From positions 124,001 to 188,000 of the forward strand of contig NZ_FNUR01000004.1 in NCBI RefSeq assembly GCF_900108105.1: 64,000 nucleotides of DNA. The letters are read 5' to 3'. A program made the translations under genes and the position numbers. The DNA comes from Butyrivibrio sp. Su6. Lineage in GTDB: Bacteria > Bacillota > Clostridia > Lachnospirales > Lachnospiraceae. Shown piece after piece: positions 1 to 64,000 of the stretch (positions are counted from its first letter, which is position 1; every line of letters starts with the position of its first letter). The notes under the pieces are model-generated. The model searched no databases, was not told where the DNA came from, and worked only from the letters and a program-made list of their open reading frames with translations.

Positions 1-582
1 GCTATAGGTTATTTGGGATCAGCTTTGGTACTGGTTTCTTTTCTGATGGCATCTGTTGTTAAACTAAGGGTAGTCAATACGATCGGAAGCGTTATCTTTA
101 CAGCTTATGCTTTCATAATTCATTCATATCCAACAGCAATCATGAATGTATGCCTTGTTTTGATAAATATTTACTATCTTGTAAAAATGAGTAATACAAA
201 AGTGGATTACAGTATAGTGAGAGTTAACACCAAGGATGCTCTTGTCAGCTATTTGTTAAGATTCTATTCAGCTGACATAATGGATTGTTTTCCTGAGACT
301 TTATTGGATTTTTCGGAGTCTAATCTGGGTTATGTGGTTTGTCACAACGGAAAACCGGTATCTTTATTCTTTGGAAAAGAAAAAGATGGCGTAGTTGATA
401 TAGACTTGGACTATTCAATACCTGAATACAGGGATTTTTCTATTGGTAAATATCTCTTGGATAAACTTCCCGGAGAAGGGATAAAATCTCTGATCTACAG
501 AGGATCTGACGAAAACCACAAGGCATACCTCTTAAAAATGGGATATATAAAGAAGGATGGCTATTACGAGAAGTATCTTTAA
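1..582 (+). CDS. YgjV-like membrane protein with GNAT-like tail (5' cut)
   Basis: The frame is open from the first base (it reads AIGYLGSALVLVSFLM before any start codon), so the true start lies outside the window. The first ~60 residues are three hydrophobic segments resembling the YgjV/inner-membrane family. The remaining ~130 residues are soluble and end in a pattern like the last part of an acetyltransferase fold (IGKYLLDKL, then a LLKMGYIKKDGYYEKYL tail typical of GNAT proteins). Substrate and role are unknown. It is followed by two hairpins and separated from the next operon. The family assignment rests on pattern recall and the GNAT call is tentative. Confidence 0.6.
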   Translation, partial: AIGYLGSALVLVSFLMASVVKLRVVNTIGSVIFTAYAFIIHSYPTAIMNVCLVLINIYYLVKMSNTKVDYSIVRVNTKDALVSYLLRFYSADIMDCFPETLLDFSESNLGYVVCHNGKPVSLFFGKEKDGVVDIDLDYSIPEYRDFSIGKYLLDKLPGEGIKSLIYRGSDENHKAYLLKMGYIKKDGYYEKYL

Positions 583-703
583 ATAAGATTCACTTTTTAG
601 ACACATTATTTTTAGTTTCGTTTTAGGTTTGGATTGTAACATAGTAAGCATCAAGAGAGACAACACTCTTGAACCCCACATATATACTTTTCATAACACA
701 ACA

Positions 704-735
704 GAAGGGTTGCTTATAATAATAAGCAGCCCTTC
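704..735 (+). terminator. Hairpin downstream of the YgjV-like gene
   Basis: A 14-bp stem (704-717 with 722-735, one G-U pair, AATA loop) that lacks a following T-run. It lies just before a second, complete terminator. It could be an accessory hairpin or transcript-end stabiliser. Confidence 0.5.
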
Positions 736-745
736 CTCCCTTATA

Positions 746-777
746 AGACTTTTGATTGCTCAAAAGTCTATTTTTTT
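746..777 (+). terminator. Rho-independent terminator abutting the export locus
   Basis: A perfect 10-bp stem AGACTTTTGA/TCAAAAGTCT with TTGC loop (746-769) followed by A and seven T. The T-run ends directly at an ATG at 778, which argues that this ATG is not the start of the next gene. Confidence 0.85.
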
Positions 778-831
778 ATGATAAAATATAACTTAAGAAG
801 CTATAACGGATATTCTTATGTGAGGGAAGCT

Positions 832-1248
832 ATGAAAGAGGATATTTTCAGAAAGAAAAGTATAGAAAAAATCTCATCACCGGATGATCTGACAACATAT
901 ATCCATGTGGCAAGAGCTGAGGGGTGGATTGTCTTATTGGCGGTAATGATAATTCTGTTTGGCCTGATAGGATGGAGCTATTTTTCATCTATAGAAAGCT
1001 ATGTTTATGGAAAGGCTGAAGTGGAGGATGGTGCTGTTACCGCAACTTTCGAGAACAGCGCTGCTGCGCGTAACCTAACCGTAGATATGGATCTTGAAAT
1101 TGGAGATTTTTTGGTGCCTATAGGCTATATCAAGCAGGATGAATATGGGAATATCATCGCAATAGGAAATGTGGACATTCCTGATGGCTCATATGATGTC
1201 AAAGCTTCTTATAAAGAAACTCAGTTGATCAGCTTACTATTTAATTAA
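832..1248 (+). CDS. NHLM-type peptide export system HlyD-like adaptor, short form
   Basis: A 138-residue membrane-anchored protein. It opens with MKEDIFRKKSIEKISSPDD, the N-terminal signature I associate with secretion proteins of NHLM (nitrile-hydratase-leader microcin) export systems. One membrane span follows (about residues 28-50), then a small beta-rich periplasmic-side domain. Usual family members are much longer (HlyD-like, 250-400 residues), so this is a minimal version. The frame is open to an ATG at 778, but that codon touches a terminator T-run and has no ribosome-binding site. The ATG at 832 follows GAGGGA and matches the family's N-terminus. It probably forms a complex with the two ABC proteins downstream. 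Confidence 0.7.
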   Translation: MKEDIFRKKSIEKISSPDDLTTYIHVARAEGWIVLLAVMIILFGLIGWSYFSSIESYVYGKAEVEDGAVTATFENSAAARNLTVDMDLEIGDFLVPIGYIKQDEYGNIIAIGNVDIPDGSYDVKASYKETQLISLLFN

Positions 1249-1267
1249 TACGGGGATGAGGGGCGTA

Positions 1268-3442
1268 ATGAATAGATCAACTATAAAAAAACCTATAACA
1301 AAAGGCAAGGTAAATGTTCCGATCGTTATGCAGATGGAAGCTCTTGAATGCGGCGCTGCATGCCTTGATATGATAATGGCCTATTACGACAAGTGGGTAC
1401 CTCTTGAGCAGGTAAGGGTAGACTGCGGTGTTTCGAGAGATGGATCAAACGCCAAAAATATCCTTAAAGCTGCCAGAGCGTATGGCTTTGAAGCCAACGG
1501 CTATAAGTATGAGCCGGAGGATTTGGCTGAAGATGGGGAATTTCCTTGCATAATACATTGGAATTTCAATCATTTTGTTGTTTTAAATGGTTTTAAGAAT
1601 GGAAAAGCTTATTTGAATGACCCTGCAAGAGGAACCATTGTTGTTCCCATGAGTGAATTTGATGAGGCTTTTACCGGAATATGTCTTTTTATAAAGCCGG
1701 GAAGTAATTTTGAAAAGAGCGGAAAGAGAAAGAGCACTGTTGAATTTGCCACGAGGAGATTAGATGGGGCGGGTGTAGCAGTTGCTTTTGTTGTGCTGTC
1801 TACTGTTATTGCATATGCATTTAACATCATAAGCCCCGGATTCCAGAGATTTTTCATGGACAGACTCCTTACAGGAGAAAATATTGAGCTGCTGACTCCA
1901 TTTATTATCCTGTTTTCTGTTGTTTGTTTCTTGGAGATAGTGGTCAATGCGATTACAGACCTGTATTCTTTAAAAATAAATGGAAAAATGTCTATCATTG
2001 GCAATAGCACATATATGTGGAAAGTTTTGCATCTGCCGATAGATTTTTTTAACAACAGACTTTCAGGAGATATTCTTCAGAGAAAAAGAACAAATGCTTC
2101 TATAGCCAATACAGTTGTTTCCACCTTAACTCCTATAGTCATCAACATTGGTATGATGATCTTTTACCTTATAGTAATGCTAAGGTACAGTCCTGCTTTG
2201 ACGCTTATAGGAATAATAACTCTTTGTATTAATGCGTTTTTAGGCAGACTGATTTCCAAGAAAAGAGTCAATATAACAAGACTGAACATGAGAGATGCAG
2301 GAAAGCTCGCAGCGACCACTCTTTCAGGAATTTCAATGATAGAGACAATAAAATCCAGTGGTGCAGAGGATGGATTTTATGAGAAATGGGCAGGAATGCA
2401 CGCGAAGGTTAATGAGGAAAATATAGAGTTTTCGCATATTAATGTCTGGATTGGCAGAATACCTGAGGTTTTGAATATAGTAGCTAACAGCTTAGTTCTT
2501 TTTATTGGTGTTGGGCTTGTAATGCGAGGGAAGTTCACACTTGGTATGGTTACGAGTTTTCAGATGTATCTTCAGTCATTTACGTCACCTGCAATGCAGC
2601 TTATAGGAGCAGGTCAGACGATACAGGAGATGCGATCTCAGATGGAGAGAGTTGAAGATGTTATGAATTATCCGGTGGAAGCGACTTTTAAGGACGACGA
2701 TGAACCGGAAACATACTCCAAGCTTTCGGGAAATGTTGAAGTAAAGGATCTTGTATTTGGCTATTCGAGAATGTCAGACCCTGTGATAAAGGGTATTTCT
2801 TTTAGCTTAAAACAAGGCAGCAAAATCGCCATAGTTGGCGGCTCAGGATGTGGAAAGAGCACGCTCTCAAAGCTAATTTCCGGACTTTATAAGCCCTGGA
2901 GCGGAGAAATCACATTTGATGGTAAAAAAATGTCTGAGATTAACCGCAATGAATTCGCGGGATCAGTGGCTGTTGTGGATCAGGATATAGTTCTTTTTGC
3001 AGGAACTATTGAAGATAATATAAAGATGTGGGATGACTCCATTGAAGATTTTGAGATGATCCTGGCGGCAAGAGATGCCCAGATCCACGATGACATCATG
3101 GACAGAGTAGGCGCGTATAAGAGTCTTTTGGATGAAAATGGCAGCAATTTCTCTGGTGGCCAGAGGCAGAGACTTGAAATAGCAAGGGTTCTGGCGCAGG
3201 ATCCTTCGATAATTATTTTGGATGAGGCAACAAGTGCGCTTGATGCAAAGACTGAATTTGAACTCATCAAGGCGGTCAAAGACAGGGGAATTACATGTAT
3301 TGTAATAGCGCACAGGTTATCAACAATACGTGATTGCGACGAAATCCTTGTTCTTAAGGATGGAGAAGTGGTAGAACGTGGAAAACACGATGAACTGATG
3401 GCAAATAACGGTTATTATACCGAGCTTGTTGTCAATGAATGA
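1268..3442 (+). CDS. NHLM-type ABC exporter with C39 peptidase domain
   Basis: A peptidase-permease-ATPase fusion of 724 residues that cleaves a leader after a double-Gly-type site and exports the peptide. The N-terminal C39 peptidase has its nucleophile Cys28 in ALECGAACLD, the His in NHFVVLNGF and the Asp in YLNDPARG. Next comes a six-helix permease (about residues 160-450), then an ATPase with Walker A GGSGCGKST, signature FSGGQRQRLEIAR and Walker B IIILDEATSALD. The start at 1268 is preferred to 1256 because GAGGGG lies 4 nt upstream of it, the same arrangement as before the next gene. It is co-transcribed with the adaptor and the second ABC exporter. All catalytic residues appear intact. 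Confidence 0.9.
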   Translation: MNRSTIKKPITKGKVNVPIVMQMEALECGAACLDMIMAYYDKWVPLEQVRVDCGVSRDGSNAKNILKAARAYGFEANGYKYEPEDLAEDGEFPCIIHWNFNHFVVLNGFKNGKAYLNDPARGTIVVPMSEFDEAFTGICLFIKPGSNFEKSGKRKSTVEFATRRLDGAGVAVAFVVLSTVIAYAFNIISPGFQRFFMDRLLTGENIELLTPFIILFSVVCFLEIVVNAITDLYSLKINGKMSIIGNSTYMWKVLHLPIDFFNNRLSGDILQRKRTNASIANTVVSTLTPIVINIGMMIFYLIVMLRYSPALTLIGIITLCINAFLGRLISKKRVNITRLNMRDAGKLAATTLSGISMIETIKSSGAEDGFYEKWAGMHAKVNEENIEFSHINVWIGRIPEVLNIVANSLVLFIGVGLVMRGKFTLGMVTSFQMYLQSFTSPAMQLIGAGQTIQEMRSQMERVEDVMNYPVEATFKDDDEPETYSKLSGNVEVKDLVFGYSRMSDPVIKGISFSLKQGSKIAIVGGSGCGKSTLSKLISGLYKPWSGEITFDGKKMSEINRNEFAGSVAVVDQDIVLFAGTIEDNIKMWDDSIEDFEMILAARDAQIHDDIMDRVGAYKSLLDENGSNFSGGQRQRLEIARVLAQDPSIIILDEATSALDAKTEFELIKAVKDRGITCIVIAHRLSTIRDCDEILVLKDGEVVERGKHDELMANNGYYTELVVNE

Positions 3443-3454
3443 TGAGGGGCGAAC

Positions 3455-5608
3455 GTGGGCTGGTTTGACGAACAGATAAGGCAAAGAATAAAAAGTGATC
3501 AGGATATTTTTGAAGATTCCATCTACAACATGATGTCTTCCATAAGTGGCAAGTATGAGTCATTTATGATGGACAGGCGTCATATTGCCCAAAAAGCTGT
3601 AGAGGAGATCATTGAGTATTTTGGATTTAAGCCAAAAGAGGTGACTTCAGACCTTAAAGATGCTGTAAAAGCCTATGGAATAATGTACAGAAGGATAACT
3701 CTCGAAGGCAGGTGGTACAAGGATGCTTATGGACCTATGCTGGCATATGTTGGAAGTCAGGATAAGCCGGTAGCTCTTTTGCCTAAAAGAGGAGGCGGAT
3801 ACAGGTATTTTGACTATGAACTGAAGAAAAAAGTGACGGTAAATGCCTCAAATTATGCGGCTTTTATGGAGGAAGCTTATTGCTTTTACAGGCCGCTTCC
3901 CAGGAAAAAACTCACTGTGAAAGATCTTTTGGTTTACATGAAAGATTGCATGGATATGGGAGATCTGATTTTTTTTGCATCCCTTGCACTTTTGTTTACG
4001 ATTGGATCTCTTATGACCACGCAGCTCACAGGCTTTATAACGGGATACGTCATGAAAAGCCGCAATATGAGCATGCTAATTGGTACGGCTGTTTACTTCT
4101 TTACGGTAGTTATTGCAAACCAGCTCTTTGAGGCTTCTTCAGAGCTGGTGCAGGAGCGAATTGAGATAAAAAACTCTGTCAGCGTTGAGTCGGCGGTAAT
4201 GAGCAGGGTTTTGAACTTGCCTGCAAGATTTTTTAAAGATTATACTTCCGGCGAGCTGGCATCGAGGATAGATGCAGTAGGAACTATATGCAGTCTGCTT
4301 GTAGAAAACTTTTTCACGCTGCCTGTAACTGTTTTGGTGTCACTTCTGTATCTGTTTCAGATTGGAAATTTTGCAAAGTGCCTGGTAATTCCGTCGATAG
4401 CTATATTGTTTATCAGCATGATCGTTTCTATAGCGACAATACTGGTGAGAACAGGAATCAATAAGAAGATCATGGAGTATGATGCGGATGAAGATGGCCT
4501 TAGTTATGCGCTTATCAATGGAATTCAGAAGATAAAGCTTGCAGGAGCAGAGAAAAGAGCTTTTGCAAAGTGGGCGAACAATTACAATGAGAGTGCAAGA
4601 TTATGCTATAGCCCGCCGGCTGCCATTATCTTTAGTGGAACTATCAATAAAGCCATTACTATTATTGGCACTATTGTTTTGTATTATACTGCAGTTAAAG
4701 GTGGTGTTGCACCGGGCGATTACATTGCGTTTGGCGTTGCTTTCGGATATTTTCAGGGTGTATTTAACGGCTTTGAGTCAGTAGCGGTTTCTACAGCGCA
4801 GATAAGTCCTGTTTTGAGTCTCGCAGAGCCTATATTAAGCGCAGAGACTGAAAGCTCTGAGGATAAGCTTGCTGTTGACAGGCTTATGGGCGGGGTAGAG
4901 ATCAGCAATGTATCTTTCAGGTATAGCGAGAGTACTCCTTATGTATTAAGTGGTCTTAATCTAAAGATAAAACCCGGCGAATATGTTGCTATCGTCGGAA
5001 AAACAGGTTGCGGAAAAAGCACGATCATAAGGCTGTTGTTGGGATTTGAAAAGCCGGATAAAGGCGCCATCTACTATGACGGAAGAGATTTGGGAAGGCT
5101 TGACCTTGGCGCTCTCAGGAGAAAAATAGGCAGTGTTACCCAGACAGGCTCTCTTTTTGAGGGAGATATTTATTCAAATATTGTGATCTCTGCGCCGACG
5201 TTGTCCCTGGATGAAGCATGGGAAGCTGCTGAGATTGCAGGAATAGCAGATGATATTAAAAAGATGCCAATGGGAATGAGCACGATCATATCAGAAGGTC
5301 AGGGCGGAATATCCGGAGGTCAGAAGCAGCGCATTATGATAGCCAGAGCTATTGCGCCAAAGCCAAAAGTTCTTTTGCTGGATGAGGCTACAAGCGCTCT
5401 TGATAATATCACTCAGAAAAAAGTCTCTGATGCACTCTATAACTTAAAGTGCACAAGGATTGTAGTTGCACACAGGCTTTCAACTATAAAAAACTGTGAC
5501 AGGATAGTTGTTCTGGATGGAGGAAAGATAGTTGAAGATGGTACATATGATGAGCTGGTGGCAAAAAAGGGATATTTTGCTGAACTTGTAGAAAGGCAGC
5601 AATTATAG
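3455..5608 (+). CDS. NHLM-type ABC exporter permease/ATPase, second subunit
   Basis: A 717-residue exporter that starts with GTG, 5 nt after GAGGGG. The first ~170 residues are soluble, with no C39 catalytic Cys/His. A six-helix ABC permease follows (about 170-460), then an ATPase with Walker A GKTGCGKST, signature SGGQKQRIMIAR and Walker B VLLLDEATSALD. This domain order matches the second ABC protein of NHLM systems, which pairs with the C39-bearing exporter. It lies 12 nt downstream of its partner. Both ATPase sites look competent. Confidence 0.88.
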   Translation: MGWFDEQIRQRIKSDQDIFEDSIYNMMSSISGKYESFMMDRRHIAQKAVEEIIEYFGFKPKEVTSDLKDAVKAYGIMYRRITLEGRWYKDAYGPMLAYVGSQDKPVALLPKRGGGYRYFDYELKKKVTVNASNYAAFMEEAYCFYRPLPRKKLTVKDLLVYMKDCMDMGDLIFFASLALLFTIGSLMTTQLTGFITGYVMKSRNMSMLIGTAVYFFTVVIANQLFEASSELVQERIEIKNSVSVESAVMSRVLNLPARFFKDYTSGELASRIDAVGTICSLLVENFFTLPVTVLVSLLYLFQIGNFAKCLVIPSIAILFISMIVSIATILVRTGINKKIMEYDADEDGLSYALINGIQKIKLAGAEKRAFAKWANNYNESARLCYSPPAAIIFSGTINKAITIIGTIVLYYTAVKGGVAPGDYIAFGVAFGYFQGVFNGFESVAVSTAQISPVLSLAEPILSAETESSEDKLAVDRLMGGVEISNVSFRYSESTPYVLSGLNLKIKPGEYVAIVGKTGCGKSTIIRLLLGFEKPDKGAIYYDGRDLGRLDLGALRRKIGSVTQTGSLFEGDIYSNIVISAPTLSLDEAWEAAEIAGIADDIKKMPMGMSTIISEGQGGISGGQKQRIMIARAIAPKPKVLLLDEATSALDNITQKKVSDALYNLKCTRIVVAHRLSTIKNCDRIVVLDGGKIVEDGTYDELVAKKGYFAELVERQQL

Positions 5609-5652
5609 ATTTGCGATAGTTCGTATATTAGTGTTAAAATTGAGGATAGCAG

Positions 5653-6129
5653 ATGAAAATCTCGTTTGATTTGGATGATGTATTATTTGTTTCACCAGAC
5701 AATTATGAGGTAGAACCGGAACTTCGATTCCCATTAAACAAAATGTTCCCTGAGAGGCTTAGAAAAGGTACAGTCAGACTTATCCATGAGCTCCAGAACA
5801 GAGGATTTGAGGTGTGGGTTTATACTTCATCATTTAGGTCAGAAGTGTATATCAGAACGCTTTTTAGGTATTATAATATCAGATTTTCACAGATAGTGAA
5901 TGGGTACAGGCATAAGGCTGAGGTCCAGGGCAACAGAACAACGCTTTTACCTCAGAAAATGCCCAATCATTACAGGATATCACTTCATATTGATGATGAA
6001 GATGTGATCATGGAAAATTCTAAGATTTACGGATTTAGAGTTTTCAGGGTATTGGAACCGGATGACATGTGGGTTGAGAAAGTTTTGGACGAAGCAGAGC
6101 GTGTTCGTAAACTTGAAGAGAACTCCTAG
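5653..6129 (+). CDS. HAD-family phosphatase-like protein
   Basis: A 158-residue protein with HAD motif I FDLDDVLF (Asp6 and Asp8), motif II around YTSSF (about residue 57) and motif IV-like HIDDEDVIM (about 116). The small size and lack of a large cap resemble the 5'-nucleotidase-type/capless HADs. The substrate is unknown. It sits inside the peptide-export cluster, 44 nt after the second exporter, and the next gene starts 7 nt after it. Whether it acts on the peptide, on a lipid or on a phosphoprotein cannot be told from sequence. Confidence 0.7.
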   Translation: MKISFDLDDVLFVSPDNYEVEPELRFPLNKMFPERLRKGTVRLIHELQNRGFEVWVYTSSFRSEVYIRTLFRYYNIRFSQIVNGYRHKAEVQGNRTTLLPQKMPNHYRISLHIDDEDVIMENSKIYGFRVFRVLEPDDMWVEKVLDEAERVRKLEENS

Positions 6130-6136
6130 GAGCTGG

Positions 6137-6490
6137 ATGCCTATGTATACAAAAGACGAGATCGAAGTAAAACTGGAATTTTTAGAGTCTGTTTTTGAGA
6201 AATATGGAGCTGTTCCATTAGATATTAATGAAAAAAATATGGAGAAGTTCCATCAAAGAAAGATCTATCAGTATAAGGATAATTATTACAGAGTCGACAG
6301 TGCCGACTTTGAAGATAATGGGGAGATTTTCCTGGTGCTGAGCAGCACGGATGAAAAGAAATATGCAGATATCGGTCTTTTGGAAGATATTGATGCATTT
6401 TCTGCAGGAATGTCTGATGAGCAATTGGAAAAACAGGTCCGGTATGTACTTGGAATCGAGCCGTATCCTGAAGATTATGCTCAAAAGTAA
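6137..6490 (+). CDS. Unknown acidic protein of the export cluster
   Basis: About 117 residues, acidic and soluble, with no membrane segment, signal peptide or known motif. It begins M(PM)YTKDEIEVKLEFLESVF and ends in a helix-rich part (MSDEQLEKQVRYVLGIEP). AGGAG at 6128-6132 overlaps the upstream stop codon and serves an ATG at either 6137 or 6143. Position directly upstream of the putative precursor peptide suggests a role in its maturation, immunity or regulation, but nothing in the sequence shows which. I do not recognise a family. Confidence 0.6.
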   Translation: MPMYTKDEIEVKLEFLESVFEKYGAVPLDINEKNMEKFHQRKIYQYKDNYYRVDSADFEDNGEIFLVLSSTDEKKYADIGLLEDIDAFSAGMSDEQLEKQVRYVLGIEPYPEDYAQK

Positions 6491-6561
6491 AATTGCCGGA
6501 ATTCATTTTGGTTCGTATATATAAGTGAAACCAAATATGATTCCGAAATGGAGGTAATACC

Positions 6562-6753
6562 ATGGAAAATAAATTATCACGACTTTTCGATTATCAGAAG
6601 TTTGCATCTAATCCTGATCTTGAAAAAGTGATTCGCGGGGTTGAAGAAAAATATTCATTGAATAAACAGGCATTATCTGATGATGATCTGGAATTCGTAG
6701 CAGCTGCTGGGGATCCATACATCAGTAAAGGGCCTAAAGAAAATGAGACATAA
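6562..6753 (+). CDS. Putative leader-type precursor peptide
   Basis: A 63-residue peptide behind a strong ATGGAGG site. The first 50 residues look like a helical export leader (FDYQKFASNPDLEKVIRG, then LSDDDLEFVAAAG), with the acidic-hydrophobic run before a small-residue AAG that C39 peptidases cut after. That would leave a core of about 13 residues (DPYISKGPKENET), which is very hydrophilic and has no Cys. Adjacency to the C39 exporter makes this the best candidate substrate. Against a modified bacteriocin: the cluster has no lanthionine, radical-SAM or YcaO enzyme. It could be a secreted signal. The leader assignment is inferred from pattern and context. Confidence 0.6.
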   Translation: MENKLSRLFDYQKFASNPDLEKVIRGVEEKYSLNKQALSDDDLEFVAAAGDPYISKGPKENET

Positions 6754-6772
6754 ATAAAGGAGAAACGGCAAC

Positions 6773-7258
6773 ATGGGGGGCATTCCTTCGAAGGAACAGA
6801 TTTACACTGACTACAAGGATAAAGTATTTGCGTACATAAGGAATCACGTGAATTCACCGGAAGATGCTGAGGACTTATGCGCAGATGTATTCGTAAAGGT
6901 CTACGACAAACTTGATACTTTTGATGAATCCAAGGCGAGAATCTCTACTTGGATTTATTCTATTACCAGCAATACGGTGATCGACTTTTACAGGACTAAT
7001 CATATTCACTCTGAAATCCCGGAGGATCTGTCAGACACAAAGAGCAGTATCGAGGAAGAGGTACTTACACAGGAATCTTTAAGTGAGTTGGCAACAGCTC
7101 TTTTAAGGCTGACTGAAGAGCAAAGAGATATTATCGTGCTCAGGTACTATAAAGGGCTTACTTTGCAGGAAGTTTCCCAGAAAATGAATCTTTCTTACGG
7201 TATAACAAAACTAAGACATAGAGAAGCATTAGGTAAACTGCAGGATATTTTAGCGTAA
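6773..7258 (+). CDS. ECF-type RNA polymerase sigma factor
   Basis: 161 residues. Region 2 is at residues 9-77 (YKDKVFAYIRNHVNSPEDAEDL, then STWIYSITSNTVIDFYR) and region 4 at 105-160 (LTEEQRDIIVLRYYKGLTLQEVSQKMNLS). The 14-nt gap after the precursor and the GGAG site suggest co-transcription. No classical transmembrane anti-sigma lies next to it. Instead the following two genes are an RsbW-like and a STAS protein, which hints at partner-switching control. Target promoters are unknown; a motif shared by 5619-5633 and 6511-6527 is a candidate. Confidence 0.88.
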   Translation: MGGIPSKEQIYTDYKDKVFAYIRNHVNSPEDAEDLCADVFVKVYDKLDTFDESKARISTWIYSITSNTVIDFYRTNHIHSEIPEDLSDTKSSIEEEVLTQESLSELATALLRLTEEQRDIIVLRYYKGLTLQEVSQKMNLSYGITKLRHREALGKLQDILA

Positions 7259-7341
7259 TTTTCTATTTTTTGCATATTATTTTTATATTTTTTTGTATAT
7301 AATAGTTGTAAACAGACTATTTGCTGAAGGGGGACGGGAAT

Positions 7342-8544
7342 ATGCAATCAGAGCACGTTAGGATCAGTAACATTGACAAAGATATTGATAGAGCCTATCA
7401 GCTTTTGGACGATTATATCTTTGATGTTAAGCTTGAAGGAAAAAATGCTTTGAGACTTAGACTTCTTACGGAGGAAGTTCTAAGGCTTGCGAAGTCTATA
7501 ATGGATGAAACCACAGTAGAGATGTGGTTTGAGGGTGGTTCAAAACTTACAAACATCTATCTTTCAGCAGATAACAATATAGATTCAAACAAGCAAAAAG
7601 AACTTATTTCAGTGGCTACAACAGGCGAAAACAGTGCACAGACAGGATTTTTTGGACAACTGGTGAAGGCATTTTTGTTTGAAGCTCCTGCAGAAAGGAC
7701 CTGGACATTAAAAGATTATCGAAACAGTATTCTGAAAAAGAGACGTGAAGATAAGTATTCTCAGGAAGCATGGGATGATCTGGAAAGGTCTCTTGTTGCA
7801 AACCTTGCAGATGATATTATTGTTTCTATCGATAAAGACAAGATCAAGATGTGGGTCATTAAGGACTTCTCAGAAGCATTAAGCACAGTAGGTTCCAGTG
7901 TTCCACAGATAGTCACCGATCCAATTATTGTTGACAGCGACTATATTCAGGGTTCTAATGCCAACGGAAGGGCTGACAAGGCTATAGATGTACTTGGACT
8001 TGGCAATAAAGATGCAATGCACCTTAAACTGGTATTTGAAGAAACAATCGGAATGCTAAAAGAGATGACCGGAGAATATAGTGCAGTTGTATGGTTCGAG
8101 AAGTATAAGAATGAGACTTGTTTGAAGCTTACAGCTAAAACGCTCATGGATTCCGAAAAAAAGAGTACGCTGCTTGATATGTCCTCTGAAGGTAATGTAG
8201 CAGTAAAGGGCTTCATGGACAAAGTCAGAGATGTCATTGAAAACGGTATTCTTGGTTATAATAATGTTATGAAATTACAGCAGGAGTATGGCGGCGGGTA
8301 TATATCCTATGGTACAATGGGTATGTACGGAAGCACAGAAGGTTTGGCAGATTCTGGATTATCATGGTCACTGTATGAGTATAGAAATGCTCTTTCCGAC
8401 AGTATTGATACCAGTGAAAGCGCAAAAGAGGCATGGGATGAGCTTGAAAAGTCCATTGTTGCCAGCGTTGCGAAGGATGTTATTGTAGGAGTTAAAGGGG
8501 ACAGAGTAGATATGACTGTTGTTTGTGCCCTTAACAATAAATGA
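7342..8544 (+). CDS. Duplicated degenerate RsbW/GHKL-like protein
   Basis: 400 residues made of two ~190-residue repeats. The C-terminal ends of the repeats match clearly: WTLKDYRNSIL..EAWDDLERSLVANLADDIIV against WSLYEYRNALS..EAWDELEKSIVASVAKDVIV. Each begins with a helix like that of anti-sigma kinases (LLTEEVLRL and VFEETIGML) followed by a VEMWFEG/AVVWFEK strand. The N-box Asn of the ATP site is absent in both (Leu and Met instead), and no DxGxG box is visible. The start at 7342 follows AGGGGGAC; the longer TTG frame has no site. A -10-like TATAAT lies at 7298. A partner of the STAS protein downstream and the sigma factor upstream is an inference. Confidence 0.6.
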   Translation: MQSEHVRISNIDKDIDRAYQLLDDYIFDVKLEGKNALRLRLLTEEVLRLAKSIMDETTVEMWFEGGSKLTNIYLSADNNIDSNKQKELISVATTGENSAQTGFFGQLVKAFLFEAPAERTWTLKDYRNSILKKRREDKYSQEAWDDLERSLVANLADDIIVSIDKDKIKMWVIKDFSEALSTVGSSVPQIVTDPIIVDSDYIQGSNANGRADKAIDVLGLGNKDAMHLKLVFEETIGMLKEMTGEYSAVVWFEKYKNETCLKLTAKTLMDSEKKSTLLDMSSEGNVAVKGFMDKVRDVIENGILGYNNVMKLQQEYGGGYISYGTMGMYGSTEGLADSGLSWSLYEYRNALSDSIDTSESAKEAWDELEKSIVASVAKDVIVGVKGDRVDMTVVCALNNK

Positions 8545-8565
8545 TTTTTATGAGAGGAGCCTAAT

Positions 8566-8862
8566 ATGACAATTAACAAAATAGCTAATGGATCACAACT
8601 TACTGTTGCTCTGGATGGAAGACTTGATACGACAACAGCACCTCAGCTCGATGATGAGCTTAAGACCGCTCTTGACGGCATTACAAAGCTTGACTTTGAT
8701 CTGGCTAATCTTGAGTATATATCATCTGCGGGACTGAGAGTTCTCTTATCTGCCCAGAAAGTAATGAATAAGCAGGGCGAGATGGTCGTGAAGAACGCCA
8801 ATGAAGAAATTAAAGAAATCTTTGAAGTAACAGGATTTGTTGATATTTTAACAATCGAATAA
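8566..8862 (+). CDS. STAS-domain anti-sigma factor antagonist
   Basis: A 98-residue single STAS domain of SpoIIAA/RsbV size. It contains the phosphorylation-loop motif YISSAGLRVLLSAQK, where the first Ser of SSAG is the usual target of an anti-sigma kinase. It lies 21 nt after the RsbW-like gene and is followed by a strong terminator, so it closes the operon. Antagonists of this type free a sigma factor by binding its kinase-type inhibitor. Here the presumed partner lacks a normal ATP site, so how the Ser would be phosphorylated is unclear. Confidence 0.9.
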   Translation: MTINKIANGSQLTVALDGRLDTTTAPQLDDELKTALDGITKLDFDLANLEYISSAGLRVLLSAQKVMNKQGEMVVKNANEEIKEIFEVTGFVDILTIE

Positions 8863-8874
8863 AGATATTTATTT

Positions 8875-8901
8875 AAGCCGCATAGAAATATGCGGCTTTT
8901 C
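8875..8901 (+). terminator. Terminator after the STAS gene
   Basis: A perfect 10-bp stem AAGCCGCATA/TATGCGGCTT with a GAAA tetraloop, ending TTTTCT. It separates the export/sigma operon from fbp. Confidence 0.85.
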
Positions 8902-8930
8902 TATGTAATAGGGGAATTATAGGAGAGAGT

Positions 8931-10892
8931 ATGAGAGATATTGAGTATTTAAGACTTTTGAGTAAGGAATTTCCAAGCTCAAGGAAAGCGGCTGCAGAGA
9001 TAATCAATCTGCGGGCTATATGCGCTTTACCTAAGGGAACAGAATATTTCTTTTCCGATATTCATGGGGAATATGAGGCTTTTTCGCACCTCTTAAGAAG
9101 TTCTTCGGGTATTATCAGGGCCAAGATTGAAGAAACATTTGGTAACATGATGTCTGAGGCAGAGCAGCTTGAGCTGGCAAACCTCATATATTATCCGCGA
9201 GAAGTAATAGGTAAGATCAGAAGAGACGAATCAATCAGTACCAAAGAGTTACATGAGCATCAGAAGATAACTATCAACAGGCTTATTTCAATCTGCCGTG
9301 TTGTAAGTTCAAAATATACAAGATCCAAAGTCAGAAAAAAGATGCCTTCAGATTATGCGTATGCCATAGATGAACTTTTGCATCTTGATATGAACGATTC
9401 TAACAAAAAGCTCTACTATAACGAGATAATAAGCGGAATAATAGAGATCGACTTTGCGGATGAGTTCATAATTTCTCTCTGCGAACTTATACAGAATCTG
9501 ACTATAGATTCCCTTCACATAATAGGAGACATTTTTGACAGAGGTGCAAGACCAGACCTTGTTATGGAAGAGATCATGAATTTCCATGATGTAGATATTC
9601 AGTGGGGAAATCATGATATTGACTGGATGGGAGCGGCTTGTGGCAATACTGCGTGTATAGCCAATGTGCTTAGGATCGGTATAAGCTACAATTCATTTGA
9701 TGCGCTGGAAGATGGCTATGGGATCAATTTGAGGCCCCTTTCCATGTTTGCGGCAGAAATCTATAGAAATGATCCTTGTAGCTGCTTTAAAATGCATATC
9801 CTTGATGAGAGCAAGTATGATTCAGTAAATCCGACACTTGCGGCAAAGATGTACAAGGCCATAAGTATAATCCAGTTAAAACTTGAGGGACAGCTTATTA
9901 AAAAGCATCCGGAATATGGCCTTGAAAAGAGACTTCTTTTGGACAAGATAGATTATAGTGCCGGTACTGTTAAGATAGGAAATAAAAAATATAAGCTAAA
10001 TGACACGAATTTCCCTACAATAGACCCGAAAGATCCATATGCGTTGTCGGAAGGGGAGGAAGAGCTTGTAAGAACTCTTCGCCTTAGTTTTATCCATTCT
10101 CAGCTTCTTACAAAGCATGTCAAATTCCTGTATTCTCATGGGGCCATGTACAGGTCGATCAATAATAATCTGCTTTTCCATGGATGCATTCCTATGGATG
10201 AAAAGGGCAATTTTACCTGCATGAAGACCAGAGACGGAAGTTTTTGCGGAAAAGAGCTTATGGATTACCTGAATGTAAAGATTCATGATGCGTATTTCCT
10301 TGATCCAAGGGATGATATTGAGAAAAAACAGGATGCAGTTGATCTTATGTGGTATTTGTGGTGCGGGCCCAATTCCCCTCTGTTCGGAAAGGATAAAATA
10401 TCAACATTTGAACGTCTGTTTTTGAGAAATGAGAAGGAATTATGTGCAGAAAAGCACAATCCTTATTATACCTTCTCGGCAAAAGAGGAATATGCTGATA
10501 AAATACTAAGGGAATTTAAACTTGACCCTGAATGGGCGCATATCATAAATGGCCATGTTCCGGTCAAGACTAAAAAGGGCGAGAGCCCTGTTAAGGCTGG
10601 AGGAAAGCTGTATATAATTGATGGCGGAATCTCAAAAGCCTATCATGAACAGACAGGAATTGCCGGATATACACTGATCTTTAACTCTCATCATCTGGCG
10701 CTTGCCAAGCATAAAGCTTTTGTAAAGGGCCAGGAGAACACGCCTGAGATACAGATCACGGAAAAGACAAAGAAGAGAATCCTGGTCAGAGACACTGACG
10801 TAGGAAAGAGCCTTCTAAATCAGATTGCAGACCTTAAGGATCTGCTAAAAGCTTATGAAAGCGGAGCAATAAGGGAGAAAGGTAAGACTTGA
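8931..10892 (+). CDS. fbp: Fructose-1,6-bisphosphatase, class III
   Basis: 653 residues, the normal length for the Firmicutes class III enzyme, which hydrolyses fructose-1,6-bisphosphate in gluconeogenesis. Metallophosphatase motifs are in order: FSDIHGEYEAF (about residue 42), IIGDIFDRGARPD (about 198), QWGNHDIDWMGA (about 224), YSHGAMY (about 404) and INGHVPVK (about 538). The start follows AGGAGAGAGT. Its stop codon overlaps the TTG start of the next gene, so the two are translationally coupled. All metal-binding motifs look intact. Confidence 0.95.
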   Translation: MRDIEYLRLLSKEFPSSRKAAAEIINLRAICALPKGTEYFFSDIHGEYEAFSHLLRSSSGIIRAKIEETFGNMMSEAEQLELANLIYYPREVIGKIRRDESISTKELHEHQKITINRLISICRVVSSKYTRSKVRKKMPSDYAYAIDELLHLDMNDSNKKLYYNEIISGIIEIDFADEFIISLCELIQNLTIDSLHIIGDIFDRGARPDLVMEEIMNFHDVDIQWGNHDIDWMGAACGNTACIANVLRIGISYNSFDALEDGYGINLRPLSMFAAEIYRNDPCSCFKMHILDESKYDSVNPTLAAKMYKAISIIQLKLEGQLIKKHPEYGLEKRLLLDKIDYSAGTVKIGNKKYKLNDTNFPTIDPKDPYALSEGEEELVRTLRLSFIHSQLLTKHVKFLYSHGAMYRSINNNLLFHGCIPMDEKGNFTCMKTRDGSFCGKELMDYLNVKIHDAYFLDPRDDIEKKQDAVDLMWYLWCGPNSPLFGKDKISTFERLFLRNEKELCAEKHNPYYTFSAKEEYADKILREFKLDPEWAHIINGHVPVKTKKGESPVKAGGKLYIIDGGISKAYHEQTGIAGYTLIFNSHHLALAKHKAFVKGQENTPEIQITEKTKKRILVRDTDVGKSLLNQIADLKDLLKAYESGAIREKGKT

Positions 10893-11536
10893 ACAGGATT
10901 TATGCAGCAGATATAAATAGCATTATAGATAGTGGTTCCTATGAGTACTGGTATGACCAGATGCCCCCTGAGAGAAAGAAGAAGATTGATGCTTTTAAAC
11001 CTCAGAAAAATAAGTTTTTATCGCTGGCTGCAGGAATACTTCTAAAAAGAGCTCTGAAAAATGAAGGAATCTATTCCTGTGAAATCGTTGAAAAAGGTGC
11101 CGGAAAGCCTTATATAAAGGGGCGAGAGGATGTGTTTTTTAACCTTTCTCATTCAGGAGAAATGGCTATAATTGCTGTCTCTGACAAAGAGGTAGGGATA
11201 GATATTCAGGAAAAGAGCCATTTTGAGCCGGGGCTTATCAAAAGAGTTTTTTCAGAAAGTGAGATATTGCAGGCAGAGCACATTGGCGGCGATCTTGATA
11301 TGCTCTATACAGGTCTTTGGACTGCGAAAGAGAGTATTATGAAATACTATGGAAAAGGGCTTTCAATGGAGCCTTTGAACATAGAGCTGGATATAAGATC
11401 AGAAAATGACCTGTATTATTCTAAAGAACTTCATCTTATCAGAAAAGAAATTTCGGATTATCAAGTCACGATATGCACTCCCTGTGCGGAGTTTAAAGAT
11501 GTTTCAATAACAGATGTTTTCAAAGAAAAAAGCTGA
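10889..11536 (+). CDS. Sfp-type 4'-phosphopantetheinyl transferase
   Basis: A 215-residue enzyme that moves 4'-phosphopantetheine from CoA to a carrier-protein Ser. Motifs: GKPYI (about 67), FNLSHSGEMAIIAVSDKEVGIDIQ region (about 78-101, with the Mg-binding Asp of GIDI) and WTAKESIMKYYGKGL (about 146-160). The start is TTG, overlapping the fbp stop (TTGA), 6 nt after AAGG. No polyketide or NRPS genes lie nearby, so the target is not evident; general acyl-carrier activation is plausible. The stop codon lies within the terminator stem. Confidence 0.88.
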   Translation: MNRIYAADINSIIDSGSYEYWYDQMPPERKKKIDAFKPQKNKFLSLAAGILLKRALKNEGIYSCEIVEKGAGKPYIKGREDVFFNLSHSGEMAIIAVSDKEVGIDIQEKSHFEPGLIKRVFSESEILQAEHIGGDLDMLYTGLWTAKESIMKYYGKGLSMEPLNIELDIRSENDLYYSKELHLIRKEISDYQVTICTPCAEFKDVSITDVFKEKS

Positions 11537-11558
11537 GCAAACGCTCAGCTTTACTTTT
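11528..11558 (+). terminator. Terminator after the phosphopantetheinyl transferase
   Basis: Stem AGCTGAGC/GCTCAGCT with an AAAC loop, flanked by A-run and T-run, so it can act in both directions between this gene and the small minus-strand ORF. Confidence 0.85.
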
Positions 11559-11574
11559 TTAGGGAAATAAAAAC

Positions 11575-11742
11575 TCACAGAAATAAAACGACACCGGCAA
11601 ATGCAAGACCACCAATAATAGCAATCGCTGATATGATACGCCTTTTTATTATATTTATGTCAATATATTTGCCATTAAAGCTGACTGTGTCTATAGTTTT
11701 ACATTTTCCTTTTACATTAAGCTCAGATTTTTCCATCGCCAT
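11575..11742 (-). CDS. Small single-pass membrane protein, 55 residues
   Basis: An ORF too short for usual gene finders but with an excellent ribosome-binding site (GGGGAGGTG, 6 nt before ATG). It starts MAMEKSELNVKGKCKTIDTV and ends in a hydrophobic helix (IISAIAIIGGLAFAGVVLFL) after a basic KRR, giving an N-in, tail-anchored-like layout. The gene converges on the upstream operon across a two-way terminator and diverges from the sulfhydrylase gene. Function unknown. Coding status rests on the ribosome-binding site, the coherent membrane helix and the clean stop. Confidence 0.65.
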   Translation of the reverse strand: MAMEKSELNVKGKCKTIDTVSFNGKYIDINIIKRRIISAIAIIGGLAFAGVVLFL

Positions 11743-11857
11743 ATTAGCACCTCCCCGTTAGTGCTTAAACCTCTAGTAGCTATTCTCATTTATACTACTA
11801 CACAATCATTTAGTTTTTCTGATGTATATATTAAATTATTATAAAATTTACAATAGG

Positions 11858-11891
11858 GCTATAAAGTTATAGCACTTTAAAGTGGTATAGC
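11858..11891 (+). promoter_or_regulatory. Candidate operator before the sulfhydrylase gene
   Basis: GCTATA-AAGT-TATAGC (11858-11873), then a 10-bp palindrome ACTTTAAAGT (11874-11883), then a third half-site TATAGC (11886-11891). The stacked symmetry about 100 nt before the start suggests a regulator site. I see no S-box or T-box riboswitch hallmarks in 11762-11948. Confidence 0.4.
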
Positions 11892-11987
11892 TTCCGGTTA
11901 TCGCGTCCAATAAGCTTAATGTATTAGTCAAGTCCAAGGTTTGGGAGTATGATTTCTGTAATTACAAGGAACGGAGGAGTTAAAAAC

Positions 11988-13268
11988 ATGAGTGATTACA
12001 GATTTGAGACATTACAGTTACACGTTGGACAGGAACAGCCGGATCCGGCTACAGACGCGAGAGCCGTTCCTATTTATCAGACCACATCCTATGTGTTCAG
12101 AAACAGCCAGCACGCGGCAGACAGATTTGGACTTGCAGATGCAGGAAATATTTATGGAAGACTTACAAATTCCACTCAGGATGTTTTGGAAAAGAGAATA
12201 GCAGCACTTGAAGGTGGAAGCGCAGCACTGGCAGTAGCATCAGGCGCTGCAGCAATAACATATACAATTCAGGCTCTTGCTGCTAATGGCGGACATATTG
12301 TTGCACAGAAGACAATTTATGGCGGAAGCTATAATCTTCTTGCTCATACACTTCCGCAGTACGGAGTGACAACAACATTCGTTGATGCTCATAACTTAAG
12401 TGAAGTTGAGGGTGCAATTCAGGATAATACAAGAGCAATATATCTGGAGACTCTTGGCAATCCTAACAGTGATATTCCGGACATTGATGCAATTGCGGAA
12501 ATAGCACATAAACATGGTCTTCCACTTGTTATCGACAATACTTTCGGAACACCGTATCTTATCAGACCAATTGAACATGGCGCAGACATTGTTGTACATT
12601 CAGCTACAAAGTTTATCGGCGGACACGGAACAACTCTTGGCGGAATTATTGTAGAATCCGGCAAATTTAACTGGAAGGCAAGCGGAAAGTACCCTAATAT
12701 TGCGGACCCTAACCCAAGCTACCATGGCGTATCTTTCTATGATGCAGTTGGACCGGCTGCATTTGTTACCTTTATCAGAGCAATACTTCTTAGAGATACA
12801 GGAGCTACAATATCTCCATTTAACGCATTCTTACTTCTTCAGGGTGTTGAGACACTGTCTCTTCGTCTTGACAGACACGCTGAGAATACAAAGAAGGTAG
12901 TTGAATTCCTTAAAAATCATCCAAAGGTAGAGAAGGTTAACCATCCATCACTTGCAGATCATCCTGATCATGCACTTTATGAGAAGTACTTCCCTAATGG
13001 AGGAGCTTCAATCTTCACATTTGAGATAAAAGGCGGAAAAGAAGCAGCATGGAAGTTCATCGATAATCTTGAGATTTTCTCACTTCTTGCAAATGTAGCG
13101 GATGTAAAGAGCCTTGTTATTCATCCTGCAACCACTACACACTCTCAGCTGTCGGATGAAGAGCTTAAGGATCAGGGAATAAGCCAGAGCACAATCAGAC
13201 TTTCAATTGGAACTGAGCACATAGATGACATCATTGCTGACCTTGAAAAGGGCTTTGCAGCTATCTGA
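11988..13268 (+). CDS. metY: O-acetylhomoserine aminocarboxypropyltransferase (sulfhydrylase)
   Basis: A 426-residue PLP enzyme of the Cys/Met-metabolism family. It makes homocysteine from O-acetylhomoserine and sulfide. The N-terminus FETLQLHVGQEQPDPATDARAVPIYQTTSY is typical. Also visible are the PLP-phosphate motif YGRLTNST, substrate/PLP loop ALEGGSAALAVASGAAA and the PLP-Lys in VVHSATKFIGGHGTTLGG (about residue 208). The start at 11988 sits 8 nt after GGAGGAG; the 13-residue extension from 11949 has no comparable site. Single-gene unit with its own upstream region. Confidence 0.93.
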   Translation: MSDYRFETLQLHVGQEQPDPATDARAVPIYQTTSYVFRNSQHAADRFGLADAGNIYGRLTNSTQDVLEKRIAALEGGSAALAVASGAAAITYTIQALAANGGHIVAQKTIYGGSYNLLAHTLPQYGVTTTFVDAHNLSEVEGAIQDNTRAIYLETLGNPNSDIPDIDAIAEIAHKHGLPLVIDNTFGTPYLIRPIEHGADIVVHSATKFIGGHGTTLGGIIVESGKFNWKASGKYPNIADPNPSYHGVSFYDAVGPAAFVTFIRAILLRDTGATISPFNAFLLLQGVETLSLRLDRHAENTKKVVEFLKNHPKVEKVNHPSLADHPDHALYEKYFPNGGASIFTFEIKGGKEAAWKFIDNLEIFSLLANVADVKSLVIHPATTTHSQLSDEELKDQGISQSTIRLSIGTEHIDDIIADLEKGFAAI

Positions 13269-13397
13269 AATATATTTTTCTAAAAAAGCAGGATAAATAT
13301 AAATAAGTCTCTTAAGAAGATATATAAACCATAATATGGCTGCGCTATACTGATTTTATAAAAATCAAGCAGTACATATTATGAAGGAGGCTTTGCT

Positions 13398-13607
13398 ATG
13401 GAAAAGAAATTATATAGATGTAATGATAGAAAATTATTTGGTGTTTGCGGAGGAATCGCAGAGTACTTTGGACTTGATAAAACACTTGTAAGAATCATCT
13501 GGGCTGTACTTGCAATGTCTGGTGGAACCGGAATTGTTCTATATGCGCTTGGGGCACTTCTCATGGAAAACAGACCTGATTACGTGAGCCAGTATGACAA
13601 TCAGTAA
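13398..13607 (+). CDS. PspC-domain membrane protein
   Basis: A 69-residue protein that is essentially one PspC domain. It has KLYRCNDRKLFGVCGGIAEYFGLD, then a single membrane helix (VRIIWAVLAMSGGTGIVLYALGALL) and a short polar tail. PspC domains act in envelope-stress sensing, but this stand-alone form has no obvious PspA partner here. The start follows AAGGAGG. It converges on putP across a two-way terminator. Confidence 0.9.
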   Translation: MEKKLYRCNDRKLFGVCGGIAEYFGLDKTLVRIIWAVLAMSGGTGIVLYALGALLMENRPDYVSQYDNQ

Positions 13608-13636
13608 ATAGCATATAAGTTATATAACACATATAA

Positions 13637-13668
13637 AAAGACCGCTTCGTTATCGAAGTGGTCTTTTT
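13637..13668. terminator. Bidirectional terminator between pspC-like and putP genes
   Basis: A 13-bp stem AAAGACCGCTTCG/CGAAGTGGTCTTT with one G-U pair, TTAT loop and T-run. It serves the convergent pair. Confidence 0.85.
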
Positions 13669-13710
13669 GAGTTGCAAGCACATTTGCGCGCGTTTTTTAT
13701 ATTTAAAGAA

Positions 13711-15210
13711 TCAAATATCAATATCAGGAGCCTTAGTGCAAAGACTTACTATAACATTGACAACAAGAGCAATAAGGAATGCAGGAAGAAGCTCATAGAT
13801 AGCAAAGCCTCCTCCGAGCTTGGCAATGCCGAATTTCCAGATGAAAACAAATGCACCACCTGCAATCATTCCTGAAAGTGCGCCCTGAAGGGTTGAACGC
13901 TTCCAGAAAAGTGAGAGAAGAACAACCGGTCCAAATGCTGCTCCAAAGCCGGCCCAGGCAAATGAAACAATCTGAAATACTGATGAATCAGGGTCTCTTG
14001 CTATGATGATCGCAATAATAGATATTAATACAACGGTTATTTTAGCTACTTTAACTTGTGTTTCATCATCAAGTTTCTTTTTACCAACTGCCTGAATAAG
14101 GTCTGAAGAAATGGCTGATGCTGAAGCAAGCAACTGAGAATCGGCTGTAGACATTGTTGCTGCAAGAATACCCGAAAGGATGATACCTCCAATTATTGCA
14201 GGGAATATGCCAAAAGAGCTCATAAGATTAGTGATGTAGATTATTACTCTCTCAGCGTTTCCACTTCCTTCAAGTACAGGAATTTTACCGTTTGCGCTCA
14301 TTGCAAGACCTATAACGCCGATAGCTAGGGCAATAAACATGGCTATTACAACCCAAACACTTGCAACCCTTCTTGAAAGAGATATTTTTTTCTCATCCTC
14401 TATTGCCATGAATCTTACAAGGATATGTGGCATTCCGAAATAACCAAGGCCCCAGGCAAGCATGGAACAGGCTGTAAGGGCGCTATAAGGTGTTGCCGCC
14501 TTGGCAACAGGGTCATAGACATTAGAAATACTAAAATATCCCGGAAGAGATTTAGCATTATCAATGACAGCTCCAAGGCCACCAGCCTGATTTATTCCAA
14601 AGAAAATGACTATGATAAGGGACAGCGTCATAGCTATGCTCTGAACAAGGTCCGTCATGCATACGGCTTTGAATCCACCGAGTGAGCAGTAAAGAGCTAT
14701 GATAATAGCGCTGACGATCATGGCAAAGGCGTAATCAATACCAAATAGAGTATTAAAAAGCTTGCCGCAGGCAGCAAATCCGGAAGCTACATAGGGGATA
14801 AAGAAGATAACAATTATGATGGCTGATATAAGCGTTATAGTCTTATTTTTATCCTTGAATCTTGCAGAAAAGTACTCGGGAATAGTTATAGCACCAAGCT
14901 TTTCAGTGGTTTTTCTGAGTTTGGCTGCTACAAAAAGCCAATTGAGATAAGTTCCTATAGCGAGACCAATAATGGTCCATGTTGCGTCTGCCATACCTGA
15001 AAGGTATGCAAGGCCCGGGATACCAAGTAGCAGCCAACTGCTCATGTCAGAGGCTTCGGCGCTCATGGCCGCAACTAAAGGGCCCAACTTTCTACCGCCA
15101 AGATAAAAATCTCCGGCATCATCGTTCCCTTTTGAAAAGACAACACCTATGAGAATCATCATAGCTAGATACAAAACAATCACAATACCAATAACAATTT
15201 GTGTTTCCAT
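13711..15210 (-). CDS. putP: Sodium/proline symporter (SSS family)
   Basis: 499 residues with about 13 membrane helices. Family motifs present are FYLGGRKLGPLVAAMSAEASDMSSWLLLGIPG near the N-terminus, GGFKAVCMTDLVQ, and GILAATMSTADSQLLASASA with the Na+-site Ser/Thr. It imports L-proline with Na+. The start METQ at 15210 has AGGAG 5 nt upstream; the 22-residue longer frame lacks a site and begins in a non-conserved stretch. It is a single gene, divergent from the amino-acid ABC system. Confidence 0.93.
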   Translation of the reverse strand: METQIVIGIVIVLYLAMMILIGVVFSKGNDDAGDFYLGGRKLGPLVAAMSAEASDMSSWLLLGIPGLAYLSGMADATWTIIGLAIGTYLNWLFVAAKLRKTTEKLGAITIPEYFSARFKDKNKTITLISAIIIVIFFIPYVASGFAACGKLFNTLFGIDYAFAMIVSAIIIALYCSLGGFKAVCMTDLVQSIAMTLSLIIVIFFGINQAGGLGAVIDNAKSLPGYFSISNVYDPVAKAATPYSALTACSMLAWGLGYFGMPHILVRFMAIEDEKKISLSRRVASVWVVIAMFIALAIGVIGLAMSANGKIPVLEGSGNAERVIIYITNLMSSFGIFPAIIGGIILSGILAATMSTADSQLLASASAISSDLIQAVGKKKLDDETQVKVAKITVVLISIIAIIIARDPDSSVFQIVSFAWAGFGAAFGPVVLLSLFWKRSTLQGALSGMIAGGAFVFIWKFGIAKLGGGFAIYELLPAFLIALVVNVIVSLCTKAPDIDI

Positions 15211-15418
15211 ACGCTCTCCTTTTTTTACTGTTTTTAATACGTTACCACAGCATAGTGATAAAATCAACAGGTTATTCATATGTATAAAGTTATTATTAAA
15301 TAGTAGTTATTCATAGAGACTAAGCAAAACAGGGGTAGTAAAATGTAAATAAATATACATAAAACAGTACATAAACAAACGAAGTACAGACCGCTTTATG
15401 GTCGACAGGAGGATCATT

Positions 15419-16960
15419 TTGAGAAAAATCCTTGGTTATATATTGTTGATGTTTATATTAGTGCTAATGCCTGTGCATGCTGTTTATGCATATGATACCG
15501 GACTTATCACATCGAAGGATCAGCTCAAGAGCCCGGGGGTAAAAATAGGAGTTGGCGTAGGATCTTCATCAATGCTGCTTGTTGAGAAGGAGTTTCCGAA
15601 TGCAGAGCTGGTATATATCGAATTAAATGAAGCTTTACCGGCGCTTGCGCAGGGAAAGATAGATGCCTTTGTTTATGACTATAGGCAGCTACAAATCGCT
15701 CTTGCTACAGGGGTCGAAGGAGTAAAGCTTCTTGATGAGACAATGGATGAAGAGGTCCATATTGCCATTGGCTTATCGCCTGTTACAGATATTGACGGAT
15801 TAAAGGGAATGGTTGATGAATTCATTGATGAAGTCCGTGCAGATGGAACTCTTGATGATATGTATGACCGATGGGTTATTCAGAGTGACTATGTGATGCC
15901 TGATTTTCCTGAGATAAAAAAACCGAAAATGAAGCTGGTGGTGGGTACTTCAGGAATAGTAACTCCTTATACATTCTATCAGGGCGATGAGTTATGCGGA
16001 TATGACATAGAGCTGGCCTATAGATTTGCTCAATATCTGAATGCGGATCTTGAATTTAAAGTCTATGATTATGGCGCCATAATAAATGCGGCAGCATCCG
16101 GTGATATAGACTGCATTATGGCAAACTTAAATGTAACTCCGGAACGTGCTCAGGCCCTTCCTTTTTCACAGGATCTTTATACTGAAAAAGCCGGAATTAT
16201 CGTGAAAAGTGGAATAAGTGATTCTTCAATAGGCGCCTTTTTTAACAGAGTTGTGACAAGCTTTGAAAAGACATTTATACGAGAAAACAGATGGACTCTT
16301 TTTGTAAGAGGCGTCATTACAACTCTCTTTATCACGGTTTCATCAATTCTTTTGGGAACAGCATGCGGCTTTTTTGTTTATCTCCTCTGCAGAAAGGGTT
16401 ACAAGATTGCGAATAGCATCACAAATGGAGCTATGAGATTGATTCAGGGAATGCCTGTAGTAGTTCTTTTGATGATACTGTACTACATTGTTTTTGCAGG
16501 TATAGATATTAATGGAATTATCGTTTCAATCATTGGTTTTACTCTGACGTTTGCCTCTGCTGTGATAGGTCTTCTAAGGATAGGCGTTGGAGCCGTTGAT
16601 AATGGACAATATGAGGCAGCATATTCTCTGGGCTATTCAGAGCGTAAGATTTTTTTCAAGATCATTTTGCCTCAGGCCCTTCCTCACGTCATTGATGCAT
16701 ACAAGGGAGAAATAGTAGGTCTTATCAAAGCTACCGCAATAGTAGGATACATAGCGGTTCAGGATCTGACAAAGATAGGTGATATTATAAGAAGCCGAAC
16801 CTACGATGCATTTTTCCCGTTGATAGCTATTGCAATCATATATTTCGGACTTGAGGCCTTGCTCGGAGCTGTGATAAATAAGATGGAAATAAATATTGAT
16901 TTCAAGAAGAAGGGACAGGCAGGCTATTTGAAGGGGGTAAAACTAAATGATAAGGATTGA
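15419..16960 (+). CDS. Amino-acid ABC transporter, two substrate-binding-like halves fused to permease
   Basis: 513 residues. A signal peptide/anchor ([21 protein letters not shown]) is followed by a first substrate-binding-like segment (about 30-165), a second more typical family-3 domain (about 175-280, [32 protein letters not shown]) and a polar-amino-acid permease domain (about 290-500) with the ATPase-contact loop [24 protein letters not shown]. The start is TTG at 15419, 6 nt after AGGAGG; the ATG at 15398 lies before that site. Tethering both parts ensures one receptor per channel. The gene overlaps the ATPase gene by 14 nt. Confidence 0.88.
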
Positions 16961-18035
16961 GAATCTTAGAAAAGAATACCCAAACGTGGTTCCCCTTAAG
17001 AATGTCAACGCCACAATAAATGATGGAGATGTTATAGCTGTTATCGGACCCTCAGGTACAGGTAAAAGTACACTTATACGATGCATAAATCTTCTTGAAA
17101 AACCAACTGCAGGAAGAGTGTGGCTTGATGAAACGGAGATTACAGATCCAAACTGCAAGATTGAAGAAGTACATAAAAAGATGGGAATGGTGTTTCAGTC
17201 ATTTAACCTTTTTGGCCACATGACTGTAGTTGAAAATGTTATGGCGCCTACCATGGACCTTTTGGGGAAACCTGCGCAGGAAGCATACGATAATGCCATG
17301 GATCGTCTTCGTGAAGTAGGCCTGGCAGATAAGGCATTGTCCTGGCCGGATGAGTTATCAGGTGGCCAAAAGCAGAGAGTAGCCATAGCAAGGACACTTG
17401 CAATGAATCCGGAAGTGATATTATTAGATGAGCCTACAAGTGCGCTTGATCCGACTATGGTTGGCGAAGTTAAGGCAGTAATAAAAGCGCTGGCTGAAAG
17501 TGGAAAAACAATGATGATCGTCACTCACGAAATGTCTTTTGCCAAGTCCATCAGTAACAGGGTCTTTTATATGGATGAGGGCGAGATTTATGAGGAAGGA
17601 ACGCCGGAAGAGGTATTTGATAATCCAAAAAAGGAAAAGACCCGCCGCTTTGTAAGGCGCCTGAAAGTGCTGGAAATAGAAATAAGCAGAAAAGATTATG
17701 ATTATCTTGGAACGCACAGGCTGATCGAAGATTATGCTCAGAAAAACCAAATATCTGTTGCGCTGACCAAGAAGATACACCGAGCATATGAAGAGGCAAT
17801 TCATCAATGTATTGTGTGTACGATGGAAAAGCCGGATGTCCATCTGTCAATTGAGTATTCTCAGGAAAAGGATGAAGTGGTATTTGTTGCAGAATATTCC
17901 GGAGAAGAGATGAATATTTTCACCGATGGTGATCATATCTCAGTTTCGATTCTAAAGAGAGTAGTTCTGGGCGAGAAATATATATGGGATGATACAAAAG
18001 AGCGTGGAAACAGAGTGGAATTCTGCATAAAATAA
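16947..18035 (+). CDS. Amino-acid ABC transporter ATPase with extra RsbW-like C-terminal domain
   Basis: Residues 1-245 are a GlnQ-type ATPase: Walker [11 protein letters not shown]-loop [11 protein letters not shown], signature [13 protein letters not shown], Walker [14 protein letters not shown] and the H-loop in VTHEMSF. Residues ~248-362 are an added domain absent from normal GlnQ (about 245 residues). Its layout resembles RsbW/HATPase_c_2 anti-sigma kinases: helix [30 protein letters not shown], paired strands, then a closing GNRVEFCIK strand. The N-box Asn position is Gln and no DxGxG is seen, so ATP binding there is doubtful. It pairs with the overlapping upstream permease fusion. Confidence 0.88.
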
Positions 18036-18055
18036 GCGCTTATCATGAAATCAAA

Positions 18056-18085
18056 AAGCCTGTAGCGGTAATCCACTACAGGCTT
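18056..18085. terminator. Bidirectional terminator after the ABC ATPase gene
   Basis: A 10-bp perfect stem AAGCCTGTAG/CTACAGGCTT with A-run before and T/A-rich tail after, between convergent genes. Confidence 0.75.
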
Positions 18086-18099
18086 AAATATTTATCAGA

Positions 18100-18777
18100 T
18101 CAAACTACTGAAAGAAGCTTGTTCTTTAAGCAGATCTTAGCAGAAAGGATTTTCTCTACTGAATCATCAAATTCTACAGTGATCTTTCCGTTCAATACAG
18201 ACTTTACAACTCCATGTCCGTATGTATTATGTGTAACGTCGCATCCCTCAGCAAAAATGTCTTTTATCTCATCATCAGTAAGCTCAGGTTCAACCGGTTT
18301 AACAAGCTTAACTACAGGAGCAGCTGCTTTAGCCTTTGGCTTGTAGCTGTCATTCTCACAAAGACATTCAAGTATAAGATCAAGATTCTCATTTGTGAAG
18401 AATACTATTTCGTGAGCCAGAGATTTATCTGTGTCATTTAACTGTAAAACTCGGTTTCCGTTTTTGATAAAGAGGATAGCCTTGCTCTCAATTTCTTCAT
18501 AGCCGGTTATTACATCCTCTACTTCATCCTTTTCTGTTTCTCTTATAACAATGGCAAGACCTTCTGATTCTGCCATTCTCTTGATCGAGTTATAGTCTTT
18601 TTCGTTAGCGTGTATCTGGTAACGGTTGAATAAAAGAGTATTAACATTCAGGATTGATCCGCGGTTTCCAAACTGGCAGAGCTTATTAAGATCCTCATCG
18701 CGCATCATAGTCATTATCATACCTTTATCCTGAATAAGACTACAAACTTCTTCGTAAGAGTATAATTGATTTTCCAT
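18100..18777 (-). CDS. Unknown protein with Tudor-like C-terminal motif
   Basis: 225 residues, soluble. The first ~140 residues are unrecognised (they begin MENQLYSYEEVCSLIQDKG). An Ala/Lys/Pro-rich linker (KPKAKAAAPVVKLVKPVEPE) leads to a C-terminal segment with THNTYGHGVVKSVLNGKITVEFDDS. This resembles the H-x-x-FG-x-G-x-V...V-x-F pattern of small Tudor/KOW-like domains, such as the UvrD/PcrA tail that binds RNA polymerase. A link to transcription or nucleic-acid binding is therefore possible but unproven. The start follows AAGGAA. Monocistronic. Confidence 0.6.
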   Translation of the reverse strand: MENQLYSYEEVCSLIQDKGMIMTMMRDEDLNKLCQFGNRGSILNVNTLLFNRYQIHANEKDYNSIKRMAESEGLAIVIRETEKDEVEDVITGYEEIESKAILFIKNGNRVLQLNDTDKSLAHEIVFFTNENLDLILECLCENDSYKPKAKAAAPVVKLVKPVEPELTDDEIKDIFAEGCDVTHNTYGHGVVKSVLNGKITVEFDDSVEKILSAKICLKNKLLSVV

Positions 18778-18899
18778 TTAAGTAATTCCTTTTTTCCTTT
18801 TGTAAAAAATTGCACAAGAATGTATATTACATCATTAGGTTTTCCCTTTCAATGGAAAATTGTGAAATAAATATGATAAAAAAATTAAAAATCTAAATC

Positions 18900-20090
18900 T
18901 TATTTGCCCTGCGCAGCAGCACGTTCATCTGAAGCATAGATTGCCTTCATGATGATAGGTGTAAGGATTGAACTCAATATAATGAGCAGGATTACTGCTG
19001 TGAAGTATCTGCTATCAACAATCTCAGCTTTAAGACCACGCTGTGCTACGATAAGGGCAACTTCACCTCTTGTCATCATGCCAACACCGATCTTCAATGC
19101 ATCTGAAGTGTTATATTTGAGGCATTTAGCGACAATTCCACAACCTACAACTTTACCGAGAAGTCCGACGATAACAAAAGCAAGTGAGAATGCAAGAATT
19201 GTCATGTCAACAGTTCTCAAGTTAGTCTGAAGACCTACGCTTGCGAAGAATACAGGTCCAAAGATCATGTAGGAGTTGATATCCATCTTTCTATCGATGT
19301 AATCTGAAGTCTCCAAAGAGCTCAATATGATACCGGCAACGTAAGCACCTGTGATATCTGCTACACCAAAGTACTTATCAGCGACATAAGCCATTGCAAA
19401 GGCAAGAGCAAGGCCAAGGATCGGGATTCTTCTGTTATGTGGCCATCTCTGTTCCATTTTCTTCATGATCTTGAAGATCACAATTCCAATTACTACAGAA
19501 AGAGCAAAGAAAGCAACTGTCTTGATACATACGGCAGCAAGATTTGCGTTAGGGTCCTTAAGACCGAGAACAGCGGTAAGAACGACGATTCCTATTACAT
19601 CATCGATGATTGCTGCACTCATGATTGTTGTTCCCACGTCAGTGGAGATCTTTCCAAGCTCTTTTAACACCTGAACTGTTATACTAACGGAAGTAGCTGT
19701 AAGAATAGTTCCTATGAAAAGAGCTTTTGTAAATTCAGCAGATCCGGGAGCGGCAAAACCGTAAAATGCCATGTATAAAACAGTACCAAGAGCCAGAGGA
19801 ACTCCAACACCGGTGCATGCAAGGATTGTTGCCTTTACACCTGATTTTTTGAGCTTGTCTATGTCTGTTTCAAGACCTGCGCTGAACATAAGCAGTATTA
19901 CACCAATCTCAGCCATACCTGAAAGGAAGTCCCCGGCTTCCACAAGGTTAAAAAGTGTAGGTCCTATAAGGAGACCTGCGATGATCTCACCGGCAACCTG
20001 CGGTGCGTGAAGCTTTCTTGCTATAAGTCCAAAGAACTTTGCACTTACTATTATGATCACAAGATCTCTAAGTATCTGAATAGTATCCAT
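18900..20090 (-). CDS. Kef/CPA2-type cation:proton antiporter
   Basis: 396 residues with about 12 membrane helices. The N-terminus IVSAKFFGLIARKLHAPQVAGEIIAGLLIGPTLF and the helix with GVILLMFSAGLETDIDKLKKSG are typical of CPA2 antiporters. The conserved MSAAIIDDVIGIVVL pair of Asp is the ion/proton site. There is no C-terminal TrkA/RCK domain, so it is a bare transport core. K+ or Na+ specificity cannot be told. Strong GGAGG ribosome-binding site. Divergent from the ABC-F gene. Confidence 0.9.
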   Translation of the reverse strand: MDTIQILRDLVIIIVSAKFFGLIARKLHAPQVAGEIIAGLLIGPTLFNLVEAGDFLSGMAEIGVILLMFSAGLETDIDKLKKSGVKATILACTGVGVPLALGTVLYMAFYGFAAPGSAEFTKALFIGTILTATSVSITVQVLKELGKISTDVGTTIMSAAIIDDVIGIVVLTAVLGLKDPNANLAAVCIKTVAFFALSVVIGIVIFKIMKKMEQRWPHNRRIPILGLALAFAMAYVADKYFGVADITGAYVAGIILSSLETSDYIDRKMDINSYMIFGPVFFASVGLQTNLRTVDMTILAFSLAFVIVGLLGKVVGCGIVAKCLKYNTSDALKIGVGMMTRGEVALIVAQRGLKAEIVDSRYFTAVILLIILSSILTPIIMKAIYASDERAAAQGK

Positions 20091-20244
20091 TTGTATTTTT
20101 TCCTCCTTTTACAAACGCTAGTTCTAGAGTATACGCCAATTTTTTTTTTAGAGTCAAGGTTTTATTTTTTATGGACTTTAAGTTTGAGATTCAGTAATAT
20201 GAGGTGTATCTTATAGAATTAGTAAAAGAAACAGAGGCTTTTTT

Positions 20245-22044
20245 ATGAACATTTTAAATGTTGAAAACATATCAAAAACATATATGTCAAAACCGGTTCT
20301 TAGCGGGATTTCTGTAGGAATAAATGACACCGATAAGATCGGCGTGGTAGGAACTAACGGAACAGGTAAATCAACGCTCCTGGCGATCGTGGCAGGGAAA
20401 GTGGAACCGGATAGTGGGCAGATTGTAGCCAGTAACGGTCTTAGGATCTCGTATCTCCCGCAGAATCCTGTATTTGATATGAGCAAGACTCTTTTGGAGA
20501 ATATAACTGATACAATCTATGATGGTGGCGATCATTGGGATAAAATGGGTGAGATAAAGGCCAATCTTGCCAAGTTTGGCATAGATGATCCGGAGTGTGA
20601 TCCTTCTATATTGTCGGGAGGGCAGAAAAAAAGAGCTGCACTTGTGGCGGCTATCATGACGCCATCAGATCTTTTGATACTGGATGAGCCTACAAACCAT
20701 CTGGATTCTGATATGATAGAGTGGCTTGAAGAGTATCTTCAGCATTTTCGCGGTGCGCTTCTTATGATCACCCATGACAGGTATTTTCTTGATGAAGTTA
20801 CAAACCAGATACTTGAGATAGATAAGGGAAGCGCCTACAGGTATGAGGCTAATTATTCAGGATTTTTGGAGCTAAAACAACAGAGGCTTGACTATGAGCA
20901 GGCTGCTGAGCGTAAAGCCCAGGCTCTGTATCGTAAAGATCTTGCGTGGATGCTGAGAGGCGCAAGAGCGCGATCTACCAAGCAGAAGGCTCATATACAG
21001 CGCTTTGAGGAACTCCGTGACAGGCAGCGCCCGGAGGAGGAGAGACAGGTTGAACTTAGCTCACTCCCAAGCAGAATGGGAAATAAGACAATAATAATTG
21101 ACAATATTTCAAAGTCCTATGAAGGAAAAACTCTTTTCAGGGATTTTTCCTATACCTTCAATAAGCTCGACAGAATTGGAATCATAGGACCAAATGGATG
21201 CGGAAAATCAACTCTTTTGAAGACTATTATAGGATCTGTTATGCCTGACAGTGGCACAGTAGAAATCGGTCAGACCATAAAGATTGGATATTTTGGTCAG
21301 GAAAATGAGGCTTTGGACGAGAGCAAAAGAGTAATTGATTACATAAAAGATACTGCAGAATTTATCAGAACGGCAGAGGGACTGGTTTCTGCATCTGTTA
21401 TGTGCGAGAGATTTCTTTTTAGCCCGGATATGCAATATGCTCCAATTTCTAAGCTTTCAGGCGGTGAAAAGAGAAGACTCTATCTATTAAGAGTACTGAT
21501 GGAGCAGCCTAATGTGATCATTTTGGATGAGCCCACCAATGACCTCGATATACAGACTCTTAGAATATTGGAAGATTATCTTGATGGATTTGCCGGAATA
21601 ATCATTACTGTCAGCCACGACAGATACTTTTTGGATCGTGTTGTCACAAGGATTTTTGCATTTGAGGCAGATGGAAGCCTCTATCAGAGTGAGGGTGGTT
21701 ACTCAGATTATCTGGTGCACAAGAAGCAGGCAGAGAGTTCAGTTGGTGAACGACAGACTTCTCAATCTGAGCCGAAATCTTCCAAAGCCCAGTATCGTGC
21801 GCCACGCGAAAAGACCAAGCTTTCCTATAACGAACAGAAAGAGTACGATAATATCGAATCAGAAATTGAAAAGCTCGAGGGAAAGAGCGCTGACCTGGAA
21901 GCAAAGATAGTAGAAGCAGCAACAGACTATCCTAAACTGGTTGCTCTTACCAAGGAAAAAGAGGAAGTTGATGCTGAAATAGAACGCAAAATGGAAAGAT
22001 ATGTTGAACTTCAGGAGATGGTTGACAGTTTTAACAAAATATAA
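20245..22044 (+). CDS. ABC-F family ATPase
   Basis: 599 residues with two ATPase domains and no membrane segment. Domain 1 has GTNGTGKST, LSGGQKKRAALVA and LLILDEPTNHLDS. Domain 2 has GPNGCGKST, LSGGEKRRLYLLR and VIILDEPTNDLD. The linker between them (about residues 215-285) is the charged helix pair typical of ABC-F proteins, and the C-terminal ~80 residues are a coiled coil (YDNIESEIEKLEGKSADLEAK), as in Uup/YdiF-like members. Such proteins act on ribosomes, as translation factors or in antibiotic resistance. I cannot assign which subfamily. Confidence 0.92.
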   Translation: MNILNVENISKTYMSKPVLSGISVGINDTDKIGVVGTNGTGKSTLLAIVAGKVEPDSGQIVASNGLRISYLPQNPVFDMSKTLLENITDTIYDGGDHWDKMGEIKANLAKFGIDDPECDPSILSGGQKKRAALVAAIMTPSDLLILDEPTNHLDSDMIEWLEEYLQHFRGALLMITHDRYFLDEVTNQILEIDKGSAYRYEANYSGFLELKQQRLDYEQAAERKAQALYRKDLAWMLRGARARSTKQKAHIQRFEELRDRQRPEEERQVELSSLPSRMGNKTIIIDNISKSYEGKTLFRDFSYTFNKLDRIGIIGPNGCGKSTLLKTIIGSVMPDSGTVEIGQTIKIGYFGQENEALDESKRVIDYIKDTAEFIRTAEGLVSASVMCERFLFSPDMQYAPISKLSGGEKRRLYLLRVLMEQPNVIILDEPTNDLDIQTLRILEDYLDGFAGIIITVSHDRYFLDRVVTRIFAFEADGSLYQSEGGYSDYLVHKKQAESSVGERQTSQSEPKSSKAQYRAPREKTKLSYNEQKEYDNIESEIEKLEGKSADLEAKIVEAATDYPKLVALTKEKEEVDAEIERKMERYVELQEMVDSFNKI

Positions 22045-22145
22045 AAGAAGTATTAAACATCACTAAAAACAGCACATAAACATACACTATAGCGTATAAT
22101 TATAAGACAGCTACCGGATACGTTAAAAAGTAAAGGATGCGTATT

Positions 22146-23156
22146 ATGAAGAGAATAATTAGAAAAGGTGTAAGTGTTTTTTTCTGTGTTGTGATGCTTT
22201 TGGTGACAGGGTGTACCCCGGAGCAGATGAGGAATTTGAATATTGGCGATGCCAGTAGCTTGCAGGTTGCACAGTTGACCGCAAAAGCAGCAACGGATAC
22301 GTCACAGGGTGTTGGATATAAAAAACAAGAAAAAGGATCGGAAGCTTTAGAAAAGCGAAATGATGAGCCTGAAGGTGCTGATGTAGTAATTCAGGTTGCT
22401 GTTACAGTGGAACTGGAAGGCGTATTAAAAGCTTTTGGTGAAGAAAAGCTTGAGCGATGCTATGATGCGGCTGGTAAGTATAATTTTTCATACTATCGAT
22501 TTAAAAAGAATGATAAGGATATCGTTGTGGTCATGCAACCATATATGGGAATGACCTATTGCTCAAGTTTGTGTACGAGAGCAATCCTGGCATTCAAGCC
22601 GGATCTTGTATGTATGGTCGGAATATGTGCAGGTCGCGCATCCAAGGTAAATCTCGGAGATATTGTGGTAGCTTCCAGTGTATTTGATTATGCGGAAGGC
22701 AAACAGTATGAGGATAAATTTGCTGCAAGACCTAAGACCAGACCAATGGATTATATGTTATCAGAGTATTTAAGCAGTGAGATTGCAGATAATAAAGAAA
22801 TAGTAAAAAAAATCTGTGATGGATATCCAAAGGCACCTAAGGACGTCAATATATCATTTCATTCCATGGCCAGCGGAGTAGTTGTTGTTGATGATCCCGG
22901 TGTAATGGAACAAATAGCTCAGTTGCAGGATGATGCAGTGGCACTTGATATGGAAGCTTATGCATTGGCAACTGCTGCGGATCTTATGAACACGAAATGG
23001 ATGGTGATAAAAACAGTCCAGGATTTTGCTGATGGAAATAAAGCTGCTACTGAAGGAGATATCAGGCCGTTTGCAGCGTATTCAAGTGCAAAGCTTTTGG
23101 ATATTATTCTTGAAGAAATCGACTCTGATGATTGGGAAACAATAATGAAATACTAA
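22146..23156 (+). CDS. Lipoprotein with nucleoside-phosphorylase-like domain
   Basis: 336 residues. The signal peptide ends in the lipobox LVTGC (Cys about residue 22), so the protein should be lipid-anchored outside the membrane. A polar linker follows. Then comes a domain like the MTA/SAH nucleosidase and purine phosphorylase superfamily: DVVIQVAVTVELEGVLKAFG, ALAFKPDLVCMVGICAGRASKVNLGDIVVAS and DMEAYALATAADLMNTKWMVIKTVQDFADG, with the usual substrate-binding ME pair and catalytic-type Asp. An exported version of this normally cytoplasmic enzyme is unusual. The start at 22146 follows AAAGGA by 8 nt. A -10 TATAAT lies at 22095-22100. Confidence 0.82.
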   Translation: MKRIIRKGVSVFFCVVMLLVTGCTPEQMRNLNIGDASSLQVAQLTAKAATDTSQGVGYKKQEKGSEALEKRNDEPEGADVVIQVAVTVELEGVLKAFGEEKLERCYDAAGKYNFSYYRFKKNDKDIVVVMQPYMGMTYCSSLCTRAILAFKPDLVCMVGICAGRASKVNLGDIVVASSVFDYAEGKQYEDKFAARPKTRPMDYMLSEYLSSEIADNKEIVKKICDGYPKAPKDVNISFHSMASGVVVVDDPGVMEQIAQLQDDAVALDMEAYALATAADLMNTKWMVIKTVQDFADGNKAATEGDIRPFAAYSSAKLLDIILEEIDSDDWETIMKY

Positions 23157-23214
23157 TGCAATAAAATTTCAAACAGATTGTAGTTTAAGAAAAATTTAAT
23201 TAAGTAGACGTAAA

Positions 23215-23282
23215 AAATCCCTTTCTATAAGTCGATAATACCATTGATGGGTATATGTATTGATTATATATGAAAGGGATTT
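23215..23282 (+). promoter_or_regulatory. Hairpin that would mask the ribosome-binding site of the phosphoesterase gene
   Basis: AAATCCCTTTC at 23215-23225 is exactly complementary to GAAAGGGATTT at 23272-23282, with TATA on the inner side of each arm extending the pairing. The right arm contains the AAAGGGAT ribosome-binding site of the gene starting at 23286. If transcription starts upstream of 23215, the leader would fold and hide the site. Confidence 0.5.
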
Positions 23283-23285
23283 CTT

Positions 23286-26200
23286 ATGAAGAAAAAAACA
23301 GCTGTAAAAATGACTATGGCGATGGCAGTTTCATGGGGAATGTTTCTGGGTGCCTCAATTGTCGGATATGCTAATGATGTAGATGAAAACAACAATAATG
23401 AAGACATTGATGAAAGTAATGAAAATATTCCTTCTGATGAAGAAGAAAAGCAGGATGATTCTGCCGATGAGCAGGACGAAAATGTAAGTAATATTGAGAA
23501 TATCATTCCAGTTGAGCAAAATGATGTTCCGTCTGAAACTAAAGAGGCGGGTTCAGATGATAAGTCTGTTGATGAGAATAAAGCTGAAGAGATAAAGGAT
23601 GAAGACTCAGACAATAAGGCGTCCGAAGAAATAAAGGACGAAGAGACAGGTGAAAAGAAGTCCGAAGAAATAGAGTCTGAAGAAACAAGCGAAACTGCGC
23701 CTTTAGAGGAAAAGAGCGAAGCAAATACAGAAACTCAGGAAGTTGTGGAAAAAGATACAGTTGAGCTTGATACAAGTGGACTCCAGCCAGGTACAGACAA
23801 TGTATCTGCAGATGAGGCAGGTGAAGGCGATGCACCTGTAGCTACTATGATGCTCAGAAGTGCGGCTCCAAGGATGATGGCGCTAGGAACGGCTGCTACT
23901 CCTGATACAACTACCACTGAAACAGACACACCAGATGCTACAACTACTGAAACAGATACATCAGATTCTAGCGGAGGCGAAACTGCTCAGCCTCAGCAAT
24001 TTGTAGAAGCAGGTTCTTCCAAGGAACTGGATAATGGTCAGCCTGCAACACAGCATATTTCTATTGCAATCCTGTCTGATACTCATTATGTTTCTAATGA
24101 TCAGAAGCAGGGCCATGGTATTCAGAACATGGATACAACAGCCGTAACTGAAATGAGAATGCTTGAAGAAATAGACAGCATCATCAATGTCTCACTGGAT
24201 CAGGTCACTGAATTTGATCCGGATTGTCTTTTGATCTGCGGCGATCTTACAAGTAATGGTGAATACTCGGGAGCTCAGGCTCTTGCAGATAAACTAAATG
24301 CGTTAAAGAGCAAAGAGGGCATGGAGGATGTTGGCATCTATGTTGTTAACGGAAACCATGACATCAATAATTCTTATGCTGCTGATTTGACGCCAGAGGA
24401 GATTGCCAAGGCTCAGCGAATTGGACCTGAAGACTTTAAAACAGTATTTGCGGGACTTGGATACGGAGAAAACGATCACTGCGAGGGTGGAACAAGAACT
24501 GTATATAATCCTCAGGGTGATGATCCTTCTGTTGCCCAGAATCACGGCGGACTTTCCTATGCTACGGAAATAGCTGAAGGAGTTACGCTTGTCGTTATGG
24601 ATACAGGCATCTACAGCTATGAGGATCTTGTTAACTCAAGATATGGAAACGCACAGAAAACTGCGGGATATATTTCTGATGGCCTTTTGAAGTGGGTTGT
24701 TGAGCAGACTCAGGCGGCTAAAGAGAAAGGAAATCTCGTTCTCGGAATGTGCCATCATTCAATAATGCCCCATTGCTCTATAGATACTAAGGTTACTCAA
24801 GCGTACATGTCGGAATATATCATAGGTAACCATGAACAGGTTTCAGCTGCACTGGCTGATGCCGGTATGTCTGCAGTCCTTACAGGGCATTCCCATGCAA
24901 ATGATATTGCAAAGTACGTATCTGAAAACGGAAATGTTCTCTACGATATTCAGACAGCAGCTCTTTGTGCTTACCCTGTTGCCTGGAGACAGATAAATAT
25001 TGATATTACGGGCAGTGGAAAAGATGCGGTGTACAATTTTTCCATCGATACCTCATTCATAGACAAAGAATTTGGGGATGTGGACACTTCTAACTGGAGT
25101 GTTACAACAGGTGGCGCTGTTAAGAAATTTGATGATGATTATCAGGGCAGTATGCAGGATTACAGCTATGATAAATCCGGAATCAGGCAGGAAAGCATAG
25201 GATCGTTTATTGATTATTTCGCAAGAGAGATAGCTTACTCTATAACAGAGACTCCGGGAGGAACTGAGGCGTACCTCAAGAATACGATAAAGTACTCCGA
25301 GGACTCATTGGGCGACTATGCACTTAATCAGACTACTGAATTGGCCAGAAAGAATGATAAGTTTGCTACTGATTTTAATATGCCTTGGCTAGGAAATGTG
25401 TCGATTACCGCAAACAGAATAAGCGACGGCAGTGAAGACAGCATTATAAAGTATGATGTATCAATAAAAAGCAGCACAAATGAAGAGAGAGGTACTCTTA
25501 AAGTTAACCTTACCGCCCTTGCCGGTGGTGTAAATAATATGGTTACTGCCATAAATAATTATCTTAATGTTGATGGATGGAAGGAAAGCAATTACAAGAG
25601 TTCACCAATTCAAAAGGAAGTAGTTACTCTTTTATCCAATGCACTTATAAATGCGCTTTCAAAACCTATTGATGCAAATGATCCAACATCAACCGGAATG
25701 AATATTGCCATTGATGCCCAGCAGGCGTTTGCAAGAGGCGATGAAGGGGCTGTTCAGACTGAAAAGAGAGCTAAATACCAGGCGCTTCTAAAAAGCGAAG
25801 CATTTGAAAAGTACCTCAATGAAGCATTATGGGGAGCAGTTGGAGATGCGACCAAGAAAGGTACATATCCTATTCTTGGCGAAATATTATCTACTTCTAT
25901 AGCTCCTGAAGGGCAGAATACGATTGCAGCTATTACCGATATCACTTCTCCGACATCTATGTATATTACAATTGTAAATGGACTTGCTTCAACAATGAAT
26001 TCTGCTTCAGGTATCATACAGGCAATAAGTGCACTTCCGGGATTCAATGCCTCTTCAATAATGAGCTTTGCGTCCAAGCAACTGATAAATGCTTTTGCAG
26101 AAGTGCAGCTATCAATGACCCAGGACACCAATATTCCAAATGATTCAAAGTGGCAGTTCCATACAATTAATCTCTACATGGGAGATGATTATGAAATTGT

Positions 26201-26960
26201 CAGAAATACTCTTACAGTTGAACAGTTTAAGGCAGGAAAACTTATAACACCAAGTATGGAGGACTTTGAATTTGCAGGCTGGTATACCGCTCCTGACGGA
26301 GGAACATTAGTCACAGCAGATTCAGATTTCACAAGCATCTATAAGCTTTATGCCCGTTGGAATTATGTCGGTGATGATGACGATGAGGATTATGACGACG
26401 ACTGGTATGAGGACTATGAAGACGACGATGATTTCTGGGATGAGATCGATGAGCCTATTGAAGATGACGGAACTACTGTAAGAGACTACGTTGAAACAGA
26501 GAAGGAAGTAAAAGAAGACCTGGATGATGCTCTGGAACTTTTAGACAAGATAAATGCTGATACGTTAAAGAAGATCAATACAGACAGCACATCAGGGAAT
26601 GCTACTCCTGGCGCCATTTCTTTATTACAAAAGGACAATCTGAATGGAGAAATAAAGATCGGCAGATACATCAGCGATTCCATCGTTGACGGACAGGGCA
26701 ATCAGATCACAGACAAGGTATTTGTCACTGACACAGGAAGAATTGGTATAAATCTTGGAAAACTTGATTATCTTACACCAGGTCTTTTAAAGTCATTAAA
26801 TGGTGTGGATGCTGACATTGAATTATACTTTATGTATAAGGGAAAGCTCACAAGGCTGATCATACCAAAGGGAACAGATCTTTCAAAATACGTTGATAAA
26901 AATGGATTTGTCGGTCTGTTGTACTTAAAGAAGCTTATTGAAATAGGCCAGTTAATCTAA
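23286..26960 (+). CDS. Giant secreted acidic metallophosphoesterase
   Basis: 1224 residues. The signal peptide (about 1-30, MFLGASIVGYA) is followed by a very acidic Glu/Asp/Lys repeat-like region (about 32-160) and Thr/Asp-rich TTTETDT repeats (about 210-230). A calcineurin-like phosphoesterase comes next with AILSDTHYVSND (about 261), CGDLTSNGE (about 318), VNGNHDINN (about 353), GMCHHSIMPHC (about 490) and LTGHSHAND (about 532). A long unknown helical part follows, then one InlB/Listeria-Bacteroides-type repeat (ITPSMEDFEFAGWYTAPDGG, about 995-1030) and an Asp-rich stretch. No sortase motif or S-layer domain is visible, so retention at the surface is unproven. Likely hydrolyses extracellular phosphoesters, perhaps nucleotides or phospholipids. 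Confidence 0.85.
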   Translation: MKKKTAVKMTMAMAVSWGMFLGASIVGYANDVDENNNNEDIDESNENIPSDEEEKQDDSADEQDENVSNIENIIPVEQNDVPSETKEAGSDDKSVDENKAEEIKDEDSDNKASEEIKDEETGEKKSEEIESEETSETAPLEEKSEANTETQEVVEKDTVELDTSGLQPGTDNVSADEAGEGDAPVATMMLRSAAPRMMALGTAATPDTTTTETDTPDATTTETDTSDSSGGETAQPQQFVEAGSSKELDNGQPATQHISIAILSDTHYVSNDQKQGHGIQNMDTTAVTEMRMLEEIDSIINVSLDQVTEFDPDCLLICGDLTSNGEYSGAQALADKLNALKSKEGMEDVGIYVVNGNHDINNSYAADLTPEEIAKAQRIGPEDFKTVFAGLGYGENDHCEGGTRTVYNPQGDDPSVAQNHGGLSYATEIAEGVTLVVMDTGIYSYEDLVNSRYGNAQKTAGYISDGLLKWVVEQTQAAKEKGNLVLGMCHHSIMPHCSIDTKVTQAYMSEYIIGNHEQVSAALADAGMSAVLTGHSHANDIAKYVSENGNVLYDIQTAALCAYPVAWRQINIDITGSGKDAVYNFSIDTSFIDKEFGDVDTSNWSVTTGGAVKKFDDDYQGSMQDYSYDKSGIRQESIGSFIDYFAREIAYSITETPGGTEAYLKNTIKYSEDSLGDYALNQTTELARKNDKFATDFNMPWLGNVSITANRISDGSEDSIIKYDVSIKSSTNEERGTLKVNLTALAGGVNNMVTAINNYLNVDGWKESNYKSSPIQKEVVTLLSNALINALSKPIDANDPTSTGMNIAIDAQQAFARGDEGAVQTEKRAKYQALLKSEAFEKYLNEALWGAVGDATKKGTYPILGEILSTSIAPEGQNTIAAITDITSPTSMYITIVNGLASTMNSASGIIQAISALPGFNASSIMSFASKQLINAFAEVQLSMTQDTNIPNDSKWQFHTINLYMGDDYEIVRNTLTVEQFKAGKLITPSMEDFEFAGWYTAPDGGTLVTADSDFTSIYKLYARWNYVGDDDDEDYDDDWYEDYEDDDDFWDEIDEPIEDDGTTVRDYVETEKEVKEDLDDALELLDKINADTLKKINTDSTSGNATPGAISLLQKDNLNGEIKIGRYISDSIVDGQGNQITDKVFVTDTGRIGINLGKLDYLTPGLLKSLNGVDADIELYFMYKGKLTRLIIPKGTDLSKYVDKNGFVGLLYLKKLIEIGQLI

Positions 26961-26980
26961 TAAAACAGAGGAACACTGTC

Positions 26981-27020
26981 CCCTGGCTCTAAAAATTCAA
27001 TTAGAGTCAGGGAACTTTTT
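26981..27020 (+). terminator. Terminator after the secreted phosphoesterase
   Basis: An 11-bp stem CCCTGGCTCTA/TAGAGTCAGGG (one G-U pair), then AACTTTTT. Confidence 0.8.
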
Positions 27021-27077
27021 ATCTATATATAATAATGTTTTTATCGTAAATTTATAACATAATGTTATTATTTTAGT

Positions 27078-30041
27078 ATGCGGAAGAATGACATTTTTTG
27101 TCAAAACAGGTCACGATCTGGGTGGATCTGCACAGTTGCATCAAGAGTGCTTGCAATCGTTATGGTCGCATGCATGCTTATTTGCGCTGCCCTGGTGGCT
27201 GAAATTCCGTCTTTTGCCAATATGCAGGAAAATAAGGTGGTGCGCGTTGGCTGGTATGGGTCATCCTATTGCTATGAGGATGAGTTTGGAAAGCGCACGG
27301 GCTATGCATACGATTATCACCAAAAGCTTGTGGCATATACCGGGTGGACATACGAATATGTGGAGGCTCCATGGCCTGAATTATATCAGATGCTTGAAAA
27401 CGGTGAAATTGACATATTAAGTGATGTTTCCTATATGAGGGAAAGAGAGGATTCAATCCTCTATTCAAGTGTGCCTATGGGATCAGAGTCTTACTATATT
27501 TTTGTAAAGGCCGGGAATACAGAAATAACAATGGATGATCTCAGTTCTTTTTCCGGAAAAGTTGTTGCCACAGAAGAAAATAGCATAATGGAAAAGCTTA
27601 CCATTGAATGGGCACGTAAAAACAGCGTAAATTTTGAACTTATGACTGCATCAGACAAATCGGTTGATGAATGGTTTGAGATGCTTGAAAAAGGTCAGAT
27701 CGATGCCTATGTTACTGTTGAATCCTATGGAAACAGGCCAAATATCGTTCCCGTATGTCCTGTTGGCAGCTCGGAATTTTATTTTGCAGTTAGCAAAGAT
27801 AGACCTGATCTGTTAGATGAGCTTAATCATGCATTATTGAGTATTCAAAATGAAGATCCATATTATAATCAAAGACTACTTCAAAAATATATCTGGTCTG
27901 TAAATACAAACACTTATCTGACGGACAAGGAATTAAAGTGGCTAAAGGACCATGGGAAAATCCGCGTTGGTTATAGAAATAAGTATATGCCGTTTTGCGA
28001 TGAAAACGCAGGAAAACTGACAGGAGCCCTTGGGGACTTTTTGTCTGAAGCAAGCGGTATGATGAGCAATGCTGAAATTGAATTTGAAGCAGTGCCTTTC
28101 GATACAACTGATAACGCGTTAAATGCAATGGATGCCGGAGAAATAGATGTCGTATTTCCCATCAACTTAAGTCCATATGAGATGGAGCGCAGAGGGTATC
28201 TTAGTTCGGAAAGCCTCATGCATACAGAAGTATTTGCTGTAGTTAATTCGGAAAGCTCAAAGGATATACTTGGTGGAGAAGGCATTAAAGTAGCACTTCT
28301 TTCAGGTAATGTTAATTTCGATAATTTCGTTCAGGACTACTACCCGAATTGGGAAATAGAGCATAAGGATAATCTTTATGCCTGCTACAAAGCGGTTTCA
28401 CTTGGAGAAGCGGATTGCGCCATGGTGAACAGCTATAGAATTACGCAGAATGACAGGCTAAGAAGGCGCTATAAGCTGAATCTTTTAGCTACCGGTCACA
28501 ACATGGATTTTGCTTTCGCACTGGAAAAAGAAGACCAGGTGATGTATTCGATCATGAACAAAATAATCAACAACATGGATTCGCGCGATATGGAAGCAAT
28601 CCTTTCAAAGTATACCGGAAATGTTCACAAGGTTACTTTCAGAGATTATCTTGAGGATAACGCAATTTCTTTTGCAATCATAACAACTGTTATCTGTGCA
28701 GCCATGATATTCCTCATGATGACAAAGCTTCGTTCAGATAAAAAGGCAATTGATAGCCAGAAACTTATATCTGCTACAGAGCTTGATCCGCTTACAAAGC
28801 TGTATACCAGAAACTATTTTTTGGAGTATGCGAACAGGATGCATAAGGATGATCCTGAAAAAGAATATAATGCAATTGTGGTCAATATAGAGCAGTTTCA
28901 TGTAGTAAATGCCCTCTATGGATGGGAGTTTGGGGACAAAGTCTTAAAAGCTCTTGGTGACGAGATTAAGGCTTTTATAGATGAAAACAACGGTATAGCC
29001 TGCAGGTCCAGCGCGGACAGGTTTAATATCTTTTCAACTTTCACAGATGATAACAATGCTATTTACAAGCGTTTTCAGCATGCGCTTGATATATTTTCCG
29101 AGAATGTAAGTATTCGCATCAGGATGGGCGTCATGCCGTATAGCTTTGGACTTGAGCCTATGGAAATGTTTGACAGAGCCAGATCTGCATGCAGCTTACT
29201 ACGCGGCGGTAACCATGAGATGATAAAGGTATTTAATGAGGAGATGAGAGATAAAGAAATCCTTGATCAGCGTCTTCTTAATGATCTGAAATCAGCTCTT
29301 TTGCATAATGAATTTATGGTCTACTATCAGCCAAAGTATAACGTGCAGGTTGACCCTCCTGTAATTGAGAGTGCTGAGGCGCTTGTAAGGTGGAAACACC
29401 ATGAAATCGGAATGATACCACCCGGTAAATTTATCGAACTTTTTGAGAAACACGGGCAAATTGGCCTTGTAGATAGATTTGTATGGCAGGAGGCCGCGCG
29501 CCAGATCAGTGAGTGGAAAAAGAAACATGGAGTAGCAATTCCAATTTCTGTTAATATCTCAAGAGTTGACTTTTTTGATCCTTCTCTTGTGAAAACACTT
29601 GAAGGAATTGTTGCGCAAAATGGCTTGGACAGGAAAGAACTGCATCTTGAAGTTACAGAATCTGCCTACACTGAGGACACAGACCAGCTTCTCGGAACTG
29701 TTAAGAAATTGCGAGATATGGGATACGTCATTGAAATGGATGATTTTGGAACAGGGTATTCGTCTCTTCATATGCTATCATCAGTGCCTGTGGACATACT
29801 TAAGCTTGATAAGAGCTTTGTTGATAAACTCGCTGAGGCACAAGTAAGGGAAGAGGATGTTCGTCTCGTAGAGCTTATCCTGGATATTGCAAGAAATCTT
29901 AACCTTGCGGTGGTAGCAGAGGGCGTTGAGCAGGAAGAACAGCTCGAATTCCTAAAGTCCCGCGGTTGTGAAATGATACAGGGATATTATTTTTCACCGG
30001 CCCTGCCTGGGAATGTTTTTGAAGAACTGGTATTTGAATAA
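27078..30041 (+). CDS. Membrane c-di-GMP phosphodiesterase with two solute-binding sensor domains
   Basis: 987 residues. A signal/anchor helix (about 23-45) is followed by two family-3 solute-binding domains outside the cell (about 50-270 and 285-525), a membrane helix (about 540-560), a degenerate GGDEF domain and an EAL domain. The GGDEF signature is replaced by SSADRF, so cyclase activity is unlikely. The EAL domain is intact: ESAEALVRW (Glu about 765), SVNISR, LHLEVTES, MDDFGTGYSS, LKLDKSFV and AEGVEQ. It should therefore hydrolyse c-di-GMP in response to an external ligand, probably an amino acid. The ribosome-binding site is weak. It converges on a diguanylate cyclase. Confidence 0.9.
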   Translation: MRKNDIFCQNRSRSGWICTVASRVLAIVMVACMLICAALVAEIPSFANMQENKVVRVGWYGSSYCYEDEFGKRTGYAYDYHQKLVAYTGWTYEYVEAPWPELYQMLENGEIDILSDVSYMREREDSILYSSVPMGSESYYIFVKAGNTEITMDDLSSFSGKVVATEENSIMEKLTIEWARKNSVNFELMTASDKSVDEWFEMLEKGQIDAYVTVESYGNRPNIVPVCPVGSSEFYFAVSKDRPDLLDELNHALLSIQNEDPYYNQRLLQKYIWSVNTNTYLTDKELKWLKDHGKIRVGYRNKYMPFCDENAGKLTGALGDFLSEASGMMSNAEIEFEAVPFDTTDNALNAMDAGEIDVVFPINLSPYEMERRGYLSSESLMHTEVFAVVNSESSKDILGGEGIKVALLSGNVNFDNFVQDYYPNWEIEHKDNLYACYKAVSLGEADCAMVNSYRITQNDRLRRRYKLNLLATGHNMDFAFALEKEDQVMYSIMNKIINNMDSRDMEAILSKYTGNVHKVTFRDYLEDNAISFAIITTVICAAMIFLMMTKLRSDKKAIDSQKLISATELDPLTKLYTRNYFLEYANRMHKDDPEKEYNAIVVNIEQFHVVNALYGWEFGDKVLKALGDEIKAFIDENNGIACRSSADRFNIFSTFTDDNNAIYKRFQHALDIFSENVSIRIRMGVMPYSFGLEPMEMFDRARSACSLLRGGNHEMIKVFNEEMRDKEILDQRLLNDLKSALLHNEFMVYYQPKYNVQVDPPVIESAEALVRWKHHEIGMIPPGKFIELFEKHGQIGLVDRFVWQEAARQISEWKKKHGVAIPISVNISRVDFFDPSLVKTLEGIVAQNGLDRKELHLEVTESAYTEDTDQLLGTVKKLRDMGYVIEMDDFGTGYSSLHMLSSVPVDILKLDKSFVDKLAEAQVREEDVRLVELILDIARNLNLAVVAEGVEQEEQLEFLKSRGCEMIQGYYFSPALPGNVFEELVFE

Positions 30042-30043
30042 AG

Positions 30044-30087
30044 AGAAGACTTGTGGACGGTTCTGGGGCCGTCCACATGTCTTTCTC
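30044..30087. terminator. Bidirectional terminator between the EAL and GGDEF genes
   Basis: Core stem GTGGACGG/CCGTCCAC (30053-30060 and 30069-30076), extended by AGAC/GTCT and flanked by A-rich and T-rich sides. It ends both convergent genes. Confidence 0.8.
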
Positions 30088-31548
30088 TTATAATTCAATC
30101 ACGGTATATGTATTTCGAACCTTCTTTGATTCATAAAGAGCTTTATCTGCAGTTTTGATCAGGTTGCCTACAAGCTCAGTTCCGAAGGCACCCCCGAAAC
30201 TCATGGTTATACGGACTTCAGGATTATTATCGATAGTAACATCTTTTAAAGCCTCTTTTAAGTGTGAAAGCTTATTTTCCAGGTCCTGTTTAGTGATATC
30301 AAAGAAGACCATCATAAATTCATCGCCGCCATAGCGAATGACTACGTCATCTTTTCGTACGGAATGCTCCAAAATATTTGCGACTTTTGCGATGGCCTCA
30401 TCACCGCTCTGATGACCGGCAGTGTCATTGACTTTTTTGAATAAATCGATATCACCCATGACCACGGCTTTACAGGGTTTAAATATGAGTTTATCATCCA
30501 AAAACTTTCTGTTTCGAACCTTGGATAAGGAATCTATATATATTTCTGACTCGAATTCTGATATTATTTTCTGCTGCTCCAGATTTTGCAGCTTGGCGTC
30601 TGTGGTATCCATGCAACCATAGACAATGTGTGATATGCTGCCATCTTCATTTCGATCACCTATCATGAAAACGCCATTGAACCAGCGATGAGCACTTTCG
30701 CTGTAAAACTCCATTGTTGTAGATTCATGCTCATTGATAGCGGCAAGGATGTTATCCTTATCAAGCCAGTCATACAGACTTTGGCGGAAACTCTCTGCAA
30801 CTGAGGAGTCAACATTTGCTTTTAAAAATTTGAAAGCGTCCGGATCTTTTGGAACCTTCTCAACATATTCATTGGTGCTGATCATACGGTAACTCATATC
30901 GCTGACATCGATATATAAAGAAAAGTTGAAGATACTGCCCAAGGCCTCTATTATTTTTACATGTTCTTTGAGTGCTTTGTGGGCAGTAATATCGCGATAG
31001 CATCCCATATAGATTTCCAAAGAGCCATCATCGGGACGTCTTATGAACCTTCCGGCACCGGTGACCCAGATGATGCTTCCATCTTTCTTTTGCATGCGAT
31101 AGGTTGCGTGAGTAATATCAGGAAGATCGCGGTGAATGCGGATTGAATCCCAGAATAATTTAACGATGTCATCGCGCTCCTGCGGAACAAGAGTTTTGAC
31201 CCAACTGTCGAACTCATTGGGAAGATCTTCAATTCCATCGTAGCCCAACATTTGCCTGGTCTCATCGTTGAATTCAAAGCTCAGCAGGTTTTCGTTGCGA
31301 TCAAATGTACAGAAGTACATACCGGCTTTTAATCCCTTGGCAAATATATCCTCTTTATATTTGGCTATACGGTATTTGTTGTTAGCCTCTTCAATTCGTC
31401 TGTTGCACTCAATTAAGAGTTCATGCTGATCATCAGGATATGCAGATATGTCAAATAAAGGAGAAGCATCGTCTACTACGACACTGGCTTCAGCGTTAAA
31501 TTGTCCTATGCCCTTGGTAATACTGTTGACTGCTTCGTTGGTATTCAT
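30088..31548 (-). CDS. PAS-domain diguanylate cyclase
   Basis: 486 residues, no membrane span. The N-terminal ~85 residues are unassigned. A PAS domain with PAC end follows (about 90-195, FDRNENLLSFEFNDETRQMLGYDG, then GSLEIYMGCYRDITAHK), then a second weaker PAS-like segment (about 200-310). The GGDEF domain (about 325-480) is intact: SLSKVRNRKFLDDKL, MGDIDLFKKVNDTAGHQSGD and RYGGDEF. No RxxD inhibitory site is obvious just before RYGGDEF. It makes c-di-GMP and sits tail-to-tail with the phosphodiesterase. AAGGAG precedes the start. Confidence 0.9.
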   Translation of the reverse strand: MNTNEAVNSITKGIGQFNAEASVVVDDASPLFDISAYPDDQHELLIECNRRIEEANNKYRIAKYKEDIFAKGLKAGMYFCTFDRNENLLSFEFNDETRQMLGYDGIEDLPNEFDSWVKTLVPQERDDIVKLFWDSIRIHRDLPDITHATYRMQKKDGSIIWVTGAGRFIRRPDDGSLEIYMGCYRDITAHKALKEHVKIIEALGSIFNFSLYIDVSDMSYRMISTNEYVEKVPKDPDAFKFLKANVDSSVAESFRQSLYDWLDKDNILAAINEHESTTMEFYSESAHRWFNGVFMIGDRNEDGSISHIVYGCMDTTDAKLQNLEQQKIISEFESEIYIDSLSKVRNRKFLDDKLIFKPCKAVVMGDIDLFKKVNDTAGHQSGDEAIAKVANILEHSVRKDDVVIRYGGDEFMMVFFDITKQDLENKLSHLKEALKDVTIDNNPEVRITMSFGGAFGTELVGNLIKTADKALYESKKVRNTYTVIEL

Positions 31549-31626
31549 CTATGCTCCTTTAATCGTTTGCAAGTCAAAATGATAACTATATTACATACAT
31601 TAATAATACTACTTTTTGGGACTTTT

Positions 31627-32493
31627 TTACATTGTTGTAATCCTTACATCTTCCTGGTAGATACAAAGGTCTGACCGCTTTTGAGCCACATCACGGCAAT
31701 AAGCAAGTGTCTGCCGTATTTTTTCTGCCAGATTCTCTATTAATGGGACAAAACGAGGTTCAGTAGGAGATACAATAAGTTCGATATGGTCAGAGCGGAC
31801 TTCTACTGAACGAATAGATTGGTGAGTGCCAAAAGCATCTATATCTTTCTGGTTAGTAAGGTTGGAAAGGTCAAAGAGAAGTTCCGGATTTCGATTTGAT
31901 GCGACGTCAATCTCATCTGCAAGGCGTATAACCGCAGCCAAATAAGGCGTGCGGATAACGCCGTTTTTTGTCTGCATATTTGGATATTCAAATTCATCAA
32001 GAAGATCTGTTTTTCGGTGCCCTCTGGCTACCTGAATTATTGCAAACATAGTATCTTTGTCAAAGATATCAAAAAGCTTGGAGTATTTTTTGATGATCAG
32101 TCCACTTAGCTCATTATGCTGTTCTCTGATGATCTGAGCTTCGTTAACTGAATGACTTTCTTTAAGAGTTCCTTTAGATTCCAGTTCTTTTTCAAAAACC
32201 TCAAAATCCTTTCGGGATATTCCCATTCCAACGTCGTGAAGATAACAAGCCATCACAAGAACATAGCACTCCAGCGTATTGAGAGCCCATACCTGGTCAC
32301 CCAGAATTTTATTAGAATAATCCAGAACATCTAAACTATGCAATAATGAATGATCAGTAAAATCCGGAAACCAGGACAGAAAAGACTCTAGCATAGTATA
32401 AAGCATGGCTACACTGTCAGTTACTCGTCTATGTAAATCCGGTGCCTCGTTTTGAAGCCTTTTTTCCAGTAGGAAATCATGGGTGTCATTCAT
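31627..32493 (-). CDS. HD-domain phosphohydrolase-like protein
   Basis: 288 residues. The HD superfamily signs are DHSLLHSLDVLDYS (about residue 51), MACYLHDVGMGIS (about 83, the HD pair), GHRK (about 160) and AAVIRLADEID (about 185, final Asp), so the metal site looks complete. Substrate unknown; proteins of this shape include nucleotide phosphohydrolases and HD-GYP-like enzymes, but no GYP is present. The start at 32493 (MNDTHDFLLEKR) has AGGAG 7 nt upstream; the frame extends 10 codons further without one. Same direction as the adjacent diguanylate cyclase, 78 nt apart. Confidence 0.75.
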   Translation of the reverse strand: MNDTHDFLLEKRLQNEAPDLHRRVTDSVAMLYTMLESFLSWFPDFTDHSLLHSLDVLDYSNKILGDQVWALNTLECYVLVMACYLHDVGMGISRKDFEVFEKELESKGTLKESHSVNEAQIIREQHNELSGLIIKKYSKLFDIFDKDTMFAIIQVARGHRKTDLLDEFEYPNMQTKNGVIRTPYLAAVIRLADEIDVASNRNPELLFDLSNLTNQKDIDAFGTHQSIRSVEVRSDHIELIVSPTEPRFVPLIENLAEKIRQTLAYCRDVAQKRSDLCIYQEDVRITTM

Positions 32494-32715
32494 CACAATA
32501 CTCCTATTTGTAAGCTGTCTCATAAGAATAATATATCAGAAAAACGAATAATATTCTACCGTATACAGTACATAAAATAATAGCCAAATAACATAGGAGC
32601 TTTATAGTTTATTGCGATATGTTATTATTGATTATATACAAATCATAAATTCACATAATTGCGGCATCATAAAAGTGATTGTGGCGAATTATCATATGAA
32701 AAAAAGGGGAAAACT

Positions 32716-34362
32716 ATGCTGAAAGCAGCTTCATTTAATCCGGTTCAGGAAGAAATCACATCAGCAACAGAGTTTGTCGGTAAGTGTTTTAATGAATATA
32801 AAGTTCCCGAAAGGGACAAGACTAAAGGCATCATGTTTGTGGAGGAAGCACTTGGAAGTCTGATCTCTCAGGCGGATGGAAAAGGAAAAGTTTTTGTTTC
32901 GGTAAAAAAGGTCTTTGGTAATGTGTCTGTTGAAATATCTGCCCCAGGACATGAATATCCGCTTATGGATAATATTTCTATGGCCAAATTAGATAATATT
33001 GATGAATATGGGCATGATGCTCAGGATACTATCAGAAATATTGTGCTTAAAACTTTCATCAAGGACTTTAAGTATGTCCATAAGAATGGTTATAACAAGG
33101 TTGATTTTTCACTTATCAGGGCTAGAAATTCGCTCTTTTTTATCATGTTATTATCTCTGGTCATATCCATATTAATGGGAACCATTCTATCTATGTTTGC
33201 ATCGCCGGAGTTTAATAAAGCCCTTGATTATTATGTTTTAACACCTGGTAAAACTATATACATCAATTTTTTAAAAGTAATCATAGCACCGGTGGTTTTC
33301 TTTTCGCTTGTATCATGTATAAGTAGTTTTACTGATCTGCGGCAACTTGGAAAATTCGGTAGAAAGACCATGCTTTTATATACAATTACTTCAATTATCG
33401 CGGTAATAGTAGGAATAGGTGTGTTCCACATTTTTGAACCCGGGAAAAATGTCAGCATGGCTTCAACTGTGAATACTGTTGCAATTGAAACGCCGGAACT
33501 ATCCATAAGGGATATGATTGTTGGTATGTTCCCATCTAATTATTTAAGCCCATTTATTAATAACAATATGCCACAGCTGATCATTCTTGCATTTATTACG
33601 GGAATAGCAACTGGAATGCTCAAAAATTCTTCGTCTGTTCTTATGCCTTTATTTGATGCTTTTAATGAGCTGTTTATGAAACTTGCCAGTATAATAATAA
33701 ATTTCATGCCGATTGTCGTAGTGTGTTCGGTAACATCTGTTATCATTACAACCGGCGCCAATACGTTACTTTCGCTTATGGGAATGTTTGCTACGTTTAT
33801 TGTTGGACTGCTAATAATGATGATCATATATATAGCCATGATTGCTTTTATCGGCCGAATGGATCCAATACCTCTCATCAAAAAGTATTTCCCAACTATG
33901 CTACAGGTTTTTTCCATAGCAGCGAGTAATGCAGCAATACCTATAAATATGGAAGTATGTGAAAAAAAACTGGGGGTTAGCCATAGAGCGAGTAGTCTGG
34001 CAATTCCACTGGGATCTACTCTTAATATGGATGGAACCTGCGTTCAGCTTGCGGTGTTTGCGCTAGGCCTTGCCAATGTATATGGAGTTGTCACTAGCAC
34101 CCATGGGCTTATTGCTTTTGCTATTACAATTGTGCTTCTTTCTATGGGGGCCCCTGGACTCCCGGGAGGAACTGCTATATGCCTTGCTCTTTTACTTGAA
34201 CAGCTTGGAGTTCCCGCTGAAGCTGTCGGAATGGTAGTGGGAATAGGACCGCTTATTGGCATGTTTCTTAGTATGAGTAACTGCCTTGGTGACGTAGTTG
34301 TTACAACCATCGTTGCCAAGCTCACAAAAGAGCTGGATATGGAAGTTTATAGAAAGAGCTGA
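32716..34362 (+). CDS. Dicarboxylate/amino acid:cation symporter with RsbW-like N-terminal domain
   Basis: 548 residues. Residues ~1-130 are soluble and not part of normal DAACS carriers (about 400-440 residues). They resemble an anti-sigma-kinase fold: TEFVGKCFNEYKVPERDKTK, then FVEEALGSLI, paired strands FVSVKKVFGNVSVEIS, and a closing NGYNKVDFSLI. The N-box Asn is Ser and there is no DxGxG. Residues ~135-545 are the carrier, with LTPGKTIYINFLKVIIAPVVF, a Ser-rich re-entrant IAASNAAIPINMEV, the substrate motif LGSTLNMDGT and GAPGLPGG. It imports glutamate, aspartate or dicarboxylates with Na+ or H+. The start at 32716 follows GGGGA by 5 nt. Confidence 0.88.
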   Translation: MLKAASFNPVQEEITSATEFVGKCFNEYKVPERDKTKGIMFVEEALGSLISQADGKGKVFVSVKKVFGNVSVEISAPGHEYPLMDNISMAKLDNIDEYGHDAQDTIRNIVLKTFIKDFKYVHKNGYNKVDFSLIRARNSLFFIMLLSLVISILMGTILSMFASPEFNKALDYYVLTPGKTIYINFLKVIIAPVVFFSLVSCISSFTDLRQLGKFGRKTMLLYTITSIIAVIVGIGVFHIFEPGKNVSMASTVNTVAIETPELSIRDMIVGMFPSNYLSPFINNNMPQLIILAFITGIATGMLKNSSSVLMPLFDAFNELFMKLASIIINFMPIVVVCSVTSVIITTGANTLLSLMGMFATFIVGLLIMMIIYIAMIAFIGRMDPIPLIKKYFPTMLQVFSIAASNAAIPINMEVCEKKLGVSHRASSLAIPLGSTLNMDGTCVQLAVFALGLANVYGVVTSTHGLIAFAITIVLLSMGAPGLPGGTAICLALLLEQLGVPAEAVGMVVGIGPLIGMFLSMSNCLGDVVVTTIVAKLTKELDMEVYRKS

Positions 34363-34379
34363 TTCCATGATTCCCTGTC

Positions 34380-34408
34380 TTGTTCTCTTTTTCTCAAGAG
34401 TGTATATT
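34380..34408 (+). promoter_or_regulatory. Sigma-A-type promoter for the GH25 gene
   Basis: TTGTTC, 17-nt spacer, TATATT, about 70 nt before the start codon. Confidence 0.5.
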
Positions 34409-34480
34409 AGGTTTGTGCATGATGCCTTTGGGGGAAGGCTAGGTATATTAGAAGTAATTATCTAAGGGAGCAAGAAGTGT

Positions 34481-36055
34481 ATGAAAAATAAATATGGGGA
34501 TTATGGACACCATCGCAGGAAAAGAAATCCTGATGGAATGACCGTAAAAATCATTATTGCAGCGGTAGTAATCTGTATCTGTGCTGCAATTCTCCTGGTT
34601 AAATTATTTGCAAAAAGAAATGCTGAGAGTGAAGCGGCTGAACAGGCCTCAGTTTTGGAGCTGGAAGAAATAAAGGAGCCCATAACGGAGGAGCCTGTGG
34701 TTGCAGCATCTGTTGAAGCCTCAGTAAATGAAGAGCAGCCGGAAGAAGCGGCTGTTGAAGCTTCGTCTGAAGAAGAGGAATTAGATATTCAGATGGGAGC
34801 CGGGGCAGAGACCGGTGAAGATATTGACATTGCAGATCTTGTGAGTGCAAGTAATGTTGGCGAGAATTCGTCTGTCACTTACGGTATTGATGTATCAAGG
34901 TTTCAAGGTACCATCGACTGGGCACAGGTTGCAGCCAGTGGTATTGATTTTGCAATGATAAGAGTCGGATATAGGGATTCTTCTACAGGTGAGATCAAGG
35001 CAGATTCCAATGCCAGATTCAACATGCAGGAAGCAGAAAAAAATGGTATCAAGATTGGAGCATATTTCTTTTCCACAGCAGTAAATGCAGATGAGGCGGT
35101 AGCTGAGGCAAACTGGGTAAAAGACTATATTGCACAGTATCCGATCACCTATCCGGTAGGGTACAACTGTGAAGGTTTCGACAAGGAAAGCAGCAGACAG
35201 TACAGCCTTACTAAAGATGAAAGAAGCAGTATTGCTGAAGCATTTCTTGATCAGATCTATAAAGCAGGGTATACGCCAATTTTCTACGCATCAATGGGAG
35301 AGCTGGCCGGAGATGCACAGTGGAACACTTCACAGATAGAGAAGTCATATAAAATATGGATGGCATGGTATAACCAAAACAACTCGAATATTGCGAATGG
35401 GCCTGCATATGATGGACAGTGCGCTATGTGGCAGTACACTAATCAGGGAACCGTTGCAGGTATAAGTAAAAAAGTAGATGTAGACGTGGCATATTTTGGA
35501 TATAACGGTACGGAAACAGCCAAAGATACTTCAGAAAGGGCAACTGCAACAGCAGATGTGGAAGCACTTATGAGTTTTGACACTGTTGATGAGACAGTTA
35601 CTGCAAAAAACAGCACGAATCTTAGGGATAAGCCAAGTCAGGGCGATGATAGCAAGGTGGTTGTAACATTGCAAAATGGACAGACAGCTCAAAGAACGGG
35701 TATCAGCTCCAGTGGTTGGTCAAGAGTGGTGTTTGAAGGAAGCACTTATTATGCAGTATCAAGCTTTTTGACTACGGATCTTACTGCTCCGAAGCAGGAA
35801 ACAGAACAGCCTGTTACTACTTCCGGCTTCAAGACTCAATTTGCTGATTGCAATGAAACAGTAACAGCCAAGGATATGGTGAACCTAAGGTCAAAGCCAA
35901 GTGTCACTGACGAGGACTCAACAGTAGTTGCAACACTATCTTCTGGAGACACTGCAACCAGAACAGGGATAAATAATGATTACGGCTGGTCCAGGGTGGA
36001 ATACAATGGCCAGACATTATATTGCGTAAGTAGTTACTTAAGAGTTGTTGAGTAA
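34481..36055 (+). CDS. Membrane-anchored GH25 lysozyme with two SH3 repeats
   Basis: 524 residues. Cytoplasmic basic N-terminus, one membrane anchor (about 22-42), an acidic Glu/Ala-rich linker (about 47-115), a GH25 muramidase domain (about 132-345) and two bacterial SH3 repeats (about 372-425 and 460-522: ETVTAKNSTNLRDKPS and ETVTAKDMVNLRSKPS). GH25 marks are YGIDVSRFQG (Asp137), YFFSTAVNADEA and MWQYT. The usual D-x-E pair of the active site reads N229-C-E231, so one catalytic Asp is replaced while the Glu is kept. It should act on peptidoglycan from the membrane, possibly with changed activity. Confidence 0.88.
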   Translation: MKNKYGDYGHHRRKRNPDGMTVKIIIAAVVICICAAILLVKLFAKRNAESEAAEQASVLELEEIKEPITEEPVVAASVEASVNEEQPEEAAVEASSEEEELDIQMGAGAETGEDIDIADLVSASNVGENSSVTYGIDVSRFQGTIDWAQVAASGIDFAMIRVGYRDSSTGEIKADSNARFNMQEAEKNGIKIGAYFFSTAVNADEAVAEANWVKDYIAQYPITYPVGYNCEGFDKESSRQYSLTKDERSSIAEAFLDQIYKAGYTPIFYASMGELAGDAQWNTSQIEKSYKIWMAWYNQNNSNIANGPAYDGQCAMWQYTNQGTVAGISKKVDVDVAYFGYNGTETAKDTSERATATADVEALMSFDTVDETVTAKNSTNLRDKPSQGDDSKVVVTLQNGQTAQRTGISSSGWSRVVFEGSTYYAVSSFLTTDLTAPKQETEQPVTTSGFKTQFADCNETVTAKDMVNLRSKPSVTDEDSTVVATLSSGDTATRTGINNDYGWSRVEYNGQTLYCVSSYLRVVE

Positions 36056-36172
36056 TGAGGATGCCCGAAACGTTTTCATGGCACCAATGTATTTTATTTA
36101 ATTGAAAAAATGACTATAATTAGTATATGGACTGTTTGTAAATGTTTTTCAGCGGATATATCAGGAGATTTT

Positions 36173-36373
36173 ATGAGATCAGAAGCAGATATCATGAAAA
36201 GGCTAAATGATGAGATAGACAGTTATCTTACATGCCCAAAGTTTACTGTGGAAGAGCATGCTCACAATGTCACAATGCTGGCGTGGGTCCTTGATATATC
36301 CGATGTGCAGTTGAGCGAGATGATTAAAGAAGCCGAGGCGTCTTTTGGCGTCGAAAGTGAGGGGATTACATGA
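36173..36373 (+). CDS. Small unknown protein
   Basis: 66 residues, acidic and helical (MRSEADIMKRLNDEIDSYLT, then MLAWVLDISDVQLSEMIKEA). AGGAG lies 5 nt before the ATG at 36173; the longer frame from 36110 has no ribosome-binding site. Its stop overlaps the start of the next gene (ATGA), so the two are coupled. No family recognised. Confidence 0.6.
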   Translation: MRSEADIMKRLNDEIDSYLTCPKFTVEEHAHNVTMLAWVLDISDVQLSEMIKEAEASFGVESEGIT

Positions 36374-36597
36374 CGAAAAGGATAAAAAAGATTCTTTTTA
36401 AGAGGAAAATGCAGAGGATTCTAAGGAAAGTCAAGAAGCATGCGGGTGTTATCCTGCTGTTCTTTTTGCCATTTATAGCTCTCTGTATTATTCATCATCT
36501 TAAGAAAAAAGCAAAAAAGAAAATAAAGAAAGCAGTTAAGGCTAAAATCCGAGAGGACTTTGATAATAGATTCCACAAGGATGAGACTGAAGAGTAA
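36370..36597 (+). CDS. Small basic single-pass membrane protein
   Basis: 75 residues: a strongly basic N-terminus (TKRIKKILFKRKMQRILRKV), one hydrophobic helix (AGVILLFFLPFIALCIIHH) and a Lys-rich then acidic tail. It overlaps the previous gene by 4 nt (ATGA) and has GAGGGG upstream. The Lys-rich faces could bind membrane lipid or nucleic acid, but no function is shown. It converges on the Crp/Fnr gene. Confidence 0.6.
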   Translation: MTKRIKKILFKRKMQRILRKVKKHAGVILLFFLPFIALCIIHHLKKKAKKKIKKAVKAKIREDFDNRFHKDETEE

Positions 36598-36624
36598 AAG
36601 AATAAATATATGTATCTGGAGGAG

Positions 36625-37281
36625 TCAGTGATCCAGCAGTTTGAAATGACTCTTTCTATATTCGATCAGCCCTTCATCCTTCATATGAGAGAGCTCTTTT
36701 GACATGTTGCTTCTCTCAAGATTAAGGTAGTCTGCGAGTTGTTGCCTGTTGAAGGGAATATCAAATTCTCTGGAGCCGGTCTGTAGTGCAGTGGCATTTA
36801 GATAGGATAAAAGGCGTCCACGGCAGCTTTTGGAAGATGTATGGAAACTGCGGCCGGAGAGAATAAGATTTTTTTGCGATGAAATAATAAGTATATTTTT
36901 GAGGAGCTTTTCCTTCCAGGGAGAGCTCTTTTTGCTGTTATCAAGAAGGTTTCTGATACTACAAAAGAGAATAGTACATTCTTTGTTTGCCCTGACATCA
37001 ACAAGAAGAACTTCGCCAAGAAGAGCGTAGGTTTCGGCGAAGTACTGATTTTTCCCAACATGGCTTAAGACGGTACAGTTGCCCCAAACATCGTTGCTTT
37101 CAATGGTTACGCTGCCTGAAAGTACCATGCCAATCATGGAAGTCTGTTCTCCGGCGTGGAGAATAATATCATCTTTTTCAAATGTCTTTTCATGGGCGTC
37201 AAGAGTTCTAAGGCATGATTCCAGCTCTTTTGCCGTCATTCCAAGGAAAAGCCTGCTTTTCTCTATGTCTTTTATTTCCAT
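36625..37281 (-). CDS. Crp/Fnr-family transcriptional regulator
   Basis: 218 residues with a cyclic-nucleotide-binding-type sensor barrel (about 8-120, KDDIILHAGEQTSMIGMVLSGSVTIES) and a winged helix at the end (about 150-215, FNRQQLADYLNLERSNMSKELSHMKDEGLIEYRKSHFKL). The N-terminus has no Cys cluster, so it is not an Fe-S Fnr. The arrangement, divergent from a ferredoxin-type gene, resembles regulators of nitrosative/oxidative stress and hybrid-cluster-protein loci in clostridia; that link is inference. AGGAG precedes the start. Confidence 0.88.
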   Translation of the reverse strand: MEIKDIEKSRLFLGMTAKELESCLRTLDAHEKTFEKDDIILHAGEQTSMIGMVLSGSVTIESNDVWGNCTVLSHVGKNQYFAETYALLGEVLLVDVRANKECTILFCSIRNLLDNSKKSSPWKEKLLKNILIISSQKNLILSGRSFHTSSKSCRGRLLSYLNATALQTGSREFDIPFNRQQLADYLNLERSNMSKELSHMKDEGLIEYRKSHFKLLDH

Positions 37282-37413
37282 TTTTGCTCCTGTAGTAGGT
37301 GCTCAGAGTCATAATCCAAATAAAATATCAAAATGTGGTTCAAACAACATACTTGTTAAAAATAGTATATTATACTGACACCATCAAAACAAGGATTGAA
37401 GAGAGGATAAAAG

Positions 37414-38157
37414 ATGGTCAGAAAGATAATAAAGATTGATGAAGAAAAGTGTAATGGCTGCGGAATATGTGCAAGTGCCTGCCATGAAGGCGCTATTGAT
37501 ATTGTAGATGGAAAGGCAAAGCTTGTAAGAGAGAATTTCTGTGATGGATTCGGCGATTGCCTGCCGGGCTGCCCTATGGGAGCAATTTCTTTTGAAGAAA
37601 GGGAAGCACCTGCCTACGATGAAGCGGCAGTAAAGGCAATGCAGGAGAAGAAAGGATTGGTAAAAGATATGAATGAAATGCAGCATGCTGAGGGACATGG
37701 ATGCCCCGGTTCAAGGTTTATGCAGCTTAAGAGCAGTGTTCAGATGGATGAGGATCCTGGAATGGACATGGTTTCAAGAATGAGCTCGCATCCCTCAAGG
37801 CTGATGCAGTGGCCTTGCCAGATAAAGCTTTTGCCAACACAGGCAGATTTTTATAATGGCGCCAAGCTCCTCATAGCTGCGGACTGCACAGCATACGCCT
37901 ATGCAAACATGCATGAGGAATTTATGAAGGGCAAGGTTACGATGATCGGCTGTCCAAAGCTTGATGAAGGCGATTACACCGAGAAATTGACTGAGATTAT
38001 TGCTAATAACGATATTGCAGGCGTTACAATAGTTAGAATGGAAGTTCCATGTTGCGGGGGACTCCAGAGAGCTGCTGAGAATGCTATAAGAAACAGCGGA
38101 AAATTCCTTCCATGGCAGGTTATTACAATTTCAAGAAATGGCGAGGTTATTGAGTAA
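37414..38157 (+). CDS. 4Fe-4S ferredoxin-domain protein next to a Crp/Fnr gene
   Basis: 247 residues. The N-terminal ferredoxin has two 4Fe-4S motifs: CNGCGICASACHEGAI and, modified, FCDGFGDCLPGCPMGAI. The central part holds further Cys (HGCPGS, WPCQIKL), and the C-terminal ~110 residues form an unknown domain with CTAYAYANMHEEFMKGKV, IGCPKLD and VPCCGGLQ, which may bind metal or sense redox. Similar proteins accompany hybrid-cluster proteins in clostridia (recalled, not checked). Likely controlled by the divergent Crp/Fnr regulator. A 10-bp hairpin (38147-38169) spans its stop codon without a T-run. Confidence 0.82.
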   Translation: MVRKIIKIDEEKCNGCGICASACHEGAIDIVDGKAKLVRENFCDGFGDCLPGCPMGAISFEEREAPAYDEAAVKAMQEKKGLVKDMNEMQHAEGHGCPGSRFMQLKSSVQMDEDPGMDMVSRMSSHPSRLMQWPCQIKLLPTQADFYNGAKLLIAADCTAYAYANMHEEFMKGKVTMIGCPKLDEGDYTEKLTEIIANNDIAGVTIVRMEVPCCGGLQRAAENAIRNSGKFLPWQVITISRNGEVIE

Positions 38158-38242
38158 ATTACTCAATAAGCAGATAATTTCTAGGAGTTTGAAAATAGAA
38201 CGTTTATACTGAAATAAAGAGAAAAATAAAAGGAGGCACATT

Positions 38243-39190
38243 ATGGCAGCACTTAATGAAAGAAAAGTAGCAGTAGTAGGTTGTGGATTTGTCGGCTCAG
38301 CATCAGCTTTCGCTCTTATGGAGAGCGGGCTTTTTTCCGAAATGGTGCTGATTGATGTGAACAAAGAAAAAGCAGAAGGCGAAGCTCTTGATATCAGTCA
38401 CGGACTTCCTTTTGCGAAACCTATGCAGATATATTCCGGCGATTACAAGGACGCTGAAGATGCGGCAGTTGTGGTTGTTACAGCAGGAGCGGGACAAAAA
38501 CCCGGTGAAACAAGGCTGGATCTTGTGAAAAAGAACGTAGGAATCTTTAAATCCATAATTCCTGAGATTGCAAAGTACAATAAAGAGGGAATACTTCTGA
38601 TTGTGGCTAATCCTGTAGATATACTTACCTATGCTGCAGCGAAACTCAGTGGTTTTCCTGAAAACAGAGTGTTTGGCTCCGGAACTGTTCTTGATACAGC
38701 CAGGTTTAAGTATCTTCTCGGCGAGCACCTAAATGTAGACAGCCGTTCAGTACATGCTTTTATTATTGGTGAGCATGGAGACAGTGAGATTGCGGCATGG
38801 AGCAGTGCAAACGTTTCAGGAATTCCAATCCATGACTTCTGCGAGATGAGAGGACATTTTGAGCATGAGAAATCTATGAAAAAGATTGCAGAAAACGTAA
38901 AGAACAGTGCTTATGAGATCATAGAGAAGAAGGGTGCAACATACTATGGAATCGCCATGAGTGTACGACGTATCTGCGAAGCAATAATCCGAGATGAGAA
39001 ATCTATACTTCCTATCTCCAGCATACAGCATGGTGAAAACGGCATTGATGGTGTCGCCCTCAGCATGCCTGCCATAGTTGGAAGAAGAGGCGTTGAAGGT
39101 TCTGTGCCTATCAGACTAAACGAACAGGAAAAAGAGGCACTGCTTAAATCTGCGGAGACGTTGAAAGCTGTAATTGAGGAATCAATTTAA
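38243..39190 (+). CDS. ldh: L-lactate dehydrogenase
   Basis: 315 residues. NAD-binding GCGFVGSASAFALM, the substrate loop AGAGQKPGETRLDLV with Gln and Arg (Gln marks lactate rather than malate specificity), ANPVDILTYAAAKLSGF, GSGTVLDTARF and the catalytic His in IIGEHGDSEIAAWS. It reduces pyruvate to L-lactate, a fermentation end step. Strong AGGAGG site and a strong terminator just after the gene. Confidence 0.95.
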   Translation: MAALNERKVAVVGCGFVGSASAFALMESGLFSEMVLIDVNKEKAEGEALDISHGLPFAKPMQIYSGDYKDAEDAAVVVVTAGAGQKPGETRLDLVKKNVGIFKSIIPEIAKYNKEGILLIVANPVDILTYAAAKLSGFPENRVFGSGTVLDTARFKYLLGEHLNVDSRSVHAFIIGEHGDSEIAAWSSANVSGIPIHDFCEMRGHFEHEKSMKKIAENVKNSAYEIIEKKGATYYGIAMSVRRICEAIIRDEKSILPISSIQHGENGIDGVALSMPAIVGRRGVEGSVPIRLNEQEKEALLKSAETLKAVIEESI

Positions 39191-39260
39191 TCCTTGAAAC
39201 ACAGGACAAGAGTATGTTAAATTAAAATAAGAATCGATGCAGTTATATTAAAGAGACATT

Positions 39261-39306
39261 ATCTCCTTATTCTTTAAAAACACTAAAGATTAAGGAGATT
39301 TTTTTA
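39261..39306 (+). terminator. ldh terminator
   Basis: A 16-bp stem (39261-39276 with 39284-39299, one mismatch), then six T. It lies directly against the truncated MFS frame that follows. Confidence 0.9.
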
Positions 39307-39725
39307 TTGGCTTGGTTGGTGCGGTTGATGTACTTGTATTGTTCTTTTTGCAGGCTAAACTTCCGGCTGTTGGACTCAACAAACTGTGGCTTGGACCAGC
39401 TCTTTTTGCTATGGGAATAGGCGCAGCTGCAGGAGCCAAGGCAACGGAGTATTTTAATGAAAAGAACTACCGCAGGATCGGCGTTTTGTGCGCGGTAGGA
39501 GTATCAGTGTCTTTCGCATCAGTGTTTACTGGGAACTATTACCTGATGATATTGGGAGGCTTTATCGGTGCGTTTTCAGACAATTTCCTTCAGGTCAGGA
39601 CCGATGTTTTTCTGAACAGCATGATACCATCAGAACAAAGAGCAACTCTTATGTCAGTCAATTCTTTTGCATTTTCGATAATTATGATCATATTATCACC
39701 AATATTTGGGCTGATGTTTTCATAA
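39306..39725 (+). pseudogene. MFS transporter remnant, C-terminal half
   Basis: About 139 codons matching the second half of a major-facilitator protein, about six helices starting near helix 7 (VLVLFFLQAKLPAVGLNKLWL) and ending normally (FSIIMIILSPIFGLMFS). There is no first half, no credible start codon at a proper distance from the AAGGAG at 39292, and the ldh terminator runs straight into it. It looks like the surviving tail of a deleted gene. The residual frame is still open, so the loss may be recent. Confidence 0.8.
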
Positions 39726-39775
39726 GTTACAGACAGAAATTGCCCCCGTCCCTGTGGGTTACATTTTTTAAAAAA

Positions 39776-39795
39776 TACCTTATGTAAGGTATAAT
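39776..39795 (+). promoter_or_regulatory. Palindrome over the -10 of the DUF819-dipeptidase operon
   Basis: TACCTTATGTAAGGTA (39776-39791) is a perfect palindrome and overlaps a consensus -10 TATAAT (39790-39795) 32 nt before the start codon. It is well placed for a repressor. Confidence 0.5.
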
Positions 39796-39826
39796 ATGAT
39801 TAATAGTAAAAAAGGGGAATGTCGTC

Positions 39827-41038
39827 ATGAACACTTTAATAGCTCCAGATAATAATTGGGCACTTTTATCAATACTTTTTTTGTCCAGTTTTCTAGCAAT
39901 TTACCTTGAGCAAACGTACAAATGGGCTGCCAAACTTACAGGTGCCATAATAACTTTGGGGATAGCTGTACTATTAACGAATTTTAGGGTAATACCAACC
40001 AGTGCTCCTGTTTTTGATGATATTGTATGGGGATATGCAGTTCCTTTAGCGATTCCACTGCTTCTTTTAGATGCCAATGTCATGAAAATATGGCGAGAGA
40101 CGGGGAAGCTTTTGGTGGTATTCCTTATTGGTGCGGCAGGGACATTTGTTGGCGCTCTTGTTGGAACAGTACTTTTGTCAGATCTGGTGGAAGGACTTCC
40201 TGGAGTTGCGGCAATGATGACTGGATCCTATATTGGTGGAGGCGTGAATTTTACTGCCATCGCTGATGCTTTTCACGTCAGTGGAGGTCTTATTTCGGCG
40301 ACTACCGTGGCAGATAACCTGAACATGGCGGTTTACCTGATGATTCTTCTTGGCATTGCTTCCAGCACTTTTTTTAAAAAGCATTACACCCATCCTCACA
40401 TCGATAGAGTAGAAAATGCAGGAGTTGATAAGGCGGGTGAAACCCTTGCTGCAAGCTACTGGGAGCGTCACGACATCTCATTAAAAGACATAGCGGCTTC
40501 TATGGCATACGCTGTAGTAGTTGTCACTGTTTCAAAGCTTATTGCAGCTTTTTTTGCCGGAGTTATTCCGGATAACAATGGGCTATTAAAGATGCTGAAT
40601 ACTTTTTTCGGAAGCCAGTATGTTTGGATAACGAACGTTTCCATGGTGTTTGCTTCACTCTTCGAGGATAAGGCAAAAGAGATGCACGGTGCCAAGGAGG
40701 TCGGGACCTGGCTTATCTATTTGTTCTACTTTGTTATAGGTGTACCTGCTTCTATTATCATGATCATTCAGAATGCACCGCTTCTTTTTGTTTTCTGCTT
40801 CATTTTGGTAGTATTTAACATGCTTTTCTGCTTTGTTTTTGGCAAGCTTTTGCGGATAGATCTGGAGGACATCATCCTGGCTTCCAACGCTAATATCGGT
40901 GGGCCTACCACTGCAGCGGGAATGGCAATTTCCCTTGGCTGGACAAGGCTTGTTGGTCCTTGTATGCTTGTTGGAACTTTCGGCTATGTGATAGGTACAT
41001 GGCTTGGTATAATCATTGGTTCAATTCTGGGAGCATAA
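39827..41038 (+). CDS. DUF819-family membrane transporter
   Basis: 403 residues with about 11 membrane helices. Family features include AVPLAIPLLLLDANVMKIWRETGKLL, GSYIGGGVNFTAIADAF (glycine-rich half-repeat), LASNANIGGPTTAAGMAI (the matching second repeat) and GTFGYVIGTWLG. The two similar GG-rich loops imply an inverted-repeat carrier fold. Substrate unknown. It is followed after one base by a dipeptidase gene, so it may import a peptide or dipeptide fragment that the partner cuts; this is inference. Confidence 0.85.
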   Translation: MNTLIAPDNNWALLSILFLSSFLAIYLEQTYKWAAKLTGAIITLGIAVLLTNFRVIPTSAPVFDDIVWGYAVPLAIPLLLLDANVMKIWRETGKLLVVFLIGAAGTFVGALVGTVLLSDLVEGLPGVAAMMTGSYIGGGVNFTAIADAFHVSGGLISATTVADNLNMAVYLMILLGIASSTFFKKHYTHPHIDRVENAGVDKAGETLAASYWERHDISLKDIAASMAYAVVVVTVSKLIAAFFAGVIPDNNGLLKMLNTFFGSQYVWITNVSMVFASLFEDKAKEMHGAKEVGTWLIYLFYFVIGVPASIIMIIQNAPLLFVFCFILVVFNMLFCFVFGKLLRIDLEDIILASNANIGGPTTAAGMAISLGWTRLVGPCMLVGTFGYVIGTWLGIIIGSILGA

Positions 41039-41039
41039 T

Positions 41040-41681
41040 ATGAAACAACAAAAGAATTGTATAGGCACTATGGATTCGTCGGGATTTGTGGAAATTGCAG
41101 ATGTAGTTCCCGATGTGATATTGGAAATACGGTACTATTCAACCTTCAATTTTATAGGAGACAGAATAGACGGATACCTTAAGCCAACAGCTTTTTTGAC
41201 AAAAGAAGCTGCTGCGGCCCTTAAGCGTGCAAGCGACAAATTTGTCAAACAAGGATATCGCCTTAAGATTTATGATGCATATAGACCACAGATGGCAGTG
41301 GATCATTTCGTAAGATGGGCAAAAGACATAGAAGACCAGCGGATGAAAAAGGTCTTTTATCCGAAAGTTTCAAAGGACAAGCTCTTCGACCTTGGCTTTA
41401 TCGCAGAGCACTCAGGCCACAGCAGAGGTAGCACGGTTGATATGACTCTATTTGATATGGCTCGTGGATGTGATGTGGATATGGGGGGACCCTTTGACTA
41501 TTTTGGTAATATCAGCCATTTTGAGAACGCCGACCTTACAGATGAACAGCGTGCCAATCGATGCCTATTGCGTGATGTTATGACATATGCAGGCTTTAGT
41601 CCCTACGAAAAAGAGTGGTGGCACTTTACTTTAGCGGATGAGCCCTATCCAGATACATATTTCGCCTTTCCGGTAGAATAG
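41040..41681 (+). CDS. D-alanyl-D-alanine dipeptidase, VanX/DdpX type
   Basis: 213 residues of peptidase family M15. The zinc ligands lie in EHSGHSRGSTVDMTL (His and Asp) and the EKEWWHF end (catalytic Glu and third His). The substrate Arg is in IYDAYRPQMAVDHF. It hydrolyses D-Ala-D-Ala or related dipeptides. There are no vanH/vanA genes beside it, so wall recycling or D-dipeptide use is likelier than glycopeptide resistance. The start at 41040 follows GGGAG by 6 nt; the frame from 41016 overlaps the upstream gene and lacks a site. Confidence 0.9.
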   Translation: MKQQKNCIGTMDSSGFVEIADVVPDVILEIRYYSTFNFIGDRIDGYLKPTAFLTKEAAAALKRASDKFVKQGYRLKIYDAYRPQMAVDHFVRWAKDIEDQRMKKVFYPKVSKDKLFDLGFIAEHSGHSRGSTVDMTLFDMARGCDVDMGGPFDYFGNISHFENADLTDEQRANRCLLRDVMTYAGFSPYEKEWWHFTLADEPYPDTYFAFPVE

Positions 41682-41724
41682 GAGAATCCATCCTTTCAGA
41701 AGATATATTCCGGGATTATGCAGG

Positions 41725-42003
41725 ATTATTCATAAATGGAATGGGCGCAATTCTGCCTATATCAAGGAATTTGTGAATGGGGCAGTTTATTTTTGGATTG
41801 GTATTCTGCCTATATCAAAGGTATAGGGAATATAGGCAGTTTATTTTATAGTATTTTTTCTGCCTATATTGTAAAAAAGCTTTAGAGAGGCAGAAGAATA
41901 GGGCTAAAAATCACTGCCTATATTTATAAAAAGTAAAATAGAGGCAGAGTTATGCCTTTAAAATACACTGCCTAAATTGCAAGAATAAGAATAGTGGCAG
42001 AAA
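41725..42003. repeat. 54-bp periodic hairpin array, copy 1 (five units)
   Basis: Five units start at 41753, 41806, 41860, 41914 and 41968, i.e. 53, 54, 54 and 54 bp apart. Each unit is 33-34 bp, begins CTGCCTATATT (or a near match), ends ATAGGCAG (or a near match ending GGCAG), and can pair end to end. Units are separated by exactly 20 bp of A/T-rich spacer. Copy 2 (56330-56612) is the reverse complement, unit for unit in the same order. Homology includes about 25 bp before the first unit (CATAAATGGAATG). A promoter follows 30 bp after the last unit. Confidence 0.9.
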
Positions 42004-42030
42004 AGAGTCACTTTAGATAAGTGATGTGCC

Positions 42031-42059
42031 TTTACATAATCCGAAATGATTCGTATAAA
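42031..42059 (+). promoter_or_regulatory. Promoter of the PepSY gene
   Basis: TTTACA, 17-nt spacer, TATAAA, 30 bp downstream of array copy 1 and 36 nt before the start codon. Confidence 0.65.
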
Positions 42060-42095
42060 TAGATAGAAACAAATGAATCAAAGGAGGCGTGGATT

Positions 42096-42626
42096 ATGGA
42101 AAGAAAATTTTTTGCAATAGCAGTAGCAGCATTAACATTTAGTTCTGTTTCACTTACTTCATTTGCATCAGATATAACACTGGACAGAGCAAAAGAGATC
42201 GCACTTGAAAATGCTGGTCTGAGCGAGTCGCAGGTTACTTTTGTTAAGAATAAAAAAGAGATAGATGATGGGAAAGCTCAATATGAAATAGAGTTTGTTT
42301 CAGGAAGTACTGAATATGACTATGACATAGATGCTTCAACCGGTAAAATAATTTCTTTTGACCAAGATATAGAAGACTCAACCTATACTACTAAAACTTC
42401 CCCCAAGGCCGATAGCAGCGTAAAAGTGACAAAGGATCAGGCACTTCAGATTGCGCTTGATCATGCTGGATTGACTACAAAAGATGTAACACTTCCTAAA
42501 GTGAAAAAAGATCATGATGATGGAAAGGAAGTTTATGAGGTTGAATTCCATGTCGGTTTTAATGAGTATAGCTACAATATAGATGTAGCAACCGGAGAAA
42601 TACTGGATTTTGAAATTGATGATTAG
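42096..42626 (+). CDS. Secreted protein with two PepSY domains
   Basis: 176 residues: a signal peptide ending SLTSFAS and two repeats of about 70 residues. Each has I(A/T)LDRAKEIALENAGLS or the matching QALQIALDHAGLT, then DDGKxxYExEF and EYxYxIDxxTGxIxxF. The repeats match the PepSY fold thought to modulate extracytoplasmic proteases. Strong AAAGGAGG site. It has its own promoter beside array copy 1. Its stop overlaps the stop of the convergent recombinase gene (they share bases 42623-42626). Confidence 0.9.
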   Translation: MERKFFAIAVAALTFSSVSLTSFASDITLDRAKEIALENAGLSESQVTFVKNKKEIDDGKAQYEIEFVSGSTEYDYDIDASTGKIISFDQDIEDSTYTTKTSPKADSSVKVTKDQALQIALDHAGLTTKDVTLPKVKKDHDDGKEVYEVEFHVGFNEYSYNIDVATGEILDFEIDD

Positions 42627-43663
42627 GACTCTTCTCCATATAAATCTACATCAGCAGCCTGCCTTTTGTGTTCTTCATCGATAGCAGCATAATGAGCTGC
42701 AGTTGTGTTAATGTCTGAATGACCGAGAACATCTGCAACCATATAAATATCACCTGTTTTGTTATAAAGCGCGGTGCCAAAGGTTCTGCGGAGCTTGTGG
42801 GGTGAGAGAGTAGTATTAAGACCTGAGCTCTTCCCGTACTTTTCGACCATCCTTTGTATGCTGCGGACAGACATACGGTTATGCTTTAGCGAGATAAAAA
42901 GGGCGCTTTCACTGTCAGTTTCAACGAGAGTGGGGCGCTCATTTATTATGTAATCACGCAAAGTATTGCGGATAGGCTCATTTATCATGAGTTTGGACTC
43001 GTTTCCGCCTTTTCTCACAATTTTCAAAGTATTATCTTTAAAGTCCACGTCATCTATATCAAGGCCGGCACACTCAGAGACACGCATTCCTGTATGCAAA
43101 AGAAGCGTAATAATAGCCAGATCGCGTTTAGCGGTGGCTTCAGCGTAGATTTTGGCATGTTCGGTAGCTACCTGGGAATTCTCCACAGCATTTACCAGGG
43201 ATTTTACGTCATGTTGATCGAGCCTGGTTATTGTTTTCTTTGTTATTCTCTTATTTTTGGCAGCTTTCAAAGTAATATCTTCATCAAGAAATCCCTGTCT
43301 TGTTTCATAGGCAAAATAATTTCGAATAGCAGCCATTTTTCTCGCTGTTGAGCGCTCATTGAGTTGCCGCGCTGTGATCAGGTGCGTCTGGTAAGCATCA
43401 ATATCGCGGCTGTTTAATTTTTCAATTATTTCATGAGGAATTGCATTAAGTTTTATTTTTGCAACTATTGGATTGCATATATGAAGATATTCGTAGAAAT
43501 CCAGCAAATCTCTGGCATATCCAAGAGCTGTTCCAATCTGGTAGCTCAAAACACAGTTATCTATGAACGTATGTGTATGAACCGGTAACTGATCTTTGAT
43601 TTCTTTGATGTATTCTGATTTTGTCTTTGTTAATTGTTTATAGTATGCGGAGTCTTTACCCAT
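42623..43663 (-). CDS. Tyrosine recombinase/integrase (XerD-like)
   Basis: 346 residues. An N-terminal SAM-like DNA-binding domain (about 1-160, with SYQIGTALGYARDLLDFYEYL) and a catalytic domain with the full set: Arg in HTGMRVSECAGLD, Lys in IVRKGGNE, His-x-x-Arg in SPHKLRRTFGT, His in LGHSDINTT and the nucleophile Tyr in AAHYAAI. It looks active. The start at 43663 has GGAG 6 nt upstream. No excisionase, phage or conjugation genes are near, so it may be a chromosomal Xer-type or orphan recombinase. Its position inside the region bracketed by inverted arrays is suggestive but no crossover site is proven. Confidence 0.92.
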   Translation of the reverse strand: MGKDSAYYKQLTKTKSEYIKEIKDQLPVHTHTFIDNCVLSYQIGTALGYARDLLDFYEYLHICNPIVAKIKLNAIPHEIIEKLNSRDIDAYQTHLITARQLNERSTARKMAAIRNYFAYETRQGFLDEDITLKAAKNKRITKKTITRLDQHDVKSLVNAVENSQVATEHAKIYAEATAKRDLAIITLLLHTGMRVSECAGLDIDDVDFKDNTLKIVRKGGNESKLMINEPIRNTLRDYIINERPTLVETDSESALFISLKHNRMSVRSIQRMVEKYGKSSGLNTTLSPHKLRRTFGTALYNKTGDIYMVADVLGHSDINTTAAHYAAIDEEHKRQAADVDLYGEES

Positions 43664-43811
43664 GTTATTCTCCAATGCGTAAATTAAGCCAAAACAGCTA
43701 GTTTTTATTAATTGTAATCTGCATGACATAAAACTAGAATTTAACGTCGTGTTAACATTATCATACCATAGGAAGTGTTCTTTTTCAAATAAATGTCATT
43801 TTAGGTAGAAC

Positions 43812-43847
43812 ATAAAAAGCAGCAGACCATTTTTGATCTACTGCTTC
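43812..43847 (-). terminator. Terminator of the GtrA-like gene
   Basis: On the minus strand an imperfect ~13-bp stem (AAGCAGTAGATCA/TGGTCTGCTGCTT) is followed by TTTTTATG. Confidence 0.7.
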
Positions 43848-43889
43848 GACTGTCATAAGGCTACTAAAAGCTTTAGTTAAAGAATGCGT

Positions 43890-44312
43890 TCATGCAGCTC
43901 TTGATGATCCGGTGTCAATACTGTCTTTGAATACGACAAATCTATCATAAATATATTCAGTGCTCAGATTAAGAACCATATTAAGTCCTGTAACAAGATA
44001 ATCGTTCCAATGCAGGTGTTCTACCAGATAATTTCCCCCTATCGTAGTTATAGGAGTAAAAAATGCATAGTACAGTGCCACTTTTAACATCGCTATTGGG
44101 ACATTGCTGGCACTTTGAAAGGTAAACTTCCGATTCAGCGTAAAGTTCCAAAGAACTGATAAAACCAGTGCTGTCAGATAACATGGCCAATATGGAAGCG
44201 TCGACAGCTCTGTAAGCAATGAAAAACTCACAATTTCAATTATTCCTGCAGAAATTGAAAAGAAAACAAACTTAGTTATCCTCACAATTTCTTTTTTCTT
44301 TTCCTCACTCAT
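43890..44312 (-). CDS. GtrA-like membrane protein
   Basis: 140 residues with four membrane helices. It matches the GtrA layout: FVFFSISAGIIEIVSFSLLTEL, WPCYLTALVLSVLWNFTLNRKFTF (the conserved NF..NRKFTF motif), then two more helices and EYIYDRFVVFKD. Such proteins are thought to flip polyprenyl-linked sugars or help glycosylate the envelope. No glycosyltransferase gene adjoins it. Monocistronic with a terminator. Confidence 0.88.
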   Translation of the reverse strand: MSEEKKKEIVRITKFVFFSISAGIIEIVSFSLLTELSTLPYWPCYLTALVLSVLWNFTLNRKFTFQSASNVPIAMLKVALYYAFFTPITTIGGNYLVEHLHWNDYLVTGLNMVLNLSTEYIYDRFVVFKDSIDTGSSRAA

Positions 44313-44476
44313 GACCTATTCTTCTCCAATGATTACGTAGATGATTGTAAAATTCACTTATTTAATACCATTTTATCTTTCTCCAGTCAATAAAAAGCCC
44401 TGTATTGCGTTTTGACATAAGAAAAGCATACAATTCCACTCTGAAAGCAAAAATCTTTGAATTCATAGAATGCAAT

Positions 44477-45037
44477 TCATATTCCGATTACTCTTCCGGA
44501 TGCATTTAATATTAAACTGCACATTTTCTGACAGCTAAGGCTGCATCCGTCAGATATCCAGTCACTTATCATTTTGACACTTCCGTGTAAAACAAAGGAG
44601 GACAGATATTTTTTTTCATATTCTGTGATAGATGAATTACGCATGGATGCCAGCACAAATTTATTAAAATCCGGTAGTAATGAGCTTTTATCTGATATAG
44701 GATTTAAGTTATCTTTTCCCAGAAATAAGATAAAAAAATCCGCATTGTCTTTTATGAACTGAAGTGCATTTACCAAATCATCAGCTATTTTCCGATCCTC
44801 GGCTAAATTCTCCATAACCAGAGCGGTTGTTTTAGATATATATATTGAAGCAATTTCGTTTAAAACGTCATATTGACTGCCATAATATTTATAAAAAGTT
44901 GTCCTGTTTATGCCGGCTGTCATACATAATTCCTTTATAGTTATCTTTTCTATAGTGATATTTTCAAGCATTTGTATAAGGGAATTTCTTATACGCTCTT
45001 TTGTATGTAAAATCTTGGTCTCTCCGGAGGCTGTCAT
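44477..45037 (-). CDS. TetR-family regulator
   Basis: 186 residues. The N-terminal helix-turn-helix (about 15-60) reads ITIEKITIKELCMTAGINRTTFYKYYG. The C-terminal ligand domain ends SDWISDGCSLSCQKMCSLI. The start at 45037 (MTASGETK) has AGGAG 5 nt upstream; the frame extends 19 codons further without a site. Divergent from the TIM-barrel gene, which is its probable target. Direct repeats of TGAAATCAACA lie between them. Confidence 0.88.
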   Translation of the reverse strand: MTASGETKILHTKERIRNSLIQMLENITIEKITIKELCMTAGINRTTFYKYYGSQYDVLNEIASIYISKTTALVMENLAEDRKIADDLVNALQFIKDNADFFILFLGKDNLNPISDKSSLLPDFNKFVLASMRNSSITEYEKKYLSSFVLHGSVKMISDWISDGCSLSCQKMCSLILNASGRVIGI

Positions 45038-45051
45038 TGATACTCCTTTTC

Positions 45052-45093
45052 TGAAATCAACAGAAGTCAAATATTTGTCGGTTGAAATCAACA
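45052..45093. promoter_or_regulatory. Direct repeats between TetR and TIM-barrel genes
   Basis: TGAAATCAACA occurs at 45052-45062 and again at 45083-45093, 31 bp apart (about three helical turns). A CAAATATTTG palindrome lies between (45068-45077). It is a candidate regulator site for the divergent pair. Confidence 0.4.
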
Positions 45094-45148
45094 CATGATG
45101 ATTATATTATAAGCAAAAATAAACCGAAAGGAAATATAAGTATCTAAA

Positions 45149-46174
45149 ATGAGAAAGTTAAAGGAAAAAAAGCCACTGATATTCACCGTCTTAATTGCCG
45201 TGTTGTGCATGATTATTGCCTTTTTGATAAGAACTATATATATAAATGCCACAGCAGGACCTTATGAAGTTACAAGAAAAGAAATAGCTGATTATTTCAG
45301 TACACAGCTTAATACTCAGGACAATACTGTAAAAAAAGGCGTGCAGCAGATTATGCTCGGTACAGTATCAGATAATTACGACACTACGCTTGACGCTTTG
45401 AAACATGTTAAAGCTGCCGGATATGATTATATAGAGATAAATGATTTCATGATAGAAAAATCTCCTTTTATAGTAAAGCTTTTGACAAAAATTGGTGGAA
45501 TGGACATAGGAAACAGCTGTAATCAGGATTGGCATACGCTTATTTATGAGAGCGGGCTCAAGGTAAGCAGTATGCATTCAAATCTCGGTGCAATAGAAGC
45601 AGATCCTGAGAAAGTTGCGAATCTTGCAAAAAGCTATGGCACAGACGTAGTTGTTATAACAGGAATGTACAGATTTGATTATAGCGATATAAACGAGGTT
45701 GAGAGTCTGGCAGAGCGGTTAAATACTGCAGGAAAAGCTCTGAAAGAACACGGCGTAAAGCTTTTATATCATAATCACAACTGTGAATTGCAGAAGGTTT
45801 CAACGGATAAGACAGCTTATGATGTGATTATAGAAAACACTGACGATGAATATGTGAATTTTGAGCTGGACACATATTGGATGACTGACGGAGGCGCTGA
45901 CGTCTATCCAATAATAGAAAAGCTTGGCTCACGTCTTAAGTACTGGCATATTAATGACAGAGGAAACGCTCAAAAAGGACCATATATGACACCCATCCTT
46001 AAAGAAAAGGCCACAGAGCTTGGAAAAGGCAATATGAATCTTAAGGGCCTTTCTGAAGTCATAAAGGAAAATGGTGTTATGGCAGTTATTTTGGAAACTC
46101 ACATGAACTGGATTGACAATGATCCGGTAAAGAGTATCGAAGTGAGTTCCGAATTCATGAATAAATATTTTTAA
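45149..46174 (+). CDS. Membrane-anchored xylose-isomerase-like TIM-barrel protein
   Basis: 341 residues: an N-terminal anchor/uncleaved signal (IFTVLIAVLCMIIAFLIRTIYI), then a sugar phosphate isomerase/epimerase (AP2Ec) barrel. Visible barrel motifs are AAGYDYIEINDF, VSSMHSNLGA, GVKLLYHNHNCEL (metal His/Glu region), FELDTYWMTDGGADV (metal Asp), LKYWHINDRG (His) and VILETHMN (Glu). So the metal site is probably complete, but the protein faces outward. The sugar or cyclitol substrate is unknown. No sugar transporter lies nearby. Confidence 0.85.
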   Translation: MRKLKEKKPLIFTVLIAVLCMIIAFLIRTIYINATAGPYEVTRKEIADYFSTQLNTQDNTVKKGVQQIMLGTVSDNYDTTLDALKHVKAAGYDYIEINDFMIEKSPFIVKLLTKIGGMDIGNSCNQDWHTLIYESGLKVSSMHSNLGAIEADPEKVANLAKSYGTDVVVITGMYRFDYSDINEVESLAERLNTAGKALKEHGVKLLYHNHNCELQKVSTDKTAYDVIIENTDDEYVNFELDTYWMTDGGADVYPIIEKLGSRLKYWHINDRGNAQKGPYMTPILKEKATELGKGNMNLKGLSEVIKENGVMAVILETHMNWIDNDPVKSIEVSSEFMNKYF

Positions 46175-46475
46175 ACGTGGTTGAGATTCTCCTAAGTTTA
46201 GATGAAGCAAAAGCCATCATTACTGGAATATCTCAATCTTGTGAGCTCGTCTTTCGTAAAGCTTACGCTACGTAAACTGCTCTATCCCTCATAAGAAATC
46301 GTTGGTTAAAAGTCCCTGGCGTTGATGAACTGTAAGCATCTTTGCTGTAACTTTTATAATTCCGCTCATAACTTTTAGCTATTCTTTGGTGAAGCCTTCG
46401 CCACCTCAAATGCATCAGTTATTTTTGATTTCTGATTATTTATACGAGTGAAAAAAATTTGTGGCAAAAATTATT
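46175..46475. other. Intergenic region with no recognised feature
   Basis: About 300 nt between the TIM-barrel gene and the last gene of the reductase operon. I see short inverted repeats (CGTAAAGCTTACG near 46255 and GGTGAAGCCTTCGCCACC near 46390) and short frames without ribosome-binding sites, but no convincing gene or RNA. The T-rich 46470-46490 stretch lies on the wrong strand to end the operon. Confidence 0.4.
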
Positions 46476-47183
46476 TTATTTTTTTCTTAAGAGCACCTTC
46501 AAATCTGCTTCTTTTCGGTTCATCTTCGCAATGGAGGACAACGTCGGTATGTGCATGGGGCATACGTCCATACAGGAAAGGGCCTTTGAGCAGCTGTTTG
46601 CAAAATGTTCAGCGTAAGAGCTGGTGATATCCTTAGCTTTTTCCCTGTTGCGAGCCTTTACCAGATAGCAGTCATTGGCATAAAAAGCGCCATAAAAAGA
46701 TTTCCCATTTGTATAATTTGGACAGATTTCCAGGCAAAGTCCGCACTTTAAACAGTTTGCCACAGCATATTGATGCTCGTGGTCTTCTTTTTCTTTGGGA
46801 TTGTATTCACCAATATACACGTTGGTGCTCTTTAGTGTTTCGTGAATCACGCTTCTGTCCACTATCAGGTCGTGAACCACGGGGAATTTCCTTAAGGGGC
46901 GAAGTACCACTTCATCGCCTTTGAGATTTTTGAGGAAAGTTTCGCAGGCAAGAGCCGGAGTCTCATTTATCACCATGGCGCAAGCACCGCACATGCCCTG
47001 CAAGCAGGAACTCTCCCATCCAATGCGATCTGTTTTTTCACAACGGTCATTTCTGATGTCGTCGCCGAAATTAAGCTTGTCCAGTACTCCGGCAATAGAT
47101 ATTTCCTTGGTTCCTTCGTAGTCAAAAGACTCCCAGTAGGGCTCAGAATCAGGGGCTTTTTGCCGTAAAATTCTAATCTTCAT
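46476..47183 (-). CDS. frdB: Fumarate reductase/succinate dehydrogenase-type iron-sulfur subunit
   Basis: 235 residues with three Fe-S clusters. The plant-type 2Fe-2S has Cys in SSCLQGMCGACAMVINETPALAC, the 4Fe-4S in CLKCGLCLEICP and the 3Fe-4S in CSKALSCMDVCP. It passes electrons between the haem membrane subunit and the flavin subunit. The start at 47183 has GGGAG 7 nt upstream and overlaps the flavoprotein gene by 11 nt. It is the last gene of the aconitase-X/reductase operon. Confidence 0.9.
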   Translation of the reverse strand: MKIRILRQKAPDSEPYWESFDYEGTKEISIAGVLDKLNFGDDIRNDRCEKTDRIGWESSCLQGMCGACAMVINETPALACETFLKNLKGDEVVLRPLRKFPVVHDLIVDRSVIHETLKSTNVYIGEYNPKEKEDHEHQYAVANCLKCGLCLEICPNYTNGKSFYGAFYANDCYLVKARNREKAKDITSSYAEHFANSCSKALSCMDVCPMHIPTLSSIAKMNRKEADLKVLLRKK

Positions 47184-48807
47184 AAGTATTCTCCCTGTCA
47201 AAGGTTACCAACATGTTTCCTTCATTATAAGAAATGATCGTAGCAGCCCTGTACTCTTCGGTGGCCGTAGGATAGTCGCTTCGATAGTGGGCACCACGGC
47301 TTTCCTTACGCGCATCGGCACAGGTGAGCGCAGCAAGAGCCAAAGTCAGTATCCCTTTCAGGCTGTAATTGATGTAAGCAGAGACACTGGAATCATAATG
47401 TATACGATCAGCAACTGACAGATAATAGCGCACATCCTCCATGCCCTTAGATAGAGAATCCGCAGAACGGACAATGCTCATGTGTTCTCGCATGGTGTCC
47501 GCTAGTAAATCACGGATGTGCATTGCAGCAAATGGGCTATCGGATTCAAGCATCTTTTTAAAGCATTCCTGCTCTGCCTGAATATAGCTATCAAAATTCG
47601 CGCGCTCAACCAAGGCGTTTTCTCCCAAAATACTCTCTGCCGCAATCTTTCCACTGTACATAGCCGACAGTAACGAATTGCCCCCAAGTCTGTTGGCGCC
47701 ATGATATATGGATGCGCATTCGCCCACAGCATATAGTCCCTGGATATTCGTTGAATGGTCCTTGTGCACAGCCAGCCCACCCATAAAATAATGAACAGAG
47801 GGTGCCACAGGAATCGGCTCTTTTGAAATATCTATTCCCCTGTATTTGGCACAGATGTCACGGACCTCTGGAAGCCTTGAATCGATCAGCTTCTTGTCAA
47901 TAAATGAGATATCCAGGAACACATCCCTGCCAGTAGCTATGATTTCTCTAGCGATGAGATCGCGGGTCATTAGATTCCCACCGGGGCCGTACTTATCCTC
48001 CATGAAAAAGACCTTTCGATCACCATCTTTGTAAAAGAGCCTTCCACCCTCGCCGCGGACAGCCTCTGAAATCAGCATTCTCTTTTGTGGCGTTTCAAGC
48101 GTGGTTGGATGGAATTGGATAAATTCAAGATTCTTTAGGGCTGCTCCTTGCAAAAAAAGCTTTCCCACTGCGTATCCGTCACATCGGTTTGAACCAGTGG
48201 TCTTGCCAAAAAGGCTGTTCTGCCCACCGGTCGCCATTACAAGGGCGTCCGCATATACTGGCACAAGCACTCTTGCATTTTCATCATAAAGAAGGGCGCC
48301 GTAGCAACGACCGTCGCGTATCAGTGCTGAGTAAAAGTGGTGCCTCATGATTCGGGTTATAAGTCCTGCAGCTTCGAACCTGCGGACCTCCATGACCAGG
48401 GCCGAGACAATGTGCTTACCTGTAGAAGAACCGCAGTAATGCGTCCGCTTGTAAGTCTGTCCGCCAAAGGCCCTAAGCACCGGACGGTCGTTCTCATCTA
48501 CAGAGAACACCGTTCCGATCCGCTCCAGATAATGAATGATCTCTTTTGCATCCGAGCAAAGCCCTTCAACAGCATGACTGCCTGCCAGATAAGCGCCGCC
48601 CTTAAGGGTATCCTCAACATGGCACTGCACGCTGTCGCCCTCCTCATGTCTTTCGGTAACTGCATTTATTCCGCCTGCAGCCATTACAGACTGGGACTGC
48701 TCCGAAGGTCCAGGGGCAATCAGCTTAACCATCATACCCAATTCAGCACAGTGTATGGCGCACATCATTCCCGATATACCATTTCCAATTATCAGTATTT
48801 CCTTCAT
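47173..48807 (-). CDS. frdA: Fumarate reductase-type flavoprotein subunit
   Basis: 544 residues. FAD-binding GNGISGMMCAIHCAELG, the QSVMAAGGINAV loop, then the active-site motifs FIQFHPTTLE, SEAVRGEGGRLF (with the catalytic-type Arg), HYFMGGLAV and GANRLGGNSLL. Covalent-flavin His context cannot be judged with certainty (QSQSVMAAGG lacks the usual HT-AQGG His, suggesting non-covalent FAD). Residues used by fumarate reductases are kept, so fumarate or a related enoate is a fair acceptor. It lies between the membrane and Fe-S subunits in an operon headed by aconitase X. Confidence 0.88.
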   Translation of the reverse strand: MKEILIIGNGISGMMCAIHCAELGMMVKLIAPGPSEQSQSVMAAGGINAVTERHEEGDSVQCHVEDTLKGGAYLAGSHAVEGLCSDAKEIIHYLERIGTVFSVDENDRPVLRAFGGQTYKRTHYCGSSTGKHIVSALVMEVRRFEAAGLITRIMRHHFYSALIRDGRCYGALLYDENARVLVPVYADALVMATGGQNSLFGKTTGSNRCDGYAVGKLFLQGAALKNLEFIQFHPTTLETPQKRMLISEAVRGEGGRLFYKDGDRKVFFMEDKYGPGGNLMTRDLIAREIIATGRDVFLDISFIDKKLIDSRLPEVRDICAKYRGIDISKEPIPVAPSVHYFMGGLAVHKDHSTNIQGLYAVGECASIYHGANRLGGNSLLSAMYSGKIAAESILGENALVERANFDSYIQAEQECFKKMLESDSPFAAMHIRDLLADTMREHMSIVRSADSLSKGMEDVRYYLSVADRIHYDSSVSAYINYSLKGILTLALAALTCADARKESRGAHYRSDYPTATEEYRAATIISYNEGNMLVTFDRENTYED

Positions 48808-48816
48808 GCACCAACC

Positions 48817-49380
48817 TCAAATATGTAAAAACATTGACAACTGCCCTTTTATAACGGCAAATGTAGTTATAAGCAACATAGCAGTCATCATGCACCAGAC
48901 AATTCTGTCCGCGAGTCTGACTTTCTTTTCATCAACAAGTAAACCTAGGGTGATGCATGCCTTGGATAAAGAGATAGACGTGTGCACTGTGATAACCACG
49001 TAAAAAAGAAGTTGCAGTACAAGCAGCATTGCAAAGCCAATCCAGATACCGCTTTCCGCGCAACTTTTCAAAGCTTCGAAAGTCTTTAGATGAACGATAA
49101 GAAGCGGAAAAATCAAAGCCGCCGAAATACGTTGGATTATGGTCCTCCTGTTCTTTTGTGGATATATGTCAAGCCTTGTACCGTCACCAAGCAGAAAAAC
49201 AGAGCACATGCCACAGATTGCATGGGCGCACATCAGCACCACAAGCGGCATGGCAGTGGCAAGTTTTAACGTCGGATTATAATAGAAAGTGATATAAGAA
49301 AAACAGTTGTATAACATATGCACCACCAAGGCGAAGGACGACAATAGCCCCAAAACTGCATTAATTTTTTTCAGTATCAT
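48817..49380 (-). CDS. Haem b membrane subunit of the fumarate-reductase-type complex
   Basis: 187 residues with five membrane helices. Four His fall within helices (His21, His53, His97, His133), the pattern expected for two bis-His haem b groups in Wolinella/Bacillus-type SdhC/FrdC. It would link menaquinol to the soluble subunits. The start at 49380 follows AGAGGTC; the frame from 49413 overlaps the upstream gene and has a weak site. Sequence similarity to known FrdC is low, so the call leans on topology, His positions and position before frdA/frdB. Confidence 0.78.
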   Translation of the reverse strand: MILKKINAVLGLLSSFALVVHMLYNCFSYITFYYNPTLKLATAMPLVVLMCAHAICGMCSVFLLGDGTRLDIYPQKNRRTIIQRISAALIFPLLIVHLKTFEALKSCAESGIWIGFAMLLVLQLLFYVVITVHTSISLSKACITLGLLVDEKKVRLADRIVWCMMTAMLLITTFAVIKGQLSMFLHI

Positions 49381-49405
49381 TTTTTGACCTCTATCAAAAG
49401 TATTA

Positions 49406-49849
49406 TCAATCATCTACTTCAACAATGCCGCCATCCTTTACATTAACAGTCATGCCGGTCTTCACATATGATAGGAATTCTTCGCCAAGGCTATCGATAG
49501 TTGGCATTTTAGCCTCTGTCCAGATATCTGCCAAAAGAACTCCCGCAGCGCCAATAGAATCAATTGGGTTTGCAAAAAGCATGCAGGCGGGCTGCCTTCC
49601 GTAATCAGCAGCTGTAAATAAGATCATGCCACCAGTGGTTGAACCGATGGTCTGGGGAAGACAGAGTGCTACCCCCGCCATAGGTTTTTTGTATATGTCA
49701 GGATTGTTCTGATCTGAACAAGTTGCCTTTTTGTCTCCTGTAAGAAAACTTGTCTGATAACTTGCAAGTGTATTAAAACCGCCATGAGAAACAAGCGCTG
49801 TTGCACTGCATTGTCCCGGTATCACTACTCTACCCTTAAACTCTTTCAT
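49406..49849 (-). CDS. Aconitase X small (swivel) subunit, DUF126
   Basis: 147 residues. It matches the swivelling domain of aconitase X: FKGRVVIPGQCSATALVSHGGFNTLASY, IGSTTGGMILF and FANPIDSIGAAGVLLADIW. It partners the large subunit encoded 2 nt upstream. GGGAGG lies in the upstream coding end. Split large/small subunits mark the type II aconitase X enzymes. Confidence 0.9.
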   Translation of the reverse strand: MKEFKGRVVIPGQCSATALVSHGGFNTLASYQTSFLTGDKKATCSDQNNPDIYKKPMAGVALCLPQTIGSTTGGMILFTAADYGRQPACMLFANPIDSIGAAGVLLADIWTEAKMPTIDSLGEEFLSYVKTGMTVNVKDGGIVEVDD

Positions 49850-49851
49850 GA

Positions 49852-51129
49852 TTACATCCTCCCCCTCCCAGTGATCATTTGTAAGATCTTTTTGTCTTCA
49901 TAGAATCTGCATGAGGTGTAAGTCCTCAGTTTATTGGAATTGGTGATTATTGGAACAGAGTGAACAAGCGGATTATCACAATACATCAAAGGACAAATAT
50001 AACTAAGTGTCAGATGGATTTCCTCTGCCATGCTCTCTTCTTTGCTTCCCCTGATTGCATCCAACACTCCGGGTGCAGCAGTAAGAACGGTGGGAATCGT
50101 TGTAGTCTTTTTTCCACTTTCTTTTACTCCCTCATATATGTCGTGAATCCAGCCTATAAGCTCAGATTTTGAAAGATGAGGACATCCAATGAAGCACATT
50201 TTAGGCTTTGCATCTTTGTTCTTCCAAATGATCGGATAACTATCTATTACTCTTTGGATTTCTGCATCGTCTATTACATAAGTCCTGGCATTATCTGCTA
50301 TAAGGCTCTCTCCCAGCTCAACGGCTTCAGGAGTAAGCTTGTCGATATGATAAAGACCTACTGCGCCATTAGACGCTGTAGCAGCCCCGAAGTTTTTTAA
50401 ATAATCGCAAACCTCTGGAGTAAGTTCTTTTCCCAGAAAATCTGATAGCCCGTAGACATATGGCACATCTTCCATAACTTTCATGCCTATGGCAGAACCC
50501 AGAACCTGCGCGGGCGGAAGCTTAGTTGTCTTAACTTCCACCTTCCAGGTGGCCTTTCTGCCTTCGTCTGTAAGAAGCCCAAACTTTGGAACACATCCAA
50601 GAATTGATCCAAAAAGCTCTATGATTCCGGAATTTCTGTTGCATCTTGCTCCCAAAACAGAATTGGCATATACAACTGCCGAGGACTCAGCCCAGCTAAG
50701 AATATCGCCTTTCTTTGGCCTGTTGCCCTGCTCATCAAAGTAGCAGGCACACGAAAAACTGTCCTTACTTTTAAGCCCAAGTTTAGACAGCTGTTTTTCA
50801 TATCTCTTTTGCTCGGAATACATGAATTTATAAAATACAAGATCCTGGATAACATTCGATGGAACGTTCCTATCAAGAGGTCTTGGATCCATCGTGAATT
50901 GCTGCTTGGAAATAACCCCTGCACCAATAAGTTCATCCATTAATTTGTAGACAGGATTAATTACCTGAAGACCAAAACTAGTTACAAGATGCCCATATTT
51001 ACCTGTAACTTCAACCATTTCCTCCGCCCCAAAGAGCTCTCCGTATCTTACCAGAGTCTCCATGATTTTGGCGTAAGTTTCACCCTTTTTGCCGTCGTAG
51101 ATTTCCTGTTGCTCGCTTGTAAGCCTCAT
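49852..51129 (-). CDS. Aconitase X catalytic subunit, DUF521
   Basis: 425 residues of the aconitase superfamily. Fe-S Cys candidates are in FSCACYFDEQGNRP, GARCNRNSG, IGCPHLSKSE and YTSCRFYED. Known members dehydrate cis-3-hydroxy-L-proline or mevalonate 5-phosphate. None of the usual neighbours of these pathways (proline racemase, reductase, prenyl transferase) is here. Instead the gene heads an operon with a fumarate-reductase-type complex. The start is 51129 or 51132, after GGGGGA. Whether this enzyme makes an enoate that the reductase then uses is an inference discussed in the findings. Confidence 0.9.
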   Translation of the reverse strand: MRLTSEQQEIYDGKKGETYAKIMETLVRYGELFGAEEMVEVTGKYGHLVTSFGLQVINPVYKLMDELIGAGVISKQQFTMDPRPLDRNVPSNVIQDLVFYKFMYSEQKRYEKQLSKLGLKSKDSFSCACYFDEQGNRPKKGDILSWAESSAVVYANSVLGARCNRNSGIIELFGSILGCVPKFGLLTDEGRKATWKVEVKTTKLPPAQVLGSAIGMKVMEDVPYVYGLSDFLGKELTPEVCDYLKNFGAATASNGAVGLYHIDKLTPEAVELGESLIADNARTYVIDDAEIQRVIDSYPIIWKNKDAKPKMCFIGCPHLSKSELIGWIHDIYEGVKESGKKTTTIPTVLTAAPGVLDAIRGSKEESMAEEIHLTLSYICPLMYCDNPLVHSVPIITNSNKLRTYTSCRFYEDKKILQMITGRGRM

Positions 51130-51253
51130 CATACAATCCCCCACCATTCTAATTGCAAAAACAAAAAGCTTATATCGTTATTTAGTTCTGTATTTAGTTT
51201 ACAGCATCAGGAACATTTTTAGCAATTATCTTGTTGGAATGTACTTCCATGAA

Positions 51254-51880
51254 TCATTTTCCATCAGGAAAACTTGTGAATGCGTCTCTTTCCACTACCG
51301 GAAGGCCATATTTTTCTTTTGCATCGGAAAAAGCCTTTATCATGAAAGACATATTCCTTGCAAGATTTCTCATTGTCTGAAGTCCCTCAAGATCTTTTTT
51401 AACATCTTCGGCATCAAATCCATGCACCTGATTCCAGTATGTGCTTGAAGCCACCGGCATTCCGCTTATGGTAAAGTACTTGTTCAGAACATCGAAACTT
51501 GCAGTATTGCCGCCTCTTCTGCAGCTTACGACAGCCGCACCGACCTTCATCTGCTTTGAAAAAGAAGTACTGTAAAAAAGCCTATCCATAAAAGAAAGGA
51601 TTGTACCATTTGGGGAGCCGTAGTAAACAGGGCTTCCTACAACAAGTCCATCTGCCTCTTCGAACTTCCCTGCAACTTCATTTACAAGATCGTTAACAAC
51701 ACACTTTCCATTTTTCTCGCAATACCCGCAGGAAACGCAGCCACGGATATCTTTATTGCCTACGTGAATGATCTCCGTCTCTATTCCTTCCTTATTGAAT
51801 ATCGAGATCATCTCGTTAAGAGCAGTAGCTGTGCAGCCATTTGCCTTTGGACTGCCATTAAGTAAAAGAACTTTCGCCAT
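51254..51880 (-). CDS. Iron-sulfur flavoprotein (NADPH-dependent FMN reductase family)
   Basis: 208 residues of flavodoxin fold: LLLNGSPKANGCTATAL (FMN phosphate loop) and GSPVYYGSPNGTILSFMDR. A compact Cys motif, CVSCGYCEKNGKC, matches the 4Fe-4S of archaeal/clostridial iron-sulfur flavoproteins. Role: low-potential electron transfer or reduction of O2/peroxide or quinones. AAGGAG precedes the start. It lies upstream of, and in the same direction as, the aconitase-X operon, about 125 nt away. Confidence 0.9.
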   Translation of the reverse strand: MAKVLLLNGSPKANGCTATALNEMISIFNKEGIETEIIHVGNKDIRGCVSCGYCEKNGKCVVNDLVNEVAGKFEEADGLVVGSPVYYGSPNGTILSFMDRLFYSTSFSKQMKVGAAVVSCRRGGNTASFDVLNKYFTISGMPVASSTYWNQVHGFDAEDVKKDLEGLQTMRNLARNMSFMIKAFSDAKEKYGLPVVERDAFTSFPDGK

Positions 51881-51939
51881 GTTGAATACTCCTTCCTATT
51901 TCATTTTTGTCTTTCCATCTGTCTACGTGACCTATTGGC

Positions 51940-52212
51940 TTAGCAGATAAAAAATGCTAGTCCTCGTACAGAAAAAACGCAGGCTATAACTGAAACAATC
52001 AGCATCAGAATTGCAACGATAATCTTCTTTCTTCCATTTTTTAAGTCAGGGTCTGGATAATCCACCGTTTTTATCCCATTCTGTAGCTTACGTATGCCCT
52101 GATACCCGCCAAATATTGATAATCCTAACACAATAGCCAGTATCAGAGGTGACATTTTGAAAAAAACATAAAAGAACATGCAAATAGCTAAAAAAATAAT
52201 TATTACAATCAT
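51940..52212 (-). CDS. Small membrane protein, last gene of the LytTR/ABC operon
   Basis: 90 residues. Two hydrophobic parts (IVIIIFLAICMFFYVFF with ILAIVLGLSIFGGY, and IIVAILMLIVSVIACVFSV) flank a polar loop. Its ATG overlaps the stop of the DUF3021 gene (TAATG) with AAGGAG just before, so it is coupled. Function unknown. Confidence 0.7.
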   Translation of the reverse strand: MIVIIIFLAICMFFYVFFKMSPLILAIVLGLSIFGGYQGIRKLQNGIKTVDYPDPDLKNGRKKIIVAILMLIVSVIACVFSVRGLAFFIC

Positions 52213-52649
52213 TACTCCTTATCCCTCACACTTTCAAGGGCATCTGAGATAAGCTTCTCATCATGTCTGAACATGATGCCAGTGCCTACCCATGCTGCAG
52301 CATAGACAGCCACGAAGATCACAGTTATCTGAACAAAGCCATTTTTAGTTTTGTACCAGTTACAAAGATGCCCAAAAGTAATGATGATAATGTACATCAG
52401 AAAAAAATGCAGAAGCGTCACCAGGTTATGCTTTAGTGCAGACAACTCTTTATCGTATTTATCATTATAAAGAAGCAACACTGTTACCAGACTGCATAAA
52501 AAGCTGGCAACAAGGATTGATCCCGGAGTATACCAGTCAAAAGACCACTCATTTTTCCTCATTACCAATAATCCGATAAGACTGACAGCGCACAATACCA
52601 GGAAGCTGACCAGCATTGTTTGTTCCATTACTATCTTTAGTTTTTTCAT
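52212..52649 (-). CDS. DUF3021 membrane protein
   Basis: 145 residues with four membrane helices (SFLVLCAVSLIGLLVM, GSILVASFLCSLVTVLLLY, LVTLLHFFLMYIIIITFGH, ITVIFVAVYAAAWVGTGIMF). This is the usual partner of stand-alone LytTR regulators, where it holds the regulator inactive at the membrane. ATGA overlap with the LytTR gene. The longer frame from 52778 runs inside the LytTR gene and is not used. Confidence 0.85.
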   Translation of the reverse strand: MKKLKIVMEQTMLVSFLVLCAVSLIGLLVMRKNEWSFDWYTPGSILVASFLCSLVTVLLLYNDKYDKELSALKHNLVTLLHFFLMYIIIITFGHLCNWYKTKNGFVQITVIFVAVYAAAWVGTGIMFRHDEKLISDALESVRDKE

Positions 52650-53080
52650 AGTCCCAACCTCTTCTTCATCTCTTTTACATAGCTTCTGGTAATAAGAATA
52701 ACCTCTCCATTCAAAAGAACTGCTCTCATCCTGGCATTGGTCTCCGCTTTTACACTCTTTATCTTTCTGATATTGCAAAGCATGGACTTAGAACACCTAA
52801 AGAACCTGAAATCCAGAGCCTTTTCTACCTCGTAGAGACGGCTTCGCAGCTCAATGCAGTCATCCTTAGTATAGGCAAAGCACTTATCATCTACTGTCTC
52901 TATGTAATAGATTTTGGAAATCGGGCATGGAATGTTCTCGCCTTCCTTATAGCCCATAATGATCTGCTCCCCGTTTTCAAGCAGCCCAATCGCAGTATCT
53001 ATAGCAGTTGTGCGCCCATATGCATTTACAACTGCGTATTCACTTTCACCCTGCGGAATCTTATTAAACGTTACCTTCAA
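52646..53080 (-). CDS. Stand-alone LytTR-domain transcription regulator
   Basis: 144 residues. A short N-terminal part precedes a LytTR DNA-binding domain (about 45-142: IYYIETVDDKCFAYTKDD, then FFRCSKSMLCNIRKIKSV). There is no receiver domain, so control is probably by the DUF3021 partner. The start is TTG at 53080, after AGGGGAAAAG. The likely target is the direct-repeat site at 55009-55040 in front of its own operon. Confidence 0.9.
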   Translation of the reverse strand: MKVTFNKIPQGESEYAVVNAYGRTTAIDTAIGLLENGEQIIMGYKEGENIPCPISKIYYIETVDDKCFAYTKDDCIELRSRLYEVEKALDFRFFRCSKSMLCNIRKIKSVKAETNARMRAVLLNGEVILITRSYVKEMKKRLGL

Positions 53081-53092
53081 GGCTTTTCCCCT

Positions 53093-54013
53093 TTACCTTT
53101 TATTATAAACTCTTGGATAGATGATTCTTGTAGCTGCAATAAATGCCACTGTAACTATTATTATATATATGCAGGTCTGATTCAATGACCAAGTTAAAGA
53201 ACCAACCTGTGTGTTAAAAGAAAAATGCTCTCTCATGGCATGAAGAAATGCGCCGCCGTCTACTCCTCCTAGGCTCTCATCCATATGATTTAAAACTCCA
53301 CCAGTCAGGAAATTTCTGATAAGTACAGTGATTCCTGTAGCTGGGATGAGGTTACATACGTTTTGTATTGTCTTGCTGAATTCAGATAGTGGAAGGTACG
53401 CGCCAACTATAAAACCCGACACTGCAGAAATGATTCCCATAAATGCACTGCAGGTGCCCATTTTCTTAAAAAACATCATTATAAGAGTAAAGATTGCTGT
53501 CGATGAGAGAGTGCCAAGGAAAATCACTCCAACAAGACCTATAATATCTGAAATTTCAAAATACATGGTTCCGTTCAAAAGAAGCACTCCAATTCCGCAA
53601 AACAGAACCACTAAGGTCTGAAAAAAGGCTGAAACTACCGCTGCCAGGAAATATGAAAGGATGATCTCAGCTCTTTTTACAGGGGTTGATATCATATCAA
53701 AATACACTCTGTCTTCCCTGTCCCTGACTATGGTTTCAAGGGCATTGTAGGGAATGGTGATCAGTGCAGTGCTGATGATACCTGTAAGTAATGTACCATT
53801 TACAAACTGGTCCATGTCCTTTGCTAATATCAGCTTCTCAAGGCCCGTTGCAGCGTGCTCAAGCGATGACAAAAAGGTGCTCTTTAAAAACAATAGATAA
53901 AGAATAAGAATAATAAGTGGTGTTAGCATTGAGAAAAAAATTGATCCCTTATTATTCATATATACCAGTATGTTTCTTTTTGTAAGACCTAAAAGACCTC
54001 TTATTTTAGCCAT
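53093..54013 (-). CDS. ABC-2-type exporter permease
   Basis: 306 residues with six membrane helices and the ABC-2 shape: an N-terminal helix (IFFSMLTPLIILILYLLFL), a long outside loop and a block of four helices near the middle (SYFLAAVVSAFFQTLVVLFCGIGVLLLNG). GGAG before the start; it overlaps the ATPase gene by 8 nt. Exported substrate unknown; drug or peptide export is typical for such LytTR-linked pairs. Confidence 0.9.
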   Translation of the reverse strand: MAKIRGLLGLTKRNILVYMNNKGSIFFSMLTPLIILILYLLFLKSTFLSSLEHAATGLEKLILAKDMDQFVNGTLLTGIISTALITIPYNALETIVRDREDRVYFDMISTPVKRAEIILSYFLAAVVSAFFQTLVVLFCGIGVLLLNGTMYFEISDIIGLVGVIFLGTLSSTAIFTLIMMFFKKMGTCSAFMGIISAVSGFIVGAYLPLSEFSKTIQNVCNLIPATGITVLIRNFLTGGVLNHMDESLGGVDGGAFLHAMREHFSFNTQVGSLTWSLNQTCIYIIIVTVAFIAATRIIYPRVYNKR

Positions 54014-54926
54014 TGCACTCCACCATTTCCTTTCCTGTAAGTGTTAAAAAGACGTCGTCCATTGTTCCTTTGATTACTTCAAAATCCCTGACAGAATCTT
54101 TATTTTTCCAGATAAATTCCATGATTCCTTCATCCATCAGAATATTGTAGTGATCAGCCTCATAGCTAAAGCTTGGAGCACTGGAGGTTTCGATTATCTT
54201 TGTATTTTCATCGTTCTGTGCTGTATACCAAATGAGTTTTTTGCCGGTATACCTGCTCTTTAATTCAGCAGGTGAGCCTTCGGCAATTATGTTACCCTTG
54301 TCCATGATCACCACGTTGTCAGCTTCTGCGGTTTCTTCCATGTAATGCGTTGTCAGGAATATAGTCAGGTTCTCGTTTTTCCTTAAGTGATTGATGTAGT
54401 CCCACACCATCCTGCGGGACATGGGATCAAGTCCCGTGGTGGGCTCATCCAGAAAAAGAACGTTCGGCTTGTGTATCAGAGCCCTTGCTATATCTATTCG
54501 CCTTCTCTGTCCGCCGGAAAGATTCTCGTAACGCTTATTCCAGATTTCTTCCAGATTAAATTCGTCCCAAAAGAGCGAAAGCCTCTCCATTATCTCTTTT
54601 TTTCCATACCCGTAATATGCGCCTCTTGTAAGGAGATTCTGCTTAACTGTCAGGTTCCCATCCAGTACTGAATTCTGAAAAACTATCCCAATAGACTTTC
54701 TGATGGCATCATCTTCTTTTCCAAGTTCATACCCCATTAACCTGGCCTGGCCTGAGGTCTTAGGAAGGATCGTACTTAACATATTTATGGTTGTGGACTT
54801 GCCGGCTCCGTTTTCTCCAAGGAATGCAAAAAGAGAGCCCTGCTCAACTTCAAAAGAGATGTTGTTTACTGCTGTCGCATTGCCGTATTGTTTGACCAAA
54901 TTACTAACTTCAATTGCTTTTTTCAT
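54006..54926 (-). CDS. ABC exporter ATPase
   Basis: 306 residues of DrrA/CcmA type: Walker A GENGAGKST, signature LSGGQRRRIDIARALI, Walker B VLFLDEPTTGLDP, H-loop LTTHYMEE, and a C-terminal ~80-residue extension typical of drug/peptide exporters. First gene of a five-gene operon (ATPase, permease, LytTR, DUF3021, small membrane protein). Confidence 0.93.
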   Translation of the reverse strand: MKKAIEVSNLVKQYGNATAVNNISFEVEQGSLFAFLGENGAGKSTTINMLSTILPKTSGQARLMGYELGKEDDAIRKSIGIVFQNSVLDGNLTVKQNLLTRGAYYGYGKKEIMERLSLFWDEFNLEEIWNKRYENLSGGQRRRIDIARALIHKPNVLFLDEPTTGLDPMSRRMVWDYINHLRKNENLTIFLTTHYMEETAEADNVVIMDKGNIIAEGSPAELKSRYTGKKLIWYTAQNDENTKIIETSSAPSFSYEADHYNILMDEGIMEFIWKNKDSVRDFEVIKGTMDDVFLTLTGKEMVECNG

Positions 54927-55008
54927 ATCTGACCTCTTTCTTGTTACCTGTTTTCCTGTATCTGAAACAGATATTAACTTATTTGAGGCAAGAAAAAAAC
55001 AAATTGGC

Positions 55009-55040
55009 GGTGACTTGCATTTTTTGAGAGGTGAAATGCA
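55009..55040 (-). promoter_or_regulatory. LytTR-type direct-repeat operator
   Basis: GGTGACTTGCA (55009-55019) and GGTGAAATGCA (55030-55040) are direct repeats with a period of exactly 21 bp, two helical turns. That spacing is the hallmark of LytTR binding sites. It lies 83-114 bp before the ATPase start. The same bases also form an inverted repeat TTGCATTT/AAATGCAA. Confidence 0.65.
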
Positions 55041-55058
55041 AAATGGCTAATTCTTATT

Positions 55059-56048
55059 TCAAAATCTATAATTATCTCTTTTCAGCTTTTTAGCAGCCTT
55101 AGCCCACTTTGAGATCTCTTTTTTCTTAGCGTAATTATTGGTATTTTCCGCGCTCAATGACTTATAGAGGATGTATCGCTCTGCTGAAAGCTCGCCGCTT
55201 TCTATTGCTGCCTTCACAGCGCATCCCGGTTCGGTATCATGCTTGCAATCACTGAACTTACAGCATTGCTCCAATGCAAGGATATCTGAAAATGTATTAT
55301 CTATTCCAAGCTCTGTGTTAGCCATTCCAAGCTCTCTCATGCCAGGTGTATCTATTATTGATACGCCATTTTCAAGCTCAATCAGCTGCCTGTATGTTGT
55401 GGTATGTCTTCCTGTGGAGTCTGATTCTCGCACTTCCGAGGTTTTCATTATTTCTTCACCGGCAAAGGCATTTAAAAGCGTCGACTTGCCTGCTCCGGAG
55501 GATCCCATAAGGCACAATGTCACGCCCGGCCTCATGTATTCATATAATTCATCAACTCCTATTCCATATAAAGCCGAAATAGCATGAACTCTGACTTTAT
55601 CAGAGATGCTCTCCACTTCACGAACATATCTGCCGTAGTTGCTGCACAGATCTGATTTTGTCAAAACCACCACTGGAATAGAGTTACCCTGGAGAACAAC
55701 GCTCACATATCTGGCGATTCTGTTGTAACTGTAGTCCTCATTTAGAGAGGTGACTATCAACGTGTAATCCACGTTTGCCACCATGTACTGCATGACTCCT
55801 GTTTTAGCCTGATCAGGCCTCTGCAAAAAGCTTGTTCTATCTTCAACCGCTACAATCAAAGAATCTCCAATTGGATTATTTACAAAAGAGACGTAATCAC
55901 CCACAACAGGGAAAAACTCAGGTGCCTTCTCTTGAAATGTTCCTTTTAGTCTGGCAGAAATATCTTTTCCTTCAAACCTTATTACATAACTGTTCTTGTA
56001 TATCGCAGAAACTCTGCCTTTACATAAATTGTTTTCTGTATTATTCAT
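55059..56048 (-). CDS. rsgA: Ribosome small-subunit-dependent GTPase A
   Basis: 329 residues. OB-fold domain (about 5-75), circularly permuted GTPase with G4 VVLTKSDL first, then G1 GSSGAGKSTLLNAF, G3 DTPGMRELG, and a C-terminal zinc finger with CCKFSDCKHDTEPGC. It acts late in 30S ribosome assembly. The start at 56048 follows GGAG by 6 nt; the frame reads on for 40 codons without a site and through a terminator hairpin. It is preceded by a separate small ORF and terminator, see below. Confidence 0.95.
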   Translation of the reverse strand: MNNTENNLCKGRVSAIYKNSYVIRFEGKDISARLKGTFQEKAPEFFPVVGDYVSFVNNPIGDSLIVAVEDRTSFLQRPDQAKTGVMQYMVANVDYTLIVTSLNEDYSYNRIARYVSVVLQGNSIPVVVLTKSDLCSNYGRYVREVESISDKVRVHAISALYGIGVDELYEYMRPGVTLCLMGSSGAGKSTLLNAFAGEEIMKTSEVRESDSTGRHTTTYRQLIELENGVSIIDTPGMRELGMANTELGIDNTFSDILALEQCCKFSDCKHDTEPGCAVKAAIESGELSAERYILYKSLSAENTNNYAKKKEISKWAKAAKKLKRDNYRF

Positions 56049-56123
56049 TTTTTTCTCCATATTTTTTTCTTTGTTATCAGTATGGAGACTAAGGTTGAGA
56101 TCATCGCCATGACAATGGCATTT

Positions 56124-56157
56124 AGAAAAAAAGAAGCCGTGACTAATAAGCCACGGC
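56124..56157 (-). terminator. Terminator between the 21-codon ORF and rsgA
   Basis: On the minus strand GCCGTG, a 10-nt loop and CACGGC are followed by TTCTTTTTTTCT. It sits between the small ORF and the rsgA start. Confidence 0.8.
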
Positions 56158-56172
56158 CAAAGGATCAATTAT

Positions 56173-56238
56173 TTATCTATCGCAAACCGAGGTCTTCATA
56201 CTATATTCTGTTACAATTTCTATTCTCTTTACACTCAT
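56173..56238 (-). CDS. 21-residue ORF upstream of rsgA
   Basis: ATG at 56238 with GCGAGG 8 nt upstream (a GTG just before it is also possible). It encodes MSVKRIEIVTEYSMKTSVCD plus a final Arg, then TAA. A promoter lies 43 nt upstream and a terminator 16 nt downstream, so it has the complete layout of a leader-peptide/attenuator or of a tiny independent gene. No run of identical codons marks a classical amino-acid attenuator. Confidence 0.5.
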   Translation of the reverse strand: MSVKRIEIVTEYSMKTSVCDR

Positions 56239-56280
56239 CACGAATACCTCGCTTTCCTTAATATTTTTTACAACAGATTC

Positions 56281-56309
56281 AGTATATCAACAACATGTTA
56301 CGATTTCAA
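56281..56309 (-). promoter_or_regulatory. Promoter for the small ORF/rsgA
   Basis: On the minus strand TTGAAA (56309-56304), a 17-nt spacer and TATACT (56286-56281). It starts 20 bp downstream of array copy 2 when read in the array's direction. Confidence 0.75.
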
Positions 56310-56329
56310 CACTTTTTAGATGTCCGGTT

Positions 56330-56612
56330 CTGCCTATATTATATTTTTCTTAAATAGAGGCAGTGCTTTTAAATGTCTGGTTACTGCCTATATTTTACTT
56401 TTCATAAATATAGGCATTGAATTTTAGCCATATCTTTCTGCCTCCCTAACGCTCTTTTACAATATAGGCAGGACAACTGCTGTAAAATTAACTGCCTCTA
56501 TTCCCTATCCCTTTGATATAGGCAGAATACCACACAATAAATCAACTGCCACCATTCGCAAATTCCTTGATATGGGCAGAATTTCGTTCATTCCATTTAT
56601 GCATAATCCTAC
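56330..56612. repeat. 54-bp periodic hairpin array, copy 2 (five units, inverted)
   Basis: Five 34-bp units start at 56330, 56384, 56438, 56492 and 56546, every spacing exactly 54 bp with 20-bp spacers. Each begins CTGCC and ends GGCAG (GGCAT in the second). Read on the minus strand, units match copy 1 in order: for example the last unit here and the first unit of copy 1 share ATATCAAGGAATTTG, and the next pair share CTGCCTATATCAAAGG. Overall identity looks like about 75%, by eye. Flanking CATAAATGGAATG is shared (56591-56603). Confidence 0.9.
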
Positions 56613-56673
56613 GTTATCTTATGATATAATCGGCAATCAGCAATTTGATTTATTTCGCAAATTTGAACTTTTA

Positions 56674-57735
56674 TTATTTTTGCGAATCAGAAAGCCATCT
56701 GGCAATATCGATAATCCTTATTCCTTCATGCTGGCTTTCATCATGTTTTGTCCTGGCTATCAGCAACTTTGGATAAGCATCCTTAATCCCTAAAAGCGAT
56801 GAAACTTCTCGCTTAAAAGTATCCTCTCTGGATATATCATCAGATACCTGAATGTAGACCTTTTCGCCTTCTTTGATTGCGACAAAATCCACTTCTTTTT
56901 CATATAATTTTCCCACGTATACTTCGTATCCGCGTCTGAGAAGTTCTATTGCAACAATATTTTCATAGAGATGCCCATAATCAGCATTTTTTGTTCCGAT
57001 CTCAGAAAAGCGGAAAGCCAAATCGGACAGGTAGTACTTCTTATCTGATTCTAAATATCTTTTCCCCTTTATGTCATAACGCTGGATTGGATAAAAAAGG
57101 AATGACCGGCAAAAGTAATTCATATATGCCCCTACGGTCTTATCATTAGTTCTATAGGTGCCAGAAGTTAGTTTGGATGCCACATTTCTTATCGAAGTCT
57201 GGTTACCAACGTTATCCATAAGGTAGTTCCCAATCATTATCAAAAGATCTTCGTTTTCTATCTTGAATTTTCTAACGACATCCTTTGTAATAGTGGTCCT
57301 ATAGATACCATTAACATATTGTCTGGCATCTTCCTCCGTTTTATAAAGATATGAACCAGCCATTCCACCTTTCTTTACATAAGAATCAAAGGCTTCATCT
57401 ATATCATTTGATGGATAATACATAAGATACTCTTTAAATGAAAATGGATATAAGCTTATCTCATAAACTCTTCCACCAAACAACGTAGCCAAATCACTTG
57501 ATAAAAGGAATGCATTTGACCCGGTAAGGTAAATATCATAGATTTCTTCTTCATAAATGCTATTGATCACACGTTCAAAGCCTTCACATAGCTGTATTTC
57601 GTCAATAAAAAGATAATTTGTTTTATCGCTGGCATACTGTTGCTCTATGTAGTCATAAAGCTTGTCTGCATCCAACAGTTTCTCGAACTTCTTTAAGTTC
57701 AGCTTGATCCGGACGATATTAGCCTTATCATCCCA
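56674..57735 (-). pseudogene. ATPase (AAA/DUF4143 type) lacking its P-loop
   Basis: The frame matches from the Walker B region onward: YLFIDEIQLCEGFERVINSIY, DIYLTGSNAFLLSSDLATL, GGRVYEISLYPFSFKEYL, then the C-terminal DUF4143/nuclease-like part VGKLYEKEVDFVAIKEGEKVYIQV. The first ~45 residues, including the nucleotide-binding GxxGxGKS loop, are missing. Coding-like sequence begins at WDDKANIVRIKLNLKKFEK right after an in-frame TGA (57736-57738). An internal ATG at 57675 could yield a P-loop-free protein, but with no visible ribosome-binding site. It probably is a decayed gene. Confidence 0.75.
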
Positions 57736-57945
57736 TCATATCCTCTGTACCATCTCACTGATCTTTTCCATAACTCCCTTGTCATGATTCGTAAAAATCC
57801 CCATATCCTCATTATATTTACTTGACGAATTCTTCGCTAATGAATAAAACGAATATCGTGATATTCCAAAACGGAATGTCATGCAGTAATGAACAGTGCA
57901 TATGGATTTGTAATTAGTGCGTTGGGAGTTTGCTCGCATAAGCAC
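57736..57945 (-). pseudogene. Unidentified coding fragment fused upstream of the broken ATPase
   Basis: About 69 codons in the same frame as the ATPase remnant, ending at the TGA that separates them. The part RFGISRYSFYSLAKNSSSKY and KGVMEKISEMVQRI looks like real protein but not like the missing ATPase N-terminus. It has no good start or ribosome-binding site. Best read as the scar of a deletion joining two genes. Confidence 0.35.
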
Positions 57946-58027
57946 TAAATTATAAATTCATATATTCACCACGCTCTTTTATATATTCCTCCACTTCAAA
58001 ATTCCCTGCTTATTGTTATTACCTTGT

Positions 58028-58366
58028 TCATACAGATGCCTCCTTCGACTTTGAGCCATCTACGCTGAGCTCTTTATATGTCTGGCAGATTAAAAATACT
58101 GCTATCAAAAATGTAAGGATCTCTGACAATGGCATGGAATAAAGGCCCCCGTCCAGTCCAAACTTAAGAGGAAGCAGGAGCGCAAATCCAACGCCAAATA
58201 CAATCTCTCTGACCATGGAAAGGATCGTTGATTCAAGGGCTTTGCACATTGCCTGCAAAAAGATGAAGCATGCCTTATTTACGCAGGCAAATACCATCAT
58301 ACAGAGATATATCCTGAATGCCTTGATAGCAAAATCAGTATAATAGCTGCTTTCATTTTCATTCAT
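58028..58366 (-). pseudogene. MATE efflux transporter remnant, C-terminal part
   Basis: About 112 codons matching the last third of a MATE-family exporter: YYTDFAIKAFRIYLCMMVFACV, FIFLQAMCKALESTILSMVREIVFG, FALLLPLKFGLDGGLYSMPLSE, LTFLIAVFLICQTYKEL. Eight or so helices are absent. An AAGGAA lies before the ATG at 58366, so a fragment might still be made, but a terminator-like hairpin stands immediately upstream (58389-58431). Confidence 0.75.
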
Positions 58367-58388
58367 TTCCTTTTCACCACACAAAAGA

Positions 58389-58431
58389 GGCGTGCAGCTA
58401 TCAGCCGGATTTACGCTAAAAGCTACACGCC
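58389..58431 (-). terminator. Terminator-like hairpin after the TetR-controlled operon
   Basis: GGCGTGTAGCT/AGCTGCACGCC on the minus strand (11 bp, one G-U-type mismatch, 21-nt loop) followed by TCTTTTGTG. It lies 87 nt past the end of the SDR gene. Confidence 0.5.
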
Positions 58432-58517
58432 ACTTATGTTTTCCTTTCTTATTTTTAATAATTCTTTCACTCAAGAGAATTATTTTCCGTTATGATAACG
58501 CTTTTCTATCTTTGTTA

Positions 58518-59336
58518 TTATTTTCTAAAGCTCTTTCCGTTTGTGCTGCCTCCATCAACAAGCACATCTACACCAGCAAGATATCCGTTCCTTTCATCTG
58601 CTACAGTCGCAATTGCAAATCCAAGCTCATCCGGAGTGCCCATCCTTTTTTCTGCTGCATATTCAAGCATGCTGGCACCTTCCTTTTCTTCAAGTTTGCC
58701 CATGTCAGTCGCAATAAGTCCTGGACTTAGAGAGCACACACGGATTCCTTTCTGCCCATAATCAAAAGCACACTTCTGTGCATACCAGACAACGAAGCTC
58801 TTGGAAAGAGCATAAGCAAAGCCTGACTTCTGATAATCCGTTTTGGCAAGGTTACTTGTTTTGATACACTTTGCTATGAATTTTGCTTCATCTGTTTCAG
58901 CAAGGGCAAAGGTCTTTTTATTTAGGAGGATCTTCGGTAATGCATATGCAGAATTTGAAGAGATATCCACTATAACGCTGCCCCTTGGCATCACTTTTGA
59001 AAACTCCTGATTGATATAAACTGTACCAAGCGCATTAACTCTGAGAAGTGGTTCAGGCTTTGCCATGTTCGGCGACATTCCCGCTGCATTGATAACATTT
59101 CTGACAGTTCCTTTTGAAGCCGCAAACACCACCAGCTTTTTTACGCTTTCCCGGTCTGACGTATCACATGTGCAGGCATATGCTTCATGTCCACCTTCTT
59201 TTAGCTGTTCCACAGCCTTTTCAAGCTTTGAGATAGTCCTTCCTGATACGATTATTATCTTATCCTTTGGCATCTGAAGAGCTGCTGAAAGCCCCATACC
59301 ACTGCCACCACCTGTTACTACGCATACATCGCTCAT
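58518..59336 (-). CDS. Short-chain dehydrogenase/reductase
   Basis: 272 residues, classical SDR: cofactor loop TGGGSGMG at the N-terminus, NAAG (about residue 85), Ser in DISSNSAYA and the catalytic YALSK (about 174). SPGLIATDMG follows. Arg in SGRT after the second strand suggests NADP(H), though this is not certain. The insert SNSAYALPKILLNKKTFAL makes the segment between Ser and Tyr longer than usual. Last gene of the TetR-controlled operon; substrate unknown. GGAGG before the start. Confidence 0.88.
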   Translation of the reverse strand: MSDVCVVTGGGSGMGLSAALQMPKDKIIIVSGRTISKLEKAVEQLKEGGHEAYACTCDTSDRESVKKLVVFAASKGTVRNVINAAGMSPNMAKPEPLLRVNALGTVYINQEFSKVMPRGSVIVDISSNSAYALPKILLNKKTFALAETDEAKFIAKCIKTSNLAKTDYQKSGFAYALSKSFVVWYAQKCAFDYGQKGIRVCSLSPGLIATDMGKLEEKEGASMLEYAAEKRMGTPDELGFAIATVADERNGYLAGVDVLVDGGSTNGKSFRK

Positions 59337-59370
59337 TCATATATCCTCCTGAATTTATTTTATTGAATAT

Positions 59371-60906
59371 TTACGAAATAAACAATGCGGGGGCATTTTC
59401 CACTAGTTTCTGCATCTCTTCCTGAGTATTCTTAGTTGGATCAAAGCTCTTCATTGTGCCTGATGCAGCATCATAATATAGCGCAGTAATCTGAGGGCTC
59501 ATATTTCTGGCCGCTTCTGCACGTTCCTTTGCAGCCTGCGATGAGGCCTTTGCAGCAGCAACAAACTTATCAAGCCAGTCTCTTACCTGTTCCCCAGTGT
59601 CTGCCGGTGATGTTATGATTTCTGAGAGTTCATCAAATGGCGTTTCAAATATGATCTCATCAGATACTACCAGATCTATTCCTGCCTTTTCAAACTGCTT
59701 CCTAAGTGCATTTACATATTTGTCAGTCGAAAAATCCTGTGTCAGATCAATGATAAATTTCCCACTCTGACATGTCATATTGAGCACAAGACCGCTTGAA
59801 CAGTTTGAATACAGGTGTACCTCATCCACAAGTACACCCGGCATATCAAACTGACCTATGTAACTTATAAGATAAGTGTCCAGCGCAAGATTTTCCATGA
59901 ATCCAAGGAGTTTCTGTCTTCCTGCAAATGAATGAAAATGTCCTATGACACTTAGAAGCATATTGATATTATTAAATTCTTTTGCACAGTGATCATGCTC
60001 TTTCTGGGCATTGAGAAGCCTTTTATATTTCGCAGCTATTTCACTGTCTGAAAGGTTCTCCTCTTCTCTTCCGTAAGGCAGAGTCATACTCTTAACACAG
60101 TTTTTGAAGGTGTCATCACAACCTAATATATGTCTTGCGTCCATAGGGAAATTACTTACTATAGTCTTATCACAGTCTAAAGAAATCTCTTTTATCCCTC
60201 TGCTCATCAGTATGCTCAGATATGTGATCGGAGATGCGCCGATACTCTTGCAGGCATCCATAAACTGCTTCTGTGAAAAACTGATCTCATAACGCCTATG
60301 ATCATCTTTATTCTTTGTTTCAGGAAGCTTATATCCCTTGTCGGACAGGCCTTCAATCTTCATGCTTTTTCCATTTAGCTCGTATTTCTTTTCACACGGA
60401 TCAGTAAGTTCGGCTACCGATAGTTCAGATGCCAGCAAGTGGTGTTCTTCTCTTATCTGCTCATATTCACCCATGTCAGCATTTTTATAATCACTGTAGA
60501 ATCTGAGCAATGTCTCGAGAAATGTCTTTGCACCTCTTCCATCTGTAAGTCCGTGATGAAAAGAGAGTTTAAGGCTCTTTTCCCAATATGTAACTCCCAT
60601 GAGATGATAGTTGTTACTATGTCCGCCCAGTGGGATAAATCCATCTTTGTGATGTGCCTCAAGCTTCATTTCATTCCTTACCGCATAGAAATCTCCATCT
60701 TTTTCTATGAATCTGACGCCAAAGTAAGGGTATCTGATGACAGTGTCTGCTATCGCCAGTTTCAGAAGTTCACCATTTATGCCTTCCCTCATCCTGACAT
60801 CATAAACCTCACTTGGAAGGCCCTTGGATCTGTATAAATAAGGCATTCCAGACAAAGCCTTGTCACCATTCTTAAGTATTGTTTCTACATTCTTATTTTC
60901 AGTCAT
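59371..60906 (-). CDS. Condensation-domain-like acyltransferase
   Basis: 511 residues, no carrier-protein domain. The acyltransferase motif HHxxxDG is present as SFHHGLTDGRG (about residue 118). A DFGW-like motif is not obvious, but the second half has the FPMDAR and LVLNMTCQSGKF strands typical of this fold. Relatives include alcohol acetyltransferases, wax-ester/PapA-type enzymes and stand-alone condensation domains. The C-terminal ~60 residues are an Ala/Glu-rich helix. It starts by TAATG overlap with the previous gene. Likely esterifies or amidates a small product made with the two dehydrogenases. Confidence 0.78.
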   Translation of the reverse strand: MTENKNVETILKNGDKALSGMPYLYRSKGLPSEVYDVRMREGINGELLKLAIADTVIRYPYFGVRFIEKDGDFYAVRNEMKLEAHHKDGFIPLGGHSNNYHLMGVTYWEKSLKLSFHHGLTDGRGAKTFLETLLRFYSDYKNADMGEYEQIREEHHLLASELSVAELTDPCEKKYELNGKSMKIEGLSDKGYKLPETKNKDDHRRYEISFSQKQFMDACKSIGASPITYLSILMSRGIKEISLDCDKTIVSNFPMDARHILGCDDTFKNCVKSMTLPYGREEENLSDSEIAAKYKRLLNAQKEHDHCAKEFNNINMLLSVIGHFHSFAGRQKLLGFMENLALDTYLISYIGQFDMPGVLVDEVHLYSNCSSGLVLNMTCQSGKFIIDLTQDFSTDKYVNALRKQFEKAGIDLVVSDEIIFETPFDELSEIITSPADTGEQVRDWLDKFVAAAKASSQAAKERAEAARNMSPQITALYYDAASGTMKSFDPTKNTQEEMQKLVENAPALFIS

Positions 60907-61262
60907 TATGCTTCTCCTGTTATCTCTTTAGCAAGTTCCAGAATTTCAAAGGCATATTTTTCCTTGCCCTTTTTCAGCAGTTTCTTGTATAAAGGATAGT
61001 TAATGATGCAGATTGCAGCACCTACTATTCCAACAAGCACCCCAATGACCATGAAAATTACTCCTGTTCCAAAGACGCCCAGCCCAAAGCACATCCCTGT
61101 TCCAAAGATCAAAGTCCCAATAATTCCAAGCGTCATGGCTGTTATAAATGCCGGAAGCTTTGCTCTTTCATCAAGCTTTTTAAGCTGCCTTACCTTATTT
61201 GTTTCCTTTGGCATGTAATCCTTTGCAACACTTTCTGCATAAACCTTATCTAAATCGTTCAT
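60906..61262 (-). CDS. Small two-helix membrane protein
   Basis: 118 residues: a charged N-terminal ~38, two Gly-rich helices (FITAMTLGIIGTLIFGTGMCFGL and GTGVIFMVIGVLVGIVGAAICII) and a basic tail. It sits between the epimerase and acyltransferase genes with AGGAG before the start. It may anchor the pathway at the membrane. No family name recalled. Confidence 0.75.
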   Translation of the reverse strand: MNDLDKVYAESVAKDYMPKETNKVRQLKKLDERAKLPAFITAMTLGIIGTLIFGTGMCFGLGVFGTGVIFMVIGVLVGIVGAAICIINYPLYKKLLKKGKEKYAFEILELAKEITGEA

Positions 61263-61298
61263 CGTATTCTTCTCCTTCTTTTCTCTTGAATGTCCTTT

Positions 61299-62318
61299 TT
61301 ATGCGATCTTTCCTGTTTCTTTGAGCCATCTGATCTCGTCACGTATGGTCTCTCTGTATGATCTTGTAGTATAACCAAGTTCCTTACTTGCTTTACTTGA
61401 ATCAAATCGGTTGTTTCTTGCAAGATTATAAACGGAGAAAGTTGTCATAAGCGGCTTTTCTCCTGTCTTTTTTGCTTTTTTCTCAAGTATCTTTGCAATG
61501 AAGTTTGCTGCTGATATCGGTAAAAAGAACTTCATTTGTTTACATCCGCTCTCCTCTGAAACAAGCTTTGTAAAATCCTTAAAGCTGACAGGCTCATTCC
61601 CAAGAATGTAGCACTCTCCGCTTTTGCCCTTATCAGCTGCCCCAATGAGTCCGTCAGCCAGATCCCTTACATCACACAGATTAAAGCTTCCATCGATTCC
61701 TGCGGGCATCTCTCCATTGATGATATCAACTAAAGTCTTTGTGGTCTCACCCATTGCAAAGTCCTCAGGTCCGAGGATTCCTGACGGGTGTACCACACAG
61801 GCGTTAAGGCCTTCCTTTGCAGCTTTGAGCACCACGTTTGTTGCCATAGCCTTTGACAATGAGTAACAGCCTTTGATTCTCTCAGGGTCAAGCGGGATCG
61901 AACCCTCACATTCTCTTATGCTTCCCTTCTCTTCCTCAGGTATTGCTCCTGTTGATGAGCAATAGACAAGCTTTGATACTTTGTGCTTTTTGCACATCTC
62001 TATGATGTTTTCTGTTCCACCGACATTTACATCCATGACTTTCTGACTGTAATCAGGATTTACTGTTACGATGCTCGCTATGTGAAGCACAATTACTTCC
62101 GTATCTTCAGGTGTCTCAAAGAATCTTTCCAGGTCATCTTTGTTACAAAGATCGCCATATGCTATTTCAACTTCTTCCGGAAGATATGCGGCTGACTTAT
62201 CGCCTTCAAGGACAAATGCCCTTACTTTTTCGTTTCTATCAACAAGCTTTCTGCAGACTGTGCTTCCAAGAAATCCTGCTGCTCCTGTTACCAGATACAT
62301 CTTATTTGTTTTGCTCAT
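61299..62318 (-). CDS. NAD-dependent epimerase/dehydratase (extended SDR)
   Basis: 339 residues. Cofactor loop TGAAGFLGSTV, VLHIASIVTV after the fourth strand, DVNVGGTENIIEMCK and the catalytic CYSLSKAMATNVV (about residue 150) with an upstream Ser in CSSTG. Resembles dihydroflavonol-reductase-like or sterol/lipid-modifying extended SDRs rather than nucleotide-sugar epimerases. First gene of the four-gene operon, directly behind the doubled TetR-type operator. Confidence 0.85.
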   Translation of the reverse strand: MSKTNKMYLVTGAAGFLGSTVCRKLVDRNEKVRAFVLEGDKSAAYLPEEVEIAYGDLCNKDDLERFFETPEDTEVIVLHIASIVTVNPDYSQKVMDVNVGGTENIIEMCKKHKVSKLVYCSSTGAIPEEEKGSIRECEGSIPLDPERIKGCYSLSKAMATNVVLKAAKEGLNACVVHPSGILGPEDFAMGETTKTLVDIINGEMPAGIDGSFNLCDVRDLADGLIGAADKGKSGECYILGNEPVSFKDFTKLVSEESGCKQMKFFLPISAANFIAKILEKKAKKTGEKPLMTTFSVYNLARNNRFDSSKASKELGYTTRSYRETIRDEIRWLKETGKIA

Positions 62319-62407
62319 TTATCTTTTCCTCTCTTATTTTCAATTTGTTTTCTTGCTCTCTGTTTTGAGCTTGAAGTCATTATAGGGAAATGAGCACACA
62401 AAAAGAA

Positions 62408-62474
62408 CAACACTTTTTGCAAAATGTGTTGATTTCAGGAGTACAGGTCCCGACACGTTTTGTAAAAAGTGTTG
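62408..62474. promoter_or_regulatory. Doubled palindromic operator between TetR gene and its operon
   Basis: Two 24-bp near-perfect palindromes at 62408-62431 and 62451-62474. Both have outer arms CRACAC/GTGTTG around a TTTTGYAAAA core. Centres are 43 bp apart (four helical turns), between the TetR start (63085, operon side 62507) and the epimerase start (62318). Typical of TetR-family repressor sites. Confidence 0.75.
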
Positions 62475-62506
62475 ATTTGTAAATTCGATATAGTGTTTTT
62501 ACTGCG

Positions 62507-63085
62507 TTATGGCTTGATGATACACTTCTGTATAACGCTTATGATCTCGTCTTTGGACTCGGCACATCCCCCTCGTACCCACTCAGTGATAACTCCGATA
62601 ATACCCTTAAGATAAAAGACCATTATAAACGGCTGCTCATTTTCCGGAACTCCGAACCTTGTAAGTATGGGCCCAAATATGTTCTTAAACCATGTCTCAT
62701 AGATTTTTTCGGCGCCCATCATCTCATTCTTTTCATACATCAGGTAAAAGAGTTTCCTGTTCTCTTCTACAAAATTCAGATATGGCATCAGATATCCCGG
62801 GGTAACAAGAAACAGTTTCTCATCGTCTTTATCATCTATATCAATGCTTTCAGCACCCTCGGCGCCGAAGCGGCCAAAGAAATCTTTATATATGGCTTCC
62901 ACAGTTTCCTGCAGAAGATCATTTACATTATCATAGTGAAGATAGAATGTTGATCTGTTTACTCCTGCAGTCTCACATATTTCCTTAATGGTAATATACT
63001 CAAAGTCCTTACTATCAAGGAGTGTTATCAACGCATTATGCATCTTCTCTGCTGATTTAAAATATTTGCTCTCATTCTTATTCAT
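62507..63085 (-). CDS. TetR-family repressor of the SDR/acyltransferase operon
   Basis: 192 residues. Helix-turn-helix FEYITIKEICETAGVNRSTFYLHYDNV (about 30-56), then a ligand domain with EWVRGGCAESKDEIISVIQ near the end, like the other TetR protein of this window. Transcribed in the same direction as the epimerase operon. The paired palindromes lie just downstream of its stop and upstream of the operon, so it probably represses the operon. The ribosome-binding site is weak. Confidence 0.88.
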   Translation of the reverse strand: MNKNESKYFKSAEKMHNALITLLDSKDFEYITIKEICETAGVNRSTFYLHYDNVNDLLQETVEAIYKDFFGRFGAEGAESIDIDDKDDEKLFLVTPGYLMPYLNFVEENRKLFYLMYEKNEMMGAEKIYETWFKNIFGPILTRFGVPENEQPFIMVFYLKGIIGVITEWVRGGCAESKDEIISVIQKCIIKP

Positions 63086-63156
63086 ATTTTTCTATAACAA
63101 TCTCCACATCTCTGTTTCCGAGAAGCTTTGTTAGTAAAGTTTTCTTCCGATATAAC

Positions 63157-64000
63157 TTACAATGTCAAAAAATTCATTACAAGAGATACCATAATCTCTT
63201 TTTCTTCTGGTTTAGACTCTGCTATCATAAGTGTTATCGCAACAAGCTCTCCATCACTGATTCTCTTTGTTCCATCCTTCAGCAAAATATCATTCCCACT
63301 AAGAAAGTCCAAAAACAATGATGCTGCAATGCGCTTGCATCCATCATTATATGGATGATCTTTCACAAGGAAATACAAAAGATTTGCAGCTTTTTCCTCT
63401 AATGATGGATACGCATCTTCACCAAAAGCGCTCTGGTATATTGAAGCAAGTATCCCTTCAACTTTTCCGTGTTCTTTCTCTACTCCAAAAACATCAGTCT
63501 GAAATTGAGTTTTCATGGCATCTACAATTTCGCAACATCTTTTATAAGTTATTACATAGGTTGGTTTACTACCTTTGGGGCGTTTAAGTGACTGATGATC
63601 ATAGTCATCAAGCAAAGAAAGTGCTTCAGTATACATATTAACTGCTTTTAGCACGTCCTTCTCTTCTACATCAAGAGCATCTGCCAGCATCCTTGTTTGG
63701 ATACTAACTGTTTTTTCAAGAGCTTTAAGTCTCTTTTCATTTATTGCATAGCCCTTTACAATGTACTGCTTTAATACTGAATTAGCCCACTGCCTAAACT
63801 CAACGCCTCTTTGGGATTTTACACGGTATCCTACAGAAATAATAACATCCAAGGTATAAATTGGTACTCTTTGTTTAACACCATCAACACGCATTTTTTG
63901 CGTGTTGTTATCTTTATCGATTTCCCCTTCAGAAAAAACATTATTTATATGCTTACGAATGGTCTTCTCATCTCTGTCGAACAACTGAGCCATCTGATTT
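63157..64000 (-). CDS. RhuM-type protein with Fic/Doc domain (5' cut by window end)
   Basis: The frame stays open past the last base (NQMAQLFDRDEKTIRKH...), so the start lies outside. The N-terminal RhuM domain (DKTIRKHINNVFSEGEI, TLDVIISVGYRVKSQRGVEFRQWAN) is joined to a Fic/Doc domain (about 160-260) with EEKAANLLYFLVKDHPYNDGCKRIAASLF. The Fic signature HPFxDGNKR is here HPYNDGCKR, with Cys in place of Asn. Doc-type members transfer phosphate or AMP to target proteins. No antitoxin gene is seen downstream. The upstream side is outside the window. Confidence 0.88.
   Translation of the reverse strand, partial: NQMAQLFDRDEKTIRKHINNVFSEGEIDKDNNTQKMRVDGVKQRVPIYTLDVIISVGYRVKSQRGVEFRQWANSVLKQYIVKGYAINEKRLKALEKTVSIQTRMLADALDVEEKDVLKAVNMYTEALSLLDDYDHQSLKRPKGSKPTYVITYKRCCEIVDAMKTQFQTDVFGVEKEHGKVEGILASIYQSAFGEDAYPSLEEKAANLLYFLVKDHPYNDGCKRIAASLFLDFLSGNDILLKDGTKRISDGELVAITLMIAESKPEEKEIMVSLVMNFLTL

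Follow-up and report, generated by a model that had tools for sequence, protein, structure and literature searches.

An aconitase X pair beside a stand-alone fumarate-reductase-type complex in a Butyrivibrio-like bacterium, and its recurrent ene-reductase neighbours elsewhere

Five adjacent genes in the genome of a Butyrivibrio-like bacterium encode the two subunits of an aconitase X (AcnX) and the three subunits of a membrane-bound, fumarate-reductase-type complex. This arrangement raises the question of whether a dehydratase and a respiratory reductase form a single conserved pathway, in which a hydroxy acid is dehydrated and the product reduced with menaquinol, as an earlier note on this DNA proposed, or whether two separate sets of genes have become neighbours. 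The locus was examined within a window of 64,000 nucleotides (the whole stretch of DNA analysed) and compared with related loci inside and outside the genus.

Gene content of the locus

All five genes lie on the minus strand and follow the order given in the earlier note. The large subunit of the AcnX, which belongs to an uncharacterised subfamily (AcnXL, 49852..51129, alternatively starting at 51147), is followed by the small or swivel subunit (AcnXS, 49406..49849), a diheme-type, FrdC/SdhC-like membrane cytochrome b subunit (CytB, 48817..49380), a fumarate-reductase-type flavoprotein (FrdA, 47173..48807) and an Fe-S subunit (FrdB, 46476..47201). The start of CytB was placed at 49413 by the ORF caller, but its homologues begin at MILKK, that is at 49380; the FrdB start is that of the ORF call, and an internal ATG a few codons downstream is equally possible. 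The spacings are 2 nt between AcnXL and AcnXS, 25 nt between AcnXS and CytB (49381..49405) and 9 nt between CytB and FrdA; FrdB overlaps FrdA. AcnX is probably co-transcribed with CytB, judging from this layout. A scan of the window gave 15 promoter-like (11.4 ± 3.2 expected) and 9 terminator-like (5.0 ± 2.3 expected) elements and did not clearly indicate the operon limits. The iron-sulfur flavoprotein upstream (51254-51880), which had been proposed as a further pathway member, belongs to the FMN_red family (Pfam) and was dropped as a conserved component, since the window is the one AcnX locus in which such a protein was labelled, against none of the 31 others.

The identities assigned to the five genes held up on the basis of Pfam domains and invariant residues. 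AcnXL scored 280 bits with the AcnX model (PF04412, cut-off 31.5) and AcnXS 41.6 bits with the swivel-domain model (PF01989, cut-off 27). The three-Cys cluster of type II enzymes, the Ser base and the Glu/Ser/Lys/Tyr site are all present: Cys133, Cys322 and Cys385 as well as Glu154, Ser155, Lys406 and Tyr410 are invariant in 32 of 32 AcnXL sequences (numbering of the 431-aa ORF), and in AcnXS the general-base Ser70, held in the motif GSTTGG, occurs in 25 and Thr71 in all of 26 sequences. Residues were mapped onto TkAcnX through a HMMER alignment; because this alignment stops at query residue 361, the equivalents of Cys342, Lys361 and Tyr365 were located with the help of motifs and of an alignment to a type I AcnX.

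The window enzyme shares with TkAcnX/ApPMDh (type IIb, mevalonate 5-phosphate dehydratase; PDB 7cnr/7cns) the heterodimer, the three cluster Cys, the Ser base and the Glu/Ser/Lys/Tyr carboxylate/hydroxyl site. It differs in the changes Gly48 to Leu, Ser50 to Thr, Asn53 to Gln (Gln61 in the window) and Asn79 to Asp (Asp87; Asp in 31/32), in two residues inserted after the phosphate loop, and in conserved DPRP and SNKLRTYT motifs; Val49 is kept (31/32). According to passages of PMC8184944, TkAcnX binds phosphate through the side chains of Asn53 and Asn79 and the main chain of Gly48, Val49 and Ser50. Main-chain contacts are not judgeable from sequence, and the type IIb comparison rests on the two Asn side chains. 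With the hydroxyproline enzyme AtAcnX (PDB 7cnp/7cnq) the window AcnX has in common the family, the reaction type and the Thr72 position (26/26), but the Asp203 position (TkAcnX Ala47) is His in 30/32 sequences and the Ile206 position Thr in 28/32, there are two subunits unlike type I, and the score with the C3LHyp dehydratase model (NCBIfam NF051439) is 124.4 bits, far below the cut-off of 700. The window AcnX is therefore predicted to be neither a hydroxyproline nor a phosphomevalonate dehydratase. Bacterial subfamilies IIc–IIf are described in the portions of PMC8184944 and PMC10040528 consulted as having no known function. Arg89 (28/32) and Arg408 (32/32) of AcnXL are conserved and might be ligands of a second acidic group.

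Some further observations concern the AcnX family at large. Ten neighbour proteins of four distant relatives (25–28% identical) proved to be other enzymes and transporters that give no hint of a substrate. A selenocysteine reported for the AcnX of two genomes (G310 and G449) was discarded, the TGA lying upstream of the start codon, and of two virus stretches that matched AcnX neither was confirmed.

FrdA (Pfam FAD_binding_2 and Succ_DH_flav_C) was assigned from PDB alignments and active-site columns; it is short (544 aa) and its top PDB score is with L-aspartate oxidase. Equivalents of the catalytic residues His232, Glu245, Arg287, His355 and Arg390 of E. coli FrdA are kept in 19 of 19 rows, and Thr244 is Ser in 18 of them. 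The position of His44, to which FAD is covalently attached, is Gln in 19/19 rows, so that FAD is probably held non-covalently; as some other fumarate reductases also lack this His, its replacement is compatible with fumarate reductase function. FrdB carries Fer2_3 (92.1 bits) and Fer4_8 (32.3 bits) domains, and the cysteine spacing of its translation reveals three cluster motifs, two of them for [2Fe-2S] and [4Fe-4S].

At E 0.001 CytB had no match among the Pfam and NCBIfam models, and the best PDB sequence, a cytochrome b6 at E 0.054, lay outside the limit of E 0.05. His21, His53, His97 and His133 are invariant in 11 aligned sequences, the window included, in keeping with the proposed haem b subunit with four His. 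Its AlphaFold model (mean pLDDT 84.2) retrieved nothing with Foldseek at E ≤ 0.001, the best hit (E 0.027, probability 1.00) being a quinol:fumarate reductase subunit C; with VIA-align the C subunits of quinol:fumarate reductases (2bs3_C/1qlb_C, FrdC of Wolinella) rank first (Z 12.9, 3.8 Å, 174 residues), followed by b561 (Z 12.0), in a range where helical bundles reach Z of about 13 by arrangement alone. The four His and this ranking would suit a diheme membrane anchor of five helices, for which the Foldseek value gives no clear match. The order CytB-flavoprotein-FeS is that of Wolinella succinogenes and B. subtilis. The window complex resembles the diheme quinol:fumarate reductase of the former and the succinate dehydrogenase type of the latter in its three subunits, gene order, four His, active-site residues and likely C-subunit fold, but differs in the Gln at the FAD-binding His, in the short FrdA nearest to L-aspartate oxidase in the PDB, and in its host having neither MenD nor MqnA/MqnD over the cut-off.

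This last point bears on the electron donor. In the nine genomes of the genus that carry the complex no MenD, MqnA or MqnD scored over its curated cut-off (best MenD 64.1 of 244.2 bits), which speaks against menaquinol made by the cell itself; the complex may use a scavenged quinone. Tocopherolquinol is an electron donor in Butyrivibrio. A limited literature search returned no paper on it in this genus.

Distribution of AcnX, the reductase and their neighbours

If the five genes formed a conserved pathway they should travel together, and they do not. Not one of the 31 other AcnX loci of the subfamily has this complex nearby, and not one of the 18 other loci of the complex has AcnX nearby, 16 of these showing sufficient upstream sequence for the purpose. 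In the 79 genomes surveyed for the genus AcnX was found in eight and the complex in nine, with both in this genome alone (0.9 expected by chance) and AcnX not found in the other eight reductase genomes; single absences are not firm, because no more than 47 of the 79 reach 90% completeness with contamination of 5% or less. The count of nine omits long FrdA relatives (41–46% identical) in G021, G101 and G086 and weaker flavoprotein matches; the relative in G021 has an FrdB-like neighbour and no CytB match. Outside the genus, a clear orthologue of FrdA over its full length (54%) turned up in only one of 24 AcnX genomes (G310), on a different contig from its AcnX. In G089, which has the AcnX most similar to that of the window (97% identical over residues 103–431, at a contig edge), AcnXS is followed by unrelated DNA and FrdA found no match. 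The five-gene order recurs in no second genome of the survey, so the separation of AcnX from the complex in related genomes, which the earlier note had set against its own proposal, is what is found.

Another neighbour does recur. A gene for an OYE/2-enoate-reductase-like protein adjoins AcnX on the same strand in 17 of the 31 loci, from separate lineages, upstream in 16 (with gaps of 12–61 nt in 13 of these) and downstream, overlapping AcnXS, in one. The partners show the architecture PF00724 plus Pyr_redox_2 (one checked by Pfam, four by NCBIfam and one against the PDB) and fall into at least three well-separated sequence groups. They share this architecture with BaiCD, the long form of bilirubin reductase, 2,4-dienoyl-CoA reductase and NCR (PDB 6qkg), but differ from these OYE-family Fe-S flavoenzymes in falling far short of the equivalog cut-offs (342.4 against 825 bits for BaiCD) and in their pairing with AcnX. 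The remaining 14 loci lack both OYE and the complex in their surroundings, among them every one of the seven others of the genus (L075-L081, of which L080 and L081 show less than 1 kb upstream), and the AcnX of Rhodococcus opacus PD630 (46% identical; from a plasmid search) has neither type of gene alongside. The window AcnX itself has no adjacent OYE; its host encodes an orthologue on another contig. Among the matches listed, such orthologues occur in 8/8 AcnX genomes of the genus against 36/79 overall (a hand count at ≥72% identity; hypergeometric p 0.0012, kinship ignored), and in 28/79 without AcnX, so the enzyme has other uses too. Because of this pairing the idea of a dehydratase followed by a double-bond reductase gains support independently of the window. 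Among the titles, abstract openings and term counts searched, none linked AcnX/DUF521 to an enoate reductase.

Two probable cassettes and alternative readings

Taken together, the findings support the gene identities and the dehydrate-then-reduce logic of the earlier interpretation, but not the conserved five-gene pathway or the cell-made menaquinol. We consider it rather probable that the AcnX pair and CytB-FrdA-FrdB are two independently distributed cassettes which came to be adjacent recently, and that AcnX normally works with an OYE-type reductase; the combination of AcnX with an ene-reductase would be an undescribed module, and in this genome AcnX would have ended up in front of a stand-alone complex of the fumarate-reductase type. 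Blastn end points and aligned flanks place the junction at the AcnXS stop codon: AcnX similarity in relatives of the genus stops at this codon or up to 16 bases before it, reductase similarity in close relatives stops at 49391-49406, and a purine-rich stretch resembling a ribosome-binding site before CytB is intact. By homology, the alpha proton would go to Ser70 of AcnXS and the departing beta-hydroxyl to the exposed iron of the three-Cys cluster, with the carboxylate held by a Lys/Ser/Thr/Tyr set, so that a free (non-CoA) 3-hydroxy acid would give a 2-enoate. The latter would normally be reduced by the cytosolic OYE/2-enoate-reductase-type flavoenzyme, so that, overall, an organic acid would be reductively dehydroxylated independently of CoA and serve as an electron sink. 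CytB-FrdA-FrdB would act as a stand-alone complex II-like reductase, probably one-way, converting a fumarate-like acceptor to a succinate-like product with electrons from quinol, for which no cell-made route was detected.

Same-strand order at 25 nt is to be expected of a functional operon and counts against the two-cassette reading. It belongs with the view that in this lineage the membrane complex, not OYE, reduces the AcnX product, making the hydroxy acid a respiratory electron acceptor. The partners of AcnX elsewhere fall into different groups of ene-reductases, so that exchange of the reductase seems to be its habit; the FrdA active site fits an alpha,beta-unsaturated dicarboxylate, and Arg89 and Arg408 could hold the second acidic group. 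Yet the arrangement is confined to one genome, the nearest relatives of each cassette lack the other, the OYE orthologue is still in the host and MenD and MqnA/MqnD are missing over the cut-off, and we regard such an exchange as possible but doubtful. The wider proposal, that Lachnospirales have an undescribed module for CoA-free reductive dehydroxylation, made up of AcnX and an exchangeable ene-reductase, of which the window holds a respiratory version with OYE replaced by the complex II-type reductase, a scavenged quinone and a plant or host hydroxy acid as terminal acceptor, is tentative, and we think it unlikely as a whole.

With its standard fumarate-type active site, FrdA could easily be an ordinary fumarate reductase, an outcome which, together with an AcnX restricted to hydroxyproline, the earlier note had held against its pathway. 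The active site would also suit an AcnX that acts as an alternative fumarase (malate to fumarate) and feeds such a reductase; this is improbable, since the host already encodes a fumarase-type protein of class I (PF05681, 394.6 bits), the OYE-type enzymes beside AcnX elsewhere differ from typical fumarate reductases, and the other reductase genomes of the genus were not found to have AcnX. That AcnX is a cis-3-hydroxyproline or phosphomevalonate dehydratase in a meaningless neighbourhood accords with these being the sole characterised AcnX activities named in the consulted portions of PMC8184944 and PMC10040528, and with the retained Thr72 and Val49, but the NF051439 score and the His at Asp203 argue against the one and the lost Asn53 and Asn79 and the insertion against the other, which leaves this reading very unlikely. 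Occurrence in one genome and two halves with different relatives might also suggest an assembly error; this is hardly credible, as the join lies at a stop codon with the sequence before CytB undamaged, in a 3.70-Mb assembly of 23 contigs (rated 99.99% complete, 0.01% contaminated).

Because AcnX recurrently pairs with enoate/OYE-type reductases, the search for its substrate narrows to 3-hydroxy acids with reducible 2-enoates, and the pairing predicts an electron sink for fermentation in which CoA activation is not required. Provided that the version in the window works, this Butyrivibrio-like bacterium would respire with such an acid as electron acceptor.

The five genes and the reductase complex

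The locus comprises five consecutive open frames on the minus strand (51129-46476) that encode the large and small subunits of aconitase X (AcnXL and AcnXS), a membrane cytochrome b (CytB), a fumarate-reductase-type flavoprotein (FrdA) and an Fe-S protein (FrdB), in the 3.70-Mb genome of a Butyrivibrio-like member of the Lachnospiraceae. Four of the five proteins are clearly identified by Pfam, the exception being the membrane protein, which had no match in Pfam or NCBIfam. This is designated a putative cytochrome b because of four His residues that are invariant across 11 sequences (including that of the window), its predicted model (mean pLDDT 84.2) and fold comparison. Foldseek gave no match for this model at E 0.001, and the five rows at the head of its list (E 0.027-0.043) are C subunits of quinol:fumarate reductase/succinate dehydrogenase; such subunits also occupy the top six rows of the VIA comparison (Z 12.2-12.9), with b561 next (Z 12.0).

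The FrdA alignment contains 19 rows, drawn from the window and from 16 other genomes, a pair of which appear twice. Among the active-site residues of E. coli FrdA, His232, Glu245, Arg287, His355 and Arg390 are retained in all 19 and the Thr244 position is Ser in 18. Gln takes the place of the FAD-binding His44 in every row. In known enzymes non-covalent FAD accompanies one-way fumarate reduction; since the fumarate-type residues are kept and His44 is replaced, a plain fumarate reductase is the simplest reading of the complex. The host carries a fumarase-type protein.

The earlier note had proposed a respiratory route, fed by menaquinol, in which AcnX dehydrates a hydroxy acid acceptor and the complex reduces the product. 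Menaquinol made by the cell itself found no support, as neither MenD (best 64.1 of 244.2 bits) nor MqnA/D (a single match of 24 bits in G094, cut-off 26; none in the host) reached its cut-off in the nine genus genomes with the CytB-FrdA-FrdB trio, the controls being above cut-off in 7 of 14 (MenD) and 4 of 14 genomes (MqnA/D). A UbiA-family protein occurs in two of the nine (the host, G000, and G094) and gave no match in G074, G020 and G069, genomes of 98-99% completeness. By our reading of its neighbour, the host protein adjoins a membrane glycosyltransferase-like protein and so need not be MenA.

Two further genes flank the locus. An FMN_red-family flavoprotein with a CxxCxxCxxxxxC motif (51254-51880) lies on the same strand as AcnXL, 106 or 124 nt upstream; it had been suggested as a pathway member, but outside the window no such protein is labelled near AcnX in the surveyed loci. 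A xylose-isomerase-like TIM-barrel protein (IolE-like, below cut-off; 45149-46174) is convergent with the reductase operon and adjoins a TetR-type regulator.

Occurrence of AcnX and the complex

The five-gene pairing is a one-off among the genomes surveyed, and conserved co-occurrence of the five genes was not observed. Scanning genome contigs with CytB yielded 13 loci; each has the CytB-FrdA-FrdB trio, and AcnX is missing from every one. Five further distinct reductase loci (L018, L138, L139, L140, L203) bring the total to 18, and AcnX is missing beside the reductase in all of them, 16 being informative (L005 and L139 show just 2 bases upstream of CytB); four other matches in the genus come, by their coordinates, from the genomes of L002, L003, L004 and L006. 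AcnX of this subfamily (at least 50% identity) was found in 31 other genomes (7 from the genus, 9 from the order sample and 15 from the family sample), with no reductase near any of the 31 loci, of which L084, L085, L088 and L090 show less than 800 bases downstream. Any AcnX match at all occurs in 18/392 genomes of the order sample and 29/397 of the family sample.

Within the genus (79 genomes, 47 of them with completeness of 90% or more and contamination of 5% or less) AcnX is present in eight and FrdA at 60% identity or more in nine, a count that leaves out three genomes in which the long FrdA relative has 41-46% identity; both occur together in the host only (chance expectation 0.91). Outside the genus, a full-length FrdA orthologue (54%) is present in one of 24 AcnX genomes, G310, whose trio and AcnX are on separate contigs, and another, G320, has a partial FrdA match (45%) with an FrdB-like neighbour and no CytB match. 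In the stretch L203:2844-9290 the G310 trio is followed by two same-strand genes of 554 and 565 aa. The titles and opening lines of abstracts in the aconitase X/DUF521 literature, incompletely covered, mention no coupling to a reductase of the enoate or fumarate type, which leaves novelty unproven.

In close relatives, nucleotide similarity of the reductase locus ends 11-26 bases before CytB begins; in more distant loci it ends at the start itself. On the other side, genus AcnX loci remain similar as far as the AcnXS stop codon or to a point at most 16 bases short of it, and L082, from another genus, is the sole AcnX locus with similarity past the stop, by 8 bases. Unrelated DNA follows the closest AcnX, that of G089 (97% identity over residues 103-431). 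As genus surroundings mostly differ (L075 and L076 have upstream neighbours in common, L075 and L078 one downstream), AcnXL/AcnXS behaves as a two-gene cassette.

Residues of AcnX

Mapped onto TkAcnX and AtAcnX, the window AcnX retains the cluster Cys, the Ser base and the carboxylate/hydroxyl residues. The residues described as C3LHyp-specific include Asp203, Ile206 and Thr72, and those specific for mevalonate 5-phosphate include Asn53, Asn79 and Val49 (Watanabe et al., 2021, PMC8184944). In this AcnX the Asp203 position is His (30/32), that of Ile206 is Thr (28/32) and Thr72 is retained; from the second set Asn53 and Asn79 are not retained (Gln61 and Asp87 in the window), and Val49 is. Two residues are inserted after the loop with main-chain mevalonate 5-phosphate contacts, which sequence cannot judge. 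The window protein fits the description of types IIc-IIf, given in that source as being without both landmark sets and in need of characterisation (PMC8184944), with no letter assigned. Arg89 (28/32) and Arg408 (32/32), near these landmark positions, might accommodate a further acidic group.

An AcnX on a plasmid of Rhodococcus opacus PD630 (L206:12001-13730; 46% identical) retains the subfamily motifs, among neighbours that include a LysR regulator, an MFS transporter, an SDR and hydrolases, with phenylpropionate-type ring-cleavage genes a few kilobases away; these surroundings are a possible lead to the substrate. The neighbours of a distant AcnX (28%; L091:3622-9937) include an Ldh_2-type dehydrogenase, an aromatic amino acid lyase and a flavin/Fe-S oxidoreductase.

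An OYE-type partner of AcnX

In 17 of the 31 other loci the neighbour of AcnX is a same-strand OYE-type protein of 663-760 aa, absent from the remaining 14; as L128 and L130 are nearly identical and from one genus, independent cases are fewer than 17. The L082 protein was identified by Pfam (PF00724 and Pyr_redox_2), four others by NCBIfam, and the rest were assigned to these by BLAST. Sixteen lie directly upstream of AcnX (gaps of -25 to 170 nt, 12-61 nt in 13), and that of L135 directly downstream of AcnXS with a 4-nt overlap. Identity to the L082 OYE is 74-100% at seven loci (L082 included), about 60% at four, 28-30% at five (a long form) and 37% at L135, and a quick-method tree, with long branches flagged, sets apart the long form, L135 and the remainder. 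Judged from these identity groups and branches, the partners are not a single co-transported gene. They resemble BaiCD/bilirubin reductase but score far below those NCBIfam cut-offs.

A quick-method AcnX tree groups the genus clade (8 rows, 99) with the OYE-linked L082 and L122 (100), and OYE linkage switches at least six times across it. Within the genus no AcnX-OYE adjacency occurs in the stretches examined, and an OYE orthologue (76-79% to L082) is present in all eight AcnX genomes, partial in G029; that of the host is at G000 C8:159978-162038. Among the matches listed, 36 of 79 genus genomes carry one at 72% or more, an association with AcnX of hypergeometric p 0.0012, uncorrected for kinship, and no tie to the reductase appears (5/9 reductase genomes, p 0.39). 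A second host paralogue (G000 C7, around 22115-24175; L184:4026-9679; 57-58% to the L082 OYE) is preceded by a 2-hydroxyglutaryl-CoA dehydratase D-component-like protein, a BcrAD/BadFG ATPase and a CdhC-like protein, in an order identical at L185, and is another OYE beside a dehydratase-family protein.

The sequence is compatible both with a takeover of the ene-reductase role by the window complex and with a mere landing of AcnX before it. Such a landing by chance, directly before a double-bond-reducing operon, seems unlikely a priori, a judgement and not a computation; however, the case was chosen for looking striking, and the closest relatives of AcnX lack the complex just as those of the complex lack AcnX. 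With an OYE neighbour at 17 of 31 loci, the dehydrate-then-reduce chemistry of the earlier note probably holds for AcnX as a whole, the reductase being another than the complex it had named.
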